A stretch of DNA of 64,000 nucleotides from Acidomonas methanolica (lineage in GTDB: Bacteria > Pseudomonadota > Alphaproteobacteria > Acetobacterales > Acetobacteraceae), in assembly GCF_004346035.1 (NCBI RefSeq), contig NZ_SLZN01000003.1, positions 62,001 through 126,000 on the forward strand, given 5' to 3'. Under the pieces are notes generated by a model. That model was not told the origin of the DNA and made no database searches. It saw only the letters and a program-made list of their open reading frames with translations. Position numbers and translations under genes: made by a program. Below are positions 1 to 64,000 of this stretch, one piece after another (position 1 is the first letter of the stretch; each line of letters begins with the position of its first letter).

Positions 1-368
1 GGACCGATGGAGCCCACGACCCAGCGGGAACGCCCGTCGGCGAAGGTTTCGGCGGCCTCGCGGGCGAGTTCGGCGGAGGCGCGGTTGATCTCGCGGCAAC
101 GGCCTTCGAGTCCGAACTCCGCGAGCGTGATGACGGAACCGCCGAAGGTGTTGGTCTCCACCATGTCCGCCCCGGCTTCGAAATAGCCGCGGTGAATCTC
201 GCGTACGAGTTCGGGGCGGGAGAGGGTGAGGATCTCCGTGCAGTTCTCCTGCCCCCAGTAGTCGCGCTCGACTTCCAGATCGAGCATCTGCACGCGCGAG
301 CCCATGCCGCCGTCGCAGAGCAGGACGTGGTCGCGCAGGGCGTCGAGGAGATGGGCGCGCGTGGTCAT
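1..368 (-). CDS. metH: Methionine synthase, cobalamin-dependent, N-terminal fragment
   Basis: Only the first ~122 codons lie in the window; the gene runs off the left edge. The product begins MTTRAHLLDALRDHVLLCDG and continues through the homocysteine S-methyltransferase barrel, including GADMVETNTFGG and a final VVGSIGP. This is the homocysteine-binding module at the front of MetH, which transfers a methyl group from methyltetrahydrofolate to homocysteine through cobalamin. A stand-alone homocysteine methyltransferase (split MetH or BhmT-like) cannot be excluded because the cobalamin and activation domains are outside the window. The ATG at 366-368 is preceded by only a weak purine stretch. 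The 118-base gap to the divergent gene at 487 shows no SAM or SAH riboswitch I can recognise. Confidence 0.85.
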   Translation of the reverse strand, partial: MTTRAHLLDALRDHVLLCDGGMGSRVQMLDLEVERDYWGQENCTEILTLSRPELVREIHRGYFEAGADMVETNTFGGSVITLAEFGLEGRCREINRASAELAREAAETFADGRSRWVVGSIG

Positions 369-486
369 GGGCAATCTCGCGTGGTGGGCTCGTGAAGCGG
401 AGAGCGGTGTTGGATGGCGTTTCTTTCAGAGGGGACCTAGGTTGTCCAGTCGGAGCATGACGCGACGAAAGGAATGAGGTGCCGCA

Positions 487-864
487 ATGGGGGGAAACGG
501 GCGGATGCCCCTGTTTCTGGTTTCCGCCGTGCCGCCCTGGTCTCCCGCGCGCCGCGCGCGATCCGCGCTGATCCTGCCCGAGGGGAAACAGGACGGCGGA
601 GGATGGGCGCGCGCAGTGCGGCGCGAGGAGCGCTCCTTACTGATGCACGGAATCGGCTGCGTCTGTTGCGCGCGGCCGGACGCCGCCGCAGACCTGCTCG
701 CGGGGCTGTTCTGGGAATGGGTGCGGGCACGGCAGACGCCGTTCGACGAGGTGGTGCTGGTGGAGGAGGACGCGGCGGCGGTCGAGAGGCGGGCGCTGGC
801 GCTCCGCTCCCACGCGCTCGTGGCCGCGCGTTTCGATCTCCGCCCGGACCGTCTCCCGGTTTGA
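487..864 (+). CDS. Small COG0523/CobW-like domain protein, reduced
   Basis: A 125-residue protein, or 119 residues if the ATG at 505 is used; that ATG has a GGGGGGA ribosome site nine bases upstream. From residue 7 it starts MPLFLVS, where COG0523 GTPases start with the beta strand leading to their P-loop, but no GxxGxGK(S/T) Walker A motif follows. Around residues 56-62 it has IGCVCC, like the GCxCC metal-binding motif of COG0523 proteins. Then come an LL..LF..V helix and TPFDEVVLVEE, which sits where family members have a PF..VVIETTG strand. COG0523 proteins are metal chaperone GTPases. Loss of the nucleotide loop suggests either a diverged metal-binding remnant or coincidence. It is divergent from metH. 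I infer the family from motifs only. Confidence 0.5.
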   Translation: MGGNGRMPLFLVSAVPPWSPARRARSALILPEGKQDGGGWARAVRREERSLLMHGIGCVCCARPDAAADLLAGLFWEWVRARQTPFDEVVLVEEDAAAVERRALALRSHALVAARFDLRPDRLPV

Positions 865-882
865 CGCGCGGGCCGGGACAGG

Positions 883-899
883 ATCCCTCCGCGAGGGAT
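883..899 (+). terminator. Hairpin after the COG0523-like gene
   Basis: Perfect 7-bp stem ATCCCTC / GAGGGAT with a CGC loop, followed by ATTT. It lies 19 bases past the stop of the gene at 487-864 and before the secretion operon. The tract of T is short, so termination efficiency is uncertain. Confidence 0.4.
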
Positions 900-1052
900 A
901 TTTCGCGGCGGGAAGGACCATGGTAGGCTGCCTGCGGATGCATGTCCCGCGCAGGATGCTTTCGGCGTCGGCCATGCCAACATGGTTCGCGCCGGCAGGT
1001 TCGCTTTCCGTCCGGCGCGGTTCAGGCATAGTCGCGTTGCAGAGGATTGTTT

Positions 1053-3272
1053 GTGCAGCAAAACGAGCGTGTTCCGGGAAGCGGCGAATCGCCTCAGCCG
1101 GGTTATATTCGTCTGCGCGCCGCGATGGCGGCTGCGAAATATCACGGTATCGAGCTTGATATCCGGGATTTCGCCGCCGAGGCGGGGGAGGAATCGCCGT
1201 CTCCGGCGTCGCTGGCGCGCTGGCTGAACGAGCAGGGCGCGGTCGCCAAGGGCATGCGCGTGCGCTGGCGGTATCTGGTGCGCCTCACCAACACGCCGCC
1301 GATCGTCCTGATGTTCCGCGACGGTTCGGCGGCGCTGATGGTCGGCGCCAATGCCGATCGGGGCGTCGTCTGGCTGCGCGATCCGCTCACCGATGAGGGG
1401 GCCGCCCCCGTCGCCGTGGACGAGCTGCGCCTGTCGCAGGTCTGGACGGGCGACGTCCTGCTGGTGAAGCGGCGCAGAGACCAGTCCGAGGCGGATGCGC
1501 CGTTCGATCTCGGCTGGTTCGTGAAGATCGTCCTGCGGGAGCGCCGGGCGCTGCGCGATATCCTGATCGCCTCCGTCGTGCTGAGCGTCCTGACGATCTT
1601 TCCCGCCCTGCTGGTGATGCAGGTGATCGACCGCGTCGTGAACTATCGCTCGATGGCGACGCTGGTCTCGATCATCGGCATCGTCGTCATCCTCTCCTTC
1701 TATGAGATCCTCCTGACCTATGCGCGCCGGGAGCTGATGCTGGTGGTCTCCACGCGCATCGACACGCGGCTTTCCCTGCATGCGTTCAACCGCTTGCTCG
1801 CCCTGCCGCTCGAATTCTACGAGCGGCAGCAGACCGGCCGCGTGCTCGGCCGCTACATGGCCATCTATAAGGTGCGCGACTTCCTGACCGGCAAGCTGAT
1901 GACCGTGTTTCTCGACATGTTCACCCTGCTCGTCATCCTGCCGCTGCTCTTCTACATGAGCGCCACCCTGGCCTGGATGACGGTGGCCTGCGCGGGCCTC
2001 ATCGGGCTGATCGCCGTGGTGTTCATCGGGCCGATCCGCAGGATTTACGGGCGGCTCGTCGATGCCGAGATGGAACGCGGATCGGTGCTGTACGAGACCG
2101 TCGCGGGCATCCGCACCGTCAAGACGCTGGCGCTCGAACCGTCGCGCCGGGAAATGTGGGACGAGACGACGGCCGACGTCGTGCGCTGGAAGCTCGCCGC
2201 CGGACGGATGGCGAACTGGCCGCAGACGCTCGTCATGCCGCTCGACATGTTCATGTCGCGCGGGATCATCCTGGTCGGGGCCTATCTCGCCCTGCAATCC
2301 TCGGGCGGCATCGCCGCGGGCGGTCTGATGGCGTTCATGATGCTGGGCGGCCGCGTCACGGCGCCGCTGGTGGGCCTCGCCCGCCTGCTCGAGGATCTGA
2401 ACGAGGTCTCCACCGCGCTCGGCGAGGCGGGCATGGTTCTGAACCAGCCGACGGAAACCAAGGCGCTGACGAACGGCATGCGTCCGCGCGTCAAGGGAGC
2501 GTTGTCCTTCACGGATGTGAACTTCACCTATCCCGGGGCGGCGGTCAAAGCGCTCAACAACGTCAATTTCGAGATTCCCGCCGGGACGATGCTGGGGCTG
2601 GTCGGGCGCTCGGGCTCGGGAAAATCGACGGTCACGCGGCTGCTGCAGGGGGTTTCGCGCACGTACACCGGATATCTCCGGCTCGACGGGATCGAGATGC
2701 GCGAGATCAACCTGACGCATCTGCGCCGGTCCTTCGGCGTCGTGTTGCAGGACAACTTCCTCTTCCGTGGCACGGTGCGGGACAACATCACCGCCGGACG
2801 CCCCGGCCTGACCATCGACGACGTGGTGCGCGCCGCCCGCCTTGCCGGAGCCGAGGAGTTCATCGAGCGGATGCCGGCGGGCTATGACACCTGGATCGAA
2901 GAAGGCTCGACCAATATTTCCGGCGGTCAGCGGCAGCGTCTGGCCATCGCGCGCGCGGTGATCTCCGACCCGAAACTGATGATTCTCGACGAGGCGACCT
3001 CGGCGCTCGACCCGGAAAGCGAGGCGCTGGTGAACGCCAATCTCCAGAGGATCGGCAAGGGGCGCACCATGGTGATCGTGTCCCACCGGCTCTCGTCCCT
3101 CGTCGATTGCGATCTGATCTGCGTGATGGATCAGGGCAGCGTCGTCGATCTCGCACCGCATGCCGTGCTGCTGGAGAGGTGCGAAATCTACCGCATGCTC
3201 TGGATGCAGCAGAACCGGCATCAATATGGCGGCGAGTCCAGTCGCGCCTCCATGCTGGCGGAAGGAGAGTGA
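1053..3272 (+). CDS. Type I secretion ABC exporter (permease/ATPase) with C39-like domain
   Basis: A 739-residue inner-membrane half-transporter of the HlyB type. Residues ~20-140 resemble a C39 peptidase fold (AAKYHGIEL, late WTGDVLLVK), but the catalytic Cys and His are absent: RAAMAA stands where the Cys motif should be, and DGSAAL replaces the usual DGHFVVL-type His motif. It should therefore bind rather than cleave a substrate. The membrane domain spans ~165-450. The ATPase has Walker A GRSGSGKST near 518, an ISGGQ signature near 621 and Walker B LMILDEATSALD near 640. GTG 1053 was chosen because AGAGGA (1041-1046) lies six bases upstream; TTG 1047 is too close. Its stop is two bases from the adaptor start, so the two are surely co-translated. 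It powers one-step export from the cytoplasm. Confidence 0.92.
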   Translation: MQQNERVPGSGESPQPGYIRLRAAMAAAKYHGIELDIRDFAAEAGEESPSPASLARWLNEQGAVAKGMRVRWRYLVRLTNTPPIVLMFRDGSAALMVGANADRGVVWLRDPLTDEGAAPVAVDELRLSQVWTGDVLLVKRRRDQSEADAPFDLGWFVKIVLRERRALRDILIASVVLSVLTIFPALLVMQVIDRVVNYRSMATLVSIIGIVVILSFYEILLTYARRELMLVVSTRIDTRLSLHAFNRLLALPLEFYERQQTGRVLGRYMAIYKVRDFLTGKLMTVFLDMFTLLVILPLLFYMSATLAWMTVACAGLIGLIAVVFIGPIRRIYGRLVDAEMERGSVLYETVAGIRTVKTLALEPSRREMWDETTADVVRWKLAAGRMANWPQTLVMPLDMFMSRGIILVGAYLALQSSGGIAAGGLMAFMMLGGRVTAPLVGLARLLEDLNEVSTALGEAGMVLNQPTETKALTNGMRPRVKGALSFTDVNFTYPGAAVKALNNVNFEIPAGTMLGLVGRSGSGKSTVTRLLQGVSRTYTGYLRLDGIEMREINLTHLRRSFGVVLQDNFLFRGTVRDNITAGRPGLTIDDVVRAARLAGAEEFIERMPAGYDTWIEEGSTNISGGQRQRLAIARAVISDPKLMILDEATSALDPESEALVNANLQRIGKGRTMVIVSHRLSSLVDCDLICVMDQGSVVDLAPHAVLLERCEIYRMLWMQQNRHQYGGESSRASMLAEGE

Positions 3273-3274
3273 CA

Positions 3275-4762
3275 ATGAGCGGTTCCGAACTTCTCCCTCC
3301 CGGCCAGCCGGACGAATCCGGGCGTGACGACGCGGACGGGCGCGCGCAACCGGGCGGCGTGCCGTCCCGCCCGCGCGATCCCTTCGCCCAGGAAGGCATG
3401 CCGCTCGCGCTGCTGGAGTTCCACTCGCCGAGTGCCGCCATGGTCAACCTGCCGCCGACCCCGTCGGCGCAGCGGATCATCTGGCTCGTCGCGGGGCTCT
3501 TCACCGCCAGCTTCGTCGCTGCCGGCGTCTTCCCGATCAACGAGGTCATCAACGCGCCGGGGCGGCTGGTCTCCACCGGCTCCACGATCGTGGTGCAGCC
3601 TTTGGAAACCTCGATCATCCGCTCCATCGACGTGCATCCCGGGGATTTCGTCAAGCAGGGGCAGATCGTGGCACATCTCGACCCGACGATCTCCGGGGCC
3701 GATCTGACCAACATGCGGGATCAGAAGGCCGCCTATCTGGCCGAGGTGACCCGGCTGCGCGACGAGGCGGACGGCAAGGACTATCATCCGGTGCTGGACG
3801 ACAAGGCGTCGGTGGACGAGGGCGCGGCATTCCAGCGACGCCGGCAGGAATATGACGCGAAGATCGCCCAGTACGACGGGCAGATCGCTTCCCTCCAGAG
3901 CGAACTCGAAGGGTATCTGGCCAGCGCGGCGATGTATCAGAGGCGCACGCAGGTCGCGAGTCAGGTGCTGGAGATGCGCAGGCGCCTGCAACAGCAGCAG
4001 GTCGGCAGCAAGCTGAACACGCTCGGCGCGGAGGCCGATCTGACGGAGTCCGAGCGCAATCAGGTGGCCGCCGTCAAATCCGCCAATGCGTCCCGCGCCC
4101 GGCTGGCGGCGACGCGGGCGGAGAAGCAGAATTACATCGAAGCCTGGAAGGCGGAGATCTACACCGAACTTTCCAAGGCGCAGCATAATCTCGACGACGC
4201 CACCAGCAACTACGAGAAGGCCCGCCTGCGCGGCAATCTGGTCGAGCTGCGCGCGCCGGCGGATGCGGTCGTGCTGACCGTCTCGCGCCTGTCCGTCGGC
4301 TCGGTCGCGACCTCGGCGCAGCAACTCCTCACCATGGTGCCGACCGGCTATGGGCTCGAGCTGGAGGCGGTGCTGCGCGGGCAGGATGTGGGCTTCGTCC
4401 ATATCGGCGATCATACGCTGATCAAGTTCACCACTTTCCCCTACGACCAGTTCGGCGGCGCGGAGGGAAGCGTGCGGACCATCAGCGCCGATGCGTTCGG
4501 CAACCAGTCCACCGATGACGGCCTGCCCACCGCGCGCGACACGGCGGCCCAGTCCTCTCCCGACGGGCCGTCCCTTTCGGGCTACTATCGCGTGCGCGTG
4601 CGGATCGATCGCTATACCCTGCATGGCGTGCCGAATTTCTTTCACCCGATGCCCGGCCTGCCTGCGACGGCCAACATCGATGTAGGCAAGCGCACCGTGT
4701 TGCGTTACTTCTTCAACCGTCTGATTCCGGCAGCGACCAACGGAATGCGGGAGCCGTCCTGA
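3275..4762 (+). CDS. HlyD-family periplasmic adaptor of type I secretion
   Basis: A 495-residue membrane fusion protein that links the ABC exporter to an outer-membrane channel. It has a charged cytoplasmic N-terminus (~65 residues), one membrane segment (IIWLVAGLFTASFVAAGVF, ~68-86), and a lipoyl-like strand (VVQPLETSIIRSIDV). A long helical region (~130-310) is rich in Gln, Glu and Arg. The C-terminal beta-barrel ends PGLPATANIDVGKRTVLRY, the HlyD family ending. The start follows GAAGGAG (3261-3267). No TolC-type outer-membrane protein is encoded nearby, so the channel must come from elsewhere in the genome. Partner of the upstream ABC protein. Confidence 0.9.
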   Translation: MSGSELLPPGQPDESGRDDADGRAQPGGVPSRPRDPFAQEGMPLALLEFHSPSAAMVNLPPTPSAQRIIWLVAGLFTASFVAAGVFPINEVINAPGRLVSTGSTIVVQPLETSIIRSIDVHPGDFVKQGQIVAHLDPTISGADLTNMRDQKAAYLAEVTRLRDEADGKDYHPVLDDKASVDEGAAFQRRRQEYDAKIAQYDGQIASLQSELEGYLASAAMYQRRTQVASQVLEMRRRLQQQQVGSKLNTLGAEADLTESERNQVAAVKSANASRARLAATRAEKQNYIEAWKAEIYTELSKAQHNLDDATSNYEKARLRGNLVELRAPADAVVLTVSRLSVGSVATSAQQLLTMVPTGYGLELEAVLRGQDVGFVHIGDHTLIKFTTFPYDQFGGAEGSVRTISADAFGNQSTDDGLPTARDTAAQSSPDGPSLSGYYRVRVRIDRYTLHGVPNFFHPMPGLPATANIDVGKRTVLRYFFNRLIPAATNGMREPS

Positions 4763-4809
4763 GCGACGCCATGGCATAGAGGCCGCAAGAGGGGGGAGAT
4801 CGTTCGGCC

Positions 4810-6603
4810 GTGTCTCTGAAGCTCAGGGTTGCCTCCCATTTCTCGCGCGAGGCGCGGCTTGCCTACGGCGTTTCCCTGCTGGAGGGCGGGGAGAACGCCG
4901 CGCGCGGCTTCCGGCTGCTCAGCGCGCTTGCGACCGAAGGCGTCACCGAGGCGCAATATCAGGTGGGCCGGGCCTATCTCGACGGGACGGGCGTTCCGGC
5001 CAGCCTCCCGGACGGCGCGCACTGGATGATGCGCGCGGCGCGGGATGGGCATGTCAAGGCGCGCTTCTCCATTGCGATATTACATGTGCTCGGCCTGCCC
5101 GAAGGGATCGAGTCCGGCGCGGCGGCCTCCCCTCTGGCGGTCGGGCCGGGAATCCGGAAACCCGATTTCGCCGAGGGCGCGCGCTGGGCGCGTCTGGCGG
5201 CGGAGGCCGGCTCGCCCGACGCCCAGGCGCTGCTGGGATATATCCTGACCAACGGCCCGGAGGGGGTGGCCGATCCCGCCGCGGCGTGGAGCTGGTACGA
5301 AAAGGCGGCGGCGGCCGGGGCGGCGCAGGGTTATCTCGGGCTCGCCGGCCTGCGGCTGAAGGGCGAGCCGGACGAGGCCCAGATCGCGCAGGCCGTGCAC
5401 GAGTTGCGGGAGGCGACGAAAGGCGGCCTGTCCAGCGCGTTCCACATGCTGGGGCTCATGCATGAACAGGGGTGGGGCGTTGCCCGTGACCTCGCGGCGG
5501 CGGCGGAATGCTATCGCAAGGCGGCGGAGAAGAATTTCCCCCAGGCTCAGGCGCGCTACGGATTTCTGCTCATTTCCGGCGTGGGCGTAGCGCGGGACGT
5601 GCATCGCGCGGAAACCTGGCTGCGCCGCGCGGCGCTGAGCGGCGAGACGGAGGCCGCCGCGCTGCTGGGCGACATCTACGCGCGCGGCGGCGAGTTGCCG
5701 CCCAATTATCTCGAATCGGCGAAATGGTATCGTCTGGCGGCGGATCGCGGCCATGCGGCGGCGGCGCGGGCGCTGGGGTTGCTGTTTCTGACGGGCGCGG
5801 GGGTGCATCGCGATACGGAGGAAGCGGCGAAATGGTTCCGTTTCGCCGCCGAGCACGGAGACCGGACCTCGGATGCCGATCTCGGCAATCTCGCGCTGAT
5901 GGGGCGCGGCACGGAGGGGGAAAGGATCGAGCTCAGGCAGCGTTTCGAACGCGCGGCGCGCTCGGGCGATCTCGTGGGGGCCTTCAATCTGGGGGTCTGC
6001 CATGCCGAGGGCGTGGGGACGCCGCGCGACGAGCGGGAGGCCGCGCGCTGGCTGCAAAGTGCGGCGGACGGAGTGGTCAATGCGCAGTACTGGCTCGGCC
6101 GCATGATGATCGAGGGGCGCGGCGTCGAGACCGATCTCGCGGGCGGCTGCGCCTGGCTCGAAAAGGCGGCGAATGCGGGAATGGCCGACGCGGCGGTGCT
6201 TCTGGCGCGGTTGCTGGTGAGCGGGAAGGCGCCGGGCGGCAAGGACCATGCCCGGGCGCTCGATCTCTACCACGCGGCGGCGTCGCAAGGTCATGTGAGC
6301 GCGATGTTCTCTCTCGGCGCGCTGTACGGCGGCGGCCACGATGTCCCCGAGGACCGGCACGCGGCTCGGCTCTGGTTCGAGCGTGCGGCGGCGCGGGGCG
6401 ATGCGCTCGGGCAACTCATGTTCGGGCGGTATCTGATCCGCGGTCTGGGAGGCGCGCAGGATATCGAGGCCGGGCGCGGGTGGCTCGAACGGGCGAAGGC
6501 GCAGAACGTCGCCGAGGCGGCGGCGGAGCTGGAGCGGCTTGGTCCGGCCGGCGCCGTGGAGCGAGGTGCGGGACGGCATGGCGCGGCGCGGCGTGCCGGA
6601 TGA
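4810..6603 (+). CDS. Sel1-repeat (TPR-like) scaffold protein
   Basis: A 597-residue protein made almost wholly of ~36-residue Sel1 repeats (forms such as AQYQVGRAYLDGTGV, AARWLQSAADGVVNAQYWLG); I count roughly fourteen. Sel1 repeats form a right-handed helical solenoid that binds other proteins. No signal peptide or membrane segment is visible, so it should be cytoplasmic unless exported by the adjacent type I system. GTG 4810 is the likely start, preceded by a GGGGGGAGA tract. Its 3' end overlaps the following glycosyltransferase by 26 bases, implying translational coupling. A role as a scaffold or chaperone for the glycosylation/export machinery is an inference from context. Confidence 0.85.
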   Translation: MSLKLRVASHFSREARLAYGVSLLEGGENAARGFRLLSALATEGVTEAQYQVGRAYLDGTGVPASLPDGAHWMMRAARDGHVKARFSIAILHVLGLPEGIESGAAASPLAVGPGIRKPDFAEGARWARLAAEAGSPDAQALLGYILTNGPEGVADPAAAWSWYEKAAAAGAAQGYLGLAGLRLKGEPDEAQIAQAVHELREATKGGLSSAFHMLGLMHEQGWGVARDLAAAAECYRKAAEKNFPQAQARYGFLLISGVGVARDVHRAETWLRRAALSGETEAAALLGDIYARGGELPPNYLESAKWYRLAADRGHAAAARALGLLFLTGAGVHRDTEEAAKWFRFAAEHGDRTSDADLGNLALMGRGTEGERIELRQRFERAARSGDLVGAFNLGVCHAEGVGTPRDEREAARWLQSAADGVVNAQYWLGRMMIEGRGVETDLAGGCAWLEKAANAGMADAAVLLARLLVSGKAPGGKDHARALDLYHAAASQGHVSAMFSLGALYGGGHDVPEDRHAARLWFERAAARGDALGQLMFGRYLIRGLGGAQDIEAGRGWLERAKAQNVAEAAAELERLGPAGAVERGAGRHGAARRAG

Positions 6604-9523
6604 GGGCGAGGGGGCGAGTCCCGCCCCGATTTTCAGCGGTTATCGTCATCGCGTCACGGAAGCCGATCGGGCGGCGTGGCAGGCCTGGGCGGACGGGCGG
6701 GCGCAGGAGGCGTTCCGGCGCGGCGACGAGGCGTCCCGGGCCGGGCGCTTCGACGAGGCGGTACGGTGGCTGGATCGCGCCGCCCGCATGGCGCGCGACA
6801 ATCCGCATGTCCTGCTCGCCCTGGCGCTCGCGCAGCTTGGCGCCGGGCACTGGGAGGATGTGCTGGACACGGCGCGCCGGATCAGCAGGCGGTGGCCCTC
6901 ACGTGAAGCCCTGGGGCTTCAGGCGCTGGCATGCAGCCGCATGGGCGATCTCGACGGGGCGCTCCGCGCGGTTGCGCTTCTGCTCGCCCGTTTCGCGCCG
7001 AGCGCTGAGATGTTTCCGCTCGCGGGGGATCTGGCCGAGGCGGCCGGATTCCCGGGCTGGTGCGGCGCGAACAATCGAGGTGAGCTTCTGGGCGCGGCGC
7101 CCGGGCCGGTGCGGCTGCGTTTGTCCGGCCCACGCGGCGGGGTGCGCGAGGTGGAGACGCTGCCCGCCGCCTTGCCTGACGGCTGGCAGGTCGCGCGCGC
7201 GCTCGACGTAACCTGCGCGGGCCGCCCGCTGCTGGGCTCGCCGCTCGATCTGGCGGCGCTCAGGCGGAGCGAGGGCTGCGTGACGCCGGTCGCCGGCGGC
7301 TGGGAGGGCTGGCTCTGGCATCCGGCGGACCCGGATTTCACGCCGCTCCTGCGGATTGGGGGCCAGAGTGGCGAGGAGCAGAGCGGCGAGGAACGGGAGA
7401 TCGCGCTCTCCGAACTCGCCGCCGGGACGCCCGTCGATGCGCCGCTCGCCCGGCCGAGACGGTTCTTCCTGCCCTCCGATGCGCTGCCTCCGGGGCCGGT
7501 TTCGGTGACGGATATCTACAGCGCGCCGCTCCCCGGCAGCCCACTCATTCCCGCGCTTGGCCGCCTGTTCGACGGAGCGCGGTCGCGCGGCTTGCCGCCC
7601 GGTTTTCGTCCGGTCCGGGTCGGAACGCGCCTTGGAACGCCCGAGATCGGCGACAGGGCAACTGGTTGGCTCGTGGTGATTCCGGCCTATCGGGACCTGG
7701 CGTCGCTGAAACCCTGCCTGAAGCGGGTTCTGGCCGACAGGCGGGACGGGGTGGAGGTGCTCGTCGTGGACGACGCGACGCCGGAGCCCGCCCTGGCCCG
7801 CTTTCTCGACGGTCTGGCGGCGCAGGGAGCGATCACGCTCGTCCGCCATGCGACGAACCGGGGGTTTCCCGCCGCGGCGAATGCCGGTCTGCGGCGTGCG
7901 GCGGGGCGGGACGTGGTGCTGCTCAACAGCGATACGCTCGTGCCGCCGGGCTGGCTGGAGCGGCTGGGCGCGGTGCTGGATCGCGCGCCGGAGATCGGCA
8001 CGGCGACGCCGTTCTCCAACGATGCGAGCATCCTTTCCTACCCCTCGGCGACCAGTGTCAATCCGGTGCCCGATACGCTCACGGCGCGGGAGACCGACCG
8101 GCTCTGCGCGGCGCTGGCCGATGCGGCGCTGGTGGATCTGCCGACCGCCAACGGCTTCTGCATGGCGATCCGGGGTGATTGTCTGGCCCAGACCGGCTTG
8201 TTGCGCGAGGATCTGTTCGGGCGCGGCTACGGGGAGGAGAACGAGTTCTGCCTGCGCGCCGCCGCGCTGGGCTGGCGGCATGTCGCCGCGCCGACGCTGT
8301 TCGTGACGCATCGCGGCTCCGCCTCGTTCGGCGATCAGCGCAAGGCGCTGATGCAGCGCAACATGGGCGTGCTGAATGCGCTGCATCCCGGTTATGACGG
8401 TTTGATCCGGCGGTTTCACCGGCGCGATCCGCTGGCCGGGCTCCGGCGGCGGCTCGACATGGCGCGGATGAAGCTGCGGCGCGGGCGGCGGCCGGTCCTC
8501 GCCATGATCCTGCATGACGGCGGCGGCGGGGTCGCGCGGGTCGTGCGCGAGCGCGGTGCGGCGTTCGCGCGGCAGGGGTGGTTCGTCGTCACGATCCGGC
8601 CCGATGTCGACGGGTGCCGGGTGGCGGCGGCGGAGGAGGATTTCCCCAATCTGCTCTTTCGCCTGCCGACGGAACGGGATGATCTCGTGGCGTTCCTCGC
8701 CGGGATCGGAACGCGGGCCGTCGAATGGCACCATCTGGTCGGCCATGCGCCGGAGATCAGGCGGCTGCATGAGTGGCTCGGCGTTCCCTGCGATATTTTC
8801 GTTCATGACTACGCCGCGTTCTGTCAGCGCATCGCCCTGAGCGGCGCGGAAGGACGGTTTTGCGGCGAGCCGGATGTCGCGGGCTGCATCGCCTGCGTCA
8901 GGGAACGGGGCAGCTATCTCGGCGAGACGATCGGCGTGAAGGCGCTGCTGCGCCGCTCGGCGCGGGAATTCGCCGCCGCGCGTCGGGTGATGGCGCCCTC
9001 AGGCGATGCCGTGCGGCGGTTGCAGCGCCATTTCCCGGCGCTGTCCGTCGAGACCGTGCCGCTGGAGGATGACGCCGCCCGGCGTGTGACGCGGCGCGCG
9101 GCGGGGCCGGGGCGGAGAATCGGCATTGTCGGTGGAATCGGCGTGGAGAAAGGTTTCGACGTGGTGCTGGAGCTCGCGCGGGATGCGCGGGTGCGGGATT
9201 TGCCGGTCGAATTCGTGCTGATCGGCCATACGCCGGACGACGAGGCATTGATGGCGACGGGGCGGGTCTGGGTCACGGGCGAATACCGGGGCGACGAGAT
9301 TGGGCGGCTGATCGGCGGAGCGGAGCTCGATTTTGGGTTGATTCCATCGATCTGTCCGGAGACATGGTGTTTCGCCCTCGGCGATCTGTGGCGCGCGGGC
9401 GTACCGGCCGTCGTGTTCGATCTCGGCGCGCAGGCGGAGCGGGTGCGGCGCACGGGGCTGGGTTGGGTGGTGCCGCCCTCGCTCCCGGCGGCGATGTTCA
9501 ACAATCTTCTGTTGAGTCTCTGA
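6578..9523 (+). CDS. Large TPR-GT2-GT4 fusion glycosyltransferase
   Basis: A 981-residue cytoplasmic protein. Residues ~20-130 form TPR-like helices (EAVRWLDRAARMARDNPHVL). A linker beta domain follows. From ~363 comes a GT-A (family 2) domain: VVIPAYRDLASLKPCL, VEVLVVDDA, LLNSDTLVPPGW, then GYGEENEFCLRA and THRGSASFG, typical of rhamnosyltransferase-like enzymes. From ~636 a GT-B (family 4-like) domain begins (MILHDGGGGVARVV) and ends with PETWCFALGDLWRAGVPAVV. The usual second Glu of the GT4 E-x7-E motif is Asp here. It could add two sugars in series to a protein or lipid acceptor. ATG 6578 was preferred over the upstream TTG 6539; the ribosome site is weak (GAGG). Acceptor and donor sugars are unknown. 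Confidence 0.85.
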   Translation: MARRGVPDEGEGASPAPIFSGYRHRVTEADRAAWQAWADGRAQEAFRRGDEASRAGRFDEAVRWLDRAARMARDNPHVLLALALAQLGAGHWEDVLDTARRISRRWPSREALGLQALACSRMGDLDGALRAVALLLARFAPSAEMFPLAGDLAEAAGFPGWCGANNRGELLGAAPGPVRLRLSGPRGGVREVETLPAALPDGWQVARALDVTCAGRPLLGSPLDLAALRRSEGCVTPVAGGWEGWLWHPADPDFTPLLRIGGQSGEEQSGEEREIALSELAAGTPVDAPLARPRRFFLPSDALPPGPVSVTDIYSAPLPGSPLIPALGRLFDGARSRGLPPGFRPVRVGTRLGTPEIGDRATGWLVVIPAYRDLASLKPCLKRVLADRRDGVEVLVVDDATPEPALARFLDGLAAQGAITLVRHATNRGFPAAANAGLRRAAGRDVVLLNSDTLVPPGWLERLGAVLDRAPEIGTATPFSNDASILSYPSATSVNPVPDTLTARETDRLCAALADAALVDLPTANGFCMAIRGDCLAQTGLLREDLFGRGYGEENEFCLRAAALGWRHVAAPTLFVTHRGSASFGDQRKALMQRNMGVLNALHPGYDGLIRRFHRRDPLAGLRRRLDMARMKLRRGRRPVLAMILHDGGGGVARVVRERGAAFARQGWFVVTIRPDVDGCRVAAAEEDFPNLLFRLPTERDDLVAFLAGIGTRAVEWHHLVGHAPEIRRLHEWLGVPCDIFVHDYAAFCQRIALSGAEGRFCGEPDVAGCIACVRERGSYLGETIGVKALLRRSAREFAAARRVMAPSGDAVRRLQRHFPALSVETVPLEDDAARRVTRRAAGPGRRIGIVGGIGVEKGFDVVLELARDARVRDLPVEFVLIGHTPDDEALMATGRVWVTGEYRGDEIGRLIGGAELDFGLIPSICPETWCFALGDLWRAGVPAVVFDLGAQAERVRRTGLGWVVPPSLPAAMFNNLLLSL

Positions 9524-9646
9524 AAACGGCATGTTTTTTACCTCTGCCGGAATTTACTGAAAATACATATCTTGTCATTATGCTCGGCGACATGCGTTCT
9601 ATTTTCCCTGGCTGTCATTGTCTTCTGTCCGGAGCGGATCATTTTT

Positions 9647-10795
9647 ATGACTCAGTCTTTGCAAAACCCTGATCGTGGCCGCGTCGTCGCGCTGAAATCC
9701 ACCGCTCAACTCATGACATTGAAGCCGGGACTGTTTTGCGTGTTCTATGCTGCGGGACAAGGCATCGGCGTCGCGAACGGTCTGCCGGGCGTCCGGCTGT
9801 CCCCCGCGCCCGGGACATCCGGCGACGCGGTGACGATCACGACCATGACCCCGGACGGATGGCTGGGGGCCACGGATGGCGGGGCGCTCGTCCGCGTTGT
9901 CGGAGCGGCGGCGCAGATCCTCGTCACCTCCTATGATATGGCGGATGCGACGCGCGAGATGCCGCGTTTGCAGGTGGTGCAGATCGGGGGCGTGCAGGCG
10001 GCCGGGGCGGCGGAGGCCGGTCAGGCCAATGGGGAAGCGGGTGTCAATCCCCGGGCCGGTTCGGCCGCAAGGACCCCCGCCGTGCAGGCCCGGGCGTCGC
10101 AGGCGCAGGGCAGGCAGGCGGTGCGGGGGCCGGATGCGTCCCCGGTGTCCGGAGTGCCGGTGTCGGAGGCCGCGGCCGCGCCGCAGGGTCAATTCGAGGT
10201 GGCGGCCCATATCCAGCGGCGCGGCGATGTCGGCGTGCGTCTGGGCGAATGGATGGGCGTGCGCGGCAGCCAGGCCTGGATCGAAGGCTTCGGCATTGCG
10301 CCGATCGATTCGGTGCCGGTCGAGGATATCGAATATCAGGCGGTGCTCGGGAAGAACTGGCTGTCTCCCTGGGTGCAGGGCGGCCAGTATTGCGGAAGCC
10401 GCGGCATGGCTCTGCCCATTCTCGGGCTTCGCGTCCGTCTGAAGGGGGACGCCGAGAAGGCGTATGATCTGAGCGTTTCCGCGACCTTCACCGATGGATC
10501 GGCCGTAGGGCCAGTCGGCGCGGATCAGACGCTCGAAGCCGAGTCGCTGGCCCCGCTCGAAGCGTTCCTCGTGGAATTCCGTCCCCGGAGCGCACCGTCC
10601 ACCAGGGCCGGCGTAAAAGCCGCGCCGGCGTCTTCGGCCGGGAAGCGGACCGCGACGAAGCCGGTGGCGCCTCCGCCCTCCGCTCCCGCGGTTGCCGCCG
10701 GAAAGACGGCGAAAAAGGCCGATCCGGTGCGGAAAAAGGCTGCGCCGCCCGAGACGGTTCCCCCCGCCCCGCGGCGCAAACCCGCGAAAGTCTGA
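9647..10795 (+). CDS. ChW-like repeat protein with basic Pro/Ala/Lys tail
   Basis: A 382-residue protein with no Sec signal peptide. The N-terminal ~110 residues form an unrecognised beta-rich domain. Residues ~112-180 are Ala/Gln/Gly-rich and look disordered. From ~182 to ~312 there are three related segments of the ChW (hydrophobic with conserved Trp) type; the clearest is KNWLSPWVQGGQYCGSRGMA followed by LGLRVRL. The last ~70 residues are rich in Lys, Ala and Pro and end RRKPAKV. ChW repeats are best known from clostridial surface proteins. Here the protein sits inside a type I secretion and glycosyltransferase block, so it is a candidate exported and glycosylated substrate. A cytoplasmic role is possible. 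ATG 9647 has GGAG 12 bases upstream. Confidence 0.65.
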   Translation: MTQSLQNPDRGRVVALKSTAQLMTLKPGLFCVFYAAGQGIGVANGLPGVRLSPAPGTSGDAVTITTMTPDGWLGATDGGALVRVVGAAAQILVTSYDMADATREMPRLQVVQIGGVQAAGAAEAGQANGEAGVNPRAGSAARTPAVQARASQAQGRQAVRGPDASPVSGVPVSEAAAAPQGQFEVAAHIQRRGDVGVRLGEWMGVRGSQAWIEGFGIAPIDSVPVEDIEYQAVLGKNWLSPWVQGGQYCGSRGMALPILGLRVRLKGDAEKAYDLSVSATFTDGSAVGPVGADQTLEAESLAPLEAFLVEFRPRSAPSTRAGVKAAPASSAGKRTATKPVAPPPSAPAVAAGKTAKKADPVRKKAAPPETVPPAPRRKPAKV

Positions 10796-10868
10796 GTGCC
10801 CCGCCGGGCCGCCCGCCTCTCGACCGTGGCGGGCGCCGGAGGGATGGTTCCCGGGTTCAACGGTCAGA

Positions 10869-12110
10869 ATGTGGGACGCGGCCGCCTTGCGTTTTCTTTT
10901 CATCCACCAGAATTTCCCTGGGCAATTCGTCCATATCCTCCGATATCTGGGTGATCAGGGCGGTCACGAGATCGTTTTCATCTCCGAGGCGAACGAGGGG
11001 CAATTGCCGGGCGTGCGGCGCGTGGTCTATCGACCGGCCCGGCGTCCCGCCGAACAGACCCATCCGGCCCTGCGCGAGCTTGAGGCGGCGGTCTATCGCG
11101 CCGAGGCGGTGGCGCGCTCGGCGCGCACCTTGCGCGACAATCTCGGCTATACGCCCGACATCATCATCGGCCATCACGGCTGGGGGGAATTGCTCAATCT
11201 CGTCGATATCTACCCGGACGCGCCGATGCTGGGGTATTTCGAGTTCTTCTACCATGCCGACCGGAACGATGTCGGGTTCGATCCGGAGTTTCCGCCCGTT
11301 CCGGAGCTTCTTCCGGCCGTGCGGCTCAAGAACGCCGTCAATCTGCAGGCCCTGACGCTGCCCGGTCATGGGCAGACGCCGACGAGGTTCCAGCTCGACA
11401 CCTATCCTGAGTGGGCGCGGCCGCGCATTTCACTCGTAGCGGAAGGGGTGGATATCGACCAGTGCAAGCCAGATCCGACGGCCGCGCGGCGGCGTTTTAC
11501 CCTCAAGGACGTGACGGTCGCGCCGGGCGAGAAGCTCGTCACCTATGTCGCGCGCGATCTGGAGCCGTATCGTGGCTTTCACAGCTTCATGCGCGCCCTG
11601 CCGCGCGTGCTGGACGCGCGGCCGGATGCGCGGGTCATCCTCGTCGGCGGGGACGGCGTCAGCTACGGCGCGCCCTGTCAGGGCGGGTCATGGCGTCAGG
11701 CCCTGCTGGGGGAGCTGGGCGCGCGCCTCGACCTGTCTCGCGTTCATTTCGTCGGCAAGGTGGCTTATCCGGAATATCAGGCGCTGCTGCGGCGCTCCGA
11801 CGCGCATGTCTATCTGACCTACCCCTTTGTGGCGTCATGGTCGATGCGCGAGGCGATGGCGTCGGGATGTGCGATTGTCGGCAGCCGGACCGGCCCGGTG
11901 GAGGAATTCATCACCGACGGGGAAACGGGCCGCCTCGTGCCGTTCCTCGACCCCAGGGCGATTGCGGACGGCATCCTCGAAGTGCTGGAGGACCGGGCGC
12001 TCGCACGGCGGATACGGCGTCAGGCGCGGCGCTTCGCCGAGGACAATCTGCGGCTGGACCAGTATCTCTCCACCTATGAAGGCGTCATCCGCCGGGTGGC
12101 CGGGGCGTGA
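10869..12110 (+). CDS. Family 4 glycosyltransferase
   Basis: A 413-residue GT-B glycosyltransferase. The N-terminal domain opens FLFIHQNFPGQFVHI and contains the conserved PDIIIGHHGWGE segment; the C-terminal GT4 domain has KLVTYVARDLEPYRGFHSF, VILVGGDGVSYG, VHFVGKVAYPEYQALLRRSD and SMREAMASGCAIVGSRTGPV with the acidic and Gly/Ser nucleotide-sugar-binding features. It would act in the cytoplasm on a nucleotide-sugar donor. ATG 10869 is placed directly before the conserved first strand. It is the last of the six co-directional genes of the secretion block, 73 bases after the ChW gene. Its acceptor may be the adjacent ChW protein or a surface glycan. Confidence 0.88.
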   Translation: MWDAAALRFLFIHQNFPGQFVHILRYLGDQGGHEIVFISEANEGQLPGVRRVVYRPARRPAEQTHPALRELEAAVYRAEAVARSARTLRDNLGYTPDIIIGHHGWGELLNLVDIYPDAPMLGYFEFFYHADRNDVGFDPEFPPVPELLPAVRLKNAVNLQALTLPGHGQTPTRFQLDTYPEWARPRISLVAEGVDIDQCKPDPTAARRRFTLKDVTVAPGEKLVTYVARDLEPYRGFHSFMRALPRVLDARPDARVILVGGDGVSYGAPCQGGSWRQALLGELGARLDLSRVHFVGKVAYPEYQALLRRSDAHVYLTYPFVASWSMREAMASGCAIVGSRTGPVEEFITDGETGRLVPFLDPRAIADGILEVLEDRALARRIRRQARRFAEDNLRLDQYLSTYEGVIRRVAGA

Positions 12111-12217
12111 GCGGCGGCGGTGTCCTGATTAGTGCGCGCGTAACAGGAGACGGCGGCACCGGTGAGGACGACGAGCGTCATGCCGAGGGAGAGAAAGGTC
12201 AGGATGATGTGCATCAT
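12074..12217 (-). CDS. Possible small membrane protein, 47 residues
   Basis: This short frame opens MMHIILTFLSLGMTLVVLTG, one clear membrane helix, followed by a polar tail. Its last 37 bases overlap the 3' end of the plus-strand glycosyltransferase. A TTGACG box on the minus strand (12310-12315) with an AT-rich stretch ~16 bases downstream could drive it, though the -10 match is poor. I recognise no family. The hydrophobic start and location downstream of ppa are the only support; it could be chance. Confidence 0.3.
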   Translation of the reverse strand: MMHIILTFLSLGMTLVVLTGAAVSCYARTNQDTAAAHAPATRRMTPS

Positions 12218-12347
12218 GATGAGACAGTCCCGATCTCGCGAGAGAGCATGACGGGAAGCCGAACGCCCTCTGTGTTCATTTGGCGGGATATTGCACTCTT
12301 ATAATGTGACGTCAATCTCTGTCCGTGTTTTAATCTGACGGCCGGTG

Positions 12348-12369
12348 CCAAAGGGCGATCGCCCTTTGG
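12348..12369. repeat. 22-bp perfect palindrome with GCGATCGC core
   Basis: Arms of 11 bases (CCAAAGGGCGA and its complement) with no loop, centred on GATC. Neither side has a T tract, so it is not a standard intrinsic terminator. It lies 39 bases past the stop of ppa and may be a protein-binding site, a bidirectional transcript-end structure, or a dispersed repeat. Confidence 0.6.
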
Positions 12370-12407
12370 AAACGCCTTGATTTATTTAGAGATACGGGGC
12401 GCGAAAG

Positions 12408-12929
12408 TCAGCCGGCGGCCTTGATGGCGGCCAGAATGGCGCTCTTCGCCTCGTCGGGGCCGGTCCAGCCGGAAATCTTCACCCATTTATTGGGCTCCAG
12501 ATCCTTGTAACGGCTGAAGAAATGCTCGATCGCCTTGCGGGTGATCTCCGGCAGATCATCGATGGTCTTCACCGCCGTGAATTGCGGGTGGATCTTGTCG
12601 TGCGGAACGCAGATGATCTTCTCGTCCTCGCCGCTTTCATCTTCCATTTTCAGCATGCCGATGGGACGGGCGCGGATCACGGCGCCGGGCACGACCGGGC
12701 CGGGAGCGAGCACCAGGGCGTCCGCCGGGTCGCCATCCGCGGCGAGTGTGCCGGGAATGAAGCCGTAGGCCGCCGGATAGGCCATCGGCGTGAAGAGGAA
12801 GCGATCGACGAAGATGGCGCCGCTTTCCTTGTCAACCTCATATTTGACGGCCGAGCCCTGCGGGATTTCGATGACGACGTTGATGTCGTTTGGCGCGTCC
12901 TTGCCGGTCGAAATCTTGGAAACGTCCAT
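12408..12929 (-). CDS. ppa: Inorganic pyrophosphatase
   Basis: A 173-residue soluble family I pyrophosphatase, the usual bacterial length. It hydrolyses pyrophosphate to two phosphates in the cytoplasm, pulling biosynthetic reactions forward. Visible hallmarks are VVIEIPQGSAVKYEVD near the start, the FIPGTLAADGDPADALVL loop carrying the signature Asp residues, and HFFSRYKDLEPNKWVK near the end. It is flanked by the SelW-like gene on the same strand, 93 bases upstream. Nothing unusual is seen. Confidence 0.96.
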   Translation of the reverse strand: MDVSKISTGKDAPNDINVVIEIPQGSAVKYEVDKESGAIFVDRFLFTPMAYPAAYGFIPGTLAADGDPADALVLAPGPVVPGAVIRARPIGMLKMEDESGEDEKIICVPHDKIHPQFTAVKTIDDLPEITRKAIEHFFSRYKDLEPNKWVKISGWTGPDEAKSAILAAIKAAG

Positions 12930-13022
12930 CGGTCTGTCCAGTCCTGTTTCAGTGAGAAGGAATGGCGAGACCTTATCCGCCCCGTCCCGCGCTGCACAGG
13001 GGAGGGAGATGAAATTCCCGCG

Positions 13023-13319
13023 TTACGGACGGTCGATATGGCCGAGATCGCGTTCGGGATCGAGAATGTCGCGGACACGTTGCTTGAGATCCCGCGGACC
13101 GGGAAAGCCGCCGTCGCGCTTGCGTTCCCAGACGATCCGTCCGGCGCAGACGATCTCGAAGACGCCGCCGTGATCGGGGATCAGGACGACCTCGCCGAGC
13201 GCCTCGCCGAAGGTCGAGAGCAGTTCCTGCGCCATCCAGGCGGAGCGCAGCAGCCAGTTGCACTGGGTGCAGTAGCGGATCGTGACACGCGGGCGAGGCG
13301 CTTCGGGGGACGGGCTCAT
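13023..13319 (-). CDS. SelT/SelW/SelH (Rdx) family selenoprotein-like protein
   Basis: A 98-residue thioredoxin-like protein. The N-terminal strand RVTIRYCTQCNW carries the family CxxC redox pair, here with Cys in both positions rather than selenocysteine. The middle LGEVVLIPDHGGVFEIVCAG and the late Trp-Glu-Arg-Lys stretch (IVWERKRDGGFP) match bacterial SelW-like Rdx proteins, usually 80-100 residues. The function is a presumed thiol redox role; the physiological partner is unknown. It ends 93 bases before the ppa start and may be co-transcribed with ppa. Confidence 0.85.
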   Translation of the reverse strand: MSPSPEAPRPRVTIRYCTQCNWLLRSAWMAQELLSTFGEALGEVVLIPDHGGVFEIVCAGRIVWERKRDGGFPGPRDLKQRVRDILDPERDLGHIDRP

Positions 13320-13387
13320 GTCCCCCCAGAATGAGGACCAACCGGACGAAAATCAATTCCGGCGACGAAGCGCGGCCGCGCTGGGAC

Positions 13388-13774
13388 TCAGAGAAGCGGC
13401 TGGGCGGCCTTCACGGCACTGGCGCAGACGGCCTTCTTCTGCTCCAGCGGCAGTGTCTTGATGTCGAAATTCGTGCCGTTATGGTTGAGCATGCCCGCCG
13501 TGCCGATGGCGTAGTCCTTGCTGCCGCCCGTCATGTTCACGGAATGATACTTGGCGATCAGCCCGTCGAGCGGCGGGTTGCCTTCGTCATAGGAGATGTA
13601 TTCGACCTGGGTGCAGAAATTGAGCAAGCCGGCGATGTTGTCCGGGCTCACCCCGGCGAGGCTCGTCTCGCTCGCCGACGGCGCGGCGGACGCGCTTCCG
13701 GCGGAGAGGCCCAGGGCCAGCAAAGGAGCCAGAAAAGCGGCCGGAAGGGCAGCGGGGGCGAAACGACGGAGCAT
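13388..13774 (-). CDS. Exported DUF2501 (YjjA-like) protein
   Basis: A 128-residue protein with a signal peptide (MLRRFAPAALPAAFLAPLLA, cleavage likely after SASA). The mature part has NIAGLLNFCTQVEYIS, a DYAIGTAGML motif and a late VCASAVKAAQPLL; the paired Cys residues and spacing resemble the DUF2501 family of small periplasmic proteins such as E. coli YjjA. The function of the family is unknown. The start at 13774 follows GAGGGA; a longer reading from 13813 lacks such a site. It precedes the SelW-like gene on the same strand by 68 bases. Confidence 0.7.
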   Translation of the reverse strand: MLRRFAPAALPAAFLAPLLALGLSAGSASAAPSASETSLAGVSPDNIAGLLNFCTQVEYISYDEGNPPLDGLIAKYHSVNMTGGSKDYAIGTAGMLNHNGTNFDIKTLPLEQKKAVCASAVKAAQPLL

Positions 13775-14079
13775 CTGGGAGTCCCTCTTTCTAAGACACA
13801 ATGCCGGCGTCAAGTGAGCGGCGGGCCTTTGACGACGCGTCGAGGCGAGGCCAGCTCACCGGAACTTGTCCGACTTGCTCCGACTATTGAACCAACTGGG
13901 CGAGTCTGGCCAGTGCGAGACATCAAATGTTGCAAAATCACAGCTATCACAAATCCGTGATCGTTCGGGCGGGTCGTCAAGTCCCGGCGCATCTGGGGGC
14001 CGGGGATGCCGGCGTGACGTCTCAGGCACGCGCCCTCTTGCAAAATGGCGCGATGTGGGCGATTTCCGTCTTCACCTGC

Positions 14080-14153
14080 GCGCCTGTAGCTCAATTGGTC
14101 AGAGCAGGCCGCTCATAACGGCTTGGTTGCGGGTTCGAGTCCTGCCGGGCGCA
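14080..14153 (+). tRNA. tRNA with CAT anticodon, probably tRNA-Ile2
   Basis: Full cloverleaf: acceptor GCGCCTG pairs with CGGGCGC plus discriminator A; D arm GCTC...GAGC; anticodon stem GGCCG/CGGCT around loop CTCATAA; T arm GCGGG-TTCGAGT-CCTGC. CCA is not encoded. A CAT anticodon in a non-initiator tRNA is either elongator Met or the Ile2 species whose C34 becomes lysidine. The anticodon arm and following TTGGT resemble the E. coli Ile2 tRNA more than elongator Met, so Ile2 is favoured. Confidence 0.93.
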
Positions 14154-14163
14154 GGGTTTCGCC

Positions 14164-14230
14164 TCAAGGGCTTTCACTGGCCGAGAGGTTCTCACCGGCC
14201 CAAGGTTTCACTGGCCCAAGGTTTTACCGG
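14164..14230 (+). repeat. Four imperfect tandem repeats upstream of ettA
   Basis: Four adjacent units of 16-18 bases: 14164-14180, 14181-14198, 14199-14214 and 14215-14230. The last two read CCCAAGGTTTCACTGG and CCCAAGGTTTTACCGG; the first two are variants. They fill most of the gap between the tRNA and the ettA start, so they lie in the likely ettA 5' leader. Confidence 0.7.
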
Positions 14231-14277
14231 AAGATCCGGGCCGCCGCCCTTCTTCATCGTCTGCTCAGGAGTCCGTC

Positions 14278-15957
14278 ATGGCCAGCTATCAGTACGTCTA
14301 CGTCATGAAGGATCTCACGAAATCCTATCCGGGCGGACGCGAGGTCTTCAAGGGTATCACCCTCTCCTTCCTGCCGGGGGTGAAGATTGGCGTGCTCGGC
14401 GTGAACGGCGCCGGCAAGTCCACGCTGCTCAAGATCATGGCGGGAATCGAGAAGGAATTCGGCGGCGAGGCCTGGGCGGCGGACGGCGTGCGCATCGGCT
14501 ATCTCGAACAGGAGCCGAAGCTGGACCCCGCGCTGACGGTCGGCGAGAACGTGGCGCTGGGCTTCGGCGCGCTGAAGCGGGCGGTGGACCGCTTCAACGA
14601 AATCTCGATGAGATTCGCCGAGCCGATGTCCGATGACGAGATGACGGCCCTGCTCGCGGAGCAGGCGGAGCTTCAGGAGAAGATCGACGCGGGCGATGGC
14701 TGGGAGCTCGACCGCAAGCTGGAGATCGCGCTGGACGCGCTGCGCTGCCCCTCCGCCGATTCGCCCGTCGACAGGCTCTCGGGCGGGGAGCGCCGGCGCG
14801 TCGCGCTGTGCCGGCTTTTGCTGGAAAAGCCCGACCTGCTGCTGCTGGACGAGCCGACGAACCATCTCGACGCGGAATCCGTGGCGTGGCTGGAAAAGAC
14901 CCTGCGCGAATACGAAGGCACCGTCATGGTCATCACCCATGACCGCTACTTCCTCGACAACGTGACCAACTGGATTCTCGAGATCGAGCGCGGACGCGGC
15001 TACCCGTTCGAGGGGAATTATTCCTCCTGGCTCACCCAGAAGCGCAAGCGTCTGGCGCAGGAGGAAAAGGAAGAGAGCGCCCGCCAGCGCGCCCTCGCGG
15101 CGGAGCAGGACTGGATCGCATCCTCGCCCAAGGCCCGTCAGGCCAAGAGCAAGGCGCGCATCTCGAAATACGAGGAAATGCTCGCCGCCTCGAACGAGCG
15201 CGTGGGCGGAACGGCGGATATCGTCATCACGCCGGGGCCGCGCCTGGGCGGAACGGTGATTCAGGCCGAGGCCCTGTCCAAGGGATTCGGCGAGCGGCTG
15301 CTGATCGACGATCTCAGCTTCAAGCTGCCGCCTGGCGGCATCGTCGGCGTCATCGGGCCGAACGGCGCGGGCAAATCGACGCTGTTCCGGATGATCACCG
15401 GGCAGGAGACGCCGGATGGCGGGTCGCTGGTGATCGGCGACACGGTCAAGCTCGGCTATGTCGACCAGTCGCGTGACAGCCTGGATGACGGCAAGACCGT
15501 GTGGGAGGAAATTTCCGGCGGCACGGACGTGATCTATCTCGGCAAGCGGGCGGTGCCGTCGCGCGCCTATGTGGGGGCGTTCAACTTCAAGGGGGCGGAC
15601 CAGCAGAAGCGCGTCGGCGTATTGTCGGGCGGCGAGCGCAACCGCGTGCATCTCGCCAAGATGCTCAAGCAGGACAGCAACGTCATCCTGCTCGACGAGC
15701 CGACCAACGACCTGGACGTGGACACGCTGCGCGCGCTGGAAGAGGCGCTGGCGGAATATGCGGGCTGCGCCGTCATCATCTCGCATGACCGTTGGTTTCT
15801 CGATCGCCTCGCGACGCATATCCTCGCTTTCGAAGGGGACAGCCATGTCGAGTGGTTCGAGGGGAATTTCCAGGACTACGAGGAAGACAAGCGCCGACGT
15901 CTCGGACCCGACGCCACGGAGCCCGCGCGCATCAAGTATCGTCCCCTGGCCCGCTAG
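14278..15957 (+). CDS. ettA: ABC-F translation factor EttA
   Basis: A 559-residue soluble protein with two ABC ATPase domains and no membrane segment. First Walker A GVNGAGKST near residue 42 and signature LSGGERRR near 165; second Walker A GPNGAGKST near 361 and LSGGERNR near 450; both Walker B strands end LLDEPTNHLD or LLDEPTNDLD. The start YQYVYVMKDLTKSYPGG and the arm/linker region match EttA (energy-dependent translational throttle A), which binds the ribosomal E site and gates the first elongation steps according to ATP/ADP. The length equals the family norm. It is transcribed alone or with the upstream tRNA. Confidence 0.95.
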   Translation: MASYQYVYVMKDLTKSYPGGREVFKGITLSFLPGVKIGVLGVNGAGKSTLLKIMAGIEKEFGGEAWAADGVRIGYLEQEPKLDPALTVGENVALGFGALKRAVDRFNEISMRFAEPMSDDEMTALLAEQAELQEKIDAGDGWELDRKLEIALDALRCPSADSPVDRLSGGERRRVALCRLLLEKPDLLLLDEPTNHLDAESVAWLEKTLREYEGTVMVITHDRYFLDNVTNWILEIERGRGYPFEGNYSSWLTQKRKRLAQEEKEESARQRALAAEQDWIASSPKARQAKSKARISKYEEMLAASNERVGGTADIVITPGPRLGGTVIQAEALSKGFGERLLIDDLSFKLPPGGIVGVIGPNGAGKSTLFRMITGQETPDGGSLVIGDTVKLGYVDQSRDSLDDGKTVWEEISGGTDVIYLGKRAVPSRAYVGAFNFKGADQQKRVGVLSGGERNRVHLAKMLKQDSNVILLDEPTNDLDVDTLRALEEALAEYAGCAVIISHDRWFLDRLATHILAFEGDSHVEWFEGNFQDYEEDKRRRLGPDATEPARIKYRPLAR

Positions 15958-15996
15958 GTGCCGCGGCGCGTGTCTCGCCCCTGACGGGACCCTGTG

Positions 15997-16518
15997 ATGA
16001 TCGGCCGGATCGTCAGGACGGCCCGGCTGGTGCTGGAGCCGGTGACGTGGCGAGACATGGAGGACATGGCCCGGCTCAAAGGCAATGCGGCGTCGTATGG
16101 CAGGATGCTGGGCGGCGTGCGGTCACGCCTTCAGGCCGAGGAGGAGATGGCCGAGGAGATCACCTTCTGGGCGCGGCGGGGCGTCGGAATTTTCACCATC
16201 CGCGAGAACGGCGTGTTCGAGGGCATGACCGGGGTGCATGAGCGGCCGGACGGGCGGGGCATGGCGCTGCGTTTCGCCCTGATGCCGTCCGCCGCCGGGC
16301 GCGGAATCGGGCGCGAGGCGGCGAGTGCCGCGCTGCGCTTCGTGCTGGATCAGGGGATCGGCCGCGTGGTGGCGGTGGCGCGGGAGGACAATCTGGCCTC
16401 CCGGATCGTGCTCGGTAGCATCGGCATGCGGCTGTGCGACACGTTCGAGCGCGACGGCTACACGATGCTGGTCTACGAGGCGCTGGGCGCCCCGGACCGC
16501 CGGCAGCGGGACGTGTAG
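15997..16518 (+). CDS. GNAT-family N-acetyltransferase (RimJ/RimL-like)
   Basis: A 173-residue acetyl-CoA-dependent acyltransferase. IVRTARLVLEPVTWRDMEDM is the RimJ/RimL-type opening, and GRGIGREAASAALRFVLDQG carries the (R/Q)xxGxG/A acetyl-CoA pyrophosphate loop. The end (DNLASRIVLGSIGMRL) is the usual GNAT final helix and strand. The substrate could be a ribosomal protein N-terminus or a small molecule; the sequence does not decide. GTG 15994 directly precedes ATG 15997. It lies 39 bases after ettA and converges on mlaC. Confidence 0.85.
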   Translation: MIGRIVRTARLVLEPVTWRDMEDMARLKGNAASYGRMLGGVRSRLQAEEEMAEEITFWARRGVGIFTIRENGVFEGMTGVHERPDGRGMALRFALMPSAAGRGIGREAASAALRFVLDQGIGRVVAVAREDNLASRIVLGSIGMRLCDTFERDGYTMLVYEALGAPDRRQRDV

Positions 16519-16535
16519 ACGCGGCCTCTAGCCTC

Positions 16536-17159
16536 TCAGTGGTGATGCTCGATCTGGCGCTGGAGCGCGTCGTTCAGCGTGTTCACGTTGCCGTTGTGGC
16601 GCTGGAGATAGGCGCTGTAATCCTGCCGCTGGGTGAGGCGGAGGCTGGCGCCCTCGCCGATCATGTCCACGACCTTGTAGCCGCTGTTGTTGACGACCAG
16701 AAGCTGCATGTCGGCCTCAGGCTGGCCGGGACGATCGATCTTCGCGCTGACCAGTTCCCCGGTGGGCGCGTGTGACGTGCCGGTGACGATGAAGGTCACG
16801 CCGCGATAATCGCCGATCCTGTCCGTGATGGCGTTGACCAGCACATGGTCGAACAGGGAAAGATAGCGCTTCTGCTGCTCGGGCGTCGCCGCGCGCCAGT
16901 AACGGCCGAGGCAGAACTTGCCGATCTCGGCGATGTCGAGATTCTTCTGGAGCAGGGGCAGGACGTCCTGCTTCTTCTTCTCCAGCGGCTCGTCGCTGTT
17001 GACGATGGCGACAAGCTGGCCGCCGAAGCTCTTGACGAAATCGGACGCCTCGTCAGCCAGGGCAGGGCGTGCGCCGCTGACGGCCATCGTCGCGACGGCC
17101 GCAAGACCCAACAGGACGCGGCGGGCGAAAACTCGGGAAATCGGCATCGTGGGAAGCAT
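16536..17159 (-). CDS. MlaC/HpnM-family periplasmic lipid-binding protein
   Basis: A 207-residue protein of the Ttg2D/MlaC (Tol-Tol_Ttg2) family with an N-terminal signal peptide (FARRVLLGLAAVATMAVSG, then ALADEA). The mature part has FVKSFGGQLVAIVNSDEPLE, FCLGRYWRAATPEQQKRYLS and YKVVDMIGEGASLRLTQRQD, characteristic of the family. MlaC shuttles phospholipids between MlaA at the outer membrane and the MlaFEDB transporter; the same fold is called HpnM in hopanoid producers. The ATG lies two bases past the mlaA stop, so coupling is likely; ATG 17147 has a better-spaced GAGGA and may be the real start. No mlaFEDB genes are near. Confidence 0.88.
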   Translation of the reverse strand: MLPTMPISRVFARRVLLGLAAVATMAVSGARPALADEASDFVKSFGGQLVAIVNSDEPLEKKKQDVLPLLQKNLDIAEIGKFCLGRYWRAATPEQQKRYLSLFDHVLVNAITDRIGDYRGVTFIVTGTSHAPTGELVSAKIDRPGQPEADMQLLVVNNSGYKVVDMIGEGASLRLTQRQDYSAYLQRHNGNVNTLNDALQRQIEHHH

Positions 17160-17161
17160 CC

Positions 17162-18019
17162 TCAGTTATACCAGTCCGGCACGGTCGCCCGGTTGTCGTT
17201 CCTAAAGGCTTCGATCTTCACGGCCTGCTGCTGCTGCCAGGCACTGCGGATGAAGGCGTAGGGATCGAGCGCGTCACGCTCGACATTGTCGATCTGATCA
17301 ATTGCGTCGGCGTAGCCATTCAACCTGCCCGCGATGTTATAGGCCCAGTTGAAGGTAAGCAATCCATAGCCCTTGGGGACATAGTCGATCGGCGCGAGGC
17401 CGATGGAGATGATGCCGTCGGCCGCCGCGTCGCGCACCGTGCCCGGCCCCATGCCGGGAAGGAAGAGATACGGCCCGCTCGGCACGCCCCATGTGGCGAG
17501 GGTCATGCCGGGATTGCCGTCTTCCTGCGGGTAGCCGACCGGCGTGGCGACATCGATCAGCCCGCCGACTCCCGCCGTCATGTTGATGGCGAAGCGCATG
17601 AAGGAATCGCCCGCCCGCCGGGACTTGCCCGCGCCGACATCGCTGAAGAAGGCGACCGGCTCGTTCCAGGTCTCGCTGAGGTTGCTGATCGCGTCGCGGG
17701 CGAATTTCGGCACCACCCAGGCCCAGGCCTTGCCGACGGGCCGCAAGGCGTGGTGATACGCCCACATATTCAGGGAGTACATCTTGCGGTTCAGCGGCTC
17801 GTACGGGTCGTTGGCCTCCTTGTAGTCGGCCAGCGCGTCCGGGTCCTTCGGAGGAGGATTGCGCCACGAGGAGCAGGCCGTCAGCGTCAGCAGCGTGAGC
17901 ACGCCTGCGGCGAGGCGGGGAAGACGTGACGTCCCGCGGACCGATTCGGCCTCCTTGCCTGGACCTGTATCGCGCCGTGTGGCGCCTTCGGATTCGAGTC
18001 CATCGAAATCTGCGTGCAT
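17162..18019 (-). CDS. mlaA: MlaA/VacJ-family outer-membrane lipoprotein
   Basis: A 285-residue protein. After a ~40-residue polar leader comes a lipoprotein signal, AAGVLTLLTLTAC, with the lipobox Cys. Family hallmarks follow: NDPYEPLNRKMYSLN, DVGAGKSRRAGDSFMRFAIN, GYPQEDGNPGMTLATWGVP and GPYLFLPGMGPGTVRDA. MlaA is a ring in the outer membrane that removes misplaced phospholipids for return by MlaC, encoded immediately downstream. ATG 18019 follows TTGGGGACGGCG; the long polar leader before the signal is unusual and the true start may be further in. An AT-rich stretch at 18177-18183 could be part of the promoter. Confidence 0.9.
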   Translation of the reverse strand: MHADFDGLESEGATRRDTGPGKEAESVRGTSRLPRLAAGVLTLLTLTACSSWRNPPPKDPDALADYKEANDPYEPLNRKMYSLNMWAYHHALRPVGKAWAWVVPKFARDAISNLSETWNEPVAFFSDVGAGKSRRAGDSFMRFAINMTAGVGGLIDVATPVGYPQEDGNPGMTLATWGVPSGPYLFLPGMGPGTVRDAAADGIISIGLAPIDYVPKGYGLLTFNWAYNIAGRLNGYADAIDQIDNVERDALDPYAFIRSAWQQQQAVKIEAFRNDNRATVPDWYN

Positions 18020-18280
18020 CGCCGTCCCCAACTCGCGCCTCCCGGAGAATCGACCCTGCCGGTCGCGCGTCGTTTCTGCCTTTTGTCCAGCATGGCCGGA
18101 CTGGATAGTCCGTTTTTGACCCCGCCGGGCGATGGCCATGAAAGCGACCCCGCCCGGCCGGGAAGCCCCTTGCGGATATATATGGTCTTGATGAGTGTAC
18201 AGTTCGGTCAGGGAAATGGGGATGTGGGCGGAAAGGGTGATTTTCCGGACAAACTGTTGCGGCAATTCAACACCTCACCT

Positions 18281-19108
18281 TCACAGTCGCCGGTCGCGTT
18301 TGATGCGATCCCACGCCGCATTGATCCGCGCGATGCGGTCCTGCGCCCTGGCCAGCGCGGCGGGAGAGAGGGACTGGCGGTTCAGCATGTCGGGATGATG
18401 CTCCCGCACGAGGGCGCGCCAGCGCAGGCGGATCTCCTCATCCGCCGCGTCCCGGCTCACGCCGAGTTCGATATAGGCGTCGGCCTCGCTCGTCGCGGGG
18501 CGGGCGCGCCCGGTTTCCGCGCGGTCCCACGCGCCGGGCGGGAGGCCGAACGCGCGATGCACCCGGCGCAGGAACGCCGCCTCCCGCGCGTCCAGCGCCG
18601 CGCCGGGGGGCAGATCGGCCCGCGCGATCGCGAAGAGCGCATTCAGCAGATCCTCCAGCGGTGCGCGGTCGGCCGTGAAGGCGCGCCCCATCTCGCGGGC
18701 ATACATCTCGTAATCGTCGGTGCGGGCGCGGGCGTGATCGAACATCATGCCGACCTCCCGCGCATTCTCGGGCGGAAACTGGAAGAGACGCTTGAAGCAG
18801 TCGATTTCCTGCCGGTTCACGGGACCGTCGATCTTGGCCGCCTTGGCGCAGAGCGCGACGAGGCCGATGGCGTAGAGCTGATCGGTCCGCCCCATGAGGG
18901 CGGAAACCTTGGCGGCGGCCATGAAGGCGGCCCCGGTCGGGTCCGGCCCGCCGCGCGTGCGCCAGTGATCGTTCCAGCCGCCGGGCGGCCGCTCGATCAG
19001 CGTGCCCCGGTCGGCGGCATGACCCAAGGCCGCGCCCATCAGCGCGCCGAACGGACCGCCCATCGCGAATCCCGCGACGCCGCCGAACATTTTTCCCCAA
19101 ATGGCCAT
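18281..19108 (-). CDS. TerB-like and J-domain protein (DjlA-like)
   Basis: A 275-residue protein. The start MAIWGKMFGGVAGFAMGGPFG is a Gly-rich hydrophobic segment that may insert in the membrane. The middle (~65-180) is an all-helical TerB-type domain (ALCAKAAKIDGPVNRQEID). The C-terminal ~70 residues are a DnaJ J-domain with YIELGVSRDAADEEI and the essential HPD (VREHHPDML). It should stimulate DnaK at the membrane, like DjlA. The order TerB then J-domain matches DjlA proteins. It stands apart from both neighbours by more than 140 bases. Confidence 0.88.
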   Translation of the reverse strand: MAIWGKMFGGVAGFAMGGPFGALMGAALGHAADRGTLIERPPGGWNDHWRTRGGPDPTGAAFMAAAKVSALMGRTDQLYAIGLVALCAKAAKIDGPVNRQEIDCFKRLFQFPPENAREVGMMFDHARARTDDYEMYAREMGRAFTADRAPLEDLLNALFAIARADLPPGAALDAREAAFLRRVHRAFGLPPGAWDRAETGRARPATSEADAYIELGVSRDAADEEIRLRWRALVREHHPDMLNRQSLSPAALARAQDRIARINAAWDRIKRDRRL

Positions 19109-19257
19109 GCCGGGAGACTAGCACCGCTGGCAGGAGCCGGGCAATTCGGGATGACGCCCCGCCATGGCGGATGAGCCGTCGTTCACGGCTCCTCTTGGAA
19201 AAAAGAGCAGGAACACCTCTTCGGTCCGGCTTTGGCGTCGCCCATCCTCCGTCGGCT

Positions 19258-21891
19258 CTAAAAGGATGCGAGCTCCTTCAGCACGCGCGTCACAACCGCC
19301 TGATGTGTTCTGGCCGTTTCCAGGGCGCGTTGTGTGGCGATGCGCGCGCCCGGGCTGCGCGTGGCGGCCGGATCGGTTGCCAGCGCCGCGAGCGTGGCCG
19401 GGTCGATGGACGCCGCGGCGATCCTCGGCAGCAGCTTGTCCGTCGAACCCGGAGTGAGATGCGGGCGGATCGTCGCCTCCTGCGCCTTGACCAGAGACCA
19501 GACGAGATCGGGCTGCTCGCTGCTTTCCGCGACATCCCCGAGAAAACTGACGATGCGCCCGTTCGGCACGCCACCGCCATAAGCGAAGGCGACGTTGCGC
19601 CGGATCGACGCGGGATCGCGCGCTTGCGAGAGCGCGTCGAGCAGGCGGGCTTTCTCTTCCGTGCTGGTGCTGGCCTTGACGCGGGCGGCGACGGTCTCCC
19701 ACGCGCCGGGCAGCCCGGTGCGCACCGCCATCCCCGCCACCGGCCCGACCTGATCGGGGCGAAGCGCGGACGGATCGGCCCGCCAGGCCGCGAAACGCCG
19801 CCGCGCGCCGTCGATCACCGCCGCGTCGCCCAGTCGTCCCAGCGCGTCGATCACCTCCGGGCGGAGAATCGTGTCCACCAGCGTCTCGCCCGGGCGCGGC
19901 GTCCAGCCGAGCTGCTTGAAGACCGGGGCGAGACTCCGGCGCGCCCATGCTTCGAAGGCCGGACGATGCGGGCTTCCCGCCGCGTCATGATCGAGGCTGG
20001 TGAGTTCCGCGATGAGTTCCTCGACGACGGCGATGTTCCGTTCGCCGCCCGCCGCTTCCAGCGTGTTCAGCAGCGCGACGGAACGGGCGAGGGGGGCCTG
20101 GCCCGCTTCGAACAGCGCGAACTGGTCGCCCAGCAGATTGGCGCGGTCCGCCGGGGCGAAGCGGGTCAGGGCGCGGTTGAGCGCGGTGAAGGCGGCGTCG
20201 TCATAGGCCACACGGTAATAGCCGCTCTCGCCGAGATTCAGCTTGAGGGGCGCGGCGCAGCCTGAGGCTTCGAGCGTGGCATGCCCGCCGAGAACGAGGC
20301 GCGAGGTGCCGAGGCCCGGGCCGCCGGCGACCACGGGAATCCGCCAGCCCGGCGATTCCGCGTCGCGTCCGTCGAGCGTGAAGCGCGACGGGTCGAGATG
20401 ATAGACCGTCCTGCCGTTCGCGCAGGAGGAGGCCACCCGCACAAGGGGGATGCCCGGCTGGGTGGTGAAGCTCCGCGCCACCGCGCCGACATCCTGCGCC
20501 GAGACGGCGGACAGGGCCTGCCAGAGATCGGCGCTCGTCGTGCTGCCATAGGCGTGAGCCGCCATGTAGCGCCGCATGCCGTCGCGGAAGTGGTCCTCGC
20601 CCAGCCAGTCCTCGATCATGCGGATGACAAGCTCGCCCTTGCCGTAGGAGATGTCGTCGAAGGCGGCGTCCGCGTCGCTCGGTCCCTTGACGGGCTGCTG
20701 GATCGGGTGGGTGCTGGCCAGACCGTCCATCGCCATGGTCTTCTCGCGGGTCGCATGCTGGCGGGGCCAGATCTGCCAGGCGGGATTCATCCGGTCCGTC
20801 GCCTTGCACTCCATCCAGGAGGCGAATCCCTCGTTCAGCCAGAGGTTGTCCCACCATCCCATGGTCACGAGATCGCCCGACCATTGATGCGCCATCTCAT
20901 GGGCGACGACCTCGTACACGAGTTCCTTCGTCGCGGCGCTGCTGGTTGCGGGATCGTAGAGGAGATCGTTGTCGATGAAGGTCAGCAGCCCCCAGTTCTC
21001 CATCGCCCCGGCCTCGTAATTTCCGGGAATGGCGACCATGTCGAGCTTGGGCAGAGGATAATGCACGGCGAAATAATCGTCGTAATAGGGCAGCAGCGCG
21101 AGGGCGGCGGAGAGCGCGTGGCGGCCCTGATCTTCCCTGCCCGCCGGCGCGTAGACACTGACGGAGACGCCATCCGTCTCGCCCGAGACGCGCTCCAGAT
21201 CGCCCGCCACCAGCGCGAGGAGATAGGTGGACATGCGCGGGGTCGGGCGGAAGGAGACGCGCTTGGTCGCGGCGCCCTGATGCGACACGCCGAGCACCGG
21301 CATGTTGCTCAGCGGCGTCATCTCGAAGGGCATCGTCACGTTGAGCTGGAACGTCGCCTTGAAGGCAGGCTCGTCCCAGCACGGGAACATGCGCCGCGCG
21401 TCCGCGACCTCGAACTGCGTCACCAGCATCTGCCGCGTCTTGCCCGCCGCGTCGCGGTAATCGTCGCGATAGATGCCGTTGGGCGTCGTCAGGATCGGGC
21501 CGGACCAGGCCAGCGTCAGCACATGCCGTCCGGGCGCGACCGGGGCCGGGAAATGCAGGGTGACGGTCTGCGCCGCCTGATCCTCGGTCACGGTCGCCGT
21601 CCGGGCCGAATCCAGCGTCGCCGCGCTCAGGGTCAGCCCCGCCTGATTGAGCGTGATGCTGGAGGTCGCCGCGCGCACCTCGATCGTGACGGTCTCGCGC
21701 CCCGAGAGCGTCAGATGGGCGGGGTCGGTCACGAGATCGATCATATAGGCGGAGGGAACCACCGTCTTCGGCAGTTCGCCGGGCGTCGTGTCGAAGGAGA
21801 AAATCGTCTCCGCCCGTGTCGGAGAGGCGAGGGCCGGGAGGGAAAAGGGCAGCGTGGTCAGGAGAGACGAGAAAACGAGGAGGCGACGCAT
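19258..21891 (-). CDS. Exported M1-family metallo-aminopeptidase
   Basis: An 877-residue zinc aminopeptidase with an N-terminal signal peptide (LLVFSSLLTTLPFSLPALAS), so probably periplasmic. Domain I beta saddle spans ~30-240; the catalytic domain has GNYEAGAMENWG (~290) and the zinc motif HEMAHQW (~331) followed by WLNEGFASWME with the third ligand Glu. The last ~330 residues are the ERAP1-type helical C-terminal domain. It removes N-terminal residues from peptides. The export signal distinguishes it from cytoplasmic PepN. A divergent methyltransferase lies 268 bases upstream; the region between them shows only a small hairpin near 22030-22050. Confidence 0.93.
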   Translation of the reverse strand: MRRLLVFSSLLTTLPFSLPALASPTRAETIFSFDTTPGELPKTVVPSAYMIDLVTDPAHLTLSGRETVTIEVRAATSSITLNQAGLTLSAATLDSARTATVTEDQAAQTVTLHFPAPVAPGRHVLTLAWSGPILTTPNGIYRDDYRDAAGKTRQMLVTQFEVADARRMFPCWDEPAFKATFQLNVTMPFEMTPLSNMPVLGVSHQGAATKRVSFRPTPRMSTYLLALVAGDLERVSGETDGVSVSVYAPAGREDQGRHALSAALALLPYYDDYFAVHYPLPKLDMVAIPGNYEAGAMENWGLLTFIDNDLLYDPATSSAATKELVYEVVAHEMAHQWSGDLVTMGWWDNLWLNEGFASWMECKATDRMNPAWQIWPRQHATREKTMAMDGLASTHPIQQPVKGPSDADAAFDDISYGKGELVIRMIEDWLGEDHFRDGMRRYMAAHAYGSTTSADLWQALSAVSAQDVGAVARSFTTQPGIPLVRVASSCANGRTVYHLDPSRFTLDGRDAESPGWRIPVVAGGPGLGTSRLVLGGHATLEASGCAAPLKLNLGESGYYRVAYDDAAFTALNRALTRFAPADRANLLGDQFALFEAGQAPLARSVALLNTLEAAGGERNIAVVEELIAELTSLDHDAAGSPHRPAFEAWARRSLAPVFKQLGWTPRPGETLVDTILRPEVIDALGRLGDAAVIDGARRRFAAWRADPSALRPDQVGPVAGMAVRTGLPGAWETVAARVKASTSTEEKARLLDALSQARDPASIRRNVAFAYGGGVPNGRIVSFLGDVAESSEQPDLVWSLVKAQEATIRPHLTPGSTDKLLPRIAAASIDPATLAALATDPAATRSPGARIATQRALETARTHQAVVTRVLKELASF

Positions 21892-22159
21892 CAGGCAGGT
21901 ATTCCGTCAGTGAATCATGAGAGAGGGGGAGGGCCCCGGTTTGCATGTCAATGCAGCTCTGCGCCTGTTACATGGCGCTGGGCGTCTGGCGTCCCCCCTG
22001 GGTTCAAACAGCGGCTCAGGAGCAGTCTTTCCGCCTCCGAAAGGCTGGCCGATCGGCATGATGCTGTCAAACCGTCCGGGCTGTGCCGGGCGTGTCGCGG
22101 GTTGGATTTTCCGGCACCGGCATGCAGAGTGTCGCCGGAAGTTTGGGAGCCATCAACGC

Positions 22160-22960
22160 ATGTCGTCCTCAGAAGCATTGCAAGCCTCGCATCAGGCGAA
22201 CATTCAGGACCAGTTCAGCCGTCAGGCGGAAATATTCGCGGCCGCCCCGGAACTGCACAATGACGACGTCCTGGCGCTCCTTGTGAACGCCGCCGATCCG
22301 GGACCGACTGACGCCACGCTCGATATCGCGTGCGGTCCGGGCACGGTCTGCATTGCCATGGCCCGGCATGCGCGGCGCTCCGTTGGCCTCGACGCGACGG
22401 AGGCGATGCTCGCGCAGGCCCGGCGGCTGGCCGCGGAGGCCGGCGTCGCGAATGTCGAATGGCGGCAGGGAGATGTGTACGCCCTGCCTTTCGAGGATGC
22501 GTGCTTCGACATCGTCACCTGCCGGTTCGCATTCCATCATTTCGAGCGTCCGGCCGACGCGCTGCGCGAGATGGCGCGCGTGTGCGTGCCCGGCGGCAGG
22601 ATTCTGGTGTGCGACGCCGTCGCCTCCGACGATCCGCGAAAGGCCGAGGCGTTCAACCGCATGGAGCTGCTCCGCGATCCGTCCACCGTGGCGTTCCGCC
22701 CGCTCGCGACGCTGCTCGATCTGTTTGCCCGGGAGGGCCTCCCGAAGCCGGAGGTGCGATTCTTCCAGATTCCCGCCGAGCGGGAGAAAATGGTGACGCG
22801 CTCTTTCCCGGCCGATGACGACTATGACGGGTTGCGGGCGATGATCACCGATTCGGTCGCAGGGGATGCCATGGGCATGGGCGCGCGCTTTGAAGACGGC
22901 ACGGTTCTTCTCGCCTATCCTTCGGTCGTGTTGGTCTCGGTCAAGCCCGGCGCCGCGTGA
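22160..22960 (+). CDS. Class I SAM-dependent methyltransferase (UbiE-like)
   Basis: A 266-residue Rossmann methyltransferase. Motif I is LDIACGPGTVCIAMA (~54-68), then a second-strand acid (VGLDATEAML), WRQGDVYALPFED and DIVTCRFAFHHF, as in UbiE/COQ5-like Methyltransf_11 enzymes, followed by LREMARVCVPGGRILVCDAV. The target is not evident; quinone biosynthesis is less likely because no ubi genes are near. Start ATG 22160 was chosen because the conserved fold begins soon after; a further upstream frame has no family match. Confidence 0.82.
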   Translation: MSSSEALQASHQANIQDQFSRQAEIFAAAPELHNDDVLALLVNAADPGPTDATLDIACGPGTVCIAMARHARRSVGLDATEAMLAQARRLAAEAGVANVEWRQGDVYALPFEDACFDIVTCRFAFHHFERPADALREMARVCVPGGRILVCDAVASDDPRKAEAFNRMELLRDPSTVAFRPLATLLDLFAREGLPKPEVRFFQIPAEREKMVTRSFPADDDYDGLRAMITDSVAGDAMGMGARFEDGTVLLAYPSVVLVSVKPGAA

Positions 22961-23026
22961 GGGGGACATCCCCGCTCATGTCGTGACCGGCGGTCAGGCC
23001 GGGGCGCCGCTACGTGGAGCGTCTGT

Positions 23027-23761
23027 TCAGCGACGCCGATGCGGAGGGGATTTGACGGCGTGATGATGCGTGACGTGACGCGGCGCGGCGTGAGACGGCC
23101 TGCGATCTCTGTGCGCGGGAGCGGCGCTCTGCGCTCCGAGGGCGGCGGCGGACACGGCCTGGTCGGAGGTGTCGTCGGGCCCCGCCTCGGCCACTTCCAC
23201 CGGCGTCGCCGTCTCCGTGCCCTCGGGGAGCGGCGCGAGCTTCACATGGGCGATCCCGGCGCCGAGCATCCCGATCCGGGCCGCCGCCGCGTGCGAAAGG
23301 TCGATGATACGGTGGTTGTACGGGCCGCGGTCATTGATCGTCACGATGACGGATTTGCCCGTGTCCTGCGAGGTGACGAGAACTTTCGAGCCGAGGGGAA
23401 GGGTCGGATGCGCGGCGGTGAGGGCGTCGGGGTTGAGCCTCGCCCCGCTGCTGGTGAGATGGCCCCTGAGCTTGCGGCCATACCAGCTCGCGATCCCTTT
23501 CTCGCTCCAGGCGAGCGCGTTGTGTCCCGTCTTGAAGGCGTGGGTCATGCGCGCCGCCAGCGCCGCCCGGACAGACGCCGCCCATGCGGTATGCACGGTC
23601 GAGCCGGTATCGTGCCAGACCGGGGCGGCCGGATCCTCCGCCCGTGCCGACCCGCATACGCCGACGCCCAGCATGCCGAGCAGGGCGAAGGCGTGAAGGG
23701 TGGACCGCTTTTGGCGGGCGGAATGGGAGGCCTTGGGCCGGGAAGACCCGTTACGATGCAC
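23027..23761 (-). CDS. RlpA-like protein with double-psi beta-barrel
   Basis: About 244 residues. A signal peptide (HAFALLGMLGVGVCGSARA) precedes a short linker and the DPBB domain: KGIASWYGRKLRGHLTSSGA, LPLGSKVLVT, VTINDRGPYNHRIIDLS and AAARIGML, the RlpA core. The C-terminal ~65 residues are Ala/Pro then His/Arg-rich (HHHAVKSPPHRRR) with no SPOR domain. RlpA proteins act on peptidoglycan or septal wall in the envelope. GTG 23761 is a tentative start, with only GGAACG upstream; upstream in-frame sequence reaches 23920. Confidence 0.83.
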   Translation of the reverse strand: MHRNGSSRPKASHSARQKRSTLHAFALLGMLGVGVCGSARAEDPAAPVWHDTGSTVHTAWAASVRAALAARMTHAFKTGHNALAWSEKGIASWYGRKLRGHLTSSGARLNPDALTAAHPTLPLGSKVLVTSQDTGKSVIVTINDRGPYNHRIIDLSHAAAARIGMLGAGIAHVKLAPLPEGTETATPVEVAEAGPDDTSDQAVSAAALGAQSAAPAHRDRRPSHAAPRHVTHHHAVKSPPHRRR

Positions 23762-23946
23762 GCTTGCGTTCCGATCCAGTATTTCGTCTTGACGACTCGT
23801 GATAACACGTTCCGCCGAAAGTGCGAAATCACGTCCGGCGGGATGTGCCCGCTCACATATTTCTGCCTCCCTATTATGGAGGAAATGAGGCAGGTCCAGT
23901 CGGCCGCTATTCTTCGGCATGACTGGCGTTATGCCCGGCTTGATTA

Positions 23947-26028
23947 CTACCCGTCGATGCGGCTGAACTCGGCGATTTCCGCCAACGTGTCGCCCAGCCG
24001 TTTCAATAGCCGCAGACGATTGGCGCGGCGGTGCGGATCGGAATCGTTGACCGTGACGGCATCGAAGAATCGGTCGAGCGCGGGACGCATTCCCGCCGCC
24101 GCTTTCATCGCCGCGGCGAAGTCCTCGCGGGCCAGGGCCGCGCGGATGACCGCCCGCGCGTCGCCGAGCGCCGAGGCGAGCGCGTGCTCCTCCTCCTGCG
24201 CGTAGAGCGCCGGGTCGGGCGCGCCCTCATGCGGCCCGTCCTTGCGGTCCTCGATCCGCAGGATATTGGCGGCGCGCTTGCTCGCGGCGAGGAGGTTGAC
24301 GCCGTCCTCCGTGCCGAGCATCTCGGCCAATGCCTGCGTCCGCGCCAGCAGGCGGACGAGATCGCCGTCCAGCCCGCCGGAGAGGATGGCCGCCAGCACG
24401 TCGTGCCGCTCGCCCTCGCCGCGCAACTGCACGCGCAGCCGCTCGGCCACGAAGCCCGTCAGCACCGCCCGCGTGTCATCCGGCGGCGTGACGGCGGCGG
24501 AGGCGGCGACATGGCGAAGGGCGGAGTCGAACAGCGCATTGAGATCGAGGCGCAGCCCGTTGTCGCGAATGATGCGGATGACGCCCAGCGCGGCGCGGCG
24601 CAGGCCGTAGGGATCGCCCGAGCCGGTCGGCGTCTCGCCGATGGCGAAGAATCCCGCCAGCAGGTCGAGCCGGTCCGCCAGCGCCACGATGACGGAGAGC
24701 GTCGCGCGGGGCGTCGCGCCGTCCTGGCCGAGCGGCATGTAATGCTCGCGCACAGCCTGCGCCACCTCCGGCGTTTCGCCGTCATGCAGCGCGTAATACC
24801 CGCCCATGACGCCCTGAAGCTCGGGAAACTCTCCGACCATGCCGGAGGTCAGATCCGCCTTGGCGAGACGCGCCGCGCGCATCGCGCCCGGCCTGTCGGC
24901 GTCGAGGGCGTCGGCGATCTCGCCCGCAAGGGCCTCGATCCGCCGCACCCGCGCCGCCTGCGTGCCCAGCCGCGCGTGGAAGGTGACGGTCTCCAGCGCC
25001 GCCGCCCGGTCGATCAGCTTCGTTTTGCGGTCGAGATCCCAGAAATGCCGCGCATCGGAGAAGCGTGCGCGCAGGACGCGCTCATTGCCCGCCTTCGTGA
25101 GCGCGCCGCCGTCCGAGAACGCCATATTGGCGAAGAAGGCGAACCAGGGCGCGACCTTGCCGTCCGCGTGCCGCAGGGCGAAGTAGCGCTGGTTGACGCG
25201 CATCGAGACCTTCATGACCTCGGGCGGCAGGTCCATGAAGGCGTCGTCGATCCGGCCGAAATAGAGCGTGGGCCATTGGGTGAGGCCGGAGACTTCCTCC
25301 TCCAGCCCCTCATCCGGCGCCACCTGCGTCCCGGCGGGCAGGGGCTCGACGCCGGGCGCGCCGCGCAGCGCGCCGTGAATCGCCGCCAGGCGTTCCTCCG
25401 GATCGACCAGCACGAAGCGCGCGCGGGACTCCGCGATCCATTGGGCGCAGCCCGTCACCTCGAACGCTTCCGGCGCGAGGAAGCGATGCCCCTCCATCGC
25501 CGTGCCGGAAACGAGTCCATGCGCGTCGTCGCCGTCGCGCGCCAGGGAGAACGGCACCGGCGCGCCGTCCAGCACGCAGACGATGCGCCGCAGCGGGCGG
25601 ACCCAGGTGAAGCCCGAGCCGCTCCCCCAGCGCATGGATTTCGGCCAGGAGAATTTCCACAGCAGCGCGGGCACGGCTTCCGCGATGCGCGCGGCGGCGG
25701 CAAGCTCGGGCTCCGCGACGTTCAGCACCCAGAACCCGTTTTCCAGAACCAGATCCTCGCGCTTCGCCCCGTGCTTGCGCAGGAAACCGGCCAGCGCCTG
25801 CTCCGGTGCGCCGTCGCGGGGGCCGCGCTCCGAACGCATCGCGGCGGGGAGAGTCGCGGCGATTTCGAGGCTGGCGGCGATATGGCGCGCGCCCCAATAG
25901 GCATGTCCGTTCGTGGGGGAGAAGCCTTTCAACTCCTCGCTCAGCCCGTCGACGAGCCGCCGCGCGGCGGCTTCCTGCATCCCGGCCGGAATTTCCTCGC
26001 TGTTGAGGATCAGCAGCAGTTCAGCCAT
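23947..26028 (-). CDS. glyS: Glycyl-tRNA synthetase beta subunit
   Basis: A 693-residue subunit of the bacterial alpha2beta2 GlyRS, which charges tRNA-Gly. It opens [18 protein letters not shown] and includes [40 protein letters not shown] and FLVDPE-type segments, ending with the DALR-like anticodon region. Length is standard. Its first eight bases overlap the end of glyQ, so the two are translationally coupled. It is followed by a 185-base gap to the RlpA-like gene that contains a short CCTCC/GGAGG hairpin near 23870. Confidence 0.96.
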
Positions 26029-26905
26029 GGGCCGTCTCCTCGCCCGCCAGCCAGGCTTCGCAGCAGGTTCTCGCGAGCGTGCGCACGCGGGCGATGTAGG
26101 AAGCGCGTTCGGAGACCGAGATCACGCCGCGCGCATCGAGCAGATTGAAGAGATGGCTGGCCTTCAGGCACTGGTCATAGGCGGGCTGGGCCACGCCCGC
26201 CGCGGCCAGACGCCCGGATTCCTCCTCAGCGTCGCGGAAATGGCGCATCAGCATGGCGGTGTCGGCCAGTTCGAAATTATGGCGCGAATAATCCCGTTCC
26301 GCGCGCAGGAAGACGTCGCCATAGCGCGTGCCGCGCCCGTTGAAATCGAGGTCATAGACGTTCTCGACCCCTTGCACATACATGGCCAGCCGTTCCAGCC
26401 CGTAGGTGAGTTCCGTCGAGGGGACGGCGACCGGAATGCCGCCCACCTGCTGGAAATAGGTGAACTGCGTGACCTCCATGCCGTCGCACCAGACCTCCCA
26501 GCCCAGACCCCACGCGCCGATGGTCGGGTTCTCCCAGTCGTCTTCGACGAAGCGGATGTCGTGCCTGTCCGTGTCGATGCCGATGGCGCGATAGCTGTCC
26601 AGCAGCAGTTGCTGGCTCAGCTCCGGCGTCGGCTTCATCAGCACCTGATACTGATAGTAATGCTGGAGGCGGTTCGGATTCTCGCCGTAGCGCCCGTCCG
26701 AGGGGCGGCGGCTCGGCTGCACATAGGCCGCTTTCCATGGCGTCGTGCCCAGCGCGCGCAGGGTCGTGTGGGGCGAAAGCGTGCCCGCGCCGAGCTCGGT
26801 GTCATAGGGCTGGAGAATCACGCAGCCCTGATCGGCCCAGAACCGATGCAGGCGGAGGATCAGGTCCTGAAAGGACGGCGGACGGGTCTCGGCGGCAGCG
26901 GACAA
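26021..26905 (-). CDS. glyQ: Glycyl-tRNA synthetase alpha subunit
   Basis: A 294-residue class II catalytic subunit. It has [20 protein letters not shown], the [15 protein letters not shown] active-site stretch, [20 protein letters not shown] and QVLMKPTP, all GlyQ hallmarks. It forms the alpha2beta2 enzyme with GlyS, encoded immediately downstream with an eight-base overlap. The start region faces the divergent DUF2076 gene across a 238-base gap that holds two inverted repeats (26997-27049 and 27051-27071). Confidence 0.97.
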
Positions 26906-26996
26906 GGCGATTGGGCTCCGTAACGCGGTAGGCCGGTTCCCATACTATCAGACGGGCGAATGCGGAAGCGGTCTCGCGAGTCCTGCCGCATCGTCG

Positions 26997-27049
26997 TCCG
27001 GGCACGAAAGCGCGGGCGCGTGAGCCTTGCCCGCGCTTTCGTGCCCGGA
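26997..27049. repeat. Perfect 21-bp inverted repeat, 11-base loop
   Basis: Arms 26997-27017 and 27029-27049 are perfectly complementary; the core of the left arm is CGGGCACGAAAGCGCGGGC and the loop is GCGTGAGCCTT. It lies between the divergent starts of glyQ and the DUF2076 gene. A few bases later a second inverted repeat follows. There is no T tract, and it sits in a start-to-start gap, so a terminator is unlikely. Confidence 0.85.
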
Positions 27050-27050
27050 A

Positions 27051-27071
27051 TCGACAAAGTCCCCTTGTCGA
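27051..27071. repeat. 7-bp inverted repeat beside the larger one
   Basis: TCGACAA, a 7-base spacer, then TTGTCGA. It starts two bases after the 21-bp inverted repeat. It lies 72 bases before the DUF2076 start and could be an operator for that gene. Confidence 0.6.
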
Positions 27072-27143
27072 GGAACGAACCATGCGCCACATCTTTCCTC
27101 GAACCGGCAGCGGCCGGATCGTGCCCCTTTTGGGAGAGTCGTC

Positions 27144-27902
27144 ATGAACAGTGAGGAACGCGACCTGATTTCCCGGTTCATCGCCCGGGTTGGAGGGGCA
27201 GCGACGCCCGGTCCGTTCGGCGGCTCCAGCCAGCCGCCGGTCAATCTTCCCCCCATCGACCCCGAGGCGGATCGGTTCATCGCCGAGAATTTCCAGAAGT
27301 ATCCGGAGGCGCGCTACCGCGTGACGCAGATGGCCGTCGTGCAGGAGGCGGCCCTGGTCGAGGCGCAGAACAGGATTCGGCAGCTTCAGTTCCAGCTCCA
27401 GCAGGCGCAGCAGCAGATCGCGCAAGGCCAGCAGCAACAGCGCGGGGGCGGGGGGCTGTTCGGCGGCCTCTTCGGCGGCAACCGCCAGCAGGCCGCTCCG
27501 CCGCCCGGCTGGGGGCAGCAGCCGCCCCAGCAGCAGGGATATTACGGCGCGCAGCAGCCGCCGCCGAACTATCCGCCGGGCTATAATCCAGCGATGTTCC
27601 AGAGCCGGGGTTCGGGCTTCCTCGGCTCCGCGCTGACCACCGCGACGGGCGTCGCGGGCGGGATGCTCGCGGCGAACGCGATCGAGAGCCTGTTCAGCCA
27701 TCACGATGGCGGGATGGGCGGGGCCGGAGCTGGCGGTTTCGGCGGCGACACCATCATCAACAATTACGGCGATGCGGGTGCCGATCCGTTCGGCGGGTCG
27801 GGCGTCGATGCGCCGGGCAATTTCGACGCGGGCTCCTTCGGGGACAGCGGTGGCGGTGATTTCGGTGGCGATTTCGGCGGCTTCGACGACACGTCCTTCT
27901 GA
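27144..27902 (+). CDS. DUF2076-family protein
   Basis: A 252-residue protein. Residues 1-95 hold the DUF2076 core: MNSEERDLISRFIARVGG, DPEADRFIAENFQKYPEARY and a Gln-rich coiled coil (QFQLQQAQQQIAQ). The rest is low complexity: GGLFGGLFGG, Pro/Gln/Tyr repeats, then LGSALTTATGVAGGMLAANA and a Gly/Asp-rich, aromatic tail ending FDDTSF. Some family members are exported ligand-binding proteins; here no signal peptide is seen. ATG 27144 follows GGGAGAG. A possible terminator is 21 bases past the stop. Confidence 0.82.
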   Translation: MNSEERDLISRFIARVGGAATPGPFGGSSQPPVNLPPIDPEADRFIAENFQKYPEARYRVTQMAVVQEAALVEAQNRIRQLQFQLQQAQQQIAQGQQQQRGGGGLFGGLFGGNRQQAAPPPGWGQQPPQQQGYYGAQQPPPNYPPGYNPAMFQSRGSGFLGSALTTATGVAGGMLAANAIESLFSHHDGGMGGAGAGGFGGDTIINNYGDAGADPFGGSGVDAPGNFDAGSFGDSGGGDFGGDFGGFDDTSF

Positions 27903-27923
27903 GCGGCGCTGCTCGGTCGAGCG

Positions 27924-27947
27924 AGCCCGGTGCAGTGGCGCCGGGCT
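27924..27947 (+). terminator. GC hairpin after DUF2076 gene
   Basis: Stem AGCCCGG / CCGGGCT with a 10-base loop, followed only by TTG. The stem is strong but the T tract is poor. Located 21 bases after the DUF2076 stop. Confidence 0.35.
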
Positions 27948-28062
27948 TTGCCTCGGCGGTCCTGCGTTTCGCGAAGGCAGCGGGTCGCGGGGAATTGTCT
28001 TCACATGATTGGAAAATGATCACTAGTGTCGCTTCGTCTCCTTGGTGAAAGGAAGCGTCATC

Positions 28063-29124
28063 GTGGTTGAACTCAGGCCGGAAGCCGCAAAGCAGGAAAC
28101 CGGCGCGCGGTGGGATGTCCAGCAGCGCAAGGCCGTCGCACGGATTTTTTCTGAAATCACGCCAGTGCGTTCGGGCGATATCGTCCTGACAGGGGGCGAA
28201 ACCGACTGGACCCCGACAGGGTGCCGCGTCGCCAGGGGGCAACGTTTCAGCGTCTCATCCAGAGGCGCGAACGTTCTCGATCCCGATCACGCCGTGATCA
28301 TCCAGCCGAAATATTCTCTCTGGGTCCGGATCGGCAAAAGCGGTCCGATCCGCAAGATCGTTTCCGAGACCGAGACGGTCTTCGAGGCCTGGGCGGAGGG
28401 CGAGGTGGAAGCCTTTTGCAAGGCGCTGTCCTGGTGGGACGGCGTGGACGGCCGGATTCTTCCCGGTCCTCGGGACGCTTTCGGGGGCGGGATAGGATTT
28501 TCGGTGACGCTCACGGAAGCGCTCGCGACGATCACGGAGCCACCGGAACATTGGTCATTCATGGACATGTTCGGGGAGGTCACGATTTTTTCCGGAACGG
28601 GCACCGATATCGTCGTGGATACCCATGACGGGGATTGCTGCATCCTGCAGACGCCGGTGGATGTTCCGCTCAACGATCGGACGCGGCTGTCCTGGTCCTG
28701 GCTGGTCGAGAAACTCCCTTCCGAGCTTCCCGAGGATCTGGTGCTGACGCATGATTATCTGAGCGTGGCCGTCGCATTCGATAACGGCCTGGATCTGACC
28801 TATCTCTGGAGCAAGGAACTTCCGGTCGGCTATCATTTTGCCTGTCCCCTGCCCTGGTGGTGTGACCGGGAGACGCATTGGATCATCGAATCGGGCACCG
28901 AAAATCTGGGGAAATGGAAGAACGAGGCGCGCCCTCTTGCCGCCGACTACCGGAAGGCTATCGGCGGCAAGATGCCGGAACGCATCGTCGGTGTGTGGCT
29001 CATCGCCAATTCGCTTTTCCAGCGCCTCGGCGGCAAGGCGCTCTTCCGTGACATCACGCTTTCCGAGGATGGAACCGGACGCTCGGTGATCGCCGGGAGC
29101 GGCCTCCGATGCTATAGCGTTTGA
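28063..29124 (+). CDS. DUF3047-like protein with a possible lectin-like N-terminal domain
   Basis: A 353-residue protein with no signal peptide. The C-terminal half (~205-345) resembles DUF3047: RLSWSWLVEKLP, LSVAVAFDNGLDLTYLWS, then W...ARPLAADYRKAIG and GVWLIANSLF. The N-terminal ~145 residues look like a beta sandwich: TGCRVARGQRFSVSSRG, SLWVRIGKSGPIRKIVSE and GGGIGFSVTL recall the layout of PA-IL/LecA-like sugar-binding proteins (a 'G-x-V-x-x-G-x-x' strand, then 'IG...G', then a closing G-x-F-x-V strand). That reading is my inference. GTG 28063 follows AAGGAAG eight bases upstream. Function unknown; base composition looks slightly less GC-rich than neighbours. Confidence 0.6.
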   Translation: MVELRPEAAKQETGARWDVQQRKAVARIFSEITPVRSGDIVLTGGETDWTPTGCRVARGQRFSVSSRGANVLDPDHAVIIQPKYSLWVRIGKSGPIRKIVSETETVFEAWAEGEVEAFCKALSWWDGVDGRILPGPRDAFGGGIGFSVTLTEALATITEPPEHWSFMDMFGEVTIFSGTGTDIVVDTHDGDCCILQTPVDVPLNDRTRLSWSWLVEKLPSELPEDLVLTHDYLSVAVAFDNGLDLTYLWSKELPVGYHFACPLPWWCDRETHWIIESGTENLGKWKNEARPLAADYRKAIGGKMPERIVGVWLIANSLFQRLGGKALFRDITLSEDGTGRSVIAGSGLRCYSV

Positions 29125-29233
29125 ACGCATATTCTCCTGCCGGAGCGGTCATGCGGGCCCGCTCCGTCGACAACTTTTCTCCCGAATCATGCGTTGAATG
29201 ATGTAAACCGCGCGAGTGGACGGGAGCGATATC

Positions 29234-30766
29234 ATGGATCAGGCAGGGTCGGGCTGGGTGGATGTCGCCGCCTTCGCGGATCTCAGGGAAGACGGGATGA
29301 TCCCGGTGACAGTCGGCGGCGCGCCGCTCGTTCTCGTCCGGGACGGGGAGATCGTCCATGCGCTCGGCGGCAAGTGTCCGCACAAGGGCGCGCCGATGGA
29401 GCAGGGGACCTATTGCCGCGACAGGAGCGGGACTCCCGTCGTCGTCTGTCCGTGGCACAAGGCCGTCTTCTCCACCACAGGGGCGCTGATGGAGCCGCCC
29501 GCGCTCGATCCGCTGCCGCGTCATGACGTGCGGATCGAGGCAGGCCGCGTCCTCGTCGCCGAAAATCCCGCCGCTCCGCCCGTCGCGCCCCAGGTGAAGG
29601 CTGACGAATCGGTCCTCGTGCTCGGCGCGGGCGCGGCGGGCGTCGCGGGGGCGGCGGCGCTGCGCGAGTTCGGTTTCGCCGGACGCATCACCCTGGTTTC
29701 CGACGAGCCGGACGCGCCCTATGACCGCACGGCGCTGAGCAAGATGGTGCTGGGCGCGAAGCCCGAGGAACTGAAGATCCCCGCCCTGCGTCCCGCCGAA
29801 TGGTACGAGGCGAATCGCATCGAGCGTATGACCGCACGCATCCGGTCGGTCGATCATATGGCGCGGCGCGTGACGTTCGAGAGCGGCGAGACGCTCTCGG
29901 CCGATCATCTCCTGCTCGCGCTCGGCAGCGTCGCCCGGCGGCCGGATTTCCCCGGCGGCGATCTGGAGGCGGTGCGGGTTCTGAGGAGCGCCGCCGATGC
30001 GCGCGCCATCGTCGATCTCGCGGGGCCGGACAAATCCGTCGTCATCATCGGCTCGGGCTTCATCGCCATGGAGACCGCCGCGGCACTTCGCAAGCGCGGC
30101 ACGGGCGTCACCGTCGTCGCGCGGGACGAGGCGCCGATGCGCGCCCTGCTCGGGCGGGAGATCGGGATGCGTCTGCGCTCCCTGCACGAGCAGAACGGCG
30201 TCGCCTATCTCGCGCCCGCGCAGGTGGTGTCCGTCGAGGGCGCGGACACGCTGAGCGTCCGGCTGGATGACGGGTTCGTGCTGCGCGCGGATTTCGTCAT
30301 CGCCGGTCTCGGCGCGGCGCCCGCCACGGCCTGCCTCGATCCCGCGCTCCGCGCGGAGGATGGCGGCGTGGATGTGGACGAGGCGATGCGCGTCCTTCCC
30401 GGCGTGTTCGCCGTGGGGGACATCGCGCGCGTCGCCCATAAGGGCGGGCGCGTGCGGATCGAGCATTGGCGCGTCGCGCAGAGTCAGGCCCGCATCGCCG
30501 CGCGCGCCATTCTCGGGCAGGAGGCGTCGTCCCTGCCCATGCCGTGGTTCTGGACGCAGCAATTCGGCCAGAAATTCGAATATCTCGGCTGGCCGCGGGC
30601 ATGGGAGGGGCGCGAGCCGGAGATTTACGACATCGACGGCGCGGTCAGCAGTTTCGACTTCCTCGCAGAAGTGCGGACGAAGGACGAGACGGTCGGGCTG
30701 ATCGGCTCGAAACAGGCCAGGCGCATCGGACGCGAGGCGGTGAACCCGTCGCTCGTTTCGGAATGA
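29234..30766 (+). CDS. Rieske-FAD/NAD(P) oxidoreductase (AIF-like ferredoxin reductase)
   Basis: A 510-residue fusion. Residues ~8-105 are a Rieske [2Fe-2S] domain with CPHKGAP and CPWHKAVF (the Cys-x-His and Cys-x2-His cluster ligands). Residues ~125-430 are a pyridine nucleotide-disulfide reductase: FAD motif VLGAGAAGVAGAAALREFG, NAD motif IIGSGFIAMETAAALRKRG, then GVFAVGDIAR; a reductase C-terminal domain follows. Such proteins pass electrons from NAD(P)H through FAD to the cluster or another acceptor and are related to mammalian AIFL. ATG 29234 has GGGAG eight bases upstream. Confidence 0.9.
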   Translation: MDQAGSGWVDVAAFADLREDGMIPVTVGGAPLVLVRDGEIVHALGGKCPHKGAPMEQGTYCRDRSGTPVVVCPWHKAVFSTTGALMEPPALDPLPRHDVRIEAGRVLVAENPAAPPVAPQVKADESVLVLGAGAAGVAGAAALREFGFAGRITLVSDEPDAPYDRTALSKMVLGAKPEELKIPALRPAEWYEANRIERMTARIRSVDHMARRVTFESGETLSADHLLLALGSVARRPDFPGGDLEAVRVLRSAADARAIVDLAGPDKSVVIIGSGFIAMETAAALRKRGTGVTVVARDEAPMRALLGREIGMRLRSLHEQNGVAYLAPAQVVSVEGADTLSVRLDDGFVLRADFVIAGLGAAPATACLDPALRAEDGGVDVDEAMRVLPGVFAVGDIARVAHKGGRVRIEHWRVAQSQARIAARAILGQEASSLPMPWFWTQQFGQKFEYLGWPRAWEGREPEIYDIDGAVSSFDFLAEVRTKDETVGLIGSKQARRIGREAVNPSLVSE

Positions 30767-30880
30767 TTAGACTCGGAATGACTTGACAGGGAGGGGCGCG
30801 CCCGGCTTCCTGCGCCAACTTTCCGGGACATGGCGACATGTGCCCGCTTCCCGTTCTTGCCGTCTGTCAGGATGTCCGCC

Positions 30881-32713
30881 ATGCACGCCTATCGTACCCA
30901 TAGCTGTAGCGCCCTGCGCGAAAGCGACGCCGGGCAGATCGTCCGGCTGTCCGGCTGGGTCCATAGCAAGCGCGATCACGGCGGCCTGCTCTTCATCGAC
31001 CTGCGCGACCATACGGGCGTCACGCAGATCGTCATTCCCGCCGGAACGCCGCTGCTCGACATCGCCGAGAAGCTGCGCGTGGAGAGCGTCATCACCGTGA
31101 CCGGCGAGGTCGTGGCGCGCGAGGGCGGCCAGCGCAACCCGAACCTGCCCACGGGCGACATCGAACTGCGCGCCAGGGAGATCGCCGTCCAGTCGGCGGC
31201 GCAGGTGCTGCCCTTCCAGATCGCGGGGACGGAGCATTATCCGGAAGAGCTGCGCCTGCGCTACCGCTATCTGGATCTGCGGCGGGAGAAGATGCAGCGC
31301 AACATCCGTCTGCGCTCGGCGGTGATCGCCAGCCTGCGCCGCCGGATGACGGCGCTCGGCTTCACCGAGTTCCAGACGCCCATCCTGACCGCCTCCTCGC
31401 CCGAGGGCGCGCGCGATTTCCTCGTGCCCGCGCGTCTGCATCCCGGCAAGTTCTACGCGCTGCCGCAGGCCCCGCAGCAGTTCAAGCAACTGGCGATGGT
31501 CGCGGGGTTCGATCGTTATTTCCAGATCGCTCCCTGCTTCCGTGACGAAGCCTCGCGCGCCGACCGCAGCCCGGGCGAGTTCTACCAGCTCGATCTGGAG
31601 ATGGCCTTTGCCACGCAGGAGGATGTGTTCGCCGTGCTGGAGGACGTGCTGGGCGGCGTGTTCGCCGAGTTCGGCGGCGGGCGGGACGTCACTCAGGCGC
31701 CGTTCCCGCGCATCCCCTATGACGAGTCGATGAAGCTCTACGGTTCCGACAAGCCCGATCTGCGCAACCCGCTGAAGATCGCCGATGTCACGGAAGCTTT
31801 CGCGGGCTCCGGCTTCGGCCTGTTCGCCAAGATCGCGGCGGGGGGCGGCGAGGTGCGGGCCATTCCCGCCCCGGGCGCGGGCGATCGTCCGCGCGGCTTC
31901 TTCGACAAGCTCAACACCTGGGCGCGGGAGAGCGGCGCGGGCGGTCTCGGCTACATCATCTTCGAGGCGGACGGCGGCAAGGGGCCGATCGCCCGGAATC
32001 TGGAGCCGGAGCGGGCCGAGGCCATCCGCGCCGCCTGCGGGCTCAAGGCGGGCGATGCGGTGTTCTTCGCGGCCGGAAACGGCGCGGAGGTCGTCAAGTT
32101 CTCCGGACTGGTGCGGACGAAGATCGCGCAGGAACTCGGGCTGGTCGAGGAGAACGCCTTCCGCTTCTGCTGGATCGTCGATTTCCCGATGTACGAGGTC
32201 AATGAGGAGACGGGGGCGATCGATTTCTCGCATAATCCGTTCTCCATGCCGCAAGGCGGGCTCGATGCGCTGAACACGCGGGACCCGCTGACCGTCAAGG
32301 CCTATCAGTACGACATCGTCTGCAACGGCGTGGAACTCTCCTCGGGGGCGATCCGCAACCATCTTCCCGAGGTGATGGTCCGCGCCTTCGAGATCGCGGG
32401 CTATACGGCGGCGGATGTGGAGGAGCGGTTCGGCGGGATGCTCAACGCCTTCCGTTTCGGCGCGCCGCCGCATGGCGGGTCCGCCCCGGGCGTGGACCGC
32501 ATGGTCATGCTCCTGGCCGACGAGCCGAATATCCGCGAGGTCACGCTGTTCCCGCTCAATCAGGGCGGCGAGGATCTGATGATGGGCGCGCCCGCGCCGC
32601 TCGAACCCGCGCGGCTGAAGGAGCTGTCGCTGGCTGTCCTGCCGCCGAAGCCGAAGGCGGTCGTCGCGCCGGATGCCGGTTCCGGCGCTGGCCCGGATGC
32701 AGGGAAGAACTGA
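30881..32713 (+). CDS. aspS: Aspartyl-tRNA synthetase
   Basis: A 610-residue class IIb synthetase. The N-terminal OB-fold opens [20 protein letters not shown] and [15 protein letters not shown]. Motif 2 is [19 protein letters not shown], and the C-terminal [22 protein letters not shown] with a late class II Arg completes motif 3. The bacterial insertion domain (GAD) is present. Its length and sequence fit the bacterial type, possibly non-discriminating Asp/Asn; the sequence does not decide. ATG 30881 was preferred over ATG 30872 by family alignment. Confidence 0.96.
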
Positions 32714-32719
32714 CCGGAA

Positions 32720-33583
32720 ATGCGCGGCGCATGTTTCGTCCTGTCCGGCCTCGTGGCGGTCGCCGCCATGCTGGGCGCGGCCCGCGTCGCCAGCGCACAT
32801 GCGGAGACCGGGGCCGGCGCAAGGGTGGCCATCCGGCCGGACGGGGTCGTCCTTGCGCCGCACGTCATCCGCTATGAACTGTCCCTGAGCCGCGCCTCGG
32901 GCGGTGACACGGTCGACGGTTCCGGCACGATGACCTATCACGTCGCGGATGAGTGCGAGTCATGGAGCGCAGGGCAGCATCTTCGCCTCCACACCGTCAC
33001 GCGCGACGGCGGCGCGACGGACAGCGTGTCCGACTATGCGACGCTGGAAAGCAAGGACGGCGCGCATTTCGTCTTCCACACGGAGGAGGCGGATGACGGC
33101 CGCGTCCGCTCGAAGGTGGAGGGCGAGGCGGATCGTCTGCCCGACGGGCGCGTGCTGGTGCATTTCCACCTGCCGGCCGTGAAGACGGTCGAATTGCCGC
33201 GCGGCACGCTGTTTCCCCTCGCCCATACCGAAGCCATCATCGAGGCGGCGCGGGAGGGCAGGACCAGCATCGCCCCGCTGCTCTTCGACGGCACGACGAC
33301 CGACGGCGCGTTCTACACCTATGTCACGCTCGGGCGCTGGCAGCCGCTTCCCGCCGATCCGGTGGTGCCGCATCAGGGCGCGGTCAACGCCCATGTGGCT
33401 TTCTATTCCATGGCCCCCGGCACGGTGACGCCCGATTTCGAACTCGGCTCACGCTATTTCCAGGACGGCGTGGCTGATCGGCTGATGATGGATTTCGGCA
33501 GTTTCCAACTGGGCGGCAAGGTCGTGTCCTTCCGTCTCGGCGCGCCCGCGCGATGCCGGCACAGGATTGCGATGCGGCGCTGA
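32720..33583 (+). CDS. eipB: EipB-family (DUF1849) periplasmic envelope protein
   Basis: A 287-residue protein with a signal peptide (FVLSGLVAVAAMLGAARVASA). The mature part has LAPHVIRYELSLSRASGG, GTMTYHVADECESW, WES-like FVFHTEEADDG, then LPRGTLFPLAHTEAIIEAAREG and a DGTTTDGAFYTYVTLG segment, matching DUF1849. EipB in Brucella is a periplasmic beta-spiral protein needed for envelope integrity. The ATG lies six bases past the aspS stop, so it is probably co-transcribed. The product is slightly longer than average. Confidence 0.85.
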   Translation: MRGACFVLSGLVAVAAMLGAARVASAHAETGAGARVAIRPDGVVLAPHVIRYELSLSRASGGDTVDGSGTMTYHVADECESWSAGQHLRLHTVTRDGGATDSVSDYATLESKDGAHFVFHTEEADDGRVRSKVEGEADRLPDGRVLVHFHLPAVKTVELPRGTLFPLAHTEAIIEAAREGRTSIAPLLFDGTTTDGAFYTYVTLGRWQPLPADPVVPHQGAVNAHVAFYSMAPGTVTPDFELGSRYFQDGVADRLMMDFGSFQLGGKVVSFRLGAPARCRHRIAMRR

Positions 33584-33593
33584 GGCGCGGCGT

Positions 33594-34364
33594 TCACGCG
33601 TCCAGCGTGACGATCAGCGGCACATGATCCGAGGGCTGGGGCAGGGCGCGGGCCGGGGCGTCGATCCGCGCGCCCTGGAGCCGGTCCGCCAGACGGGGCG
33701 AGAGCAGCGCATGGTCGATCCGCAGGCCGCAATCGCGGTCCCACGCCCCGGCCTGATAGTCCCAGAACGTATAGGCTTTCCCTGCGGGCTGCACGGCGCG
33801 CAACGCATCCGTCAGCCCCAGCCAGCATAGCCGCCGCCACGCCGCGCGGCTCTCCGGACGCAGGAGCGCATCGTCCGGGGAAAGCGCGCCCGGAGCGCAA
33901 TCCACCGCCTCCGGGCAGACATTGTAATCGCCGGCGAGGGCGAAATCCCGCCCCTCGTCAAGTGCGGCGCGGGCATGGGCGTGCAGCGCGGCGAAGAAAT
34001 CCAGCTTCGTGGCGTAGCCCGCCTCGCCGCCCGAATTGCCGTTGGGGAGATAGAGATTGCCCAGCCGCAGCCCGGCGGTTTCCACCTCGATATAGCGCGC
34101 CGATTCGTGATCGAAGCCGGGCAGGCGGCGATGGGTGATCTCGAAAGGCGCACGCGCAAGAATCGCGACCCCGTTATAGGCCTTCTGCCCGGCGATCGCG
34201 ACGTGCCATCCCCGCTCGGCGAAGCTGGCGGGGAACTGGTGCTCCTCGCATTTGATCTCCTGAAGGCAGAGCAGGTCAGGGGTATGGCGGCCGAGCCAGT
34301 CCAGCACGAGCCCCTCGCGCTGGCGCACCGAGTTGATGTTCCAGCTGGCGAATGTGAAGCCCAT
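33594..34364 (-). CDS. xthA: Exodeoxyribonuclease III (AP endonuclease)
   Basis: A 256-residue Mg-dependent nuclease of the EEP superfamily. It opens GFTFASWNINSVRQREG and has LLCLQEIKCEE (metal-binding Glu), the ALAGDYNVCPEAVDC segment, LRIDHALLS and a final SDHVPLIVTL with the catalytic Asp-His. It cleaves DNA at abasic sites and removes 3' blocking groups in base excision repair. It converges on eipB ten bases away. The upstream neighbour erpA starts on the same strand six bases from it, suggesting co-transcription. Confidence 0.94.
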   Translation of the reverse strand: MGFTFASWNINSVRQREGLVLDWLGRHTPDLLCLQEIKCEEHQFPASFAERGWHVAIAGQKAYNGVAILARAPFEITHRRLPGFDHESARYIEVETAGLRLGNLYLPNGNSGGEAGYATKLDFFAALHAHARAALDEGRDFALAGDYNVCPEAVDCAPGALSPDDALLRPESRAAWRRLCWLGLTDALRAVQPAGKAYTFWDYQAGAWDRDCGLRIDHALLSPRLADRLQGARIDAPARALPQPSDHVPLIVTLDA

Positions 34365-34370
34365 GCGCGG

Positions 34371-34742
34371 TCAGGCGAGCGAGAAGCTGGTGCCGCAGCC
34401 GCAGGAGGTCGCGGCGTTCGGGTTGGCGACGGTGAAATGGGCGCCCATCAGCTTGTCCACGAACTGCAATTCCGCGCCGCGCAGCAGATCCATGCTGACG
34501 GGATCGACGATCACCGTCGCGTCCCCCGCCTCGATCACCACGTCATCTGGCGCGCGCCGGGCGTCGAGCCTGAAGCTGTACTGGAAGCCGTTGCACCCGC
34601 CGGACTCCACCGCCACGCGAAGGGCGATCCCCTCTTGGGCCGCTTGCTGCGCCCCTTGCTGCGCGACGATCTCCGCGATCCGCGCTGCGGCGGCGGATGA
34701 GACGGAGAAAGCGGCGGGGGAGACGGGCATGGTCTGGCTCAT
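34371..34742 (-). CDS. erpA: A-type iron-sulfur carrier (ErpA/HesB)
   Basis: A 123-residue carrier of the IscA/ErpA family. The Cys ligands are visible: GGCNGFQYSF in the middle and SCGCGTSF at the end. The core strands and DPVSMDLLRGAELQFVD match the family. It delivers [2Fe-2S] or [4Fe-4S] clusters to apo-proteins in the cytoplasm. ATG 34742 (MSQTMPVS) fits better than the upstream ATG 34751. It lies seven bases before xthA. The divergent dgt gene is 200 bases away. Confidence 0.9.
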   Translation of the reverse strand: MSQTMPVSPAAFSVSSAAAARIAEIVAQQGAQQAAQEGIALRVAVESGGCNGFQYSFRLDARRAPDDVVIEAGDATVIVDPVSMDLLRGAELQFVDKLMGAHFTVANPNAATSCGCGTSFSLA

Positions 34743-34941
34743 GGACTCCATATAGTCTCGCTTCGCCGGGACTCAAAGAGTATCGTCGGACGGAAAGGTC
34801 GTGTTCCGGTTCGACGTTCGAGCGGAGCCGCAGGCTCCCGGACCTCAGCGAGGGTTTTCTCAGCAGGGTTTCCGGGAGGCGATCGCCCCTGACGGGTGCG
34901 GAGCCCTTGCGTGACGACCGACGGCAGCAGAGGACGGCGAC

Positions 34942-36123
34942 ATGGCGGAACAGGATGTGGCTCCCTACGCGGTCCGGACCGGGCAGGCGCGCGGGCGTCT
35001 GTATGAGGAAGCCGAATCGCCCGCCCGCTCGCCCTGGCAGCGGGATCGCGACCGTATCCTGCATTCGGCCGGGTTTCGCACCCTGCAATACAAGACGCAG
35101 GTCTTCATCAATCATGAAGGGGATTTCTTCCGCACCCGCCTGACCCATTCGCTGGAAGTCGCGCAGATCGCGCGCTCCGTCGCCCGACAGCTCCGGCTGA
35201 ACGAGGATCTGACCGAGGCGCTGGCGCTGGCGCATGATCTCGGTCACACACCTTTCGGCCATGCGGGCGAGGACGCGCTGAAGCTCGCCATGCAGGATTG
35301 GGGCGGATTCGACCACAACACCCAGTCCATCCGGCTCGTGACGCTGCTGGAAGGACGCTACAACGCCTTTGACGGGCTGAATCTCACCTGGGAGACGCTG
35401 GAAGGGCTGGCCAAGCATAACGGGCCTGTGACGGACCCGTCGCCCTATCTGCGCGACTACGATTCCCGTCATCATCTGGCGCTGCACAGCTTTGCCTCGG
35501 CGGAGGCGCAACTCGCCGCGCTGGCGGACGACATCGCCTATCACGGGCATGATCTCGATGACGGCCTGCGCGCCGGGCTCCTGCAACTCGACGATCTGGA
35601 GGGGCTCCCCGTCGTCGGCGCGGCGCTCGCCTCGGCGCGGGCGGGCGCGACGGCGGCGAACAGGTCGACGGACCGCTACGACCGGGACCGGCGCGTCCGC
35701 CACGAGACGGTGCGCCGTATCATCGACGCTCTGGCCAGCGATCTCACCGCGCGCACCCGCGCCAATCTCGCCGCCCTCGACCCGCGCTCCGCCGACGATA
35801 TCCGCAACGCACCGTTCCCCGTCGTCGCCTACGGCCCGGAGATGACGGAGGCCAACGCGGCGATCCGCGCCTTTCTCTACGAACGAATGTACCGGCACTG
35901 GAAGGTCAACCGCATGACCCGCAAGGCGCGCGAGGCGACGATGCGGATTTTCACCGTGCTGACGGAGGAACCGCGCCTGCTGCCGGACGGATGGCGTGTG
36001 AAGGCGGAGGCCGCCGATGGCGCGGGCATGCGCCGCGTGGTTGCCGATTACATCGCCGGAATGACGGACCGATTCGCCATCGACGAACATCGACGGTTGA
36101 CGGAACTCACCGTGCTGGGCTGA
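34942..36123 (+). CDS. dgt: dNTP triphosphohydrolase, dGTPase type
   Basis: A 393-residue HD-domain enzyme that hydrolyses dGTP (or other dNTPs) to the nucleoside and triphosphate. The HD motif is visible as LALAHDLGHTPFGHAGEDAL, preceded by the conserved RTRLTHSLEVAQIARSVAR, and followed by ADDIAYHGHDLDDG, which carries another metal ligand. It matches the short dGTPase-like type of alphaproteobacteria. Start at 34942 is the first ATG before the conserved RDRILHSAGFRTLQYKTQVF region. It is followed by argS 61 bases later on the same strand. Confidence 0.93.
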   Translation: MAEQDVAPYAVRTGQARGRLYEEAESPARSPWQRDRDRILHSAGFRTLQYKTQVFINHEGDFFRTRLTHSLEVAQIARSVARQLRLNEDLTEALALAHDLGHTPFGHAGEDALKLAMQDWGGFDHNTQSIRLVTLLEGRYNAFDGLNLTWETLEGLAKHNGPVTDPSPYLRDYDSRHHLALHSFASAEAQLAALADDIAYHGHDLDDGLRAGLLQLDDLEGLPVVGAALASARAGATAANRSTDRYDRDRRVRHETVRRIIDALASDLTARTRANLAALDPRSADDIRNAPFPVVAYGPEMTEANAAIRAFLYERMYRHWKVNRMTRKAREATMRIFTVLTEEPRLLPDGWRVKAEAADGAGMRRVVADYIAGMTDRFAIDEHRRLTELTVLG

Positions 36124-36183
36124 TTAGGGCTGCCTGAGAGGGCTTTGCGCCTCTTTCACCTCGCCCGATGGAACAAGGTCTCG

Positions 36184-37986
36184 ATGTCCGACACGCCCGC
36201 CAACGCCGATTGTCTCTTTGCGCGCATCCTTGCCGAGGTGCGCGCGGCGTTGCGCGGTCTCTTGCCGGACATGCCGGAGGAGATCGTCGCCCGCGTGGAG
36301 GTCACGCCCGCGCGTGACCCCGCCCATGGCGACATGGCGACCAACGCGGCCCTGCTGGCCGCGAAGCCCGCGGGCCGCAAGCCGGTGGAGATCGCCCGCG
36401 ATCTCGCCGCCGCACTGGCCGCGAAACCCGGCATCGCCCGCGCCGAGCCTGCGGGGCCGGGCTTCGTCAACCTGACGCTGGAGCCAGCGGCGTTGCAGTC
36501 CATCGTCCCGCTCGTGCTGGGCCGGGGCGAGAATTTCGGACAGTCGGCCATCGGCGCGGGTCGCCGGGTGAATGTCGAATATGTCTCCGCCAATCCGACG
36601 GGCCCGATGCATGTCGGCCATGCGCGCGGCGCGGTGGTGGGCGACGCGCTGGCCAATCTGCTCGAACGTACCGGCCATGCGGTGACGAAGGAATATTACG
36701 TCAACGACGCGGGCGCGCAGGTGACGGCGCTGGCCTGGGCCGCCTACTGGCGGTATCTCCAGGCCATCGGCACGCCGGTCGACGAGGAAACGTTCGCCGC
36801 CCTCACGCCGACCGGGCTGCAATATGGCGGGGAGTATCTCGTTCCCGTCGGAAGGAAGCTGGCCGAAGATCACGGCGAGGCGCTGGCCGCGCCCGGCAGG
36901 CTGCCCGCCGGTCCGGCCGTCTGGTTCGATGTCGTGAAGGCGGAAACCCTGACGCTCATGATGGCGGGCATCCGCGAGGATCTCGCGCTGCTCGGCATCC
37001 GGCACGAGGTGTTTTCCAGCGAGGCCGAGGTGCTCGCCAGCGGACAGGTCGATACCGCCATCGCGGCGCTGGAGGCCAAGGGGCTGCTCTATGAGGGCGT
37101 CCTGGAGCCGCCCAAGGGCAAGACGCCGGAGGACTGGGAGCCGCGCCCGCAGACGCTCTTCCGCTCCACGCAGTTCGGCGACGACACGGATCGCGCCCTG
37201 CGGAAATCCGACGGCACCAACACCTATTTCGCCAACGATATCGGCTATCACGCCCAGAAGGCGCGCGACGCCGACCTGCTGATCGACGTGCTGGGGGCCG
37301 ATCATGGCGGCTATGTCTCGCGGATGCGTGCGGCGGTGCAGGCGCTCACGGACGGGCGGACGGCGTTCGAGGTCGTGCTCTGCCAGATCGTCCGCATCGT
37401 CAAGGGCGGCGAGCCCGTCCGCATGTCCAAGCGCGCGGGCACCTTCGTCACCATGCGCGAACTGATCGAGGAGGTCGGGCGCGGCGCGGTGCGCTTTACC
37501 ATGCTGACCCGCAAGGCCGACGCGCAGATGGAGTTCGACCTCGACATGGTCGTGGCCCAGACGCGGGACAACCCGGTCTTCTACGTGCAATATGCCCATG
37601 CGCGCTGCTGCTCCGTCCTGCGCGGGGCGCGGGAGATGTTCGGGGTGGAGATCACGGCGCCCGAGAGCCTCGCGGCGGCGGAGACCGCGCTGCTCACCTC
37701 CGAGGCGGAACTCGCGGTGCTGCGCCGCATCGCGTCCTTTCCGCGTGTGGTCGAAGGGGCCGCGCTGGCGCGGGAGCCGCATCGCATCGCCTATTTCTGC
37801 GGCGAACTGGCGGGCGATTTCCACGCGCTCTGGAACAAGGGGCGGGAGGATACGGCCTTGCGCTTCCTGCATGAGACGGACAGGGCGGCCAGCCTCGCCA
37901 AGATCGCGCTGGTCGAGGCCGTGGCGGTGACGCTGCGTGCCGCGCTGGCGATTCTCGGCGTCGAGCCGCTTGAGGAACTGCGATGA
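36184..37986 (+). CDS. argS: Arginyl-tRNA synthetase
   Basis: A 600-residue class I synthetase. It has VEYVSANPTGPMHVGHARGA with the HIGH-type motif (HVGH), the KMSK counterpart RMSKRAGTFVTM, and the C-terminal DALR anticodon-binding domain (RAASLAKIALVEAVAVTL). It charges tRNA-Arg. ATG 36184 follows GGAACAAGGTCTCG. The stop overlaps the next start (ATGA at 37983-37986), so it is translationally coupled to the SPOR protein. Confidence 0.97.
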   Translation: MSDTPANADCLFARILAEVRAALRGLLPDMPEEIVARVEVTPARDPAHGDMATNAALLAAKPAGRKPVEIARDLAAALAAKPGIARAEPAGPGFVNLTLEPAALQSIVPLVLGRGENFGQSAIGAGRRVNVEYVSANPTGPMHVGHARGAVVGDALANLLERTGHAVTKEYYVNDAGAQVTALAWAAYWRYLQAIGTPVDEETFAALTPTGLQYGGEYLVPVGRKLAEDHGEALAAPGRLPAGPAVWFDVVKAETLTLMMAGIREDLALLGIRHEVFSSEAEVLASGQVDTAIAALEAKGLLYEGVLEPPKGKTPEDWEPRPQTLFRSTQFGDDTDRALRKSDGTNTYFANDIGYHAQKARDADLLIDVLGADHGGYVSRMRAAVQALTDGRTAFEVVLCQIVRIVKGGEPVRMSKRAGTFVTMRELIEEVGRGAVRFTMLTRKADAQMEFDLDMVVAQTRDNPVFYVQYAHARCCSVLRGAREMFGVEITAPESLAAAETALLTSEAELAVLRRIASFPRVVEGAALAREPHRIAYFCGELAGDFHALWNKGREDTALRFLHETDRAASLAKIALVEAVAVTLRAALAILGVEPLEELR

Positions 37987-38906
37987 GCGACAGCTTCGAC
38001 CGCACCGGAGACCGTCCCACCGGGGACCGTCTGGCCCGGGACGATCGTGACGGGCCGCGCCGCCCGCCGGACAGCAACGCCGCCCGCGCGCGGGAGCGGC
38101 TGAGCGCGGATTATGACGAGGAGGACACGCCGCGCCGCCGTTCCGGGCAAGGCGGGGTTCTCGCCGGTCTGCTGGGCTCGGACGCCCTGACCCGGAGGCT
38201 GGCCTATGGTGCGGGAGGCGTCGCCGCCCTGCTGATCCTGGCGATCGGCGGCTGGTCGGTCTTCGGTCCGCGCCAGAGCGGCATTCCCGTCATCGGTCCG
38301 CCGGACTGGCCCGCGCGTGACAAGCCCGCCGATCCGGGCGGCATGCAGATCATGACCAATGATGACGGGCAGGTGGACACGACCGGGCAGGGCGAGGCGC
38401 ATCTCGCGCCGGGGCCGGAACAGCCGCGTCCGGACGCGCTGGCCCAGCAATATGGCGCCGCCGCCGGTCAGGCCGCGCCGAAGACCGTCCCTGCGTCTCC
38501 GTCTCCGTCCCCCGCCGCGCCGAAACCTGCCGCGCCTGCCGCCGGGATGCCTGTTCCCGAGGTCGCGAAGTCGTCGGTTGCCGCTGCTCAGCCCACCATT
38601 GCCCCACCCGCCGCTGCGCCTTCCGCCGCCGCCCCGGCGGCCGCCGCGCCGCAGCCGGACGGGAAGTTCATGGTGCAACTCGCGGCGCTCGACAGCGCGG
38701 CGGAGGCGCATCGCCAGTGGGACACGCTCCAGCATCAGGCGCCGGAGCTGTTCGGCACGCGCGCGCCGCTGATCGAAACCGTCACGCGCGAGGGGCGCAC
38801 CTATTACCGCCTGCGGCTGCGCGGGTTCGAGAGCGTCGCGGCAGCCCGCGCTTTCTGCATCAAGGCGCATGCCCGCAGCATCGCCTGCACCCCGGCGCAG
38901 TTCTGA
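37983..38906 (+). CDS. SPOR-domain membrane protein
   Basis: A 307-residue protein with a cytoplasmic Asp/Arg-rich N-terminus (~65 residues), one membrane segment (LAYGAGGVAALLILAIGGW), a long Pro/Ala-rich periplasmic linker (~115-215), and a C-terminal SPOR domain (FMVQLAALDSAAEAHRQWD to RSIACTPAQF). SPOR domains bind septal peptidoglycan lacking stem peptides and target cell division proteins, as in FtsN and DedD. It is coupled to argS by a four-base overlap and to scpA by seven bases, as often seen in alphaproteobacteria. The specific cell-division role is inferred. Confidence 0.88.
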   Translation: MSDSFDRTGDRPTGDRLARDDRDGPRRPPDSNAARARERLSADYDEEDTPRRRSGQGGVLAGLLGSDALTRRLAYGAGGVAALLILAIGGWSVFGPRQSGIPVIGPPDWPARDKPADPGGMQIMTNDDGQVDTTGQGEAHLAPGPEQPRPDALAQQYGAAAGQAAPKTVPASPSPSPAAPKPAAPAAGMPVPEVAKSSVAAAQPTIAPPAAAPSAAAPAAAAPQPDGKFMVQLAALDSAAEAHRQWDTLQHQAPELFGTRAPLIETVTREGRTYYRLRLRGFESVAAARAFCIKAHARSIACTPAQF

Positions 38907-38914
38907 GACCGCGC

Positions 38915-39715
38915 GTGGCCTCGGAACTGCCTGCCGCGCCGGTTCCCTCGGCTCCCCATCTCTCTCTCGACGGGTTCGAGGGACCGCTGGACCTGCTGCT
39001 CGACCTGGCCCGCGCCCAGAAGGTCGATCTCGCGCGCATCTCGATCCTGCAACTGGTCGAACAGTATCTGGCCGTGGTGGAGCAGGCCCGCGCCGTCAGG
39101 CTGGAGCTGGCGGCGGACTGGCTGGTCATGGCCGCGTGGCTGGCATGGCTCAAATCCCGCCTCCTGCTTCCCGCCGACGAGACGGGCGAGGCCGAGGCGG
39201 AAGAGGCGGCCGGGGTGCTGCATGAGCGTCTCGTCGAGCTTGAGGCGATGCGCGAGGCCGCGCGCTGGCTGAACGAGCGTCCGCGCCTCGGGATCGACGT
39301 TCATGCGCGCGGGCGGGAGGAGACCCTGACCGAGATCGACCGGACCGGCCTGCGCGTGGACCTGTCGGGGTTGATCGGGGCCTATCTCGGCGTCATGCGG
39401 CGACGCGGGCGGAAGCGGCGTTACGCGCCGCGCCGCTTCTCCTATTGGACCGTGAGCCAGGCCGCCGCCGCCTTGCGCCGCCTCCTGAATGCGCCGGACG
39501 TGGCGGGGTGGCAAAGTCTGGAGTCGCTCGTGCCGGATGAGGAGGAAACGCCCGAGGCGCGCCGCGCGGCCTTGGCCGGGGCGCTGGTGGCGGGGCTGGA
39601 AATGGCGAAGGGCGGCGAAGTGGAATTGCGGCAGGATGCGGCGTTCGCCGCGATCCTCCTGCGCAGGCCGGAAATGGGCGCGCCGGGCTTGACGGCGGGC
39701 GGAGACGCGGCGTGA
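38915..39715 (+). CDS. scpA: Chromosome segregation and condensation protein ScpA
   Basis: A 266-residue kleisin. It opens HLSLDGFEGPLDLLLDLARA and QKVDLARISILQLVEQYL, the ScpA signature; then WLVMAAWLAWLKSRLLLP. The C-terminal winged helix ends with VELRQDAAFAAILLR. ScpA and ScpB form the condensin complex with SMC to compact and segregate the chromosome. GTG 38915 is the start. It ends four bases inside scpB. Confidence 0.93.
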   Translation: MASELPAAPVPSAPHLSLDGFEGPLDLLLDLARAQKVDLARISILQLVEQYLAVVEQARAVRLELAADWLVMAAWLAWLKSRLLLPADETGEAEAEEAAGVLHERLVELEAMREAARWLNERPRLGIDVHARGREETLTEIDRTGLRVDLSGLIGAYLGVMRRRGRKRRYAPRRFSYWTVSQAAAALRRLLNAPDVAGWQSLESLVPDEEETPEARRAALAGALVAGLEMAKGGEVELRQDAAFAAILLRRPEMGAPGLTAGGDAA

Positions 39716-40308
39716 GCGACCTGTCACGCAAGATCGAGGCGCTGATCTTCGCCAGCGCCGAGCCGGTCGGCGACCATGTGATCCGCGCGCTGGTGGAGGG
39801 GCAGGGCGGCGATCCGGTGGAGAGTTCCGCACTGGTGCCCACGCTGATCGCCGCCATTCGCGGGCGGTATGAGGATCATGGCGTCGAACTGGTCGAGGTC
39901 GCGAAGGGCTGGCAGTTCCGCACGCGCCCCGAACTGGCCGGGGCCCTGACGACGGTCGTCGAGAAACCGCGCCGCCTGAGCCGCGCGGCGATGGAGGCGC
40001 TCGCCGTGATCGCCTATCATCAGCCCTGCACGCGGGCCGAGATCGAGGCGATACGCGGCGTCACGCTCAGCCAGACGGTGCTCGACGCGTTGCTGGAGGA
40101 CGGGCTGATCGTGCCGAAGGGACGCAAGGACGTGCCGGGCCGGCCCGTTCTCTGGGGCACTTCCGCCGGGTTCCTCGCCGCGTTCGGTCTGCGCGATCTC
40201 GCCGCCCTGCCGCGGCGGGAGGAATTGCTGGTCGATCCCGCGGCGCTCGTCGAAGCGCCGGAGCCGGAGACTCAGCCAGAGACTGGAGCGAAGACGGGCG
40301 ATGTTTGA
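39712..40308 (+). CDS. scpB: Chromosome segregation and condensation protein ScpB
   Basis: A 198-residue dimeric winged-helix protein. It begins LSRKIEALIFASAEPV and has the LSRAAMEALAVIAYHQPCTRAEIEAIRG segment, then VLDALLEDGLIVPKGRKDVP and GRPVLWGTSAGFLAAFGLRDL, the ScpB hallmarks. It binds ScpA in the SMC condensin. GTG 39712 overlaps the scpA stop. The last eight bases overlap the tatB start. Confidence 0.94.
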   Translation: MSDLSRKIEALIFASAEPVGDHVIRALVEGQGGDPVESSALVPTLIAAIRGRYEDHGVELVEVAKGWQFRTRPELAGALTTVVEKPRRLSRAAMEALAVIAYHQPCTRAEIEAIRGVTLSQTVLDALLEDGLIVPKGRKDVPGRPVLWGTSAGFLAAFGLRDLAALPRREELLVDPAALVEAPEPETQPETGAKTGDV

Positions 40309-40807
40309 TTTTTCCTGGTCCGAAATCGCGATCATCGTCATCGTCGCGCTGGTGTTCATCCGTCCCGCCGATCTTCCCGTCGCCCTGCGCGCCCTGAGTC
40401 GCGGCGTCAGGGCCGTCCGCCGGATGGCCGCCGAGTTCCAAGGCCATGTGGACGAGATGGTGCGCGAGGCCGATATGGGCGAGGTGCGCGAGCAGTTCCG
40501 CGACCTGCGTCGTTTCGACCTGCGCACGAAAGTCGAACGGGCGATCGACGCCGACGGCACGCTGCGCCGGAGCTTCGAGCCGCCGCCGTCGCTCTCGCTC
40601 GCGCCTCCGCTCGCCCCCCCGCCGGTTCTTCCGGCGCCTGAGCCCGAACCCGTCGAAGCGCCCGCCATTCTGCCCCCGTCCACGGCGCGGCGTCTGGCGC
40701 GCGAGCGGGAGCGCTGGTATCCGCCTTCCATTCTTCCGCCCGTCATGGTGCAGCACGGCAGCCGCCGTGTCCGCCTCGGCGCGCCGGAAGGGGAAGAGAG
40801 GGAGTAG
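40301..40807 (+). CDS. tatB: Twin-arginine translocase subunit TatB
   Basis: A 168-residue protein. It starts MFDFSWSEIAIIVIVALVFI, the membrane helix with the typical Glu early in the helix, then RPADLPVALRALSRG. In most TatB proteins this reads FGPxxLP; here an Arg stands before the Pro. A long amphipathic helix follows (VRRMAAEFQGHVDEMVREAD), then a Pro-rich tail. Position between scpB and tatC, and length, favour TatB rather than TatA. It forms the receptor for twin-arginine signal peptides with TatC. The start overlaps scpB by eight bases. Confidence 0.88.
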   Translation: MFDFSWSEIAIIVIVALVFIRPADLPVALRALSRGVRAVRRMAAEFQGHVDEMVREADMGEVREQFRDLRRFDLRTKVERAIDADGTLRRSFEPPPSLSLAPPLAPPPVLPAPEPEPVEAPAILPPSTARRLARERERWYPPSILPPVMVQHGSRRVRLGAPEGEERE

Positions 40808-40814
40808 GCCGCCG

Positions 40815-41603
40815 ATGGCGCAGGACGAGGACAGCATCGACGACCAGCCCATGCCGCTGCTCGATCATCTGATCGAGTTGCGCAGGCGGCTGATCTGGTC
40901 GCTGGCGACCTTCATCGTCGCCTTCCTGATCTGCTACCATTTTTCCGGCCGAATCTATCTCTTCCTCGCCGAGCCGTTGGGCGACATCATGCGCCAGCAG
41001 GGGCAGGAGCCGCATCTGATCTATACGGCGCTGACGGAGGCCTTCTTCACCTATCTCCGCGTGGCGCTGTTCGGCGCGATGTTCCTGTCCTTCCCGATGA
41101 TTGCGATCCAGGCCTGGATCTTCATCGCGCCGGGGCTGTACCGTAGCGAGAAGCGCGCCTTCGCGCCCTTCCTGATCGCGACGCCCGTTCTGTTCCTGCT
41201 CGGCGGCGCGCTGGCCTATTATTTCATCTTCCCCATGGCCTGGCGGTTCTTCCTCTCTTTCCAGAACACCGGCGGCGCGGCGGGGCCGGGCGGCGTGCAT
41301 ATCGAGTTGCAGGCCAAGGTCTCGGAATATCTCGCTCTGGTCGAGAAGCTCATCCTGGCCTTCGGCATCGCCTTCGAACTGCCCGTCGTCCTCACGCTTC
41401 TGGCGAAGGTGGGACTCGTGACGTCCGCCCAGTTGCGGCGTTTCCGGCGCTACGGATATGTGTGCGCCTTCGTCGTCGCGGCGATTCTCGCGCCGCCGGA
41501 CGCGATCACCATGGTCGGGCTGGCCGTGCCGCTCATCGCGCTCTATGAGATTTCCATTCTCTCGGCCCGGCTCGTCGAGCCGCGCGCCGAGGCCGAACCG
41601 TAA
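40815..41603 (+). CDS. tatC: Sec-independent translocase TatC
   Basis: A 262-residue protein with six membrane segments. It has [20 protein letters not shown] (the conserved HL.ELR.R start), [34 protein letters not shown] and the [25 protein letters not shown] ending. It recognises the twin-arginine motif and forms the core of the Tat export complex with TatB. The gene for TatA is not adjacent. ATG 40815 lies seven bases past the tatB stop. Confidence 0.95.
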
Positions 41604-41632
41604 CCCCGAACCCGCTCCCGGGAGCCCGCATC

Positions 41633-42904
41633 ATGCACGACCTGCGCGCCCTTCGCGCCGATCCGGCGGCCTTCGACGCCGCACTTGCCCGACGGGGACT
41701 GGAGCCGGCCGCCGCCGCGCTTCTGGCGCTGGACGAGCAGCGCCGCGCGGCGCTTCAGGCGTTGCAGGAGCAGCAGGCCCGGCGCAAGACTCTCTCGCGC
41801 GACATCGGTCAGGCGAAGAAGGCGGGCGCGGATACCGCCGCGCTGGAGGCAAAGGCCATCGCGCTGCGCGACGGGATCGCCGGGCTGGAGGCGCGCGCCG
41901 CCGCCCTGGAGACCGAAATCGGCGAGGGGCTCGCCCGTCTGCCGAACCGCCTCGACCCCTCCGTGCCGGAGGGTCCGGACGAGACGGCGAACGTGACCCT
42001 CAAGCAGGTCGGCGCGCCGCGCGCGTTTCCCTTCACGCCGCGCCAGCATTTCGAGCTGGGCGAGGCGCTGGGGATGATGGATTTCCCGACCGCCGCCAAA
42101 CTTTCCGGCGCGCGGTTCACCGTGCTGCGCGGCGCGCTGGCCCGGCTCGAACGCGCGTTGGGCCAGTTCATGCTGGACGTGCATACCGGCGAATTCGGCT
42201 ACAGCGAGACCGGCGTCCCGCTGCTGGTGAACGACGCCGCGATGTATGGCACGGACAAGCTGCCGAAATTCGCCGAGGAGTCCTTCCGCACGGAGGACGG
42301 CCGCTGGCTGATCCCCACGGCCGAGGTGCCGCTGACGGCCAGCGTCGCGGGGGAGATTCTCGATGCGCGGCGGCTGCCCCTGCGCATGACGGCGCTTTCC
42401 GCCTGCTTCCGTTCCGAGGCCGGATCGGCGGGGCGGGATGTGCGCGGGATGCTGCGCCAGCATCAGTTCAGCAAGGTGGAACTCGTTTCCGTCACCCTGC
42501 CGGAGGAGAGCGACGCGGAGCATGAGCGGATGACTCTCTGCGCGGAAACGATTCTGGAACGACTCGACATTCCCTACCGCCGCCAGTTGCTCTGCGCCGG
42601 GGATACGGGTTTCGGCGCGGCCAAGACCTATGATCTCGAAGCCTGGTTGCCGGGGCAGGGCGCGTGGCGGGAGATTTCCTCCTGCTCCAACACGCGCGAT
42701 TTTCAGGCCCGCCGCATGAACGCGCGCTATCGTGGCGCCGAAGGGCCGGTCTTCGTCCATACGCTGAACGGCTCCGGCCTCGCCGTCGGGCGCACGCTGA
42801 TCGCGGTGATGGAGACGTATCAGCAGGAAGACGGCAGCATCGCGGTGCCGGAGGTCCTGCGACAGTATATGGGGGGTCTGGCGCGGATCACGGCGCAGGG
42901 CTGA
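41633..42904 (+). CDS. serS: Seryl-tRNA synthetase
   Basis: A 423-residue class II synthetase. The N-terminal ~110 residues form the antiparallel coiled coil that grips the long variable arm of tRNA-Ser. The catalytic core has [20 protein letters not shown] (motif 2 region), [20 protein letters not shown] and a final [19 protein letters not shown] with the class II Arg. It also charges tRNA-Sec in organisms that have it. Nothing unusual. Confidence 0.97.
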
Positions 42905-42935
42905 GCGGAGACCATTCCGCGGAAAGGGGGAAGAT

Positions 42936-43721
42936 ATGAGCGGCGGATATGGCGGCAGCACCAAACGTCTGGCCTTTCTAGCCGCCGATACCCCACAGGC
43001 GCGCGAACTGCGCCAGAAACTCGTCGCGGCCTATGGCGACGTGCCCTTGATCAAGGCGGATATAGCCGTCTGCCTGGGCGGGGACGGTTTCCTGCTCGAA
43101 GCCATGCACCGGGTTCTGTCGCATAATATTCCGGTGTACGGAATGAATTGCGGATCGGTCGGTTTCCTCATGAATCCCGCGCATGAGGACGATCTGCGCG
43201 ACCGTCTCGCCCGCGCCCAGCCGACACGTCTGCATCCCTTGCGTATGGTCGCCTGGGACACGCGCGGCACCGCCCATGAAGCGCTGGCGTTCAACGACGT
43301 GTTCCTGTTCCGCCAGACGCGTCAGGCCGCCAAGATCCGCATCGAGATCGACGGGCGGGAACGCATGGAGGAGCTGGTCTGCGACGGGGTGATCGTCGCC
43401 ACCCCGGCGGGATCGACGGCCTACAACCTGTCCGCCCACGGCCCCATCGTGCCGCTGACGGCCAATCTCCTGCCGTTGACCCCGATCTCGGCCTTTCGTC
43501 CCCGCCGCTGGCGCGGGGCGCTCCTGCCTTCCACCGCCATCGTGGAATTTTTCCTGCTGGAGGCAGGCAAGCGCCCGGCGGCGGCCGTGGCGGACTTCAC
43601 CGAGGTGCGGCATGTCCACCGCGTCATGGTGCGGGAGGACAAATCCCTTTCGACCACCGTCCTTTTCGACCCGGATCACGGGCTGTCGGAACGTATCATC
43701 GCCGAACAGTTCATCGGGTAG
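42936..43721 (+). CDS. nadK: NAD kinase
   Basis: A 261-residue kinase that makes NADP from NAD with ATP or polyphosphate. It has the GGDG signature within [14 protein letters not shown] (~48-60), [14 protein letters not shown], and the later [20 protein letters not shown] with the conserved Gly-Ser-Thr-Ala-Tyr region. Its start follows AAAGGGGGAAGAT. It is the last gene of the argS-nadK run; a GCAGCCGGCTGC palindrome at 43729-43740 lies just after it. Confidence 0.94.
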
Positions 43722-44108
43722 ACCGGAGCAGCCGGCTGCGGAGCCGAGCGGCGTTTCCATTCGTTATCGCGCGTATGTGAGCGATTTTGTTCGTATAGGC
43801 GTTCTTTTCGGTTGGAAACGCGCGAAAGAGATGGATATAAACGGATCTTAATGAAGACGTAAGCTCTGGCATGCTTTCCGTCGAACACGCGCGGGCGTGG
43901 ACTATGACTGGCGGCATCGAAACAGGCAAGAGCGAAGTGGTTTTGGACAATGTCTATCATGTTTCATGGTATTTCCATGCGTCATGAAGGTAATGAAAAT
44001 ATATTTTTCATCCTTCTCAAACGACATTAGTCTCTCGTGAAACGATAACTGCCGAGTGATGATTAATTGCGTAATGTATTCCATGGCGCCCTGTCGGGCG
44101 AGGGCCGG
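43722..44108. other. Long AT-rich intergenic region upstream of oprB
   Basis: This 387-base stretch has no credible gene. It is distinctly AT-richer than its surroundings, especially 43960-44070. A GCAGCCGGCTGC palindrome (43729-43740) may help end nadK transcription. The AT-rich half likely holds the promoter and control sites of the oprB porin gene. I could not identify a definite operator. Confidence 0.6.
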
Positions 44109-45686
44109 ATGAATGACTCGTCCTCCTGTCCCGGGTCGAGAGGCTGGCGGCGCGTTCACGGTCTGAGCGCCTCAATCGTCGTGCCGGGGCTCATGCTCCT
44201 CGCGCTCTGCGGTGGCGCCCGCGCCTCGACGGTGCTTCCCGGTCAGCCGCTCTCGATCGCGTCCGCCTCCGGGCAGAGCGGCGCACCCGGCCAGCAGAAA
44301 GCGTCGAAGTCCATTCTTTCCGAAGGCGCGATCGGGGAGGAGGTAGAGCCGTACCCCGGGCAGGTGCCGCTCATTCCCGGATTCCTCCAATCGCCCTACG
44401 GGCCGCCATCCTTCGGGCCGCCCTATGGGACGACGCATCTGCTGGGCGACTGGGGCGGGGTGCAGCCCTGGCTCCAGAAGCATGGCGTCTATGTGGCGCT
44501 GGCCGATTACGAGAGTATTTCCGGCAATCCGATCGGCGGGAAGCGGCAGACATATACCGACGCGGGGCAGGTCGGCGCGACGGTCGATGTCAATTGGGGC
44601 AAGATATTTCATGGCGACTGGGCGCATGAATTCTGGCTGCATACCCTCGTCGTCAACGGCCATGGACGAAATCTGAGCCGGGCTTTCGGCGATAACGGAA
44701 ACCAGGTGCAGCAGATCTATGGCGCGCGCGGCAACGTCGTGGCGCATCTGGTCTGGGCTTATTTCGAGAAGGCGTGGTGGCGCAGGCGCGTGGACTGGTC
44801 CGTCGGATTCATACCGACCGGGACGTTCTTCAACAACTCGCCCTGGGTGTGCAACTTCATGAATGTCTGGCTGTGCGGCAACGTGACGCCGACGAAATAT
44901 CTCAACGGGGGACGCGACTGGCCGTCAGGCAATATCGGCACGGTGCTGCGGGTGATGCCGACGCCGCATCTCTATGTGATGGGCGGTCTCTTCGCCGTGT
45001 CGCCGCACGCCTATAATGGCGGCATCTCAGGCTGGGCCTGGGGGCAGGACGGGCTGGGCAAGCTCGCGACCGAGGTTGAAATCGGCTGGATTCCGGAATT
45101 CGGGCGCGACAAGCTGATCGGGCATTACAAGGTCGGCGCGCTGTATGACAATTCGCGCTACAAGAACCTGTACGAGGACGCCTATGGCACCTCCGCCATC
45201 GCGGCGGGGCTGCCGAACCGGACCGAGAGCGGGCAGAGTTCCTTCTGGGCGATCGCGGACCAGATGCTGGTGCGTAACGGCGACGGGCCGATGAACGGCC
45301 TGATCGTCGGCGGGTACTGGTCCTATGCGGACGGCAAGACCTCCCAGATCAAGAACCATCTCGTCGGGGTGGTGATGGATACGGGCAAGATGTGGGGACG
45401 GCCGCTCGACATGGTGGGATTCATGGTGCAATGGGCGCAGTTCAGCCGCTCGGCGATCCTGGCGCAGGAAGCCGCGGCGGAGCGCGGCCTGCCCCTGCCG
45501 GGCGCGAATTTCGGCATGCCGTACGGCATTCAGGGGCATGAGACGACCTACGAGGCGTTCTACAACGCCCATGTGCTGAATGGCCTCAACCTCCAGCCTG
45601 ATTTCCAGTACGTCAACCATATCGGCGGGACGACCGTCTTCAAGGACGCCGCCGTTTTTTCCCTGGCGCTCAATGTCCTGTTCTGA
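44109..45686 (+). CDS. oprB: OprB-family carbohydrate-selective porin
   Basis: A 525-residue outer-membrane barrel. A signal peptide (LSASIVVPGLMLLALCGGARA) is followed by a Pro/Ser-rich stretch, then LLGDWGGVQPWLQKHGVYVAL, the typical OprB start of the barrel. The protein ends in VFSLALNVLF, the terminal aromatic expected of outer-membrane beta-barrels. OprB porins let sugars such as glucose through the outer membrane. ATG 44109 follows GAGGGCCGG; a TTG further up at 44067 is less likely. The next gene is a sugar porter, so the two probably form an uptake pathway. Confidence 0.9.
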   Translation: MNDSSSCPGSRGWRRVHGLSASIVVPGLMLLALCGGARASTVLPGQPLSIASASGQSGAPGQQKASKSILSEGAIGEEVEPYPGQVPLIPGFLQSPYGPPSFGPPYGTTHLLGDWGGVQPWLQKHGVYVALADYESISGNPIGGKRQTYTDAGQVGATVDVNWGKIFHGDWAHEFWLHTLVVNGHGRNLSRAFGDNGNQVQQIYGARGNVVAHLVWAYFEKAWWRRRVDWSVGFIPTGTFFNNSPWVCNFMNVWLCGNVTPTKYLNGGRDWPSGNIGTVLRVMPTPHLYVMGGLFAVSPHAYNGGISGWAWGQDGLGKLATEVEIGWIPEFGRDKLIGHYKVGALYDNSRYKNLYEDAYGTSAIAAGLPNRTESGQSSFWAIADQMLVRNGDGPMNGLIVGGYWSYADGKTSQIKNHLVGVVMDTGKMWGRPLDMVGFMVQWAQFSRSAILAQEAAAERGLPLPGANFGMPYGIQGHETTYEAFYNAHVLNGLNLQPDFQYVNHIGGTTVFKDAAVFSLALNVLF

Positions 45687-45865
45687 CTCCTCCGGGCACT
45701 TTTGTTGCAACTTCCGTCATCTCGGATGCGTTCGCGTCTGTATGACCGGAGGCAGGAGCGCTGCGGCCATGCCCATGCGCTTGCCGGACATGCCCTTCCA
45801 CCTGCGGGAAACGGCATGAGCGATTTCCTTTTAACACCCTCGAACGAAAGGCGGGACACCGGACG

Positions 45866-47332
45866 ATGTCGCATTCCGTTCCTTTGACCACGGCGCCGGG
45901 GCAAGACCGCCCGGCGGAATCTGTCGAACATGTCGAACTTCTCCCTACCGCACGGCGCACGCTCCTGCTCGCAGCCGTCGTGGCCGCCATCTGCGGCGGC
46001 CTCTACGGCTACGATACGGGCATCATTTCCGGCGCCCTGCTGCTCATCACCAAGGAGTTCTCGCTCTCCAGCACGTTGCAGGAACTCGTCGCCTCGGCGA
46101 TCCTGCTCGGCGCGGTGATCGGCGCGCTCGGCACCGGTTTCCTGTCGGAACGATACGGACGGCGCACGTCGGTCATCATCGTGACGGCCGTCTTCATCAC
46201 CGGGGCGCTGGCCTGCTCGTTCGCGCCGGACGTATATGCCCTGATCGTCGCGCGCGTGTATCTGGGGTTCGCCGTCGGCGGCTCCACGCAGGTCGTGCCG
46301 ATGTATATTTCGGAACTCGCCCCGGCGGAGCGGCGCGGCACGCTGGTGACGATGTTCAACGTCGCGATCGGCGTCGGTATTTTCGCGGCCAATGTGATCG
46401 GCTTCGCCGCCCGCACGGCATGGGGCTGGCGACCGATGATCGCCATTGCCGCGCTGCCGGCGCTGTTCGTCTTCGTCTGCATGTTCTTCCTGCCCCGCAG
46501 TCCGCGCTGGACGGCGGAAAATCGCGGGATTCCCGAGGCGATCGACGAGTTGCGCAAGGTGCGCGAAAGCCGCCGGGAAATCCGGCACGAGGTGCGGCAG
46601 ATCCGGGAGAACGCGGACTCGGTGGATGAGGCGAATCGCGGCTGGCGCGGACTCACCCAGCCCTGGGTGCGTCCCGCTCTCGTCGCGGCGCTCGGCGTCG
46701 CGTTCTTCACGCAGTGCGGCGGGCTGGAGATGATGATCTATTATGCGCCGACCTTCCTGCGCGACGCCGGTTTCGGCAATGACTCCGCCTTGCTGGCCAG
46801 TCTCGGCGTGTCGATCGTGTATCTGCTGATGACGTTCCTCGGCTCGCGTTTCGTGGACCGGATCGGTCGCCGCCGGCTGATGCTCATCATGGGGCCGGGC
46901 TCGGTGCTGAGTCTTCTGGGGCTGGGGCTCATGTTCGCCCTGCATCCGGACAAGGGCAGCGTGGGATCTTACCTCACCATCGCGTTCCTGCTCCTGTTCA
47001 TGGTGTTCAACAGCGGCGGCATCCAGGTCGTGGGCTGGCTGCTCGGCGCGGAGATGTTCCCGCTCTCCATGCGCGGCCAGGCCACGTCGCTCCATGCCGC
47101 CACGCTCTGGGGCAGCGATCTGCTGGTGACGGCGACGGCGCTGACCCTGGTGAACCTCATCACCCTGGGCGGGACGATGTGGTTCTATGCGGGGGTGAAC
47201 CTGCTCTCGGTGCTGTTCGTCTTCTTTTTCGTCCCGGAGACGACCGGCGCGTCCCTGGAGGACATCGAGATCGCTCTGAAGAAGGGCGAATTCCGCCCGA
47301 CGCGCGCGCACAGGGCGATCCGGAATTACTGA
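45866..47332 (+). CDS. MFS sugar porter (proton-coupled sugar transporter)
   Basis: A 488-residue, twelve-segment transporter of the sugar porter family. It has GGLYGYDTGIISGALLLI in helix 1, GFLSERYGRRTSVI and SRFVDRIGRRRLML (the paired RxGRR loops), PMYISELAPAERRGTLVTMF and VFFFVPETTGASLEDIE (PETKG-like ending). It resembles GalP, AraE and XylE. It would move a pentose or hexose with a proton across the inner membrane. It is 179 bases after the porin and convergent with a GbpR-like regulator. Confidence 0.9.
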   Translation: MSHSVPLTTAPGQDRPAESVEHVELLPTARRTLLLAAVVAAICGGLYGYDTGIISGALLLITKEFSLSSTLQELVASAILLGAVIGALGTGFLSERYGRRTSVIIVTAVFITGALACSFAPDVYALIVARVYLGFAVGGSTQVVPMYISELAPAERRGTLVTMFNVAIGVGIFAANVIGFAARTAWGWRPMIAIAALPALFVFVCMFFLPRSPRWTAENRGIPEAIDELRKVRESRREIRHEVRQIRENADSVDEANRGWRGLTQPWVRPALVAALGVAFFTQCGGLEMMIYYAPTFLRDAGFGNDSALLASLGVSIVYLLMTFLGSRFVDRIGRRRLMLIMGPGSVLSLLGLGLMFALHPDKGSVGSYLTIAFLLLFMVFNSGGIQVVGWLLGAEMFPLSMRGQATSLHAATLWGSDLLVTATALTLVNLITLGGTMWFYAGVNLLSVLFVFFFVPETTGASLEDIEIALKKGEFRPTRAHRAIRNY

Positions 47333-47337
47333 GATCG

Positions 47338-47353
47338 CCGCCTCGAAAGGCGG
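47338..47353. terminator. Hairpin between sugar porter and gbpR-like gene
   Basis: Stem CCGCCT / AGGCGG with a CGAA tetraloop. It lies six bases after the porter stop, between convergent genes. There is no T tract, so it may be a transcript-stabilising stem rather than an intrinsic terminator. Confidence 0.35.
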
Positions 47354-47381
47354 TGGGAGATCCCGCCGCCCTGTCCCTCTT

Positions 47382-48374
47382 TCAGGCCGCCATGCCCTCG
47401 TCATGCGTCATCTGCGCCATCTGGCTGCTATGGGCCAGACAATGCTCGATGGTTTCGAGCACCAGGCGCTGGGCCGGCGAGGTGGGGCGATGGCGGGGAA
47501 TGACGACGCCGTAATTGCTGATGCTGATCTCGAAGGGCAGCGGCAGGATGTCGAGCTGCCCGAAGGCGGCCTGCTGCAAGGCCACCGCCTCGGAGATGAT
47601 CGAAAGCGAGTCGGAGCGCCGCAGACAGGCGAGCGTCATGGCCAGCGAATTCGTGTTGACGATGCGTTCCGGCGGCCGCAAACCCTCATGCACGAACAGC
47701 GCCTCCACGCGCTGGCGCAGTTTGGTGCCGCGGTTCTGGAGCACCCAGGAGCAACGCTGGAGATCCTGCAAGGTCAGCGCGCCCTGGCTCGCCAGCCTGT
47801 GGCCGGCGCCCGCGACGAGCGCCAGACGTTCCGCGCCGATATCCTGATAGGCGAAGCGCTCGAAATCCAGGTTCTCGTCGATGCGCGCGATCATGAAGTC
47901 GATCTGCCCGGAGCAGAGCATTTCCGTCAGTCGGGCGGTCGAGCCGGTGCGGATTTCGAGTTCGATGAGCGGATGGTCGATCTGCGTCTTGGTCGTGACG
48001 TCCGCGAGCAGGTCGATGGCTGGCCCATCAATCGCGCCCAGCGCCACATGGCCGCTATGTCCCGCCATCACGGCATTGAACTCGTCCCGCGCGCCGTCCA
48101 GCTCGGCGATGATCGCCTTGGCCCGCCGCGTGAGAATCTCGCCGAAGTAATTGGGCACGAGAGACCGTCCGCGCCGGTCGAAAATCTGGCGTCCCAGCGC
48201 CTCTTCGAGATCGGACAGCAGACGGGACGCCGCCGGCTGGGCGATCCCCATCGTATCCGCCGCCTGCTGCATGGTGCCGGTCCGGTCGAGTTCGACCAGC
48301 AACTGGATATGGCGCAGCTTCATGCGGCTGCGGATGAACCAGCTTTCTTCAAGGCGCGGTTTATCGTCTGTCAT
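47382..48374 (-). CDS. LysR-type regulator, GbpR-like
   Basis: A 330-residue transcription factor. The N-terminal winged helix-turn-helix is RHIQLLVELDRTGTMQQAADTMGIAQPAASRLLSDLEEALG; the rest is the LysR effector domain (VALGAIDGPAIDLLADV and so on). It resembles GbpR of Agrobacterium, which controls sugar-binding protein genes and responds to sugars such as galactose or arabinose. The adjacent porin and sugar porter fit such a role. ATG 48374 follows GGAGGG at nine bases. Autoregulation is possible because symmetric sites lie just upstream. Confidence 0.85.
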   Translation of the reverse strand: MTDDKPRLEESWFIRSRMKLRHIQLLVELDRTGTMQQAADTMGIAQPAASRLLSDLEEALGRQIFDRRGRSLVPNYFGEILTRRAKAIIAELDGARDEFNAVMAGHSGHVALGAIDGPAIDLLADVTTKTQIDHPLIELEIRTGSTARLTEMLCSGQIDFMIARIDENLDFERFAYQDIGAERLALVAGAGHRLASQGALTLQDLQRCSWVLQNRGTKLRQRVEALFVHEGLRPPERIVNTNSLAMTLACLRRSDSLSIISEAVALQQAAFGQLDILPLPFEISISNYGVVIPRHRPTSPAQRLVLETIEHCLAHSSQMAQMTHDEGMAA

Positions 48375-48388
48375 AAGCCTGAGCCCTC

Positions 48389-48470
48389 CATTCCATGATG
48401 GTATCATAAGAAAATTGGAATGACTCATGGCCTGATTATTATATAATATTGCTGGACCCGTTCCCGGCAA
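48389..48470 (-). promoter_or_regulatory. Promoter and candidate operator of the gbpR-like gene
   Basis: On the minus strand TTGCCG (48465-48470), a 16-base spacer and TATTAT (48443-48448) form a good promoter in an AT-rich island. Between it and the start codon lie a palindrome ATGATGGTATCAT (48395-48407) and an outer CATTCC / GGAATG pair (48389-48394, 48417-48422). The nested symmetry suggests a regulator-binding site, perhaps for autoregulation. Confidence 0.5.
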
Positions 48471-48567
48471 GCGTCGGCTCGCCGGAAAGCCCTCCGGGCA
48501 GGGACCTGCATCCCCCCATGCGGTCGCCTCTTGCCAATCCGGGCGGAGAAGGTCTTACTGTGCCGCC

Positions 48568-48795
48568 ATGAGCCTGTTGTTCACCAGTATCGCGCGTCTC
48601 GCCTGGGTGGTTTTCGCCGCACTCTGCGGCCCCGGCATTCTCATCGGCAGCGCGGTCGCCTGCCCCAGCGCCGAGCGTGCGCGGGGCGCGCGCCGCTGGG
48701 GGCTGCTGGCGGCCTGCCTCGCCTATTATCTCGTCGTCGGCGGGACTGTCTACGGCCTCTCGCGCGCCGTGACGCGCCGTCGTCTTCAGGCCTGA
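48568..48795 (+). CDS. Small two-helix membrane protein
   Basis: A 75-residue protein: helix 1 LAWVVFAALCGPGILIGSAV, a short basic loop (SAERARGARRW) and helix 2 LLAACLAYYLVVGGTVYGL, then a basic end. I recognise no family. It overlaps the methyltransferase 3' end by ten bases, tail to tail. The ribosome site is distant (GGAGAAGG ~15 bases up), but the hydrophobic pattern with basic loop looks real. Confidence 0.45.
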   Translation: MSLLFTSIARLAWVVFAALCGPGILIGSAVACPSAERARGARRWGLLAACLAYYLVVGGTVYGLSRAVTRRRLQA

Positions 48796-49445
48796 AGGGG
48801 CTTCCGGGCGATGATGGCGTGGACCGCGTCGGTCCAGGCCGGGAGGTCCTCGGGGGGCACGACGTCGCCGCTATCCATTTCCCCGAAGCCCGCCCGCGCC
48901 AGCAGGACGCTCGTCAGCCGCACCCGGTCCGCCGGGTCGAGCGCCTGCCAGAGGGCCACCGCCTTGGCGGGGTGGACATTGTCGGAAAAGCTCAGCAGCA
49001 GCGGCGCGCCGGGCCTGAGCACGCGCGCGACCTCGCGCAGAACCTCGACAGGCCGGGTCAGATAGGCCAGCCCGTCACAGAGCGTCACCGCGTCGAGCGA
49101 ATCGTCCGGGAAAGGCAGCGCGGGATTGGCGTTGAGGTCCTGCACCACCCGCTCCGTCAGGGCGGGGTTCGCCTCCATCGCCCTCAGGCTGACGTCGATG
49201 CCGGTCACGGCCGCATGCGAGACGCCCGGCGGAAAATGACTCGCCGTCCCGCACATCAGGTCGCAGACCGCGCCGGAAGCGGGCAGGGCCGTCTGGTAGA
49301 GCGCCGTCACCGCCGCCCGTGCCCCGACGTCCATATGGGAGAAATCGGCGGTGCGCGCATAGAACAGTGCGTCCGGCTCCTCATTGGCGCGGGCGAAAGC
49401 GCGCGGATGGAAGCCCTGAAGATCGTCGGGGGACGTGTCGCTCAT
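48786..49445 (-). CDS. Class I SAM-dependent methyltransferase
   Basis: A 219-residue methyltransferase. Motif I is VCDLMCGTASHFPPG, followed by VTGIDVSLRAMEAN, LPFPDDSLDAVTLCDGLAYL and LREVARVLRPGAPLLLSFSD, as in Methyltransf_11 enzymes. Its substrate is unknown. ATG 49445 follows GCGGGAGG. It is the fourth gene behind queE-queC-queD on the same strand, 13 bases after queD, so is co-transcribed with 7-deazaguanine synthesis genes; whether it acts in that pathway is not shown. Confidence 0.8.
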   Translation of the reverse strand: MSDTSPDDLQGFHPRAFARANEEPDALFYARTADFSHMDVGARAAVTALYQTALPASGAVCDLMCGTASHFPPGVSHAAVTGIDVSLRAMEANPALTERVVQDLNANPALPFPDDSLDAVTLCDGLAYLTRPVEVLREVARVLRPGAPLLLSFSDNVHPAKAVALWQALDPADRVRLTSVLLARAGFGEMDSGDVVPPEDLPAWTDAVHAIIARKPLQA

Positions 49446-49458
49446 GGGAACCTCCCGC

Positions 49459-49989
49459 TCACTGGATGCTGAAATCGGGCCGGTGCCACCAGCAGGCCTG
49501 CGCGGCCCGTCCGGCGGGCGGGAGATAATCCATCGCATCCCCCGTCAGCCGCACCGTGTTGGTCGGCGTTTCCTGCAGGGAAATCTCCTCGCAGACGAGG
49601 GTCTCCCCCGCTTCGCGCAGGAAGGCGTTCAGCTTGGCCAGCATCAGCGCCGCCATGAGCTCCGTCGTCGGGTCGCCCGGCGTGACCACGATGCGCGCCG
49701 CACGGCCCGGCTCGTTGGCGCGAAACCATTCCAAAAGGGGGTCGCGCTCGGAGAGTTGCAGCGCATGGTCCAGCGCCGTGTCGACGAACTCGTGCCAGCG
49801 CTGCTTCGCCTCGCGGAACGAGACGATCATGTTGCCCCGACCGTCCAGCGCGCGCTCCCGCACGGGCCGCAGAGCGACGGTGACGAACTCGTTATGCCCG
49901 TGCGGCAGGGCACAGCTCTCCGACGCTCCGTCGATCAGCCGGTGCCCCATGGAAAAACGGCGGGTGAAGACCAGTTCAGCCTTCGACAT
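49459..49989 (-). CDS. queD: 6-carboxytetrahydropterin synthase (QueD-like)
   Basis: A 176-residue enzyme of the PTPS family. The zinc and catalytic residues appear in [21 protein letters not shown]: His, then Cys, then paired His. The late [15 protein letters not shown] carries the catalytic Glu region. The family is normally ~120 residues; this one is longer by an insert around 45-100. It makes 6-carboxytetrahydropterin from dihydroneopterin triphosphate, the first committed step to preQ0. Its start overlaps the queC end by 14 bases. Confidence 0.85.
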
Positions 49990-50680
49990 AGGCGGCCCAT
50001 CCTTTCGCGCGCAATTCACAGGCCGGGCAGGTTCCGCAGCCGTACCCCCAGTCATGTGCGTGGCGCCGGTCCCCCAGATAGCAGCTATGGGAGTGGCGGT
50101 TGATCGCCTCGACCAGCGCGGCGCCGCCCAGTGCTTCGGCCAGGCGCCAGGTCTGCGCCTTGTCCAGCCACATCAAGGGCGTATGCAGGACGAAGCGCTG
50201 CGCCATGCCGAGATTGAGCGCCACCTGCAACGCCTTGATCGTATCGTCCCGGCAATCCGGATAGCCGGAATAATCCGTCTCGCAAACGCCGGTCACGATG
50301 TGCCGCGCGTGCCGGCGCACGGCCAGAGCGGCGGCGAGGCTGAGGAAGATCAGGTTCCGCCCCGGCACAAAGGTGGAGGGCAGCCCACTCTCCGTCATCA
50401 CGATATCCGCCTCGCGCGTCAGTGCCGTCTCCGACAGCGCGCCGAGGACCGGCAGGTCCAGCGTGTGATCGGGGCCGAGCCGCGCCGCCCAGTCGGGCGA
50501 GAGCGTTGCCATGTCGGCGCGCAGCGTCGCGCGGCACTCCAGTTCGACCGCGTGGCGCTGGCCGTAATCGAAGCCCAGCGTCTCCACACGGGCGAAGCGG
50601 TCCAGCGCCCAGGCGAGGCAGGTGGCGGAATCCTGACCGCCGGAAAACAGCACGAGGGCGGTGTCGTCGGCATGGGCCAT
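49976..50680 (-). CDS. queC: 7-cyano-7-deazaguanine synthase
   Basis: A 234-residue ATP-dependent enzyme. The PP-loop is [19 protein letters not shown] (SGGxDS motif), and the C-terminal zinc site is [14 protein letters not shown] with an upstream SCYLGD Cys. It converts 7-carboxy-7-deazaguanine to preQ0. The ATG at 50678-50680 overlaps the queE stop (TGATG), a classic coupled junction. It overlaps the queD start by 14 bases. Confidence 0.95.
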
Positions 50681-51321
50681 CAGGGGAGTCCGATCAGCTT
50701 GTGGGTCTGGAGCGAGAGGCGCCAGCGGGGATGGCCCATGCAATAGGCGGCAGCGGCGCTCGTATGGGCCGCGCGTTCCGGCCCGTCCATCGGCTGGAGC
50801 CAGAAATGGCCAAAGGACCAGTCCTCGAAGGAGGCGGGGGGAAGTTCCGGCTGCGGATAGACCAGCTTGAGTTCGTCGCCGCGTGTCTGGACCACCGGGC
50901 CGCCCGGCTTGGGGCTGACGCATATCCAGTCGATGCCGTCGGGGACCGCGAGGGTGCCGTTCGTCTCCAGCGCGATCTCGAAGTCCCGCGCTTTCATCGC
51001 CGCGATCAGCGCGGCATCGAGCTGCAACAGCGGCTCGCCTCCGGTGAAGACCACGTAGCGCCCCGCCGCCTCTCCGGCGATGGCGCGCCAGCATGCGGCG
51101 ATCGCGTCCGCCAGCGCTTCGGAGTCGGCGAACCGGCCGCCGCCTTCGCCGTCCGTGCCGACAAAATCCGTGTCGCAGAAGCGGCAGGCCGCGCGGGCGC
51201 GGTCCTCCTCCCGTCCGGACCAGAGATTGCACCCGGCGAAGCGGCAGAACACGGCGGCGCGCCCGGTCTGCGCGCCTTCTCCCTGAAGGGTCGGGAAGAT
51301 TTCCTTCACAGCATAGGACAT
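50680..51321 (-). CDS. queE: 7-carboxy-7-deazaguanine synthase (radical SAM)
   Basis: A 213-residue radical SAM enzyme. The cluster motif is expanded: Cys in RFAGCNLW, then 14 residues to the next Cys and two more to the third (ACRFCDTDF), i.e. CX14CX2C rather than CX3CX2C. This variant is known for Burkholderia-type Que[13 protein letters not shown] and [11 protein letters not shown] match the family. It turns 6-carboxytetrahydropterin into the 7-deazaguanine core. ATG 51321 is the chosen start. It is coupled to queC by a TGATG overlap. Confidence 0.93.
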
Positions 51322-51469
51322 GCCTCGCATGTCGGCGAGGCGCGCGCCGGATGCAAGGATTTTCTTCCCGTCACATCCTCGGGCCGCGAGGAATGTCCGG
51401 ACCCGTCAGCCGCGTCCGGGTTCGATTGTCGGGCGCCTCGAAGGGCAGGTGGCCTCCGAAGCGGCCCGG

Positions 51470-52465
51470 TCAGCGGAAGATGGCGACATGCGGCACGCCG
51501 TCCTGTCCGACCCAGGCGCGGTACATGCCGTCCGTGTTGAACGGCATGGCGATATGCCCCGTCGCGTCCACGGCGATTGCCCCGCCATTTCCGCCCAGCG
51601 CGGGGATTTCCCGGTTCACGACCTCCTCGGCCGCGTCGGAGAGAGGCTGGTGCAGCAGCCCGACGCGGACGCAGACCGCATGTGCGGCGACTGTGCGGAT
51701 GTAGAATTCCCCCCAGCCCGTGCCGGAGAAGGCGCAGTTTCCATCCGCATAGGTTCCCGCGCCGATCAGCGGTGAATCGCCCACCCGGCCATAGAGCTTG
51801 TCCGTCAGCCCGCCCGTCGAGGTGCCGGCTGCCAGATGCCCCTGCCGATCCAGCGCCACCGCGCCGACCGTGCCGAAATGGCGGTCGAGCGGCAGGACGG
51901 CGTGCTTCCCGCCCGCCCGGTCGTCCGCCAGCGCCTTCTGCAACTGCGTCCAGCGTTCGTCCGTCCGGAAATAGGCCTCCGGCATCATCGTGAAGCCCTG
52001 CGTACGTGCGAAAGCCTCCGCCCCGTCGCCCACCAGCAGCACATGCGGCGAATGCTCCATCACCGCTTCCGCCAGCAGGATCGGGTTCTTGATGTGATGC
52101 ACCCCGGCCACCGCCCCGGCCCGGAGGGTTGCGCCGTCCATGATGGCCGCATCCATTTCGTTGCGCCCGTCATGGGTGAAGACGGCGCCGCGCCCGGCAT
52201 TGAAATGCGGATCGTCCTCCAGCACGGTAATCGCCGCCGTCACGGCGTCCTGCGCCGGGCGTCCCGCCTGAAGCGCCGCGTAGCCGTCATGGAGCGCGCG
52301 GGAAAGCGCCGCCTCCACCGCCTGTCGCTTCTCGGGAGTCAGGCTGGAGGCGATGACGCCCGCCCCGCCATGGATGACCAGCACGGGGACGGTGTCGGCA
52401 CGCGCGGGGGTGATCACCGAGACTGTGGCGAGAGCGGCGAGCAGGAGGTGGCGGGCGGGGTGCAT
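51470..52465 (-). CDS. iaaA: Isoaspartyl peptidase/L-asparaginase (Ntn hydrolase)
   Basis: A 331-residue precursor with a signal peptide (LLLAALATVSVITPARA). It has VLVIHGGAGVIASSL, FNAGRGAVFTHDGRNEMDAAIMDG and the autoproteolysis site HFGTVGAVALDRQGHLAAGT, where the Thr after Gly becomes the N-terminal nucleophile. TSTGGLTDKLYGRVGDSPLIG follows, as in plant-type asparaginases. It hydrolyses asparagine and beta-aspartyl peptides; the signal suggests a periplasmic site. It is followed upstream by an acetic-acid-bacterial hairpin repeat. Confidence 0.9.
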   Translation of the reverse strand: MHPARHLLLAALATVSVITPARADTVPVLVIHGGAGVIASSLTPEKRQAVEAALSRALHDGYAALQAGRPAQDAVTAAITVLEDDPHFNAGRGAVFTHDGRNEMDAAIMDGATLRAGAVAGVHHIKNPILLAEAVMEHSPHVLLVGDGAEAFARTQGFTMMPEAYFRTDERWTQLQKALADDRAGGKHAVLPLDRHFGTVGAVALDRQGHLAAGTSTGGLTDKLYGRVGDSPLIGAGTYADGNCAFSGTGWGEFYIRTVAAHAVCVRVGLLHQPLSDAAEEVVNREIPALGGNGGAIAVDATGHIAMPFNTDGMYRAWVGQDGVPHVAIFR

Positions 52466-52528
52466 GAGATGGTCCGTGTTGGAAATGAAACGATAGGAGA
52501 ATGATGCCGGTCTGTCTCGGGCGGCGGC

Positions 52529-52549
52529 GTTCTTTTTTGAAAAAAGAAC
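52529..52549. repeat. T-rich/A-rich hairpin repeat
   Basis: The core TTCTTTTTTGAAAAAAGAA is a palindrome of 10-base arms (with flanking G/C) followed by CCAAAAAACTTTTG. Similar hairpins recur between genes in acetic acid bacteria, from my recollection. It lies 60 bases past the stop of the aldehyde dehydrogenase on the minus strand and may act as its terminator or as a dispersed element. Confidence 0.5.
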
Positions 52550-52608
52550 CAAAAAACTTTTGTGATTCGGTTTGAGGGTTTGTCGTGAGACCCGCGCACC
52601 GGCGTGTA

Positions 52609-54123
52609 TCATCCCACGTCGAAGCTCACCCCTTGCGCCAGAGGCAGCGTGCTGCCGTAATTGATGGTGTTCGTCGCGCGGCGCATATAGCCCTTCCAGG
52701 CGTCGGAGCCGGATTCGCGGCCGCCGCCGGTCTCCTTCTCCCCGCCGAACGCGCCGCCGATCTCGGCGCCCGAGGTGCCGATATTCACATTGGCGATCCC
52801 GCAATCTGAGCCGTCATCGGAGACGAAACGTTCCGCTTCGCGCAGGTCGTTGGTGAAAATCGCGGAGGACAGCCCCTGCGGAACGTCGTTCTGGAGCGCG
52901 ATCGCCTCGTGCAGATCGTCATAGCGCATGACATAGAGGATCGGCGCGAAGGTCTCCTCCAGTACCGGCCCGATCTGTCCGGGCATCTCGACCAGCGCCG
53001 GACGCACGTAATAGCCGCCCTCGCATCCGGCGATGCCGACGCGTTCGCCGCCGTGAACCGTGCCGCCCGCCGTGCGCGCGGCGTCCAGCGCCGCCTGCAT
53101 GCGCGAGAAGGCGGCCGCGTCGATCAGCGGGCCGACGAGATGCCCGTCGAGCGGATTGCCGATGCTGACCGAGGCATAGGCGGCCTTGAGTCGTTCCAGG
53201 AACCCGTCATGGACCGAGCGATGGACGAAGAGACGCCGCAGCGTCGTGCAACGTTGCCCCGCCGTGCCCATGGCCGCGAAGGCCACGCCGCGCAGGGCGA
53301 GATCGGGATCGGCCGTCGGCGTGACGATCGCCGCGTTGTTGCCGCCCAGTTCGAGGATCGCGCGCGCGAAGCGTGCCGCCAGGCGTTGGCCCACGGCGCG
53401 GCCCATGGCGGTCGAGCCCGTGGCGGAGACCAGCGGCACCTTCGGATGATCCGCCAGCACCTCGCCGATCTCGCGGCCGCCGATCAGGAGCTGCGAGAGC
53501 CCGTCAGGCGCGTCGCCGAAGCGGGTGAGGGCGCGTTCGAGGAGCGCATGGCAGGCGAGCGCGCTCAGGGGCGTCTTCTCGGAAGGCTTCCATACGATCG
53601 CATTGCCGCAGATCAGCGCCAGCGCCGCGTTCCAGCTCCAGACCGCGACGGGGAAATTGAAGGCGGAAATGATCCCGACGACGCCCAGCGGATGCCAGGT
53701 CTCCATCATCCGGTGGTCGGGACGCTCGGTCGCGATGGTCAGCCCGTGCAACTGCCGCGACAGGCCGACGGCGAAGTCGCAGATGTCGATCATCTCCTGC
53801 ACCTCGCCAAGTCCTTCGGAGGGTGACTTTCCCGCCTCGATCGACACCAGCCGCCCGAGCGCGGCCTTGTGCGCGCGCAACTCTTCGCCCAGCAGCCGGA
53901 TCAGCTCGCCGCGCTTCGGGGCGGGCACGCGCCGCCAGGCGATCGCCGCCCGATGCGCCGCCTCGATCGCGGAAAAGGCGGTTTCCATGGCGCATGTGGG
54001 AACGTCGCAGAGCATTTCGCCGTTCACGGGCGACCGCACGGTCAGCGCGTGCTGACCCGGCGATTCAAGCCGCACGCCGAGACCATGCAGCAATTCCGCG
54101 GTTTGTTCAGCGAGCGCGACCAT
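52609..54123 (-). CDS. ALDH7-type aldehyde dehydrogenase (AmaB-like)
   Basis: A 504-residue NAD-dependent dehydrogenase. It has FNFPVAVWSWNAALALICGN, GSTAMGRAVGQRLA, ELGGNNAAIV (catalytic Glu region) and GTAGQRCTTLRRLFVH with the nucleophile Cys. The ELGGNN and GQRCTT forms identify the ALDH7/antiquitin group, which oxidises alpha-aminoadipate semialdehyde (piperideine-6-carboxylate) in lysine breakdown. No lysine aminotransferase is nearby, so the substrate is inferred. ATG 54123 follows CGGAGAACACCCC. The downstream gap has the hairpin repeat at 52529. Confidence 0.88.
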   Translation of the reverse strand: MVALAEQTAELLHGLGVRLESPGQHALTVRSPVNGEMLCDVPTCAMETAFSAIEAAHRAAIAWRRVPAPKRGELIRLLGEELRAHKAALGRLVSIEAGKSPSEGLGEVQEMIDICDFAVGLSRQLHGLTIATERPDHRMMETWHPLGVVGIISAFNFPVAVWSWNAALALICGNAIVWKPSEKTPLSALACHALLERALTRFGDAPDGLSQLLIGGREIGEVLADHPKVPLVSATGSTAMGRAVGQRLAARFARAILELGGNNAAIVTPTADPDLALRGVAFAAMGTAGQRCTTLRRLFVHRSVHDGFLERLKAAYASVSIGNPLDGHLVGPLIDAAAFSRMQAALDAARTAGGTVHGGERVGIAGCEGGYYVRPALVEMPGQIGPVLEETFAPILYVMRYDDLHEAIALQNDVPQGLSSAIFTNDLREAERFVSDDGSDCGIANVNIGTSGAEIGGAFGGEKETGGGRESGSDAWKGYMRRATNTINYGSTLPLAQGVSFDVG

Positions 54124-54215
54124 GGGGTGTTCTCCGTTTCGTGTTGGATCACGGGGAGTCATAGGGAAGAAGGCGTGGGCTCGCCAGTATCCCTCGCGAA
54201 CGCCAGCCCAAGACC

Positions 54216-55076
54216 CTACCGAAGGACGCGCCTCTTTCCCCTCGGGAAAAGAAGGTGCAGCGACAAGCCCAGGATCAGGGTGAAACAGAGAAGGCTGCCT
54301 TCCGGCCCGGACGCGCCGCCGCTCAGCCATGCCGGCCCGGCGGGCGTGCTGTCGAACAGGGCCCCCACGCTCGGGATGCCGCTGTCCCGGCAACCCAGTA
54401 CGGCGCTCTGCCCGTAATCCCAGGCGGCGTGAAACCCGATGGCGAACCAGAGTCCCCGCCGGACCCGTAACGTCAGGCCGAAGAATGCGCCGATCAGCCC
54501 CGCGGAAACGGCTCCCTCCCACGGATCACTTCCTATCCAGTGAACGAGGCCGAAGAGCACGGAGGTGAGGGTCAGCGCCGGGAGGAAGCCTACCGCGCGG
54601 CTCAGCCAAAACAGCATCGCTCCGCGGAAGAGCAGCTCTTCCGCCAGCGCGACCGTGAGAAAGGCGGGGATATAGAGCATCAGGCGCACCGCATCGACGC
54701 CTGCCCAGGCGATATGCAGCCCGCCCGTGACGATGAGGCCCAACGCGAGCGCGCCGATCGCGGCCAGCCCCGCGCCGGCTCCCGATCCTGTCTCCCGTGC
54801 CGGGCCGGAAAGCTGGAGCACCTCGCGGAACGCCCGCCAGTTGCGTCCGCCGCGCGGCAATGTCAGCGCCGCCGCGCCGAGCGCCGCCAGCAGCAGCGGC
54901 AGATCATTGCGCGCGATCAGCCACGGCGTGATGACCAGCCTCGGTCCCATGCGATGTAGCGGCGCGATATGAGACAGGGCGGTTGCCAGCACGGTCGCCA
55001 GCACCAGGGCCGCTCCGAGAAAGGTCAGAGCCCTCAGAAGCGCGATGCCGCGCCGGACGGGAGGAAGGGAGGTCAC
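54216..55076 (-). CDS. CPBP-family intramembrane metalloprotease
   Basis: A ~286-residue, multi-pass membrane protein. The ABI/CAAX motifs are visible: [10 protein letters not shown] (EExxxR), FGLVHWIG and FHAAWDYGQ (the His-Asn/Asp motif). It resembles bacterial CPBP (type II CAAX prenyl endopeptidase/Rce1-like) proteins, some linked to bacteriocin immunity. The substrate is unknown. The start is unclear: GTG 55076 or TTG 55082 follow AAAGG; a TTG at 55133 opens the frame, but its TTGACA could be a promoter element instead. Confidence 0.82.
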
Positions 55077-55170
55077 ACGCAATGAACCTTTAATCTTTCG
55101 TTTACTTTCTGTTCCTATGATTGCCCCTGTCAAGAGCGATTCAGGAACGATAAATCACGTCTTTATCCAG

Positions 55171-55216
55171 GCCGGGGGTTGTTCCGGGAACCGGGCGGGG
55201 CCATTAAACCCCGGGA
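55171..55216 (+). promoter_or_regulatory. Possible hairpin in the thrS leader
   Basis: GGGGTT (55175-55180) can pair with AACCCC (55207-55212), enclosing several CCGG elements, and GGGAGTTTT follows. It could be a small attenuator or operator ahead of thrS. Support is weak. Confidence 0.25.
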
Positions 55217-55272
55217 GTTTTCTCGATCATTGTCATCTTCTCGTTGTTTTTCCTGTCCGGAGTCCGAAATCC

Positions 55273-57210
55273 ATGCCCGCGATCACCCTGCCCGATGGTT
55301 CCGTCCGTTCGTTCGACGGTCCGGTGACGGGCACGGACATCGCCGCCGCGATCGGGCCGGGACTCGCGAAGGCGGCCCTCGCCATGAGTCTGGACGGCCG
55401 TCTCGTCGATCTGTCCACGCGGATCGACCATGACGCGGCGCTTCGCTTCATCACCCGCAAGGATGATGTGGTGCTGGAGATGATTCGCCACGACACCGCC
55501 CATGTGTTGGCCGAGGCCGTGCAGGCGCTCTGGCCCGGGACGCAGGTCACGATCGGCCCGTCGATCAAGGACGGATTCTATTACGATTTCTTCCGCAACG
55601 ACCCCTTCACCCCGGAGGATTTCCCCGCCATCGAGGCGAAGATGCAGGAGATCATCGCCGCCAATGCGCCGTTCGAGCGCGAAATCTGGGATCGCGACGC
55701 CGCCATTCGCTTCTTCGAGGACAAGGGCGAACGGTTCAAGGCCGAACTGATTCGCGACCTGCCGGAAAGCGAGCCGATCTCGATCTATCGGCAGGGGGCG
55801 TGGCTCGATCTCTGCCGCGGCCCCCATCTGCGCTCGACCGGCGATGTCGGCCCGGCCTTCAAGCTCATGAAGGTGGCCGGGGCCTATTGGCGCGGCGATC
55901 ACCGCAATCCGATGCTGACGCGCATTTACGGCACCGCCTGGCGCGACAGGAAGGAACTGGACGCCTATCTGCTCCAGCTCGAAGAGGCCGAGAAGCGCGA
56001 TCACCGCCGCATCGGCAGGGAGATGGACCTGTTCCATATCCAAGAGGAAGCGGTCGGGCAGATCTTCTGGCATCCGAAAGGCTGGCGGCTTTACACCGCG
56101 CTTCAGGACTACATGCGACGGTCGCAGACACGGAACGGCTATCAGGAAGTCAGGACGCCGCAACTCGTCGATCGCGCGCTGTGGGAAGCCTCCGGGCATT
56201 GGGACAAATATCGCGAACATATGTTCATCGCCACGGTCGAGGACGAGGACAAGACGCTCGCGCTCAAGCCGATGAACTGCCCGTGCCATGTGCAGATCTT
56301 CCGTCACGGCCTGCGCTCCTACCGCGAATTGCCGTTGCGCATGGCGGAATTCGGCGCGTGCCATCGCTACGAGCCCTCCGGCGCGCTGCACGGCATCATG
56401 CGCGTGCGCGGTTTCACGCAGGATGACGCGCATATCTTCTGCACGGACGAGCAGATCGCGCCCGAGACCGCGAAGTTCGTCGCGATGCTCTCAGAGGTCT
56501 ATCGCGATCTCGGCTTCGATCGGTTCCGCGTGAAGTTCGCCGACCGCCCCGACGCCCGCGCCGGCTCGGAGGAAAGTTGGGACAAGGCCGAGCAGGCCTT
56601 GCGCGACGCCTGCGCGCTGGCCGGGGTGGAATACGAGCATAATCCCGGCGAGGGGGCGTTCTACGGGCCGAAGCTCGAATTCGTGCTGACCGATGCGATC
56701 GGACGCGACTGGCAGTGCGGCACGTTGCAGGTCGATTACGTGCTGCCCGAACGTCTCGACGCCTCCTATATCGGCGAGGATTCCGCCCGGCACCGTCCGG
56801 TCATGCTGCACAGGGCGATTCTGGGCAGTTTCGAGCGGTTCATCGGGATTCTGATCGAGCAGTTCGCGGGCAAGTTCCCGCTCTGGCTTGCGCCGGTGCA
56901 GGTCGTCGTCGCCAGCATCGTCACGGATGCCGAACCCTATGCGCAGGAGGTGACCGAGGCGCTGCGCCGCGCGGGGCTGCACGTTGCATGTGACGGGCGC
57001 AACGAGAAGATCAACGCCAAGATTCGCGAACATTCTCTGGCTCGTGTGCCTGTGATTCTCGTGGTCGGGCGGCGCGAGGCGGAGGAACGCAAGGTCGCGC
57101 TCCGCCGTCTCGGCGGGTCGGAGCAGGAGGTGTTGCCTCTCGACGAGGCCATCAAACTCCTGACCGAGGAAGCGACGCCTCCCGATCTGCGCCGTTTGCA
57201 ACGACAGTAG
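55273..57210 (+). CDS. thrS: Threonyl-tRNA synthetase
   Basis: A 645-residue class II synthetase. The N-terminal TGS domain opens [20 protein letters not shown]; then the editing domain with [20 protein letters not shown]; then NCPCHVQIF and [20 protein letters not shown] (active-site zinc Cys and motif 2). [20 protein letters not shown] is motif 3, followed by the anticodon domain. It charges tRNA-Thr and removes Ser-tRNA-Thr. ATG 55273 fits the family start. The 5' leader has a candidate hairpin. infC follows after a strong hairpin. Confidence 0.97.
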
Positions 57211-57258
57211 GATCGGCGGTGCAGGGGCCCGGCTCGGCATGAGAGCGCCGAAATTCGC

Positions 57259-57295
57259 ACTGTCTCACACGAGGGATTCCCTTGCGTGAGACAGT
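57259..57295 (+). terminator. Long hairpin between thrS and infC
   Basis: Arms ACTGTCTCAC (57259-57268) and GTGAGACAGT (57286-57295) enclose a second stem AGGG/CCCT with an ATT loop. The whole nearly continuous stem is followed only by TTT. It may end thrS transcripts, attenuate infC or protect RNA. Confidence 0.55.
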
Positions 57296-57366
57296 TTGAA
57301 GCACTATGTGCTTCGGATTGGAGCCGAGCCTGTCCAACGCTCCGCCCCAGAAGGTCAACGTCACAC

Positions 57367-57371
57367 AGGAG
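57367..57371 (+). promoter_or_regulatory. Ribosome-binding site deciding the infC start
   Basis: AGGAG at 57367-57371 is six bases before an in-frame ATA (57378). No ATG, GTG or TTG lies at a suitable distance, so the site supports an unusual start codon. Confidence 0.6.
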
Positions 57372-57377
57372 CCGACC

Positions 57378-57914
57378 ATATCTAGACCCCCGCTACAAGT
57401 TGCGCCGACCCGTGAAGGCCCGCGCGTCAATGAAGAAATCCGCGTGCCGCAGGTCCGTTTGATCGGGTCGGATGGAGAGATGGTCGGTGTCATGGCGACA
57501 CGAGAAGCTCTGGCGCAGGCCTACGCGGAAGGGCTGGATCTTCTGGAGATCAGCCCGACGGCTGAACCTCCCGTCTGCAAGATTCTCGATTACGGCAAGT
57601 TCAAATATGAACAGCAGAAGAAGCGTAACGAGGCGCGCAAGAAGCAGAAGGTCATCGAGATCAAGGAAGTGAAGGTTCGTCCGGGAACGGACGAGAACGA
57701 CTTCCGCGTCAAGATTCGCGCGATGAACACCTTTCTCGAGGAAGGTGACAAGGTGAAAGTGTCCTTGCGCTTCAAGGGGCGTGAAATGGCCCATCAGGAA
57801 CTCGGCATCAAGATGCTCGAGCGTATCCGGCTGGAGATGGAAGAAAAGGCCAAGGTCGAGCAGATGCCCAAGCTCGAAAATCGCCAGATGGTGATGGTTC
57901 TGGCGCCCCGCTGA
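57378..57914 (+). CDS. infC: Translation initiation factor IF-3
   Basis: A 178-residue factor if started at ATA 57378, the usual IF-3 length. The N-domain has [20 protein letters not shown] and [20 protein letters not shown]; the linker [18 protein letters not shown] leads to the C-domain ([36 protein letters not shown]). IF-3 prevents subunit joining and proofreads the start codon. infC genes often use rare ATT, ATC or ATA starts because IF-3 rejects these, giving autocontrol. AGGAG is six bases upstream. A longer frame from ATG 57306 has no family match. rpmI and rplT do not follow; a terminator does. Confidence 0.92.
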
Positions 57915-57942
57915 CCACCCTTTCACCGGAGATGGACATGAG

Positions 57943-57979
57943 AAAAGCACGGCTGCACAGTCATTGCAGTCGGGCTTTT
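57943..57979 (+). terminator. Intrinsic terminator of infC
   Basis: Stem of 15 bases (AAAAGC-A-CGGCTGCA with its complement, one mismatch and one G-T pair) and a 7-base loop, ending CTTTTCTGT. It sits 28 bases after infC and twelve bases before the convergent SIMPL stop, so it may serve both. Confidence 0.8.
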
Positions 57980-57990
57980 CTGTAAGGCCG

Positions 57991-58668
57991 TTATGGCTGG
58001 AGGATCGCCTCTCCGGTCGCCATGATGCTCACATCCTGCGGTTCCTCGCTACGTTGAGGCGCGGAGACGGCGGCCATTCGCGCCATCATCATCATCGGGC
58101 GCGGCTCTGTCGGCGCGACAAGGCTGACGGTGCGGAATTTCTTGAAATGCAGCCCCAACGTGTGGGCGGCGTCCGCGGCATCGGCCTGAAGACGCCGCAG
58201 CGCGTCCTCCCGCGCCTGACGGAGCAGCGCGTCACGCGTTTGTGGGTCGAGTGACCAGCGCAGATCGTTCAGCAACAGCCCGTCGGCCTGCATCGTCCCC
58301 GCGAGTTTCAGCACGGCCACGCTGTCCGTCCCGCTCAGCGACAAGGTCTGGCTCGCCGTCCAATGCGGCTTGGCGGGCTTCGTCCCATCCTGAACGACGT
58401 TATAATCCTGGGCGAGAAGTTTCAGCGAAGGGATCTGCGCGGCGCGCTTTTCCGCCTGCTGTGTCAATGCGTTGACGCGCGCCTGCGCGGCCGCGGCATC
58501 CGCTCCACTCGCCTCCGCGGAGAATGTCGCGGTCAGCAAACTCGGCGCTGCGCTGGCGCGTCCCGTGGCGTTGAGATGCAGAAGAGTGTCCGTCTCTTCC
58601 GCCGCCCGGGCCCCCCCCCAGAACAGGGACAAGGTCGCCAGAAGAACCGGAAGACTGGAACGCTTCAT
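57991..58668 (-). CDS. SIMPL-domain (DUF541) periplasmic protein
   Basis: A 225-residue protein with a signal peptide (LPVLLATLSLFWGGARA). The mature domain opens LLHLNATGRASAAPSLLTAT, the usual SIMPL/DUF541 start, and includes DYNVVQDGTKPAKPHWTASQ and LRQAREDALRRLQADA. Family members (BP26 in Brucella) form channel-like rings in the periplasm; the function is not settled. It is the last gene of the minus-strand envelope run, 15 bases after the small exported protein. Confidence 0.87.
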   Translation of the reverse strand: MKRSSLPVLLATLSLFWGGARAAEETDTLLHLNATGRASAAPSLLTATFSAEASGADAAAAQARVNALTQQAEKRAAQIPSLKLLAQDYNVVQDGTKPAKPHWTASQTLSLSGTDSVAVLKLAGTMQADGLLLNDLRWSLDPQTRDALLRQAREDALRRLQADAADAAHTLGLHFKKFRTVSLVAPTEPRPMMMMARMAAVSAPQRSEEPQDVSIMATGEAILQP

Positions 58669-58683
58669 ATGTTCACCCTGTTT

Positions 58684-59037
58684 TCAATGTTTCACGATGG
58701 AAAGCGCATTGCGGAGCCGGGCGATGCCGGGCAACAAATGCCCCGCCTGACAGAGCGCGACGCCTTGCGCCTCAAGCTCCCGGACGTCCGGCGTGGATGC
58801 CGAGGCGGGCTTGTAGGTGGCGAGGGCCTTCATAACCCGGCTATCCAGATCGTGACAGTATTGCATGCTGTCCGACGTCACCACCAGCGGGCTTTCGGCC
58901 ATTGCGACATGCACACCCGCCCGCGCCTCATTATGGTCTGCGGCAGTCTCCTCCGGCGAAGCTCCCAGCAGGCCGAGGGCCAGAACGATTAACGGCATAA
59001 TTGTTACATACGAGCGCATAATATCACTTATACGCAT
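58684..59037 (-). CDS. Small exported protein coupled to the histidine kinase
   Basis: A 117-residue protein. A signal peptide (VTIMPLIVLALGLLGAS) is followed by a short mature region with two Cys (MQYCHDLD and VALCQAGHLL) and an alpha-helical look. I recognise no family. The ATG lies two bases past the kinase stop (GTGAGGTAAAAATG), with GTGAGG as ribosome site overlapping the kinase end, so translation is probably coupled. Its job may be to sense or modulate the kinase in the periplasm; that is inference. Confidence 0.75.
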   Translation of the reverse strand: MRISDIMRSYVTIMPLIVLALGLLGASPEETAADHNEARAGVHVAMAESPLVVTSDSMQYCHDLDSRVMKALATYKPASASTPDVRELEAQGVALCQAGHLLPGIARLRNALSIVKH

Positions 59038-59039
59038 TT

Positions 59040-60494
59040 TTACCTCACCGCGTGATGAGGGACGAATGACTCTTGCGTTATCGAGGCTGCGGGCGGCGCG
59101 ACGGAAGGGAGGACGAGCGTGGCGATGAGCCCGGGATGTCCGTTGGAGAGATCCAGCCTTCCGCCGTGAAGCTGGGCGATGGCTTGCACCAGGGAAAGCC
59201 CCAGCCCCGAGCCGGGCGTGTTGCGGGCGGTGTCGGCGCGGAAGAAGCGCTCGGACGCGCGGGCGAGCTCGGATTCCGCCATGCCGGGCCCTTGGTCGGC
59301 GACGCGCAGCAGGATCGACCCGTTCTTGATCTGTGCCTCCAGCATGATGACCGTGTCGGCTGGCGAAAATTTGATCGCGTTGTCCAGAAGATTGGCGACG
59401 CTTTGCTGGATCAGGCGTGCATCGCCATGCGTCCAGAGGCCTTCGGGGAGTCTCACGCGCAGATGCAGTCCGCGTTCTTCCGCCGTCGCTTCGTAGAGTT
59501 CCGCCACGTCATGCAGAGGAGGAACGAGATTGCAGGTTTCAAAGGCGGCCCGTCGCGCGCCCGCCTCGATCTGGGCGATGCGCAGCAGGGCCTCGAAGAC
59601 CGACGTGATATGATCGAGATCCGCGACGGCCCGGTCGATGGCGTGATGTAATTCCTCATCGGTCTTCGCGTGCAGGGACGCGTCCTCCAGTCTCGCGCGG
59701 GCGCGGGTGATCGGCGTGCGCAGATCATGCGCGATGGCGTTGGAAACCTGCTTTACGCCCTCCATCAGCCGCTGGATGCGGTCGAGCATGTCATTGACCG
59801 TGCGGGCAACGAGATCGACTTCATTGCCGACGATGGGCATGCGCTGCCGGATATCTCCGCGCGCGATCGCCGACGTGGTGCGCGCGATCGAGGTGAGGAT
59901 GCGGCGGAATATGCCGCGCACCACCCAGGCGCCGCCGATCGCCAGCGCCGTCACCATCACCCATGCCCAGAGAAATGTCTCGGTCAGCAGATGACGCAGA
60001 AGATCTCGCCCCCGCACGTCGCGTCCGACCAGAAGCCGATAGCCGCCGGGGAGAACATAGGCGTGGAGTTCCGCCACTGCCTTGCTGCCGGCGCGGATGA
60101 TGCGGACCGGGTAAAATCGATCGTTACGCTGGACGGAACTCGGCCATGCCGGCATGTTCCCCGAGATAAATTCTCCTTCCGGCCCGACAAGGAGATAGAG
60201 CGACTGGTCTTCGACATCCAGGTCGAGGCGGTCCTGAATGGTGCGCACGAGACCCGGAAGACCATCCTGAACCCAATGATCGCCGAGATTGCGCGCATCC
60301 GCCTCGACCGCCTGATCGACCTGCCGCTCCAGAAGCCCGTTCGTATGCCACCAGAGCAGGGAGAGGAACAGCGCCGCCGACAGGGCGAAGACCAGGCCAT
60401 AGGCGAGGGAAAAGCTGAGGCCGGCCGAGCGGAACCGCCAGGCGCGCCGCCACCAGATCCAGAGCCTGGGAAAGCGCTCGGCGAGCGGCGGCAT
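59040..60494 (-). CDS. Sensor histidine kinase (HAMP, HisKA)
   Basis: A 484-residue inner-membrane kinase. Membrane helix 1 is SLAYGLVFALSAALFLSLLWW (~30-48), then a ~130-residue periplasmic domain, helix 2 (LWAWVMVTALAIGGAWVV), HAMP, and HisKA with the phospho-acceptor His in VSNAIAHDLRTPITRARARL. The ATPase has LLDNAIKFSP, DQGPGM and GSGLGLSLVQAI. It pairs with the regulator seven bases upstream. The signal is unknown; neighbours suggest envelope stress. Confidence 0.92.
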   Translation of the reverse strand: MPPLAERFPRLWIWWRRAWRFRSAGLSFSLAYGLVFALSAALFLSLLWWHTNGLLERQVDQAVEADARNLGDHWVQDGLPGLVRTIQDRLDLDVEDQSLYLLVGPEGEFISGNMPAWPSSVQRNDRFYPVRIIRAGSKAVAELHAYVLPGGYRLLVGRDVRGRDLLRHLLTETFLWAWVMVTALAIGGAWVVRGIFRRILTSIARTTSAIARGDIRQRMPIVGNEVDLVARTVNDMLDRIQRLMEGVKQVSNAIAHDLRTPITRARARLEDASLHAKTDEELHHAIDRAVADLDHITSVFEALLRIAQIEAGARRAAFETCNLVPPLHDVAELYEATAEERGLHLRVRLPEGLWTHGDARLIQQSVANLLDNAIKFSPADTVIMLEAQIKNGSILLRVADQGPGMAESELARASERFFRADTARNTPGSGLGLSLVQAIAQLHGGRLDLSNGHPGLIATLVLPSVAPPAASITQESFVPHHAVR

Positions 60495-60501
60495 GGGCGG
60501 C

Positions 60502-61182
60502 TTATTCCGGCCTCAGAATATAACCCGCATTGCGGATGGTATGAATCAGCGCGGTGGGGAAGGGCTTGTCCACCTTCTGCCGCAGGCGCGAGACATGCAC
60601 GTCGATGACATTGGTCTGCGGGTCGAAATGATAATCCCAGACGCGCTCCAGCAACATGGTGCGCGTTACAACCTGCCCGGCATGGCGCATCAGAAATTCG
60701 AGCAGCCGGAATTCCCGCGGCTGCAACTCGATCTTCTCGTTGCCGCGCTTCACCGTGCGGGACAACAGGTCCATTTCGAGATCGGCGACCACCAGCCGCG
60801 TTTGCGGCGCCTGCTCCGCGCTTCCGCGCCGCGCCAACGCCTCGACGCGCGCCAGAAGTTCCGAAAAGGCGAACGGCTTGGTGACGTAGTCGTCGCCCCC
60901 CGCCTTCAGCCCGGCGACGCGTTCATCCACATCCGCCAGCGCCGAGAGCAGCAGGATCGGCGTGCTATTGTTCTGTGCCCGCAGCGTTTCCAGTATCCGC
61001 AATCCGTCGATGCCGCCGGGCAGCATCCTGTCGAGAATGATGATGTCGAAATTCTCGCTGACAGCCAGGAATAATCCGTCCTTGTCGTTATCCGCCTCCT
61101 CGACGACATGTCCGGTTTCGCGCAACCCCTTGAGGATGAAGTTGCGGACGGTAGGATCGTCTTCCACCAGCAGGATACGCAT
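60502..61182 (-). CDS. OmpR/PhoB-family response regulator
   Basis: A 226-residue two-domain regulator. The receiver has MRILLVEDDP, phospho-acceptor Asp51 in IIILDRMLPGG and KPFAFSELLAR; the C-terminal winged helix ends RVWDYHFDPQTNVIDVHVSR and IHTIRNAGYILRPE. It is seven bases before the kinase start and forms its partner. It is expected to bind direct repeats near target promoters. The start follows AAAGGA. A terminator separates it from the HtrA gene. Confidence 0.95.
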   Translation of the reverse strand: MRILLVEDDPTVRNFILKGLRETGHVVEEADNDKDGLFLAVSENFDIIILDRMLPGGIDGLRILETLRAQNNSTPILLLSALADVDERVAGLKAGGDDYVTKPFAFSELLARVEALARRGSAEQAPQTRLVVADLEMDLLSRTVKRGNEKIELQPREFRLLEFLMRHAGQVVTRTMLLERVWDYHFDPQTNVIDVHVSRLRQKVDKPFPTALIHTIRNAGYILRPE

Positions 61183-61257
61183 CGGCTTTATCCTTTACAT
61201 CTCGACCGCCAGGTCGATCACACATCGCGTTGGCTTCTTATCGGACAGTTCGGGAAC

Positions 61258-61288
61258 AAAAAAAAGCCGCCGTGCATGATCGGGCGCT
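61258..61288 (-). terminator. Intrinsic terminator of the HtrA-like gene
   Basis: On the minus strand a GC-rich stem (AGCGCCCG ... CGGCGGCT, with two single-base bulges) is followed by eight T (61258-61265). It begins at the protease stop codon. This suggests that the regulator and kinase genes mostly use their own promoter. Confidence 0.65.
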
Positions 61289-62436
61289 CATTGATCGACA
61301 TTCGCCGGCCGTTTGCCGACCTTGACAGCGAGGGAAAGGGGTTGTCCCTTCCGGGTGATCGAGAAGGCGAGGGTGTCGCCGGGTTTGGCCGCGGCGACCG
61401 AGCGTAGGAGCGCGCGCGCCGTGTCGACCGGATGTGCGGCGACCGCCAATACCTGGTCGCCGACTTTCAGGCCGGATTTCATGGCCGGTCCGTTCCGGTC
61501 CACGTCCACGATCTGCACGGAGCCGTTGCCGTCATCCAGGGTGACGCCCAGCCAGCCGTGATCGACATGGCCGAAATGCCGCAACTCCTCCACGATCGGC
61601 GCGACGGTTTCCGATGGAATGCCGAAACCGATGCCCACCGAGCCGCCGGTCGGCGAGACGATGGCCGCATTGACCGCCACGACCTGTCCGCGCATGTTGA
61701 AAGCCGGGCCGCCGGAATTGCCGGGGTTGATGGGGGCGTCCAACTGGATGAAATCGTCGAGCGAGCCGGCGCCGAGATCGCGCCCTCGCGCCGAGACGAT
61801 GCCCGCCGTCACCGACGACCCGAATCCGAACGGATTGCCCGCGACGAGAATCCAGTCTCCCACCTCGACCTTGCGGCTGTCCCCCCAGGTGACGAACGGC
61901 AGGGGCTTGGGTGATTCGACCTTGATCACCGCGACGTCGGTCAGCGAATCCACGCCGACGATATGCGCGGTCAATTCCTGCCCGTTGGTCAGCGAGACCG
62001 TCACCTTGTCCGCATTGCCGACCACATGGTTGTTGGTGACGATATATCCCGACGGATCGATGATGAAGCCCGACCCTGCGCCCAATATTTCTTCCTGGTG
62101 ATGGCGCATCTTGTCGCGATAGCGTTTTTCGAGCGGCGTCCCGCGAATCTGCGGCGGAATCTTGTCCTCCGACGCGCCGCCGCCCTGAGTGATGGCGATA
62201 TTGACCACGGCGGGAATCACTTGCCTGACCAGCGGGGCGAAGCTCATCGGGCGCGAGGTGACGAGTAGGGGAGGCAGTGGGGCCGTAAACGAATCCGCCG
62301 TTTCCGTCGGGGCGGCCGGAAGGATTTTTGAAAAGAAGGACGGGAGGGCCAAAGCGTGCGAGCCCGCCAGCGCGGCGACACCCAGGGCCGTTCCACCTGC
62401 GATGTACCAGGCGCGATGGCGAGGCGGCCGTGTCAT
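61288..62436 (-). CDS. HtrA/DegP-family periplasmic serine protease
   Basis: A ~382-residue protein with one N-terminal membrane or signal segment (YIAGGTALGVAALAGSHALA). The trypsin-like domain has the triad: His in TNNHVVGNADKV (~135), Asp in LTDVAVIKVE (~163) and Ser in GNSGGPAFN (~237). One PDZ domain follows (VGDQVLAVAAHPVDTARALL). It degrades or refolds damaged envelope proteins. ATG 62436 is uncertain, since no clear ribosome site precedes it; an upstream in-frame stretch reaches 62562. It is downstream of the lytic transglycosylase on the same strand. Confidence 0.88.
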   Translation of the reverse strand: MTRPPRHRAWYIAGGTALGVAALAGSHALALPSFFSKILPAAPTETADSFTAPLPPLLVTSRPMSFAPLVRQVIPAVVNIAITQGGGASEDKIPPQIRGTPLEKRYRDKMRHHQEEILGAGSGFIIDPSGYIVTNNHVVGNADKVTVSLTNGQELTAHIVGVDSLTDVAVIKVESPKPLPFVTWGDSRKVEVGDWILVAGNPFGFGSSVTAGIVSARGRDLGAGSLDDFIQLDAPINPGNSGGPAFNMRGQVVAVNAAIVSPTGGSVGIGFGIPSETVAPIVEELRHFGHVDHGWLGVTLDDGNGSVQIVDVDRNGPAMKSGLKVGDQVLAVAAHPVDTARALLRSVAAAKPGDTLAFSITRKGQPLSLAVKVGKRPANVDQ

Positions 62437-62549
62437 GGAGACGAGCGGGAGAAAACGGGGCGGGAGAAGACAGGGCGGAAGAGGGCACGGTGCATGCACG
62501 CACGATACCGCAGAAACGCTGGGCCGCCATCCTTTCTCGATTATCATTT

Positions 62550-63320
62550 TTAACGCCGCCATGCGAGACGGACAGGAGCGGCGCGATAGGCTGCCAGTGT
62601 GCGTCCGGTCACGCCGTGCGCGCCGTTCGCCGCCATGGGGCCGGGCGCGGTCGGACGCCGGATGATGCGGGGCGGTGGCCAGAAGGAAGGCGCCGCGAAC
62701 GGGCGCATGAAGGCGCGGGTGAACGGAATGCCGCGTCCCGCCGCCGCCGGAACGTCGGCATGCGGCGTGTCGTCATCCAGAGCGAGCGTGCTGTCGCCGT
62801 TGCGCCAGAGGCCGACGACACGCCGGGCATAATCCTGACCGAGCGCGGGAGTCAGCGAATGATACGCTCCCGCCGCCGCCAGCCAGTCATGCAGCCGTTC
62901 ATGCAGGGATGTGAGGAACCGGGCACCGTAACGTGCATTGCTCAGGGGGTCGAACGCTTCGTCCAGCGAGGCGAAGGCGCCGGGGTGATGATGCAGGTTG
63001 ATCTGCATGCAGCCGACATCGATGGACACCGCGCCCTGCGCCTGAAAGGCGCGGACCGCGGCGATGGCCTCGGCCTTGCTGTCGTAGAAATATCCCTGTC
63101 CCTCGACATTGATCGTCCACGGCCATGCGGCGAATTCACCCTCCTTCAGACGACGGCCGCTCTCCACCTTGCTGACGGCGTCCAGCAGGCGAGGCGGCAT
63201 TCCCGCCTCGCGCTCGGCGATGGTCACGGCGTCGCGGCAGGACTGCGTCGTCGCGGCGGTGAGAGCGACGGGCAGGCAGAGCAGGATCAGGGAGCAGATA
63301 TGAATGAGGAATCGCGCCAT
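62550..63320 (-). CDS. Lytic transglycosylase (SLT domain)
   Basis: A 256-residue protein with a signal peptide (FLIHICSLILLCLPVALTA). The SLT domain has PPRLLDAVSKVESGRRLKEG with the catalytic Glu, WPWTINVEGQGYFY, GCMQINLHHHPG and YGARFLTSLHERLHDW. It cleaves peptidoglycan glycan strands with formation of anhydro-MurNAc. The last ~70 residues are Pro/Arg-rich and unlike the family. It precedes the HtrA-like protease on the same strand. Confidence 0.9.
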   Translation of the reverse strand: MARFLIHICSLILLCLPVALTAATTQSCRDAVTIAEREAGMPPRLLDAVSKVESGRRLKEGEFAAWPWTINVEGQGYFYDSKAEAIAAVRAFQAQGAVSIDVGCMQINLHHHPGAFASLDEAFDPLSNARYGARFLTSLHERLHDWLAAAGAYHSLTPALGQDYARRVVGLWRNGDSTLALDDDTPHADVPAAAGRGIPFTRAFMRPFAAPSFWPPPRIIRRPTAPGPMAANGAHGVTGRTLAAYRAAPVRLAWRR

Positions 63321-63386
63321 GGAGGGCAGGATGGCGCAAAGAAATGAAGAAAAGGTAAAGCCCTGTCCCGGTTTTTCGTCCCGATC

Positions 63387-64000
63387 TCACCCGAGCGGCG
63401 CGCACGCTTTCTCCAGCCATGCCCGCGCCGCATCGTCGAGCAACGGACCGATCATTTCCAGCGTCCGCTCATGATAGGCGCGAAGCCACGCCCGCTCATC
63501 CGGTTGCAGCAGCTCCGTGACGATCAAAGACCTGTCGAACGGCACATGCCCCAATGTTTCGAATTCGAGAAACCTGCCCGGCGCGCCTACGGGGGCCGGA
63601 CGCACCAGCAGCAGATTTTCCAGCCGGATGCCGTATTGGCCCATCTCGTAATAGCCCGGCTCGTCGGAGACGATCATCCCCGGCTCCAGCCCGACCGGAC
63701 GCGCGACGGAGGAGATGTTCTGCGGTCCCTCATGCACCGAGAGGTAGCTGCCGATGCCGTGACCTGTCCCGTGATCGTAGTCCAGCCCGTCCTGCCACAG
63801 GAATTGCCGCGCGAGCGCATCCAGCCGGTGTCCGGGCGCGCCAAAGGGAAAGCGCGCGCGATTGAGCGCGATGTTGCCTTTCAGCACGCGCGTATAGGCT
63901 TCGCGAATCATGGTCGGCGCGGGGTCCGGGCCGGTCCAGATCGTGCGCGTCACGTCCGTGGTGCCTTGCGGATACTGGCCGCCGCTGTCGATGAGATAGA
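63387..64000 (-). CDS. Xaa-Pro aminopeptidase, C-terminal part
   Basis: This partial gene runs off the right edge; 203 codons are seen. Metal ligands of the pita-bread (M24B) fold are visible: Asp in YLIDSGGQYP, Asp in TTDVTRT, His in GTGHGIGSYLSVHEGPQN, Glu in SDEPGYYEMGQYG and Glu in RLENLLLV. The C-terminal region ending WLEKACAPLG is the usual end of this type. It removes N-terminal residues ahead of Pro. The N-terminal creatinase-like domains lie outside the window. Confidence 0.93.
   Translation of the reverse strand, partial: YLIDSGGQYPQGTTDVTRTIWTGPDPAPTMIREAYTRVLKGNIALNRARFPFGAPGHRLDALARQFLWQDGLDYDHGTGHGIGSYLSVHEGPQNISSVARPVGLEPGMIVSDEPGYYEMGQYGIRLENLLLVRPAPVGAPGRFLEFETLGHVPFDRSLIVTELLQPDERAWLRAYHERTLEMIGPLLDDAARAWLEKACAPLG

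What the first reader, a model, noticed from the sequence alone, without database searches (positions are those of the whole stretch)
1053..12110. Six-gene type I secretion, Sel1, glycosyltransferase and ChW-repeat block
Six plus-strand genes, two of them overlapping or nearly so, pair a type I exporter (ABC and HlyD) with a Sel1 scaffold, a giant two-domain glycosyltransferase, a leaderless ChW-like protein and a second glycosyltransferase. I know no named system with this make-up. A working model: cytoplasmic glycosylation of a leaderless protein, then one-step export to the surface. The C39-like domain without catalytic residues fits substrate binding without cleavage, as in HlyB. The ChW protein is the only local candidate substrate; a larger substrate could lie elsewhere.
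Basis: partly seen in the sequence, partly recalled or inferred. Interest (0 to 1): 0.75.

Follow-up and report, generated by a model that had tools for sequence, protein, structure and literature searches.

The report
Glycosylation-linked type I secretion operon
A block of six genes kept together in many acetic acid bacteria and their relatives looks like a machine that adds sugars to a small protein made elsewhere in the genome and exports it; the gene first guessed to be the exported protein is more likely a helper of the sugar-adding enzymes.

Summary
The six genes are real, and the set is conserved. The leaderless ChW-like protein is in 104 of 150 sampled genomes of the family. 'Glycosylate in the cytoplasm, then export by a type I system' is supported, but by genomics only. 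The ChW protein is probably not the cargo. Its domains are fused in frame to glycosyltransferases in three genomes, in two architectures, so it looks like a glycosyltransferase partner. The likely cargo is a small RTX/beta-roll protein encoded in trans. The window's genome has one PF00353 match (a 442-aa protein between two glycosyltransferase genes) and one type I HlyD adaptor above the family cut-off, that of this operon. In an outgroup, all six genes, an RTX gene and an RgpF gene share one 15-kb cluster. Against: six operon-bearing genomes show no such RTX protein, co-occurrence is confounded by phylogeny, and no glycan has been shown. I call it a new variant of a known kind.

The parts
1053..3272 (+). 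Type I secretion ABC exporter (C39-like domain + TMD + NBD)
   Evidence: Pfam ABC_membrane, ABC_tran; aligns over 24-723 to TIGR01846 HlyB, 530.4 bits, below its cut-off 725.55; HlyB is the best solved match for the C39-like domain plus TMD part
1092..1470 (+). C39-like domain without catalytic Cys and His (approximate limits)
   Evidence: column counts over 38 orthologues; alignment to HlyB
3275..4762 (+). HlyD-type periplasmic adaptor
   Evidence: TIGR01843 326.6 bits, cut-off 208.65; the only match over the cut-off in the window's genome
4810..6603 (+). Sel1-repeat protein, presumed scaffold
   Evidence: Pfam Sel1, 10 stretches, 226 bits
6578..9523 (+). TPR - GT2 - GT4 glycosyltransferase
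   Evidence: Pfam TPR_19, Glycos_transf_2, Glyco_trans_1_4; homologues in one frame with ChW in L168 and L169
9647..10795 (+). Leaderless two-domain ChW-like protein, presumed glycosyltransferase partner, with basic disordered tail
   Evidence: ChW 20.6 bits; AF2 model: beta domains about 11-115 and 183-315, linker and tail low pLDDT
10187..10600 (+). ChW-like C-terminal domain (most conserved part)
   Evidence: 36 invariant columns in 52 sequences; AF2 pLDDT 94.5, pTM 0.89
10869..12110 (+). GT4-family glycosyltransferase (Glyco_trans_4_3 + Glycos_transf_1)
   Evidence: Pfam 195.5 and 74.1 bits

Best explanation
The operon encodes a type I exporter coupled to a cytoplasmic protein-glycosylation module. 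The cargo is a small acidic, Ser/Thr-rich RTX/beta-roll protein with a C-terminal secretion domain, encoded at a second locus (own genome G000:C4, about 82110-83435, outside the window). The TPR-GT2-GT4 enzyme, the second GT4 enzyme and the Sel1 scaffold build a glycan on this protein before export. The ChW-like protein acts as a recognition partner of the glycosyltransferase (acceptor or glycan binding). The ABC transporter holds the cargo through its non-cleaving C39-like domain and passes it with HlyD through a TolC-type pore encoded elsewhere. Shown: gene set, order, conservation, ChW-GT fusions, RTX adjacency in divergent loci, the one-adaptor/one-RTX count. Inferred: glycosylation of the RTX protein, its export by this transporter, the roles of ChW and Sel1.
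For: Conserved operon: 104/150 genomes with ChW; six in order in 37/40 and 74/80 loci, flanks much less conserved. ChW in one frame with GTs in L168, L169, L171. RTX gene immediately upstream of ChW or GT in L168, L170, L173, L080. All six genes + RTX + RgpF in one cluster in L170. Own genome: one PF00353 match, one HlyD over the cut-off. By comparing, 17 genomes have exactly one A2-type RTX match and exactly one type I adaptor, on the ChW contig near the operon. RTX gene nested between two GT genes in 11 of 20 fetched RTX neighbourhoods plus the own genome. Own RTX protein pI 4.05, S+T 25%, K+R 0.9%. A C39-like domain in the transporter correlates with RTX cargo (PMC8277102, passages read).
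Against: Of 104 operon-bearing genomes, seven lack an RTX match by model A2. A5 found a divergent, partial one in G069, so six remain without: G029, G040, G067, G115, G132, G139. Loose RTX matches are also in 37 of 46 operon-negative genomes; only strict thresholds separate them (46/104 against 2/46 at E<=1e-20). All six A2 seeds come from genomes that carry ChW, and the comparison is not corrected for phylogeny. G004 and G081 have a strong RTX match but no ChW. The own RTX protein only just passes PF00353 (23.7 against 23 bits) and is 42.5 kDa, below the 50 kDa given for typical cargo of such transporters. The GT-flanked RTX locus is absent in 9 of 20 fetched, and the RTX-flanking GT was found in only 2 of 12 genomes searched. 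No direct evidence of a glycan.
Confidence: 0.65

Rival explanations
1. One reading: the ChW protein itself is glycosylated and exported.
For: It is encoded in the operon, shows no leader, and has a low-complexity linker and a basic tail.
Against: Its domains occur as in-frame parts of glycosyltransferases in three genomes. A separate RTX gene sits beside it or its GT in divergent loci. The protein is basic (pI 9.7), unlike RTX cargo.
Confidence: 0.08
2. The glycosyltransferases build an extracellular polysaccharide or LPS part; the RTX protein is a separate, unglycosylated matrix or polysaccharide-binding protein exported by the same operon.
For: GT2/GT4/RgpF families often build polysaccharides (established family knowledge, not tested). 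No genome-wide search for a flippase or polymerase was made.
Against: No Wzx, Wzy or priming transferase passes its Pfam cut-off among the six proteins; a Wzy_C_2 hit to the GT2-GT4 protein is far below it (13.7 against 28.5 bits). ChW/GT genes pair with T1SS or RTX genes even when rearranged.
Confidence: 0.15
3. The exporter carries another, non-RTX cargo; the RTX link is coincidental or lineage-specific.
For: Six operon-bearing genomes show no RTX match with A2 or A5.
Against: One adaptor and one RTX match in 17 genomes, and RTX adjacency in four divergent loci.
Confidence: 0.12

Closest known systems
HlyB/HlyD-type type I secretion of RTX proteins
   Same: ABC with degenerate C39-like domain, HlyD adaptor, leaderless acidic RTX protein with C-terminal module as likely cargo, TolC-type pore elsewhere
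   Different: RTX gene not beside the exporter in the window's genome; glycosyltransferases, Sel1 and ChW-like proteins are present, and no acyltransferase was among the six; ABC scores below the HlyB subfamily cut-off
Cytoplasmic glycosylation of type V secreted adhesins (HMW1C/NGT and BAHT)
   Same: Glycosyltransferase genes co-transcribed with exporter genes (HMW1C, EtpC); modification before export (PMC8151025, passages read)
   Different: Type I not type V export; GT2/GT4 enzymes with TPR, Sel1 and ChW partners; several transferases, so probably a longer glycan (inference)
SwmA, RTX S-layer protein of marine Synechococcus
   Same: An RTX surface protein that appears to be glycosylated (PMC3034196, passage read); that GT and ABC genes serve it is recalled, not checked
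   Different: SwmA is 130 kDa and cyanobacterial; the candidate here is about 42 kDa; no homology tested
ChW domain proteins of Clostridia, Lactococcus and others
   Same: Sequence similarity: 52 of 52 orthologues hit PF07538 at E<=0.1
   Different: Those are surface proteins and endolysins of Gram-positive bacteria (PMC5817068, passages read); here leaderless and fused to glycosyltransferases in some genomes

Membership tests
Type I secretion system | HlyD-family type I adaptor | tested here: met
   TIGR01843 326.6 bits, cut-off 208.65
Type I secretion system | ABC exporter with TMD and NBD | tested here: met
   PF00664 and PF00005 above cut-offs
Type I secretion system | TolC-type outer membrane factor | tested here: inconclusive
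   None in the operon; 34 OEP matches elsewhere in the genome; partner not identified
Type I secretion system | Cargo exported in one step without a Sec signal | not testable with these tools
   Needs the secretome of a deletion mutant
HlyB subfamily (TIGR01846) | Score above the curated cut-off | tested here: not met
   530.4 against 725.55 bits
HlyB-like non-cleaving exporters | C39-like domain lacking catalytic Cys/His | tested here: met
   No Cys in columns 14-23 and no His in columns 90-97 of 38 orthologues; alignment to HlyB
ChW (PF07538) | Score above the gathering cut-off | tested here: not met
   20.6 against 22 bits for the window protein; homologues in L173 (22.6 bits) and L171 (28.7 bits) pass
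RTX proteins (candidate cargo, outside window) | PF00353 repeats above cut-off | tested here: met
   23.7 against 23 bits, marginal
RTX proteins (candidate cargo, outside window) | Calcium binding and type I export | not testable with these tools
   Bench work
HMW1C/NGT glycosyltransferases | HMW1C-type catalytic domain | tested here: not met
   Pfam-A and NCBIfam scans of both enzymes gave GT2 and GT4 families, TPR and weak other hits, no HMW1C model

The most novel reading that the evidence does not exclude
A secretion-glycosylation machine, shared by most of a bacterial family, that I found described nowhere. A multi-enzyme cytoplasmic complex (TPR-GT2-GT4, GT4, Sel1) uses an all-beta ChW-type module to recognise a beta-solenoid acceptor and glycosylates it. 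The acceptor is then handed to a dedicated type I exporter, giving acetic acid bacteria a glycoprotein coat.
Probability: 0.42. Interest if true: 0.78.

Novelty: new variant of a known kind. Interest (0 to 1): 0.62.

Why it matters
If true, acetic acid bacteria (food fermenters, insect gut symbionts, cellulose makers) share a dedicated glycoprotein-secretion route that the listings of my ten paper searches did not show. It would be a type I counterpart of the HMW1C systems. It would also suggest a function for ChW-type domains in Gram-negative cells, and give a testable link between a single exporter, a single cargo and a defined set of glycosyltransferases.

Tried and rejected
Genome-contig scan with the ChW protein alone: 77 pattern matches, none confirmed by tblastn; with alignment A1, 294 relatives, 80 kept. 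PDB sequence search with the ChW profile: no match at E<=1. PDB search with the C39-like domain alone gave two weak matches (E 0.018 and 0.039) to a proteasome-associated ATPase, taken as chance; with the TMD added HlyB comes first. Fold search of the full ChW model: no Foldseek match at E<=0.001; N-domain matches are middling (best Z 5.9, rmsd 3.1, 84 aligned). C-domain alone: best Foldseek E 0.35, best Z 3.5 (rmsd 4.0, 91 aligned); this does not show that the fold is new. PHROGs: no hit for ChW. ChW as cargo: rejected, see rivals. A local RTX cargo: an RTX C-terminal profile found none in the window or in the 20 kb upstream (which scanned all loci then held). The RTX-flanking glycosyltransferase in RTX-negative genomes: none in any of the seven, and also none in three RTX-positive ones; 2 of 12 searched had it. 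A composition scan of three loci of the RTX-negative genomes (L063, L065, L070) found no beta-roll ORF. A first synteny control by ORF clustering was too weak, because the ORF caller missed genes in low-GC loci (the six genes scored only 23-34 of 41 loci, neighbours up to 22); it was replaced. Paper searches: no listed paper is on this gene set; several listings were capped (5 of 1,389, 15 of 63, 10 of 127), and subscription journals and preprints are mostly not held.
Full report
Observation. The first gene has HlyB-like ABC architecture; the second is a type I HlyD (326.6 bits, cut-off 208.65). The third has ten Sel1 stretches. The fourth (about 980 aa) is TPR-GT2-GT4. The fifth has a sub-threshold ChW hit (20.6 against 22 bits). 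The sixth is a GT4 enzyme with Glyco_trans_4_3. HlyD starts 2 bases after ABC ends or overlaps it, and the fourth gene overlaps the third (candidate starts). The neighbours read as housekeeping genes: metH-like upstream on the minus strand and inorganic-pyrophosphatase-like downstream (names by my reading of the translations).

Conservation. The ChW protein matches 104 of 150 sampled genomes of the window's family, its own included. That the family is Acetobacteraceae is my inference from the named relatives. The 46 negatives stay negative with the 34-sequence profile A1 (A1 is known to match elsewhere). I fetched 40 neighbourhoods chosen because they carry ChW. In 37, all six genes are present in the same order and strand. 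Of the other three, L068 ends at a contig edge, L049 has only GT2-GT4, ChW and GT4 with other genes beyond, and L080 has a divergent ChW without the other five. Of 80 named loci from GTDB species genomes (Acetobacter, Gluconobacter, Bombella, Asaia, Commensalibacter, Rhodopila, Acidisphaera and others; 294 relatives found, best 80 kept), 74 have all six in order. The other six (L093, L099, L109, L118, L142, L153) are cut by a contig end on the upstream side. As a control, seven flanking genes of the window are found in 3 to 22 of the 40 loci by the same criterion that finds each of the six in 37 to 39. By that stricter criterion 35 loci hold all six, and 19 of these have none of three flanking genes. 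In a class sample of 385 genomes, 3 genomes of other families hit.

What ChW is. In two genomes of other families (L168, L169) homologues of the GT2-GT4 enzyme and ChW lie in one open frame (1334 and 1197 aa, the latter cut by its contig start). In L171 the ChW part lies between a GT61 and a GT2 domain in one frame of 969 aa. These fusions point to a working partnership with glycosyltransferases in the cytoplasm, not to a cargo. AF2 gives two confident all-beta domains (about 11-115 and 183-315) joined by a disordered linker, with a disordered tail; the protein is basic, pI 9.7. The C-domain alone models at pLDDT 94.5 and pTM 0.89, without a convincing PDB match. ChW hits occur in 52 of 52 orthologues scanned. 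By eye the C-domain holds two ChW-like units (inference). A 2018 review gives the ligand of ChW domains as unknown (PMC5817068, passages).

The likely cargo. In divergent loci L168, L170, L173 and L080 an RTX/beta-roll gene (399, 303, 1043 and 402 aa) lies immediately upstream of the ChW or GT gene. L170, from another family, holds ABC, HlyD, Sel1, GT2-GT4, ChW, GT4, an RTX gene and an RgpF gene within about 15 kb. L168's region also has an RgpF gene nearby (L181) but no ABC or HlyD in the stretch fetched. In the window's genome a PF00353 search gave one match, in a 442-aa protein on contig C4. It is flanked by a GT4-GT2 gene, a gene with two GT4 stretches and an RgpF gene. I fetched 20 further RTX neighbourhoods from operon-bearing genomes, picked by me from the matches listed where the contig was long enough. 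The RTX gene lies between the same two GT genes in 11, with RgpF in 9 of these. Most of the 16 aligned proteins start MA(I/V)VTVxGAsG or similar, and they share beta-roll repeats and a conserved C-terminal module (A5). The own protein is acidic (pI 4.05), 25% Ser+Thr and 0.9% Lys+Arg.

One exporter, one cargo. With TIGR01843 the window's genome has one adaptor over the cut-off, that of the operon. I gave 40 genomes: 31 of the 104 operon-bearing ones (24 of the 26 with exactly one A2 match, and the 7 with none) and the 9 operon-negative ones without A2 match. Of the 31, 28 have exactly one adaptor over the cut-off; G019, G057 and G122 have two. Of the 24 with one RTX match, 21 have one adaptor. 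In 17 of these it lies on the same contig as ChW, within about 10 kb (my comparison). In the other four (G009, G051, G056, G080) it is on another contig of a fragmented assembly. Of the 9 operon-negative genomes, 5 also have an adaptor over the cut-off, so type I systems are not confined to this operon. A review states that an RTX domain in the cargo correlates with a C39-like domain in the transporter, with exceptions, and for cargo above 50 kDa (PMC8277102, passages). Here that domain lacks the catalytic Cys and His. The outer membrane partner is not in the operon; the genome has many OEP matches.

Results against. RTX model A2 matches 97 of 104 operon-bearing and 37 of 46 operon-negative genomes at E<=1e-3. 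Separation appears only at strict thresholds (57/104 against 3/46 at 1e-18; 46/104 against 2/46 at 1e-20). All six A2 seeds come from ChW-bearing genomes, and phylogeny was not corrected for. Operon-negative genomes carry more RTX matches (median 18 against 4). Six operon-bearing genomes have no RTX match with A2 or A5. Two operon-negative genomes have strong RTX matches (G004, 90% complete; G081, 73% complete). The own candidate is 42.5 kDa, smaller than the cargo size given in the review. Glycosylation itself is inferred from gene content.

Comparison. It works like an RTX type I system joined to a cytoplasmic glycosylation module of the kind known for type V adhesins (PMC8151025, passages). 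The ABC is below the HlyB subfamily cut-off. The enzymes are GT2/GT4, not HMW1C. SwmA, an RTX S-layer protein that appears to be glycosylated, is known in cyanobacteria (PMC3034196, passage). No paper in the listings of the ten searches named under Tried and rejected is on this gene set. Verdict: a real, conserved operon that I could not find described; new variant of a known kind.

Noticed in passing
L171:6592-9498: One open frame with GT61, ChW-like and GT2 domains, a second, different fusion of this domain with glycosyltransferases.
   Followed up: partly
window 10187-10600: The ChW-like C-domain gives a confident AF2 model without a convincing PDB match; the family profile matched no solved chain at E<=1.
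   Followed up: partly
L049 (G133): The operon appears split: only GT2-GT4, ChW and GT4 remain together, with genes reading as tgt and queG where Sel1, HlyD and ABC would be; an RTX gene lies about 5 kb away.
   Followed up: no
L180 (G000:C30), about 9165-11624: A second Sel1 frame lies beside a Gly/Trp-rich 420-aa protein next to polysaccharide-type genes.
   Followed up: no
window 487-864: Small plus-strand ORF just upstream of the ABC gene; a homologue is present in 3 of the 40 fetched loci. Function not assigned.
   Followed up: no
G085:C22:213080-213379: RTX C-terminal module in an open frame of 8358 aa, a possible giant adhesin in an operon-bearing genome.
   Followed up: no
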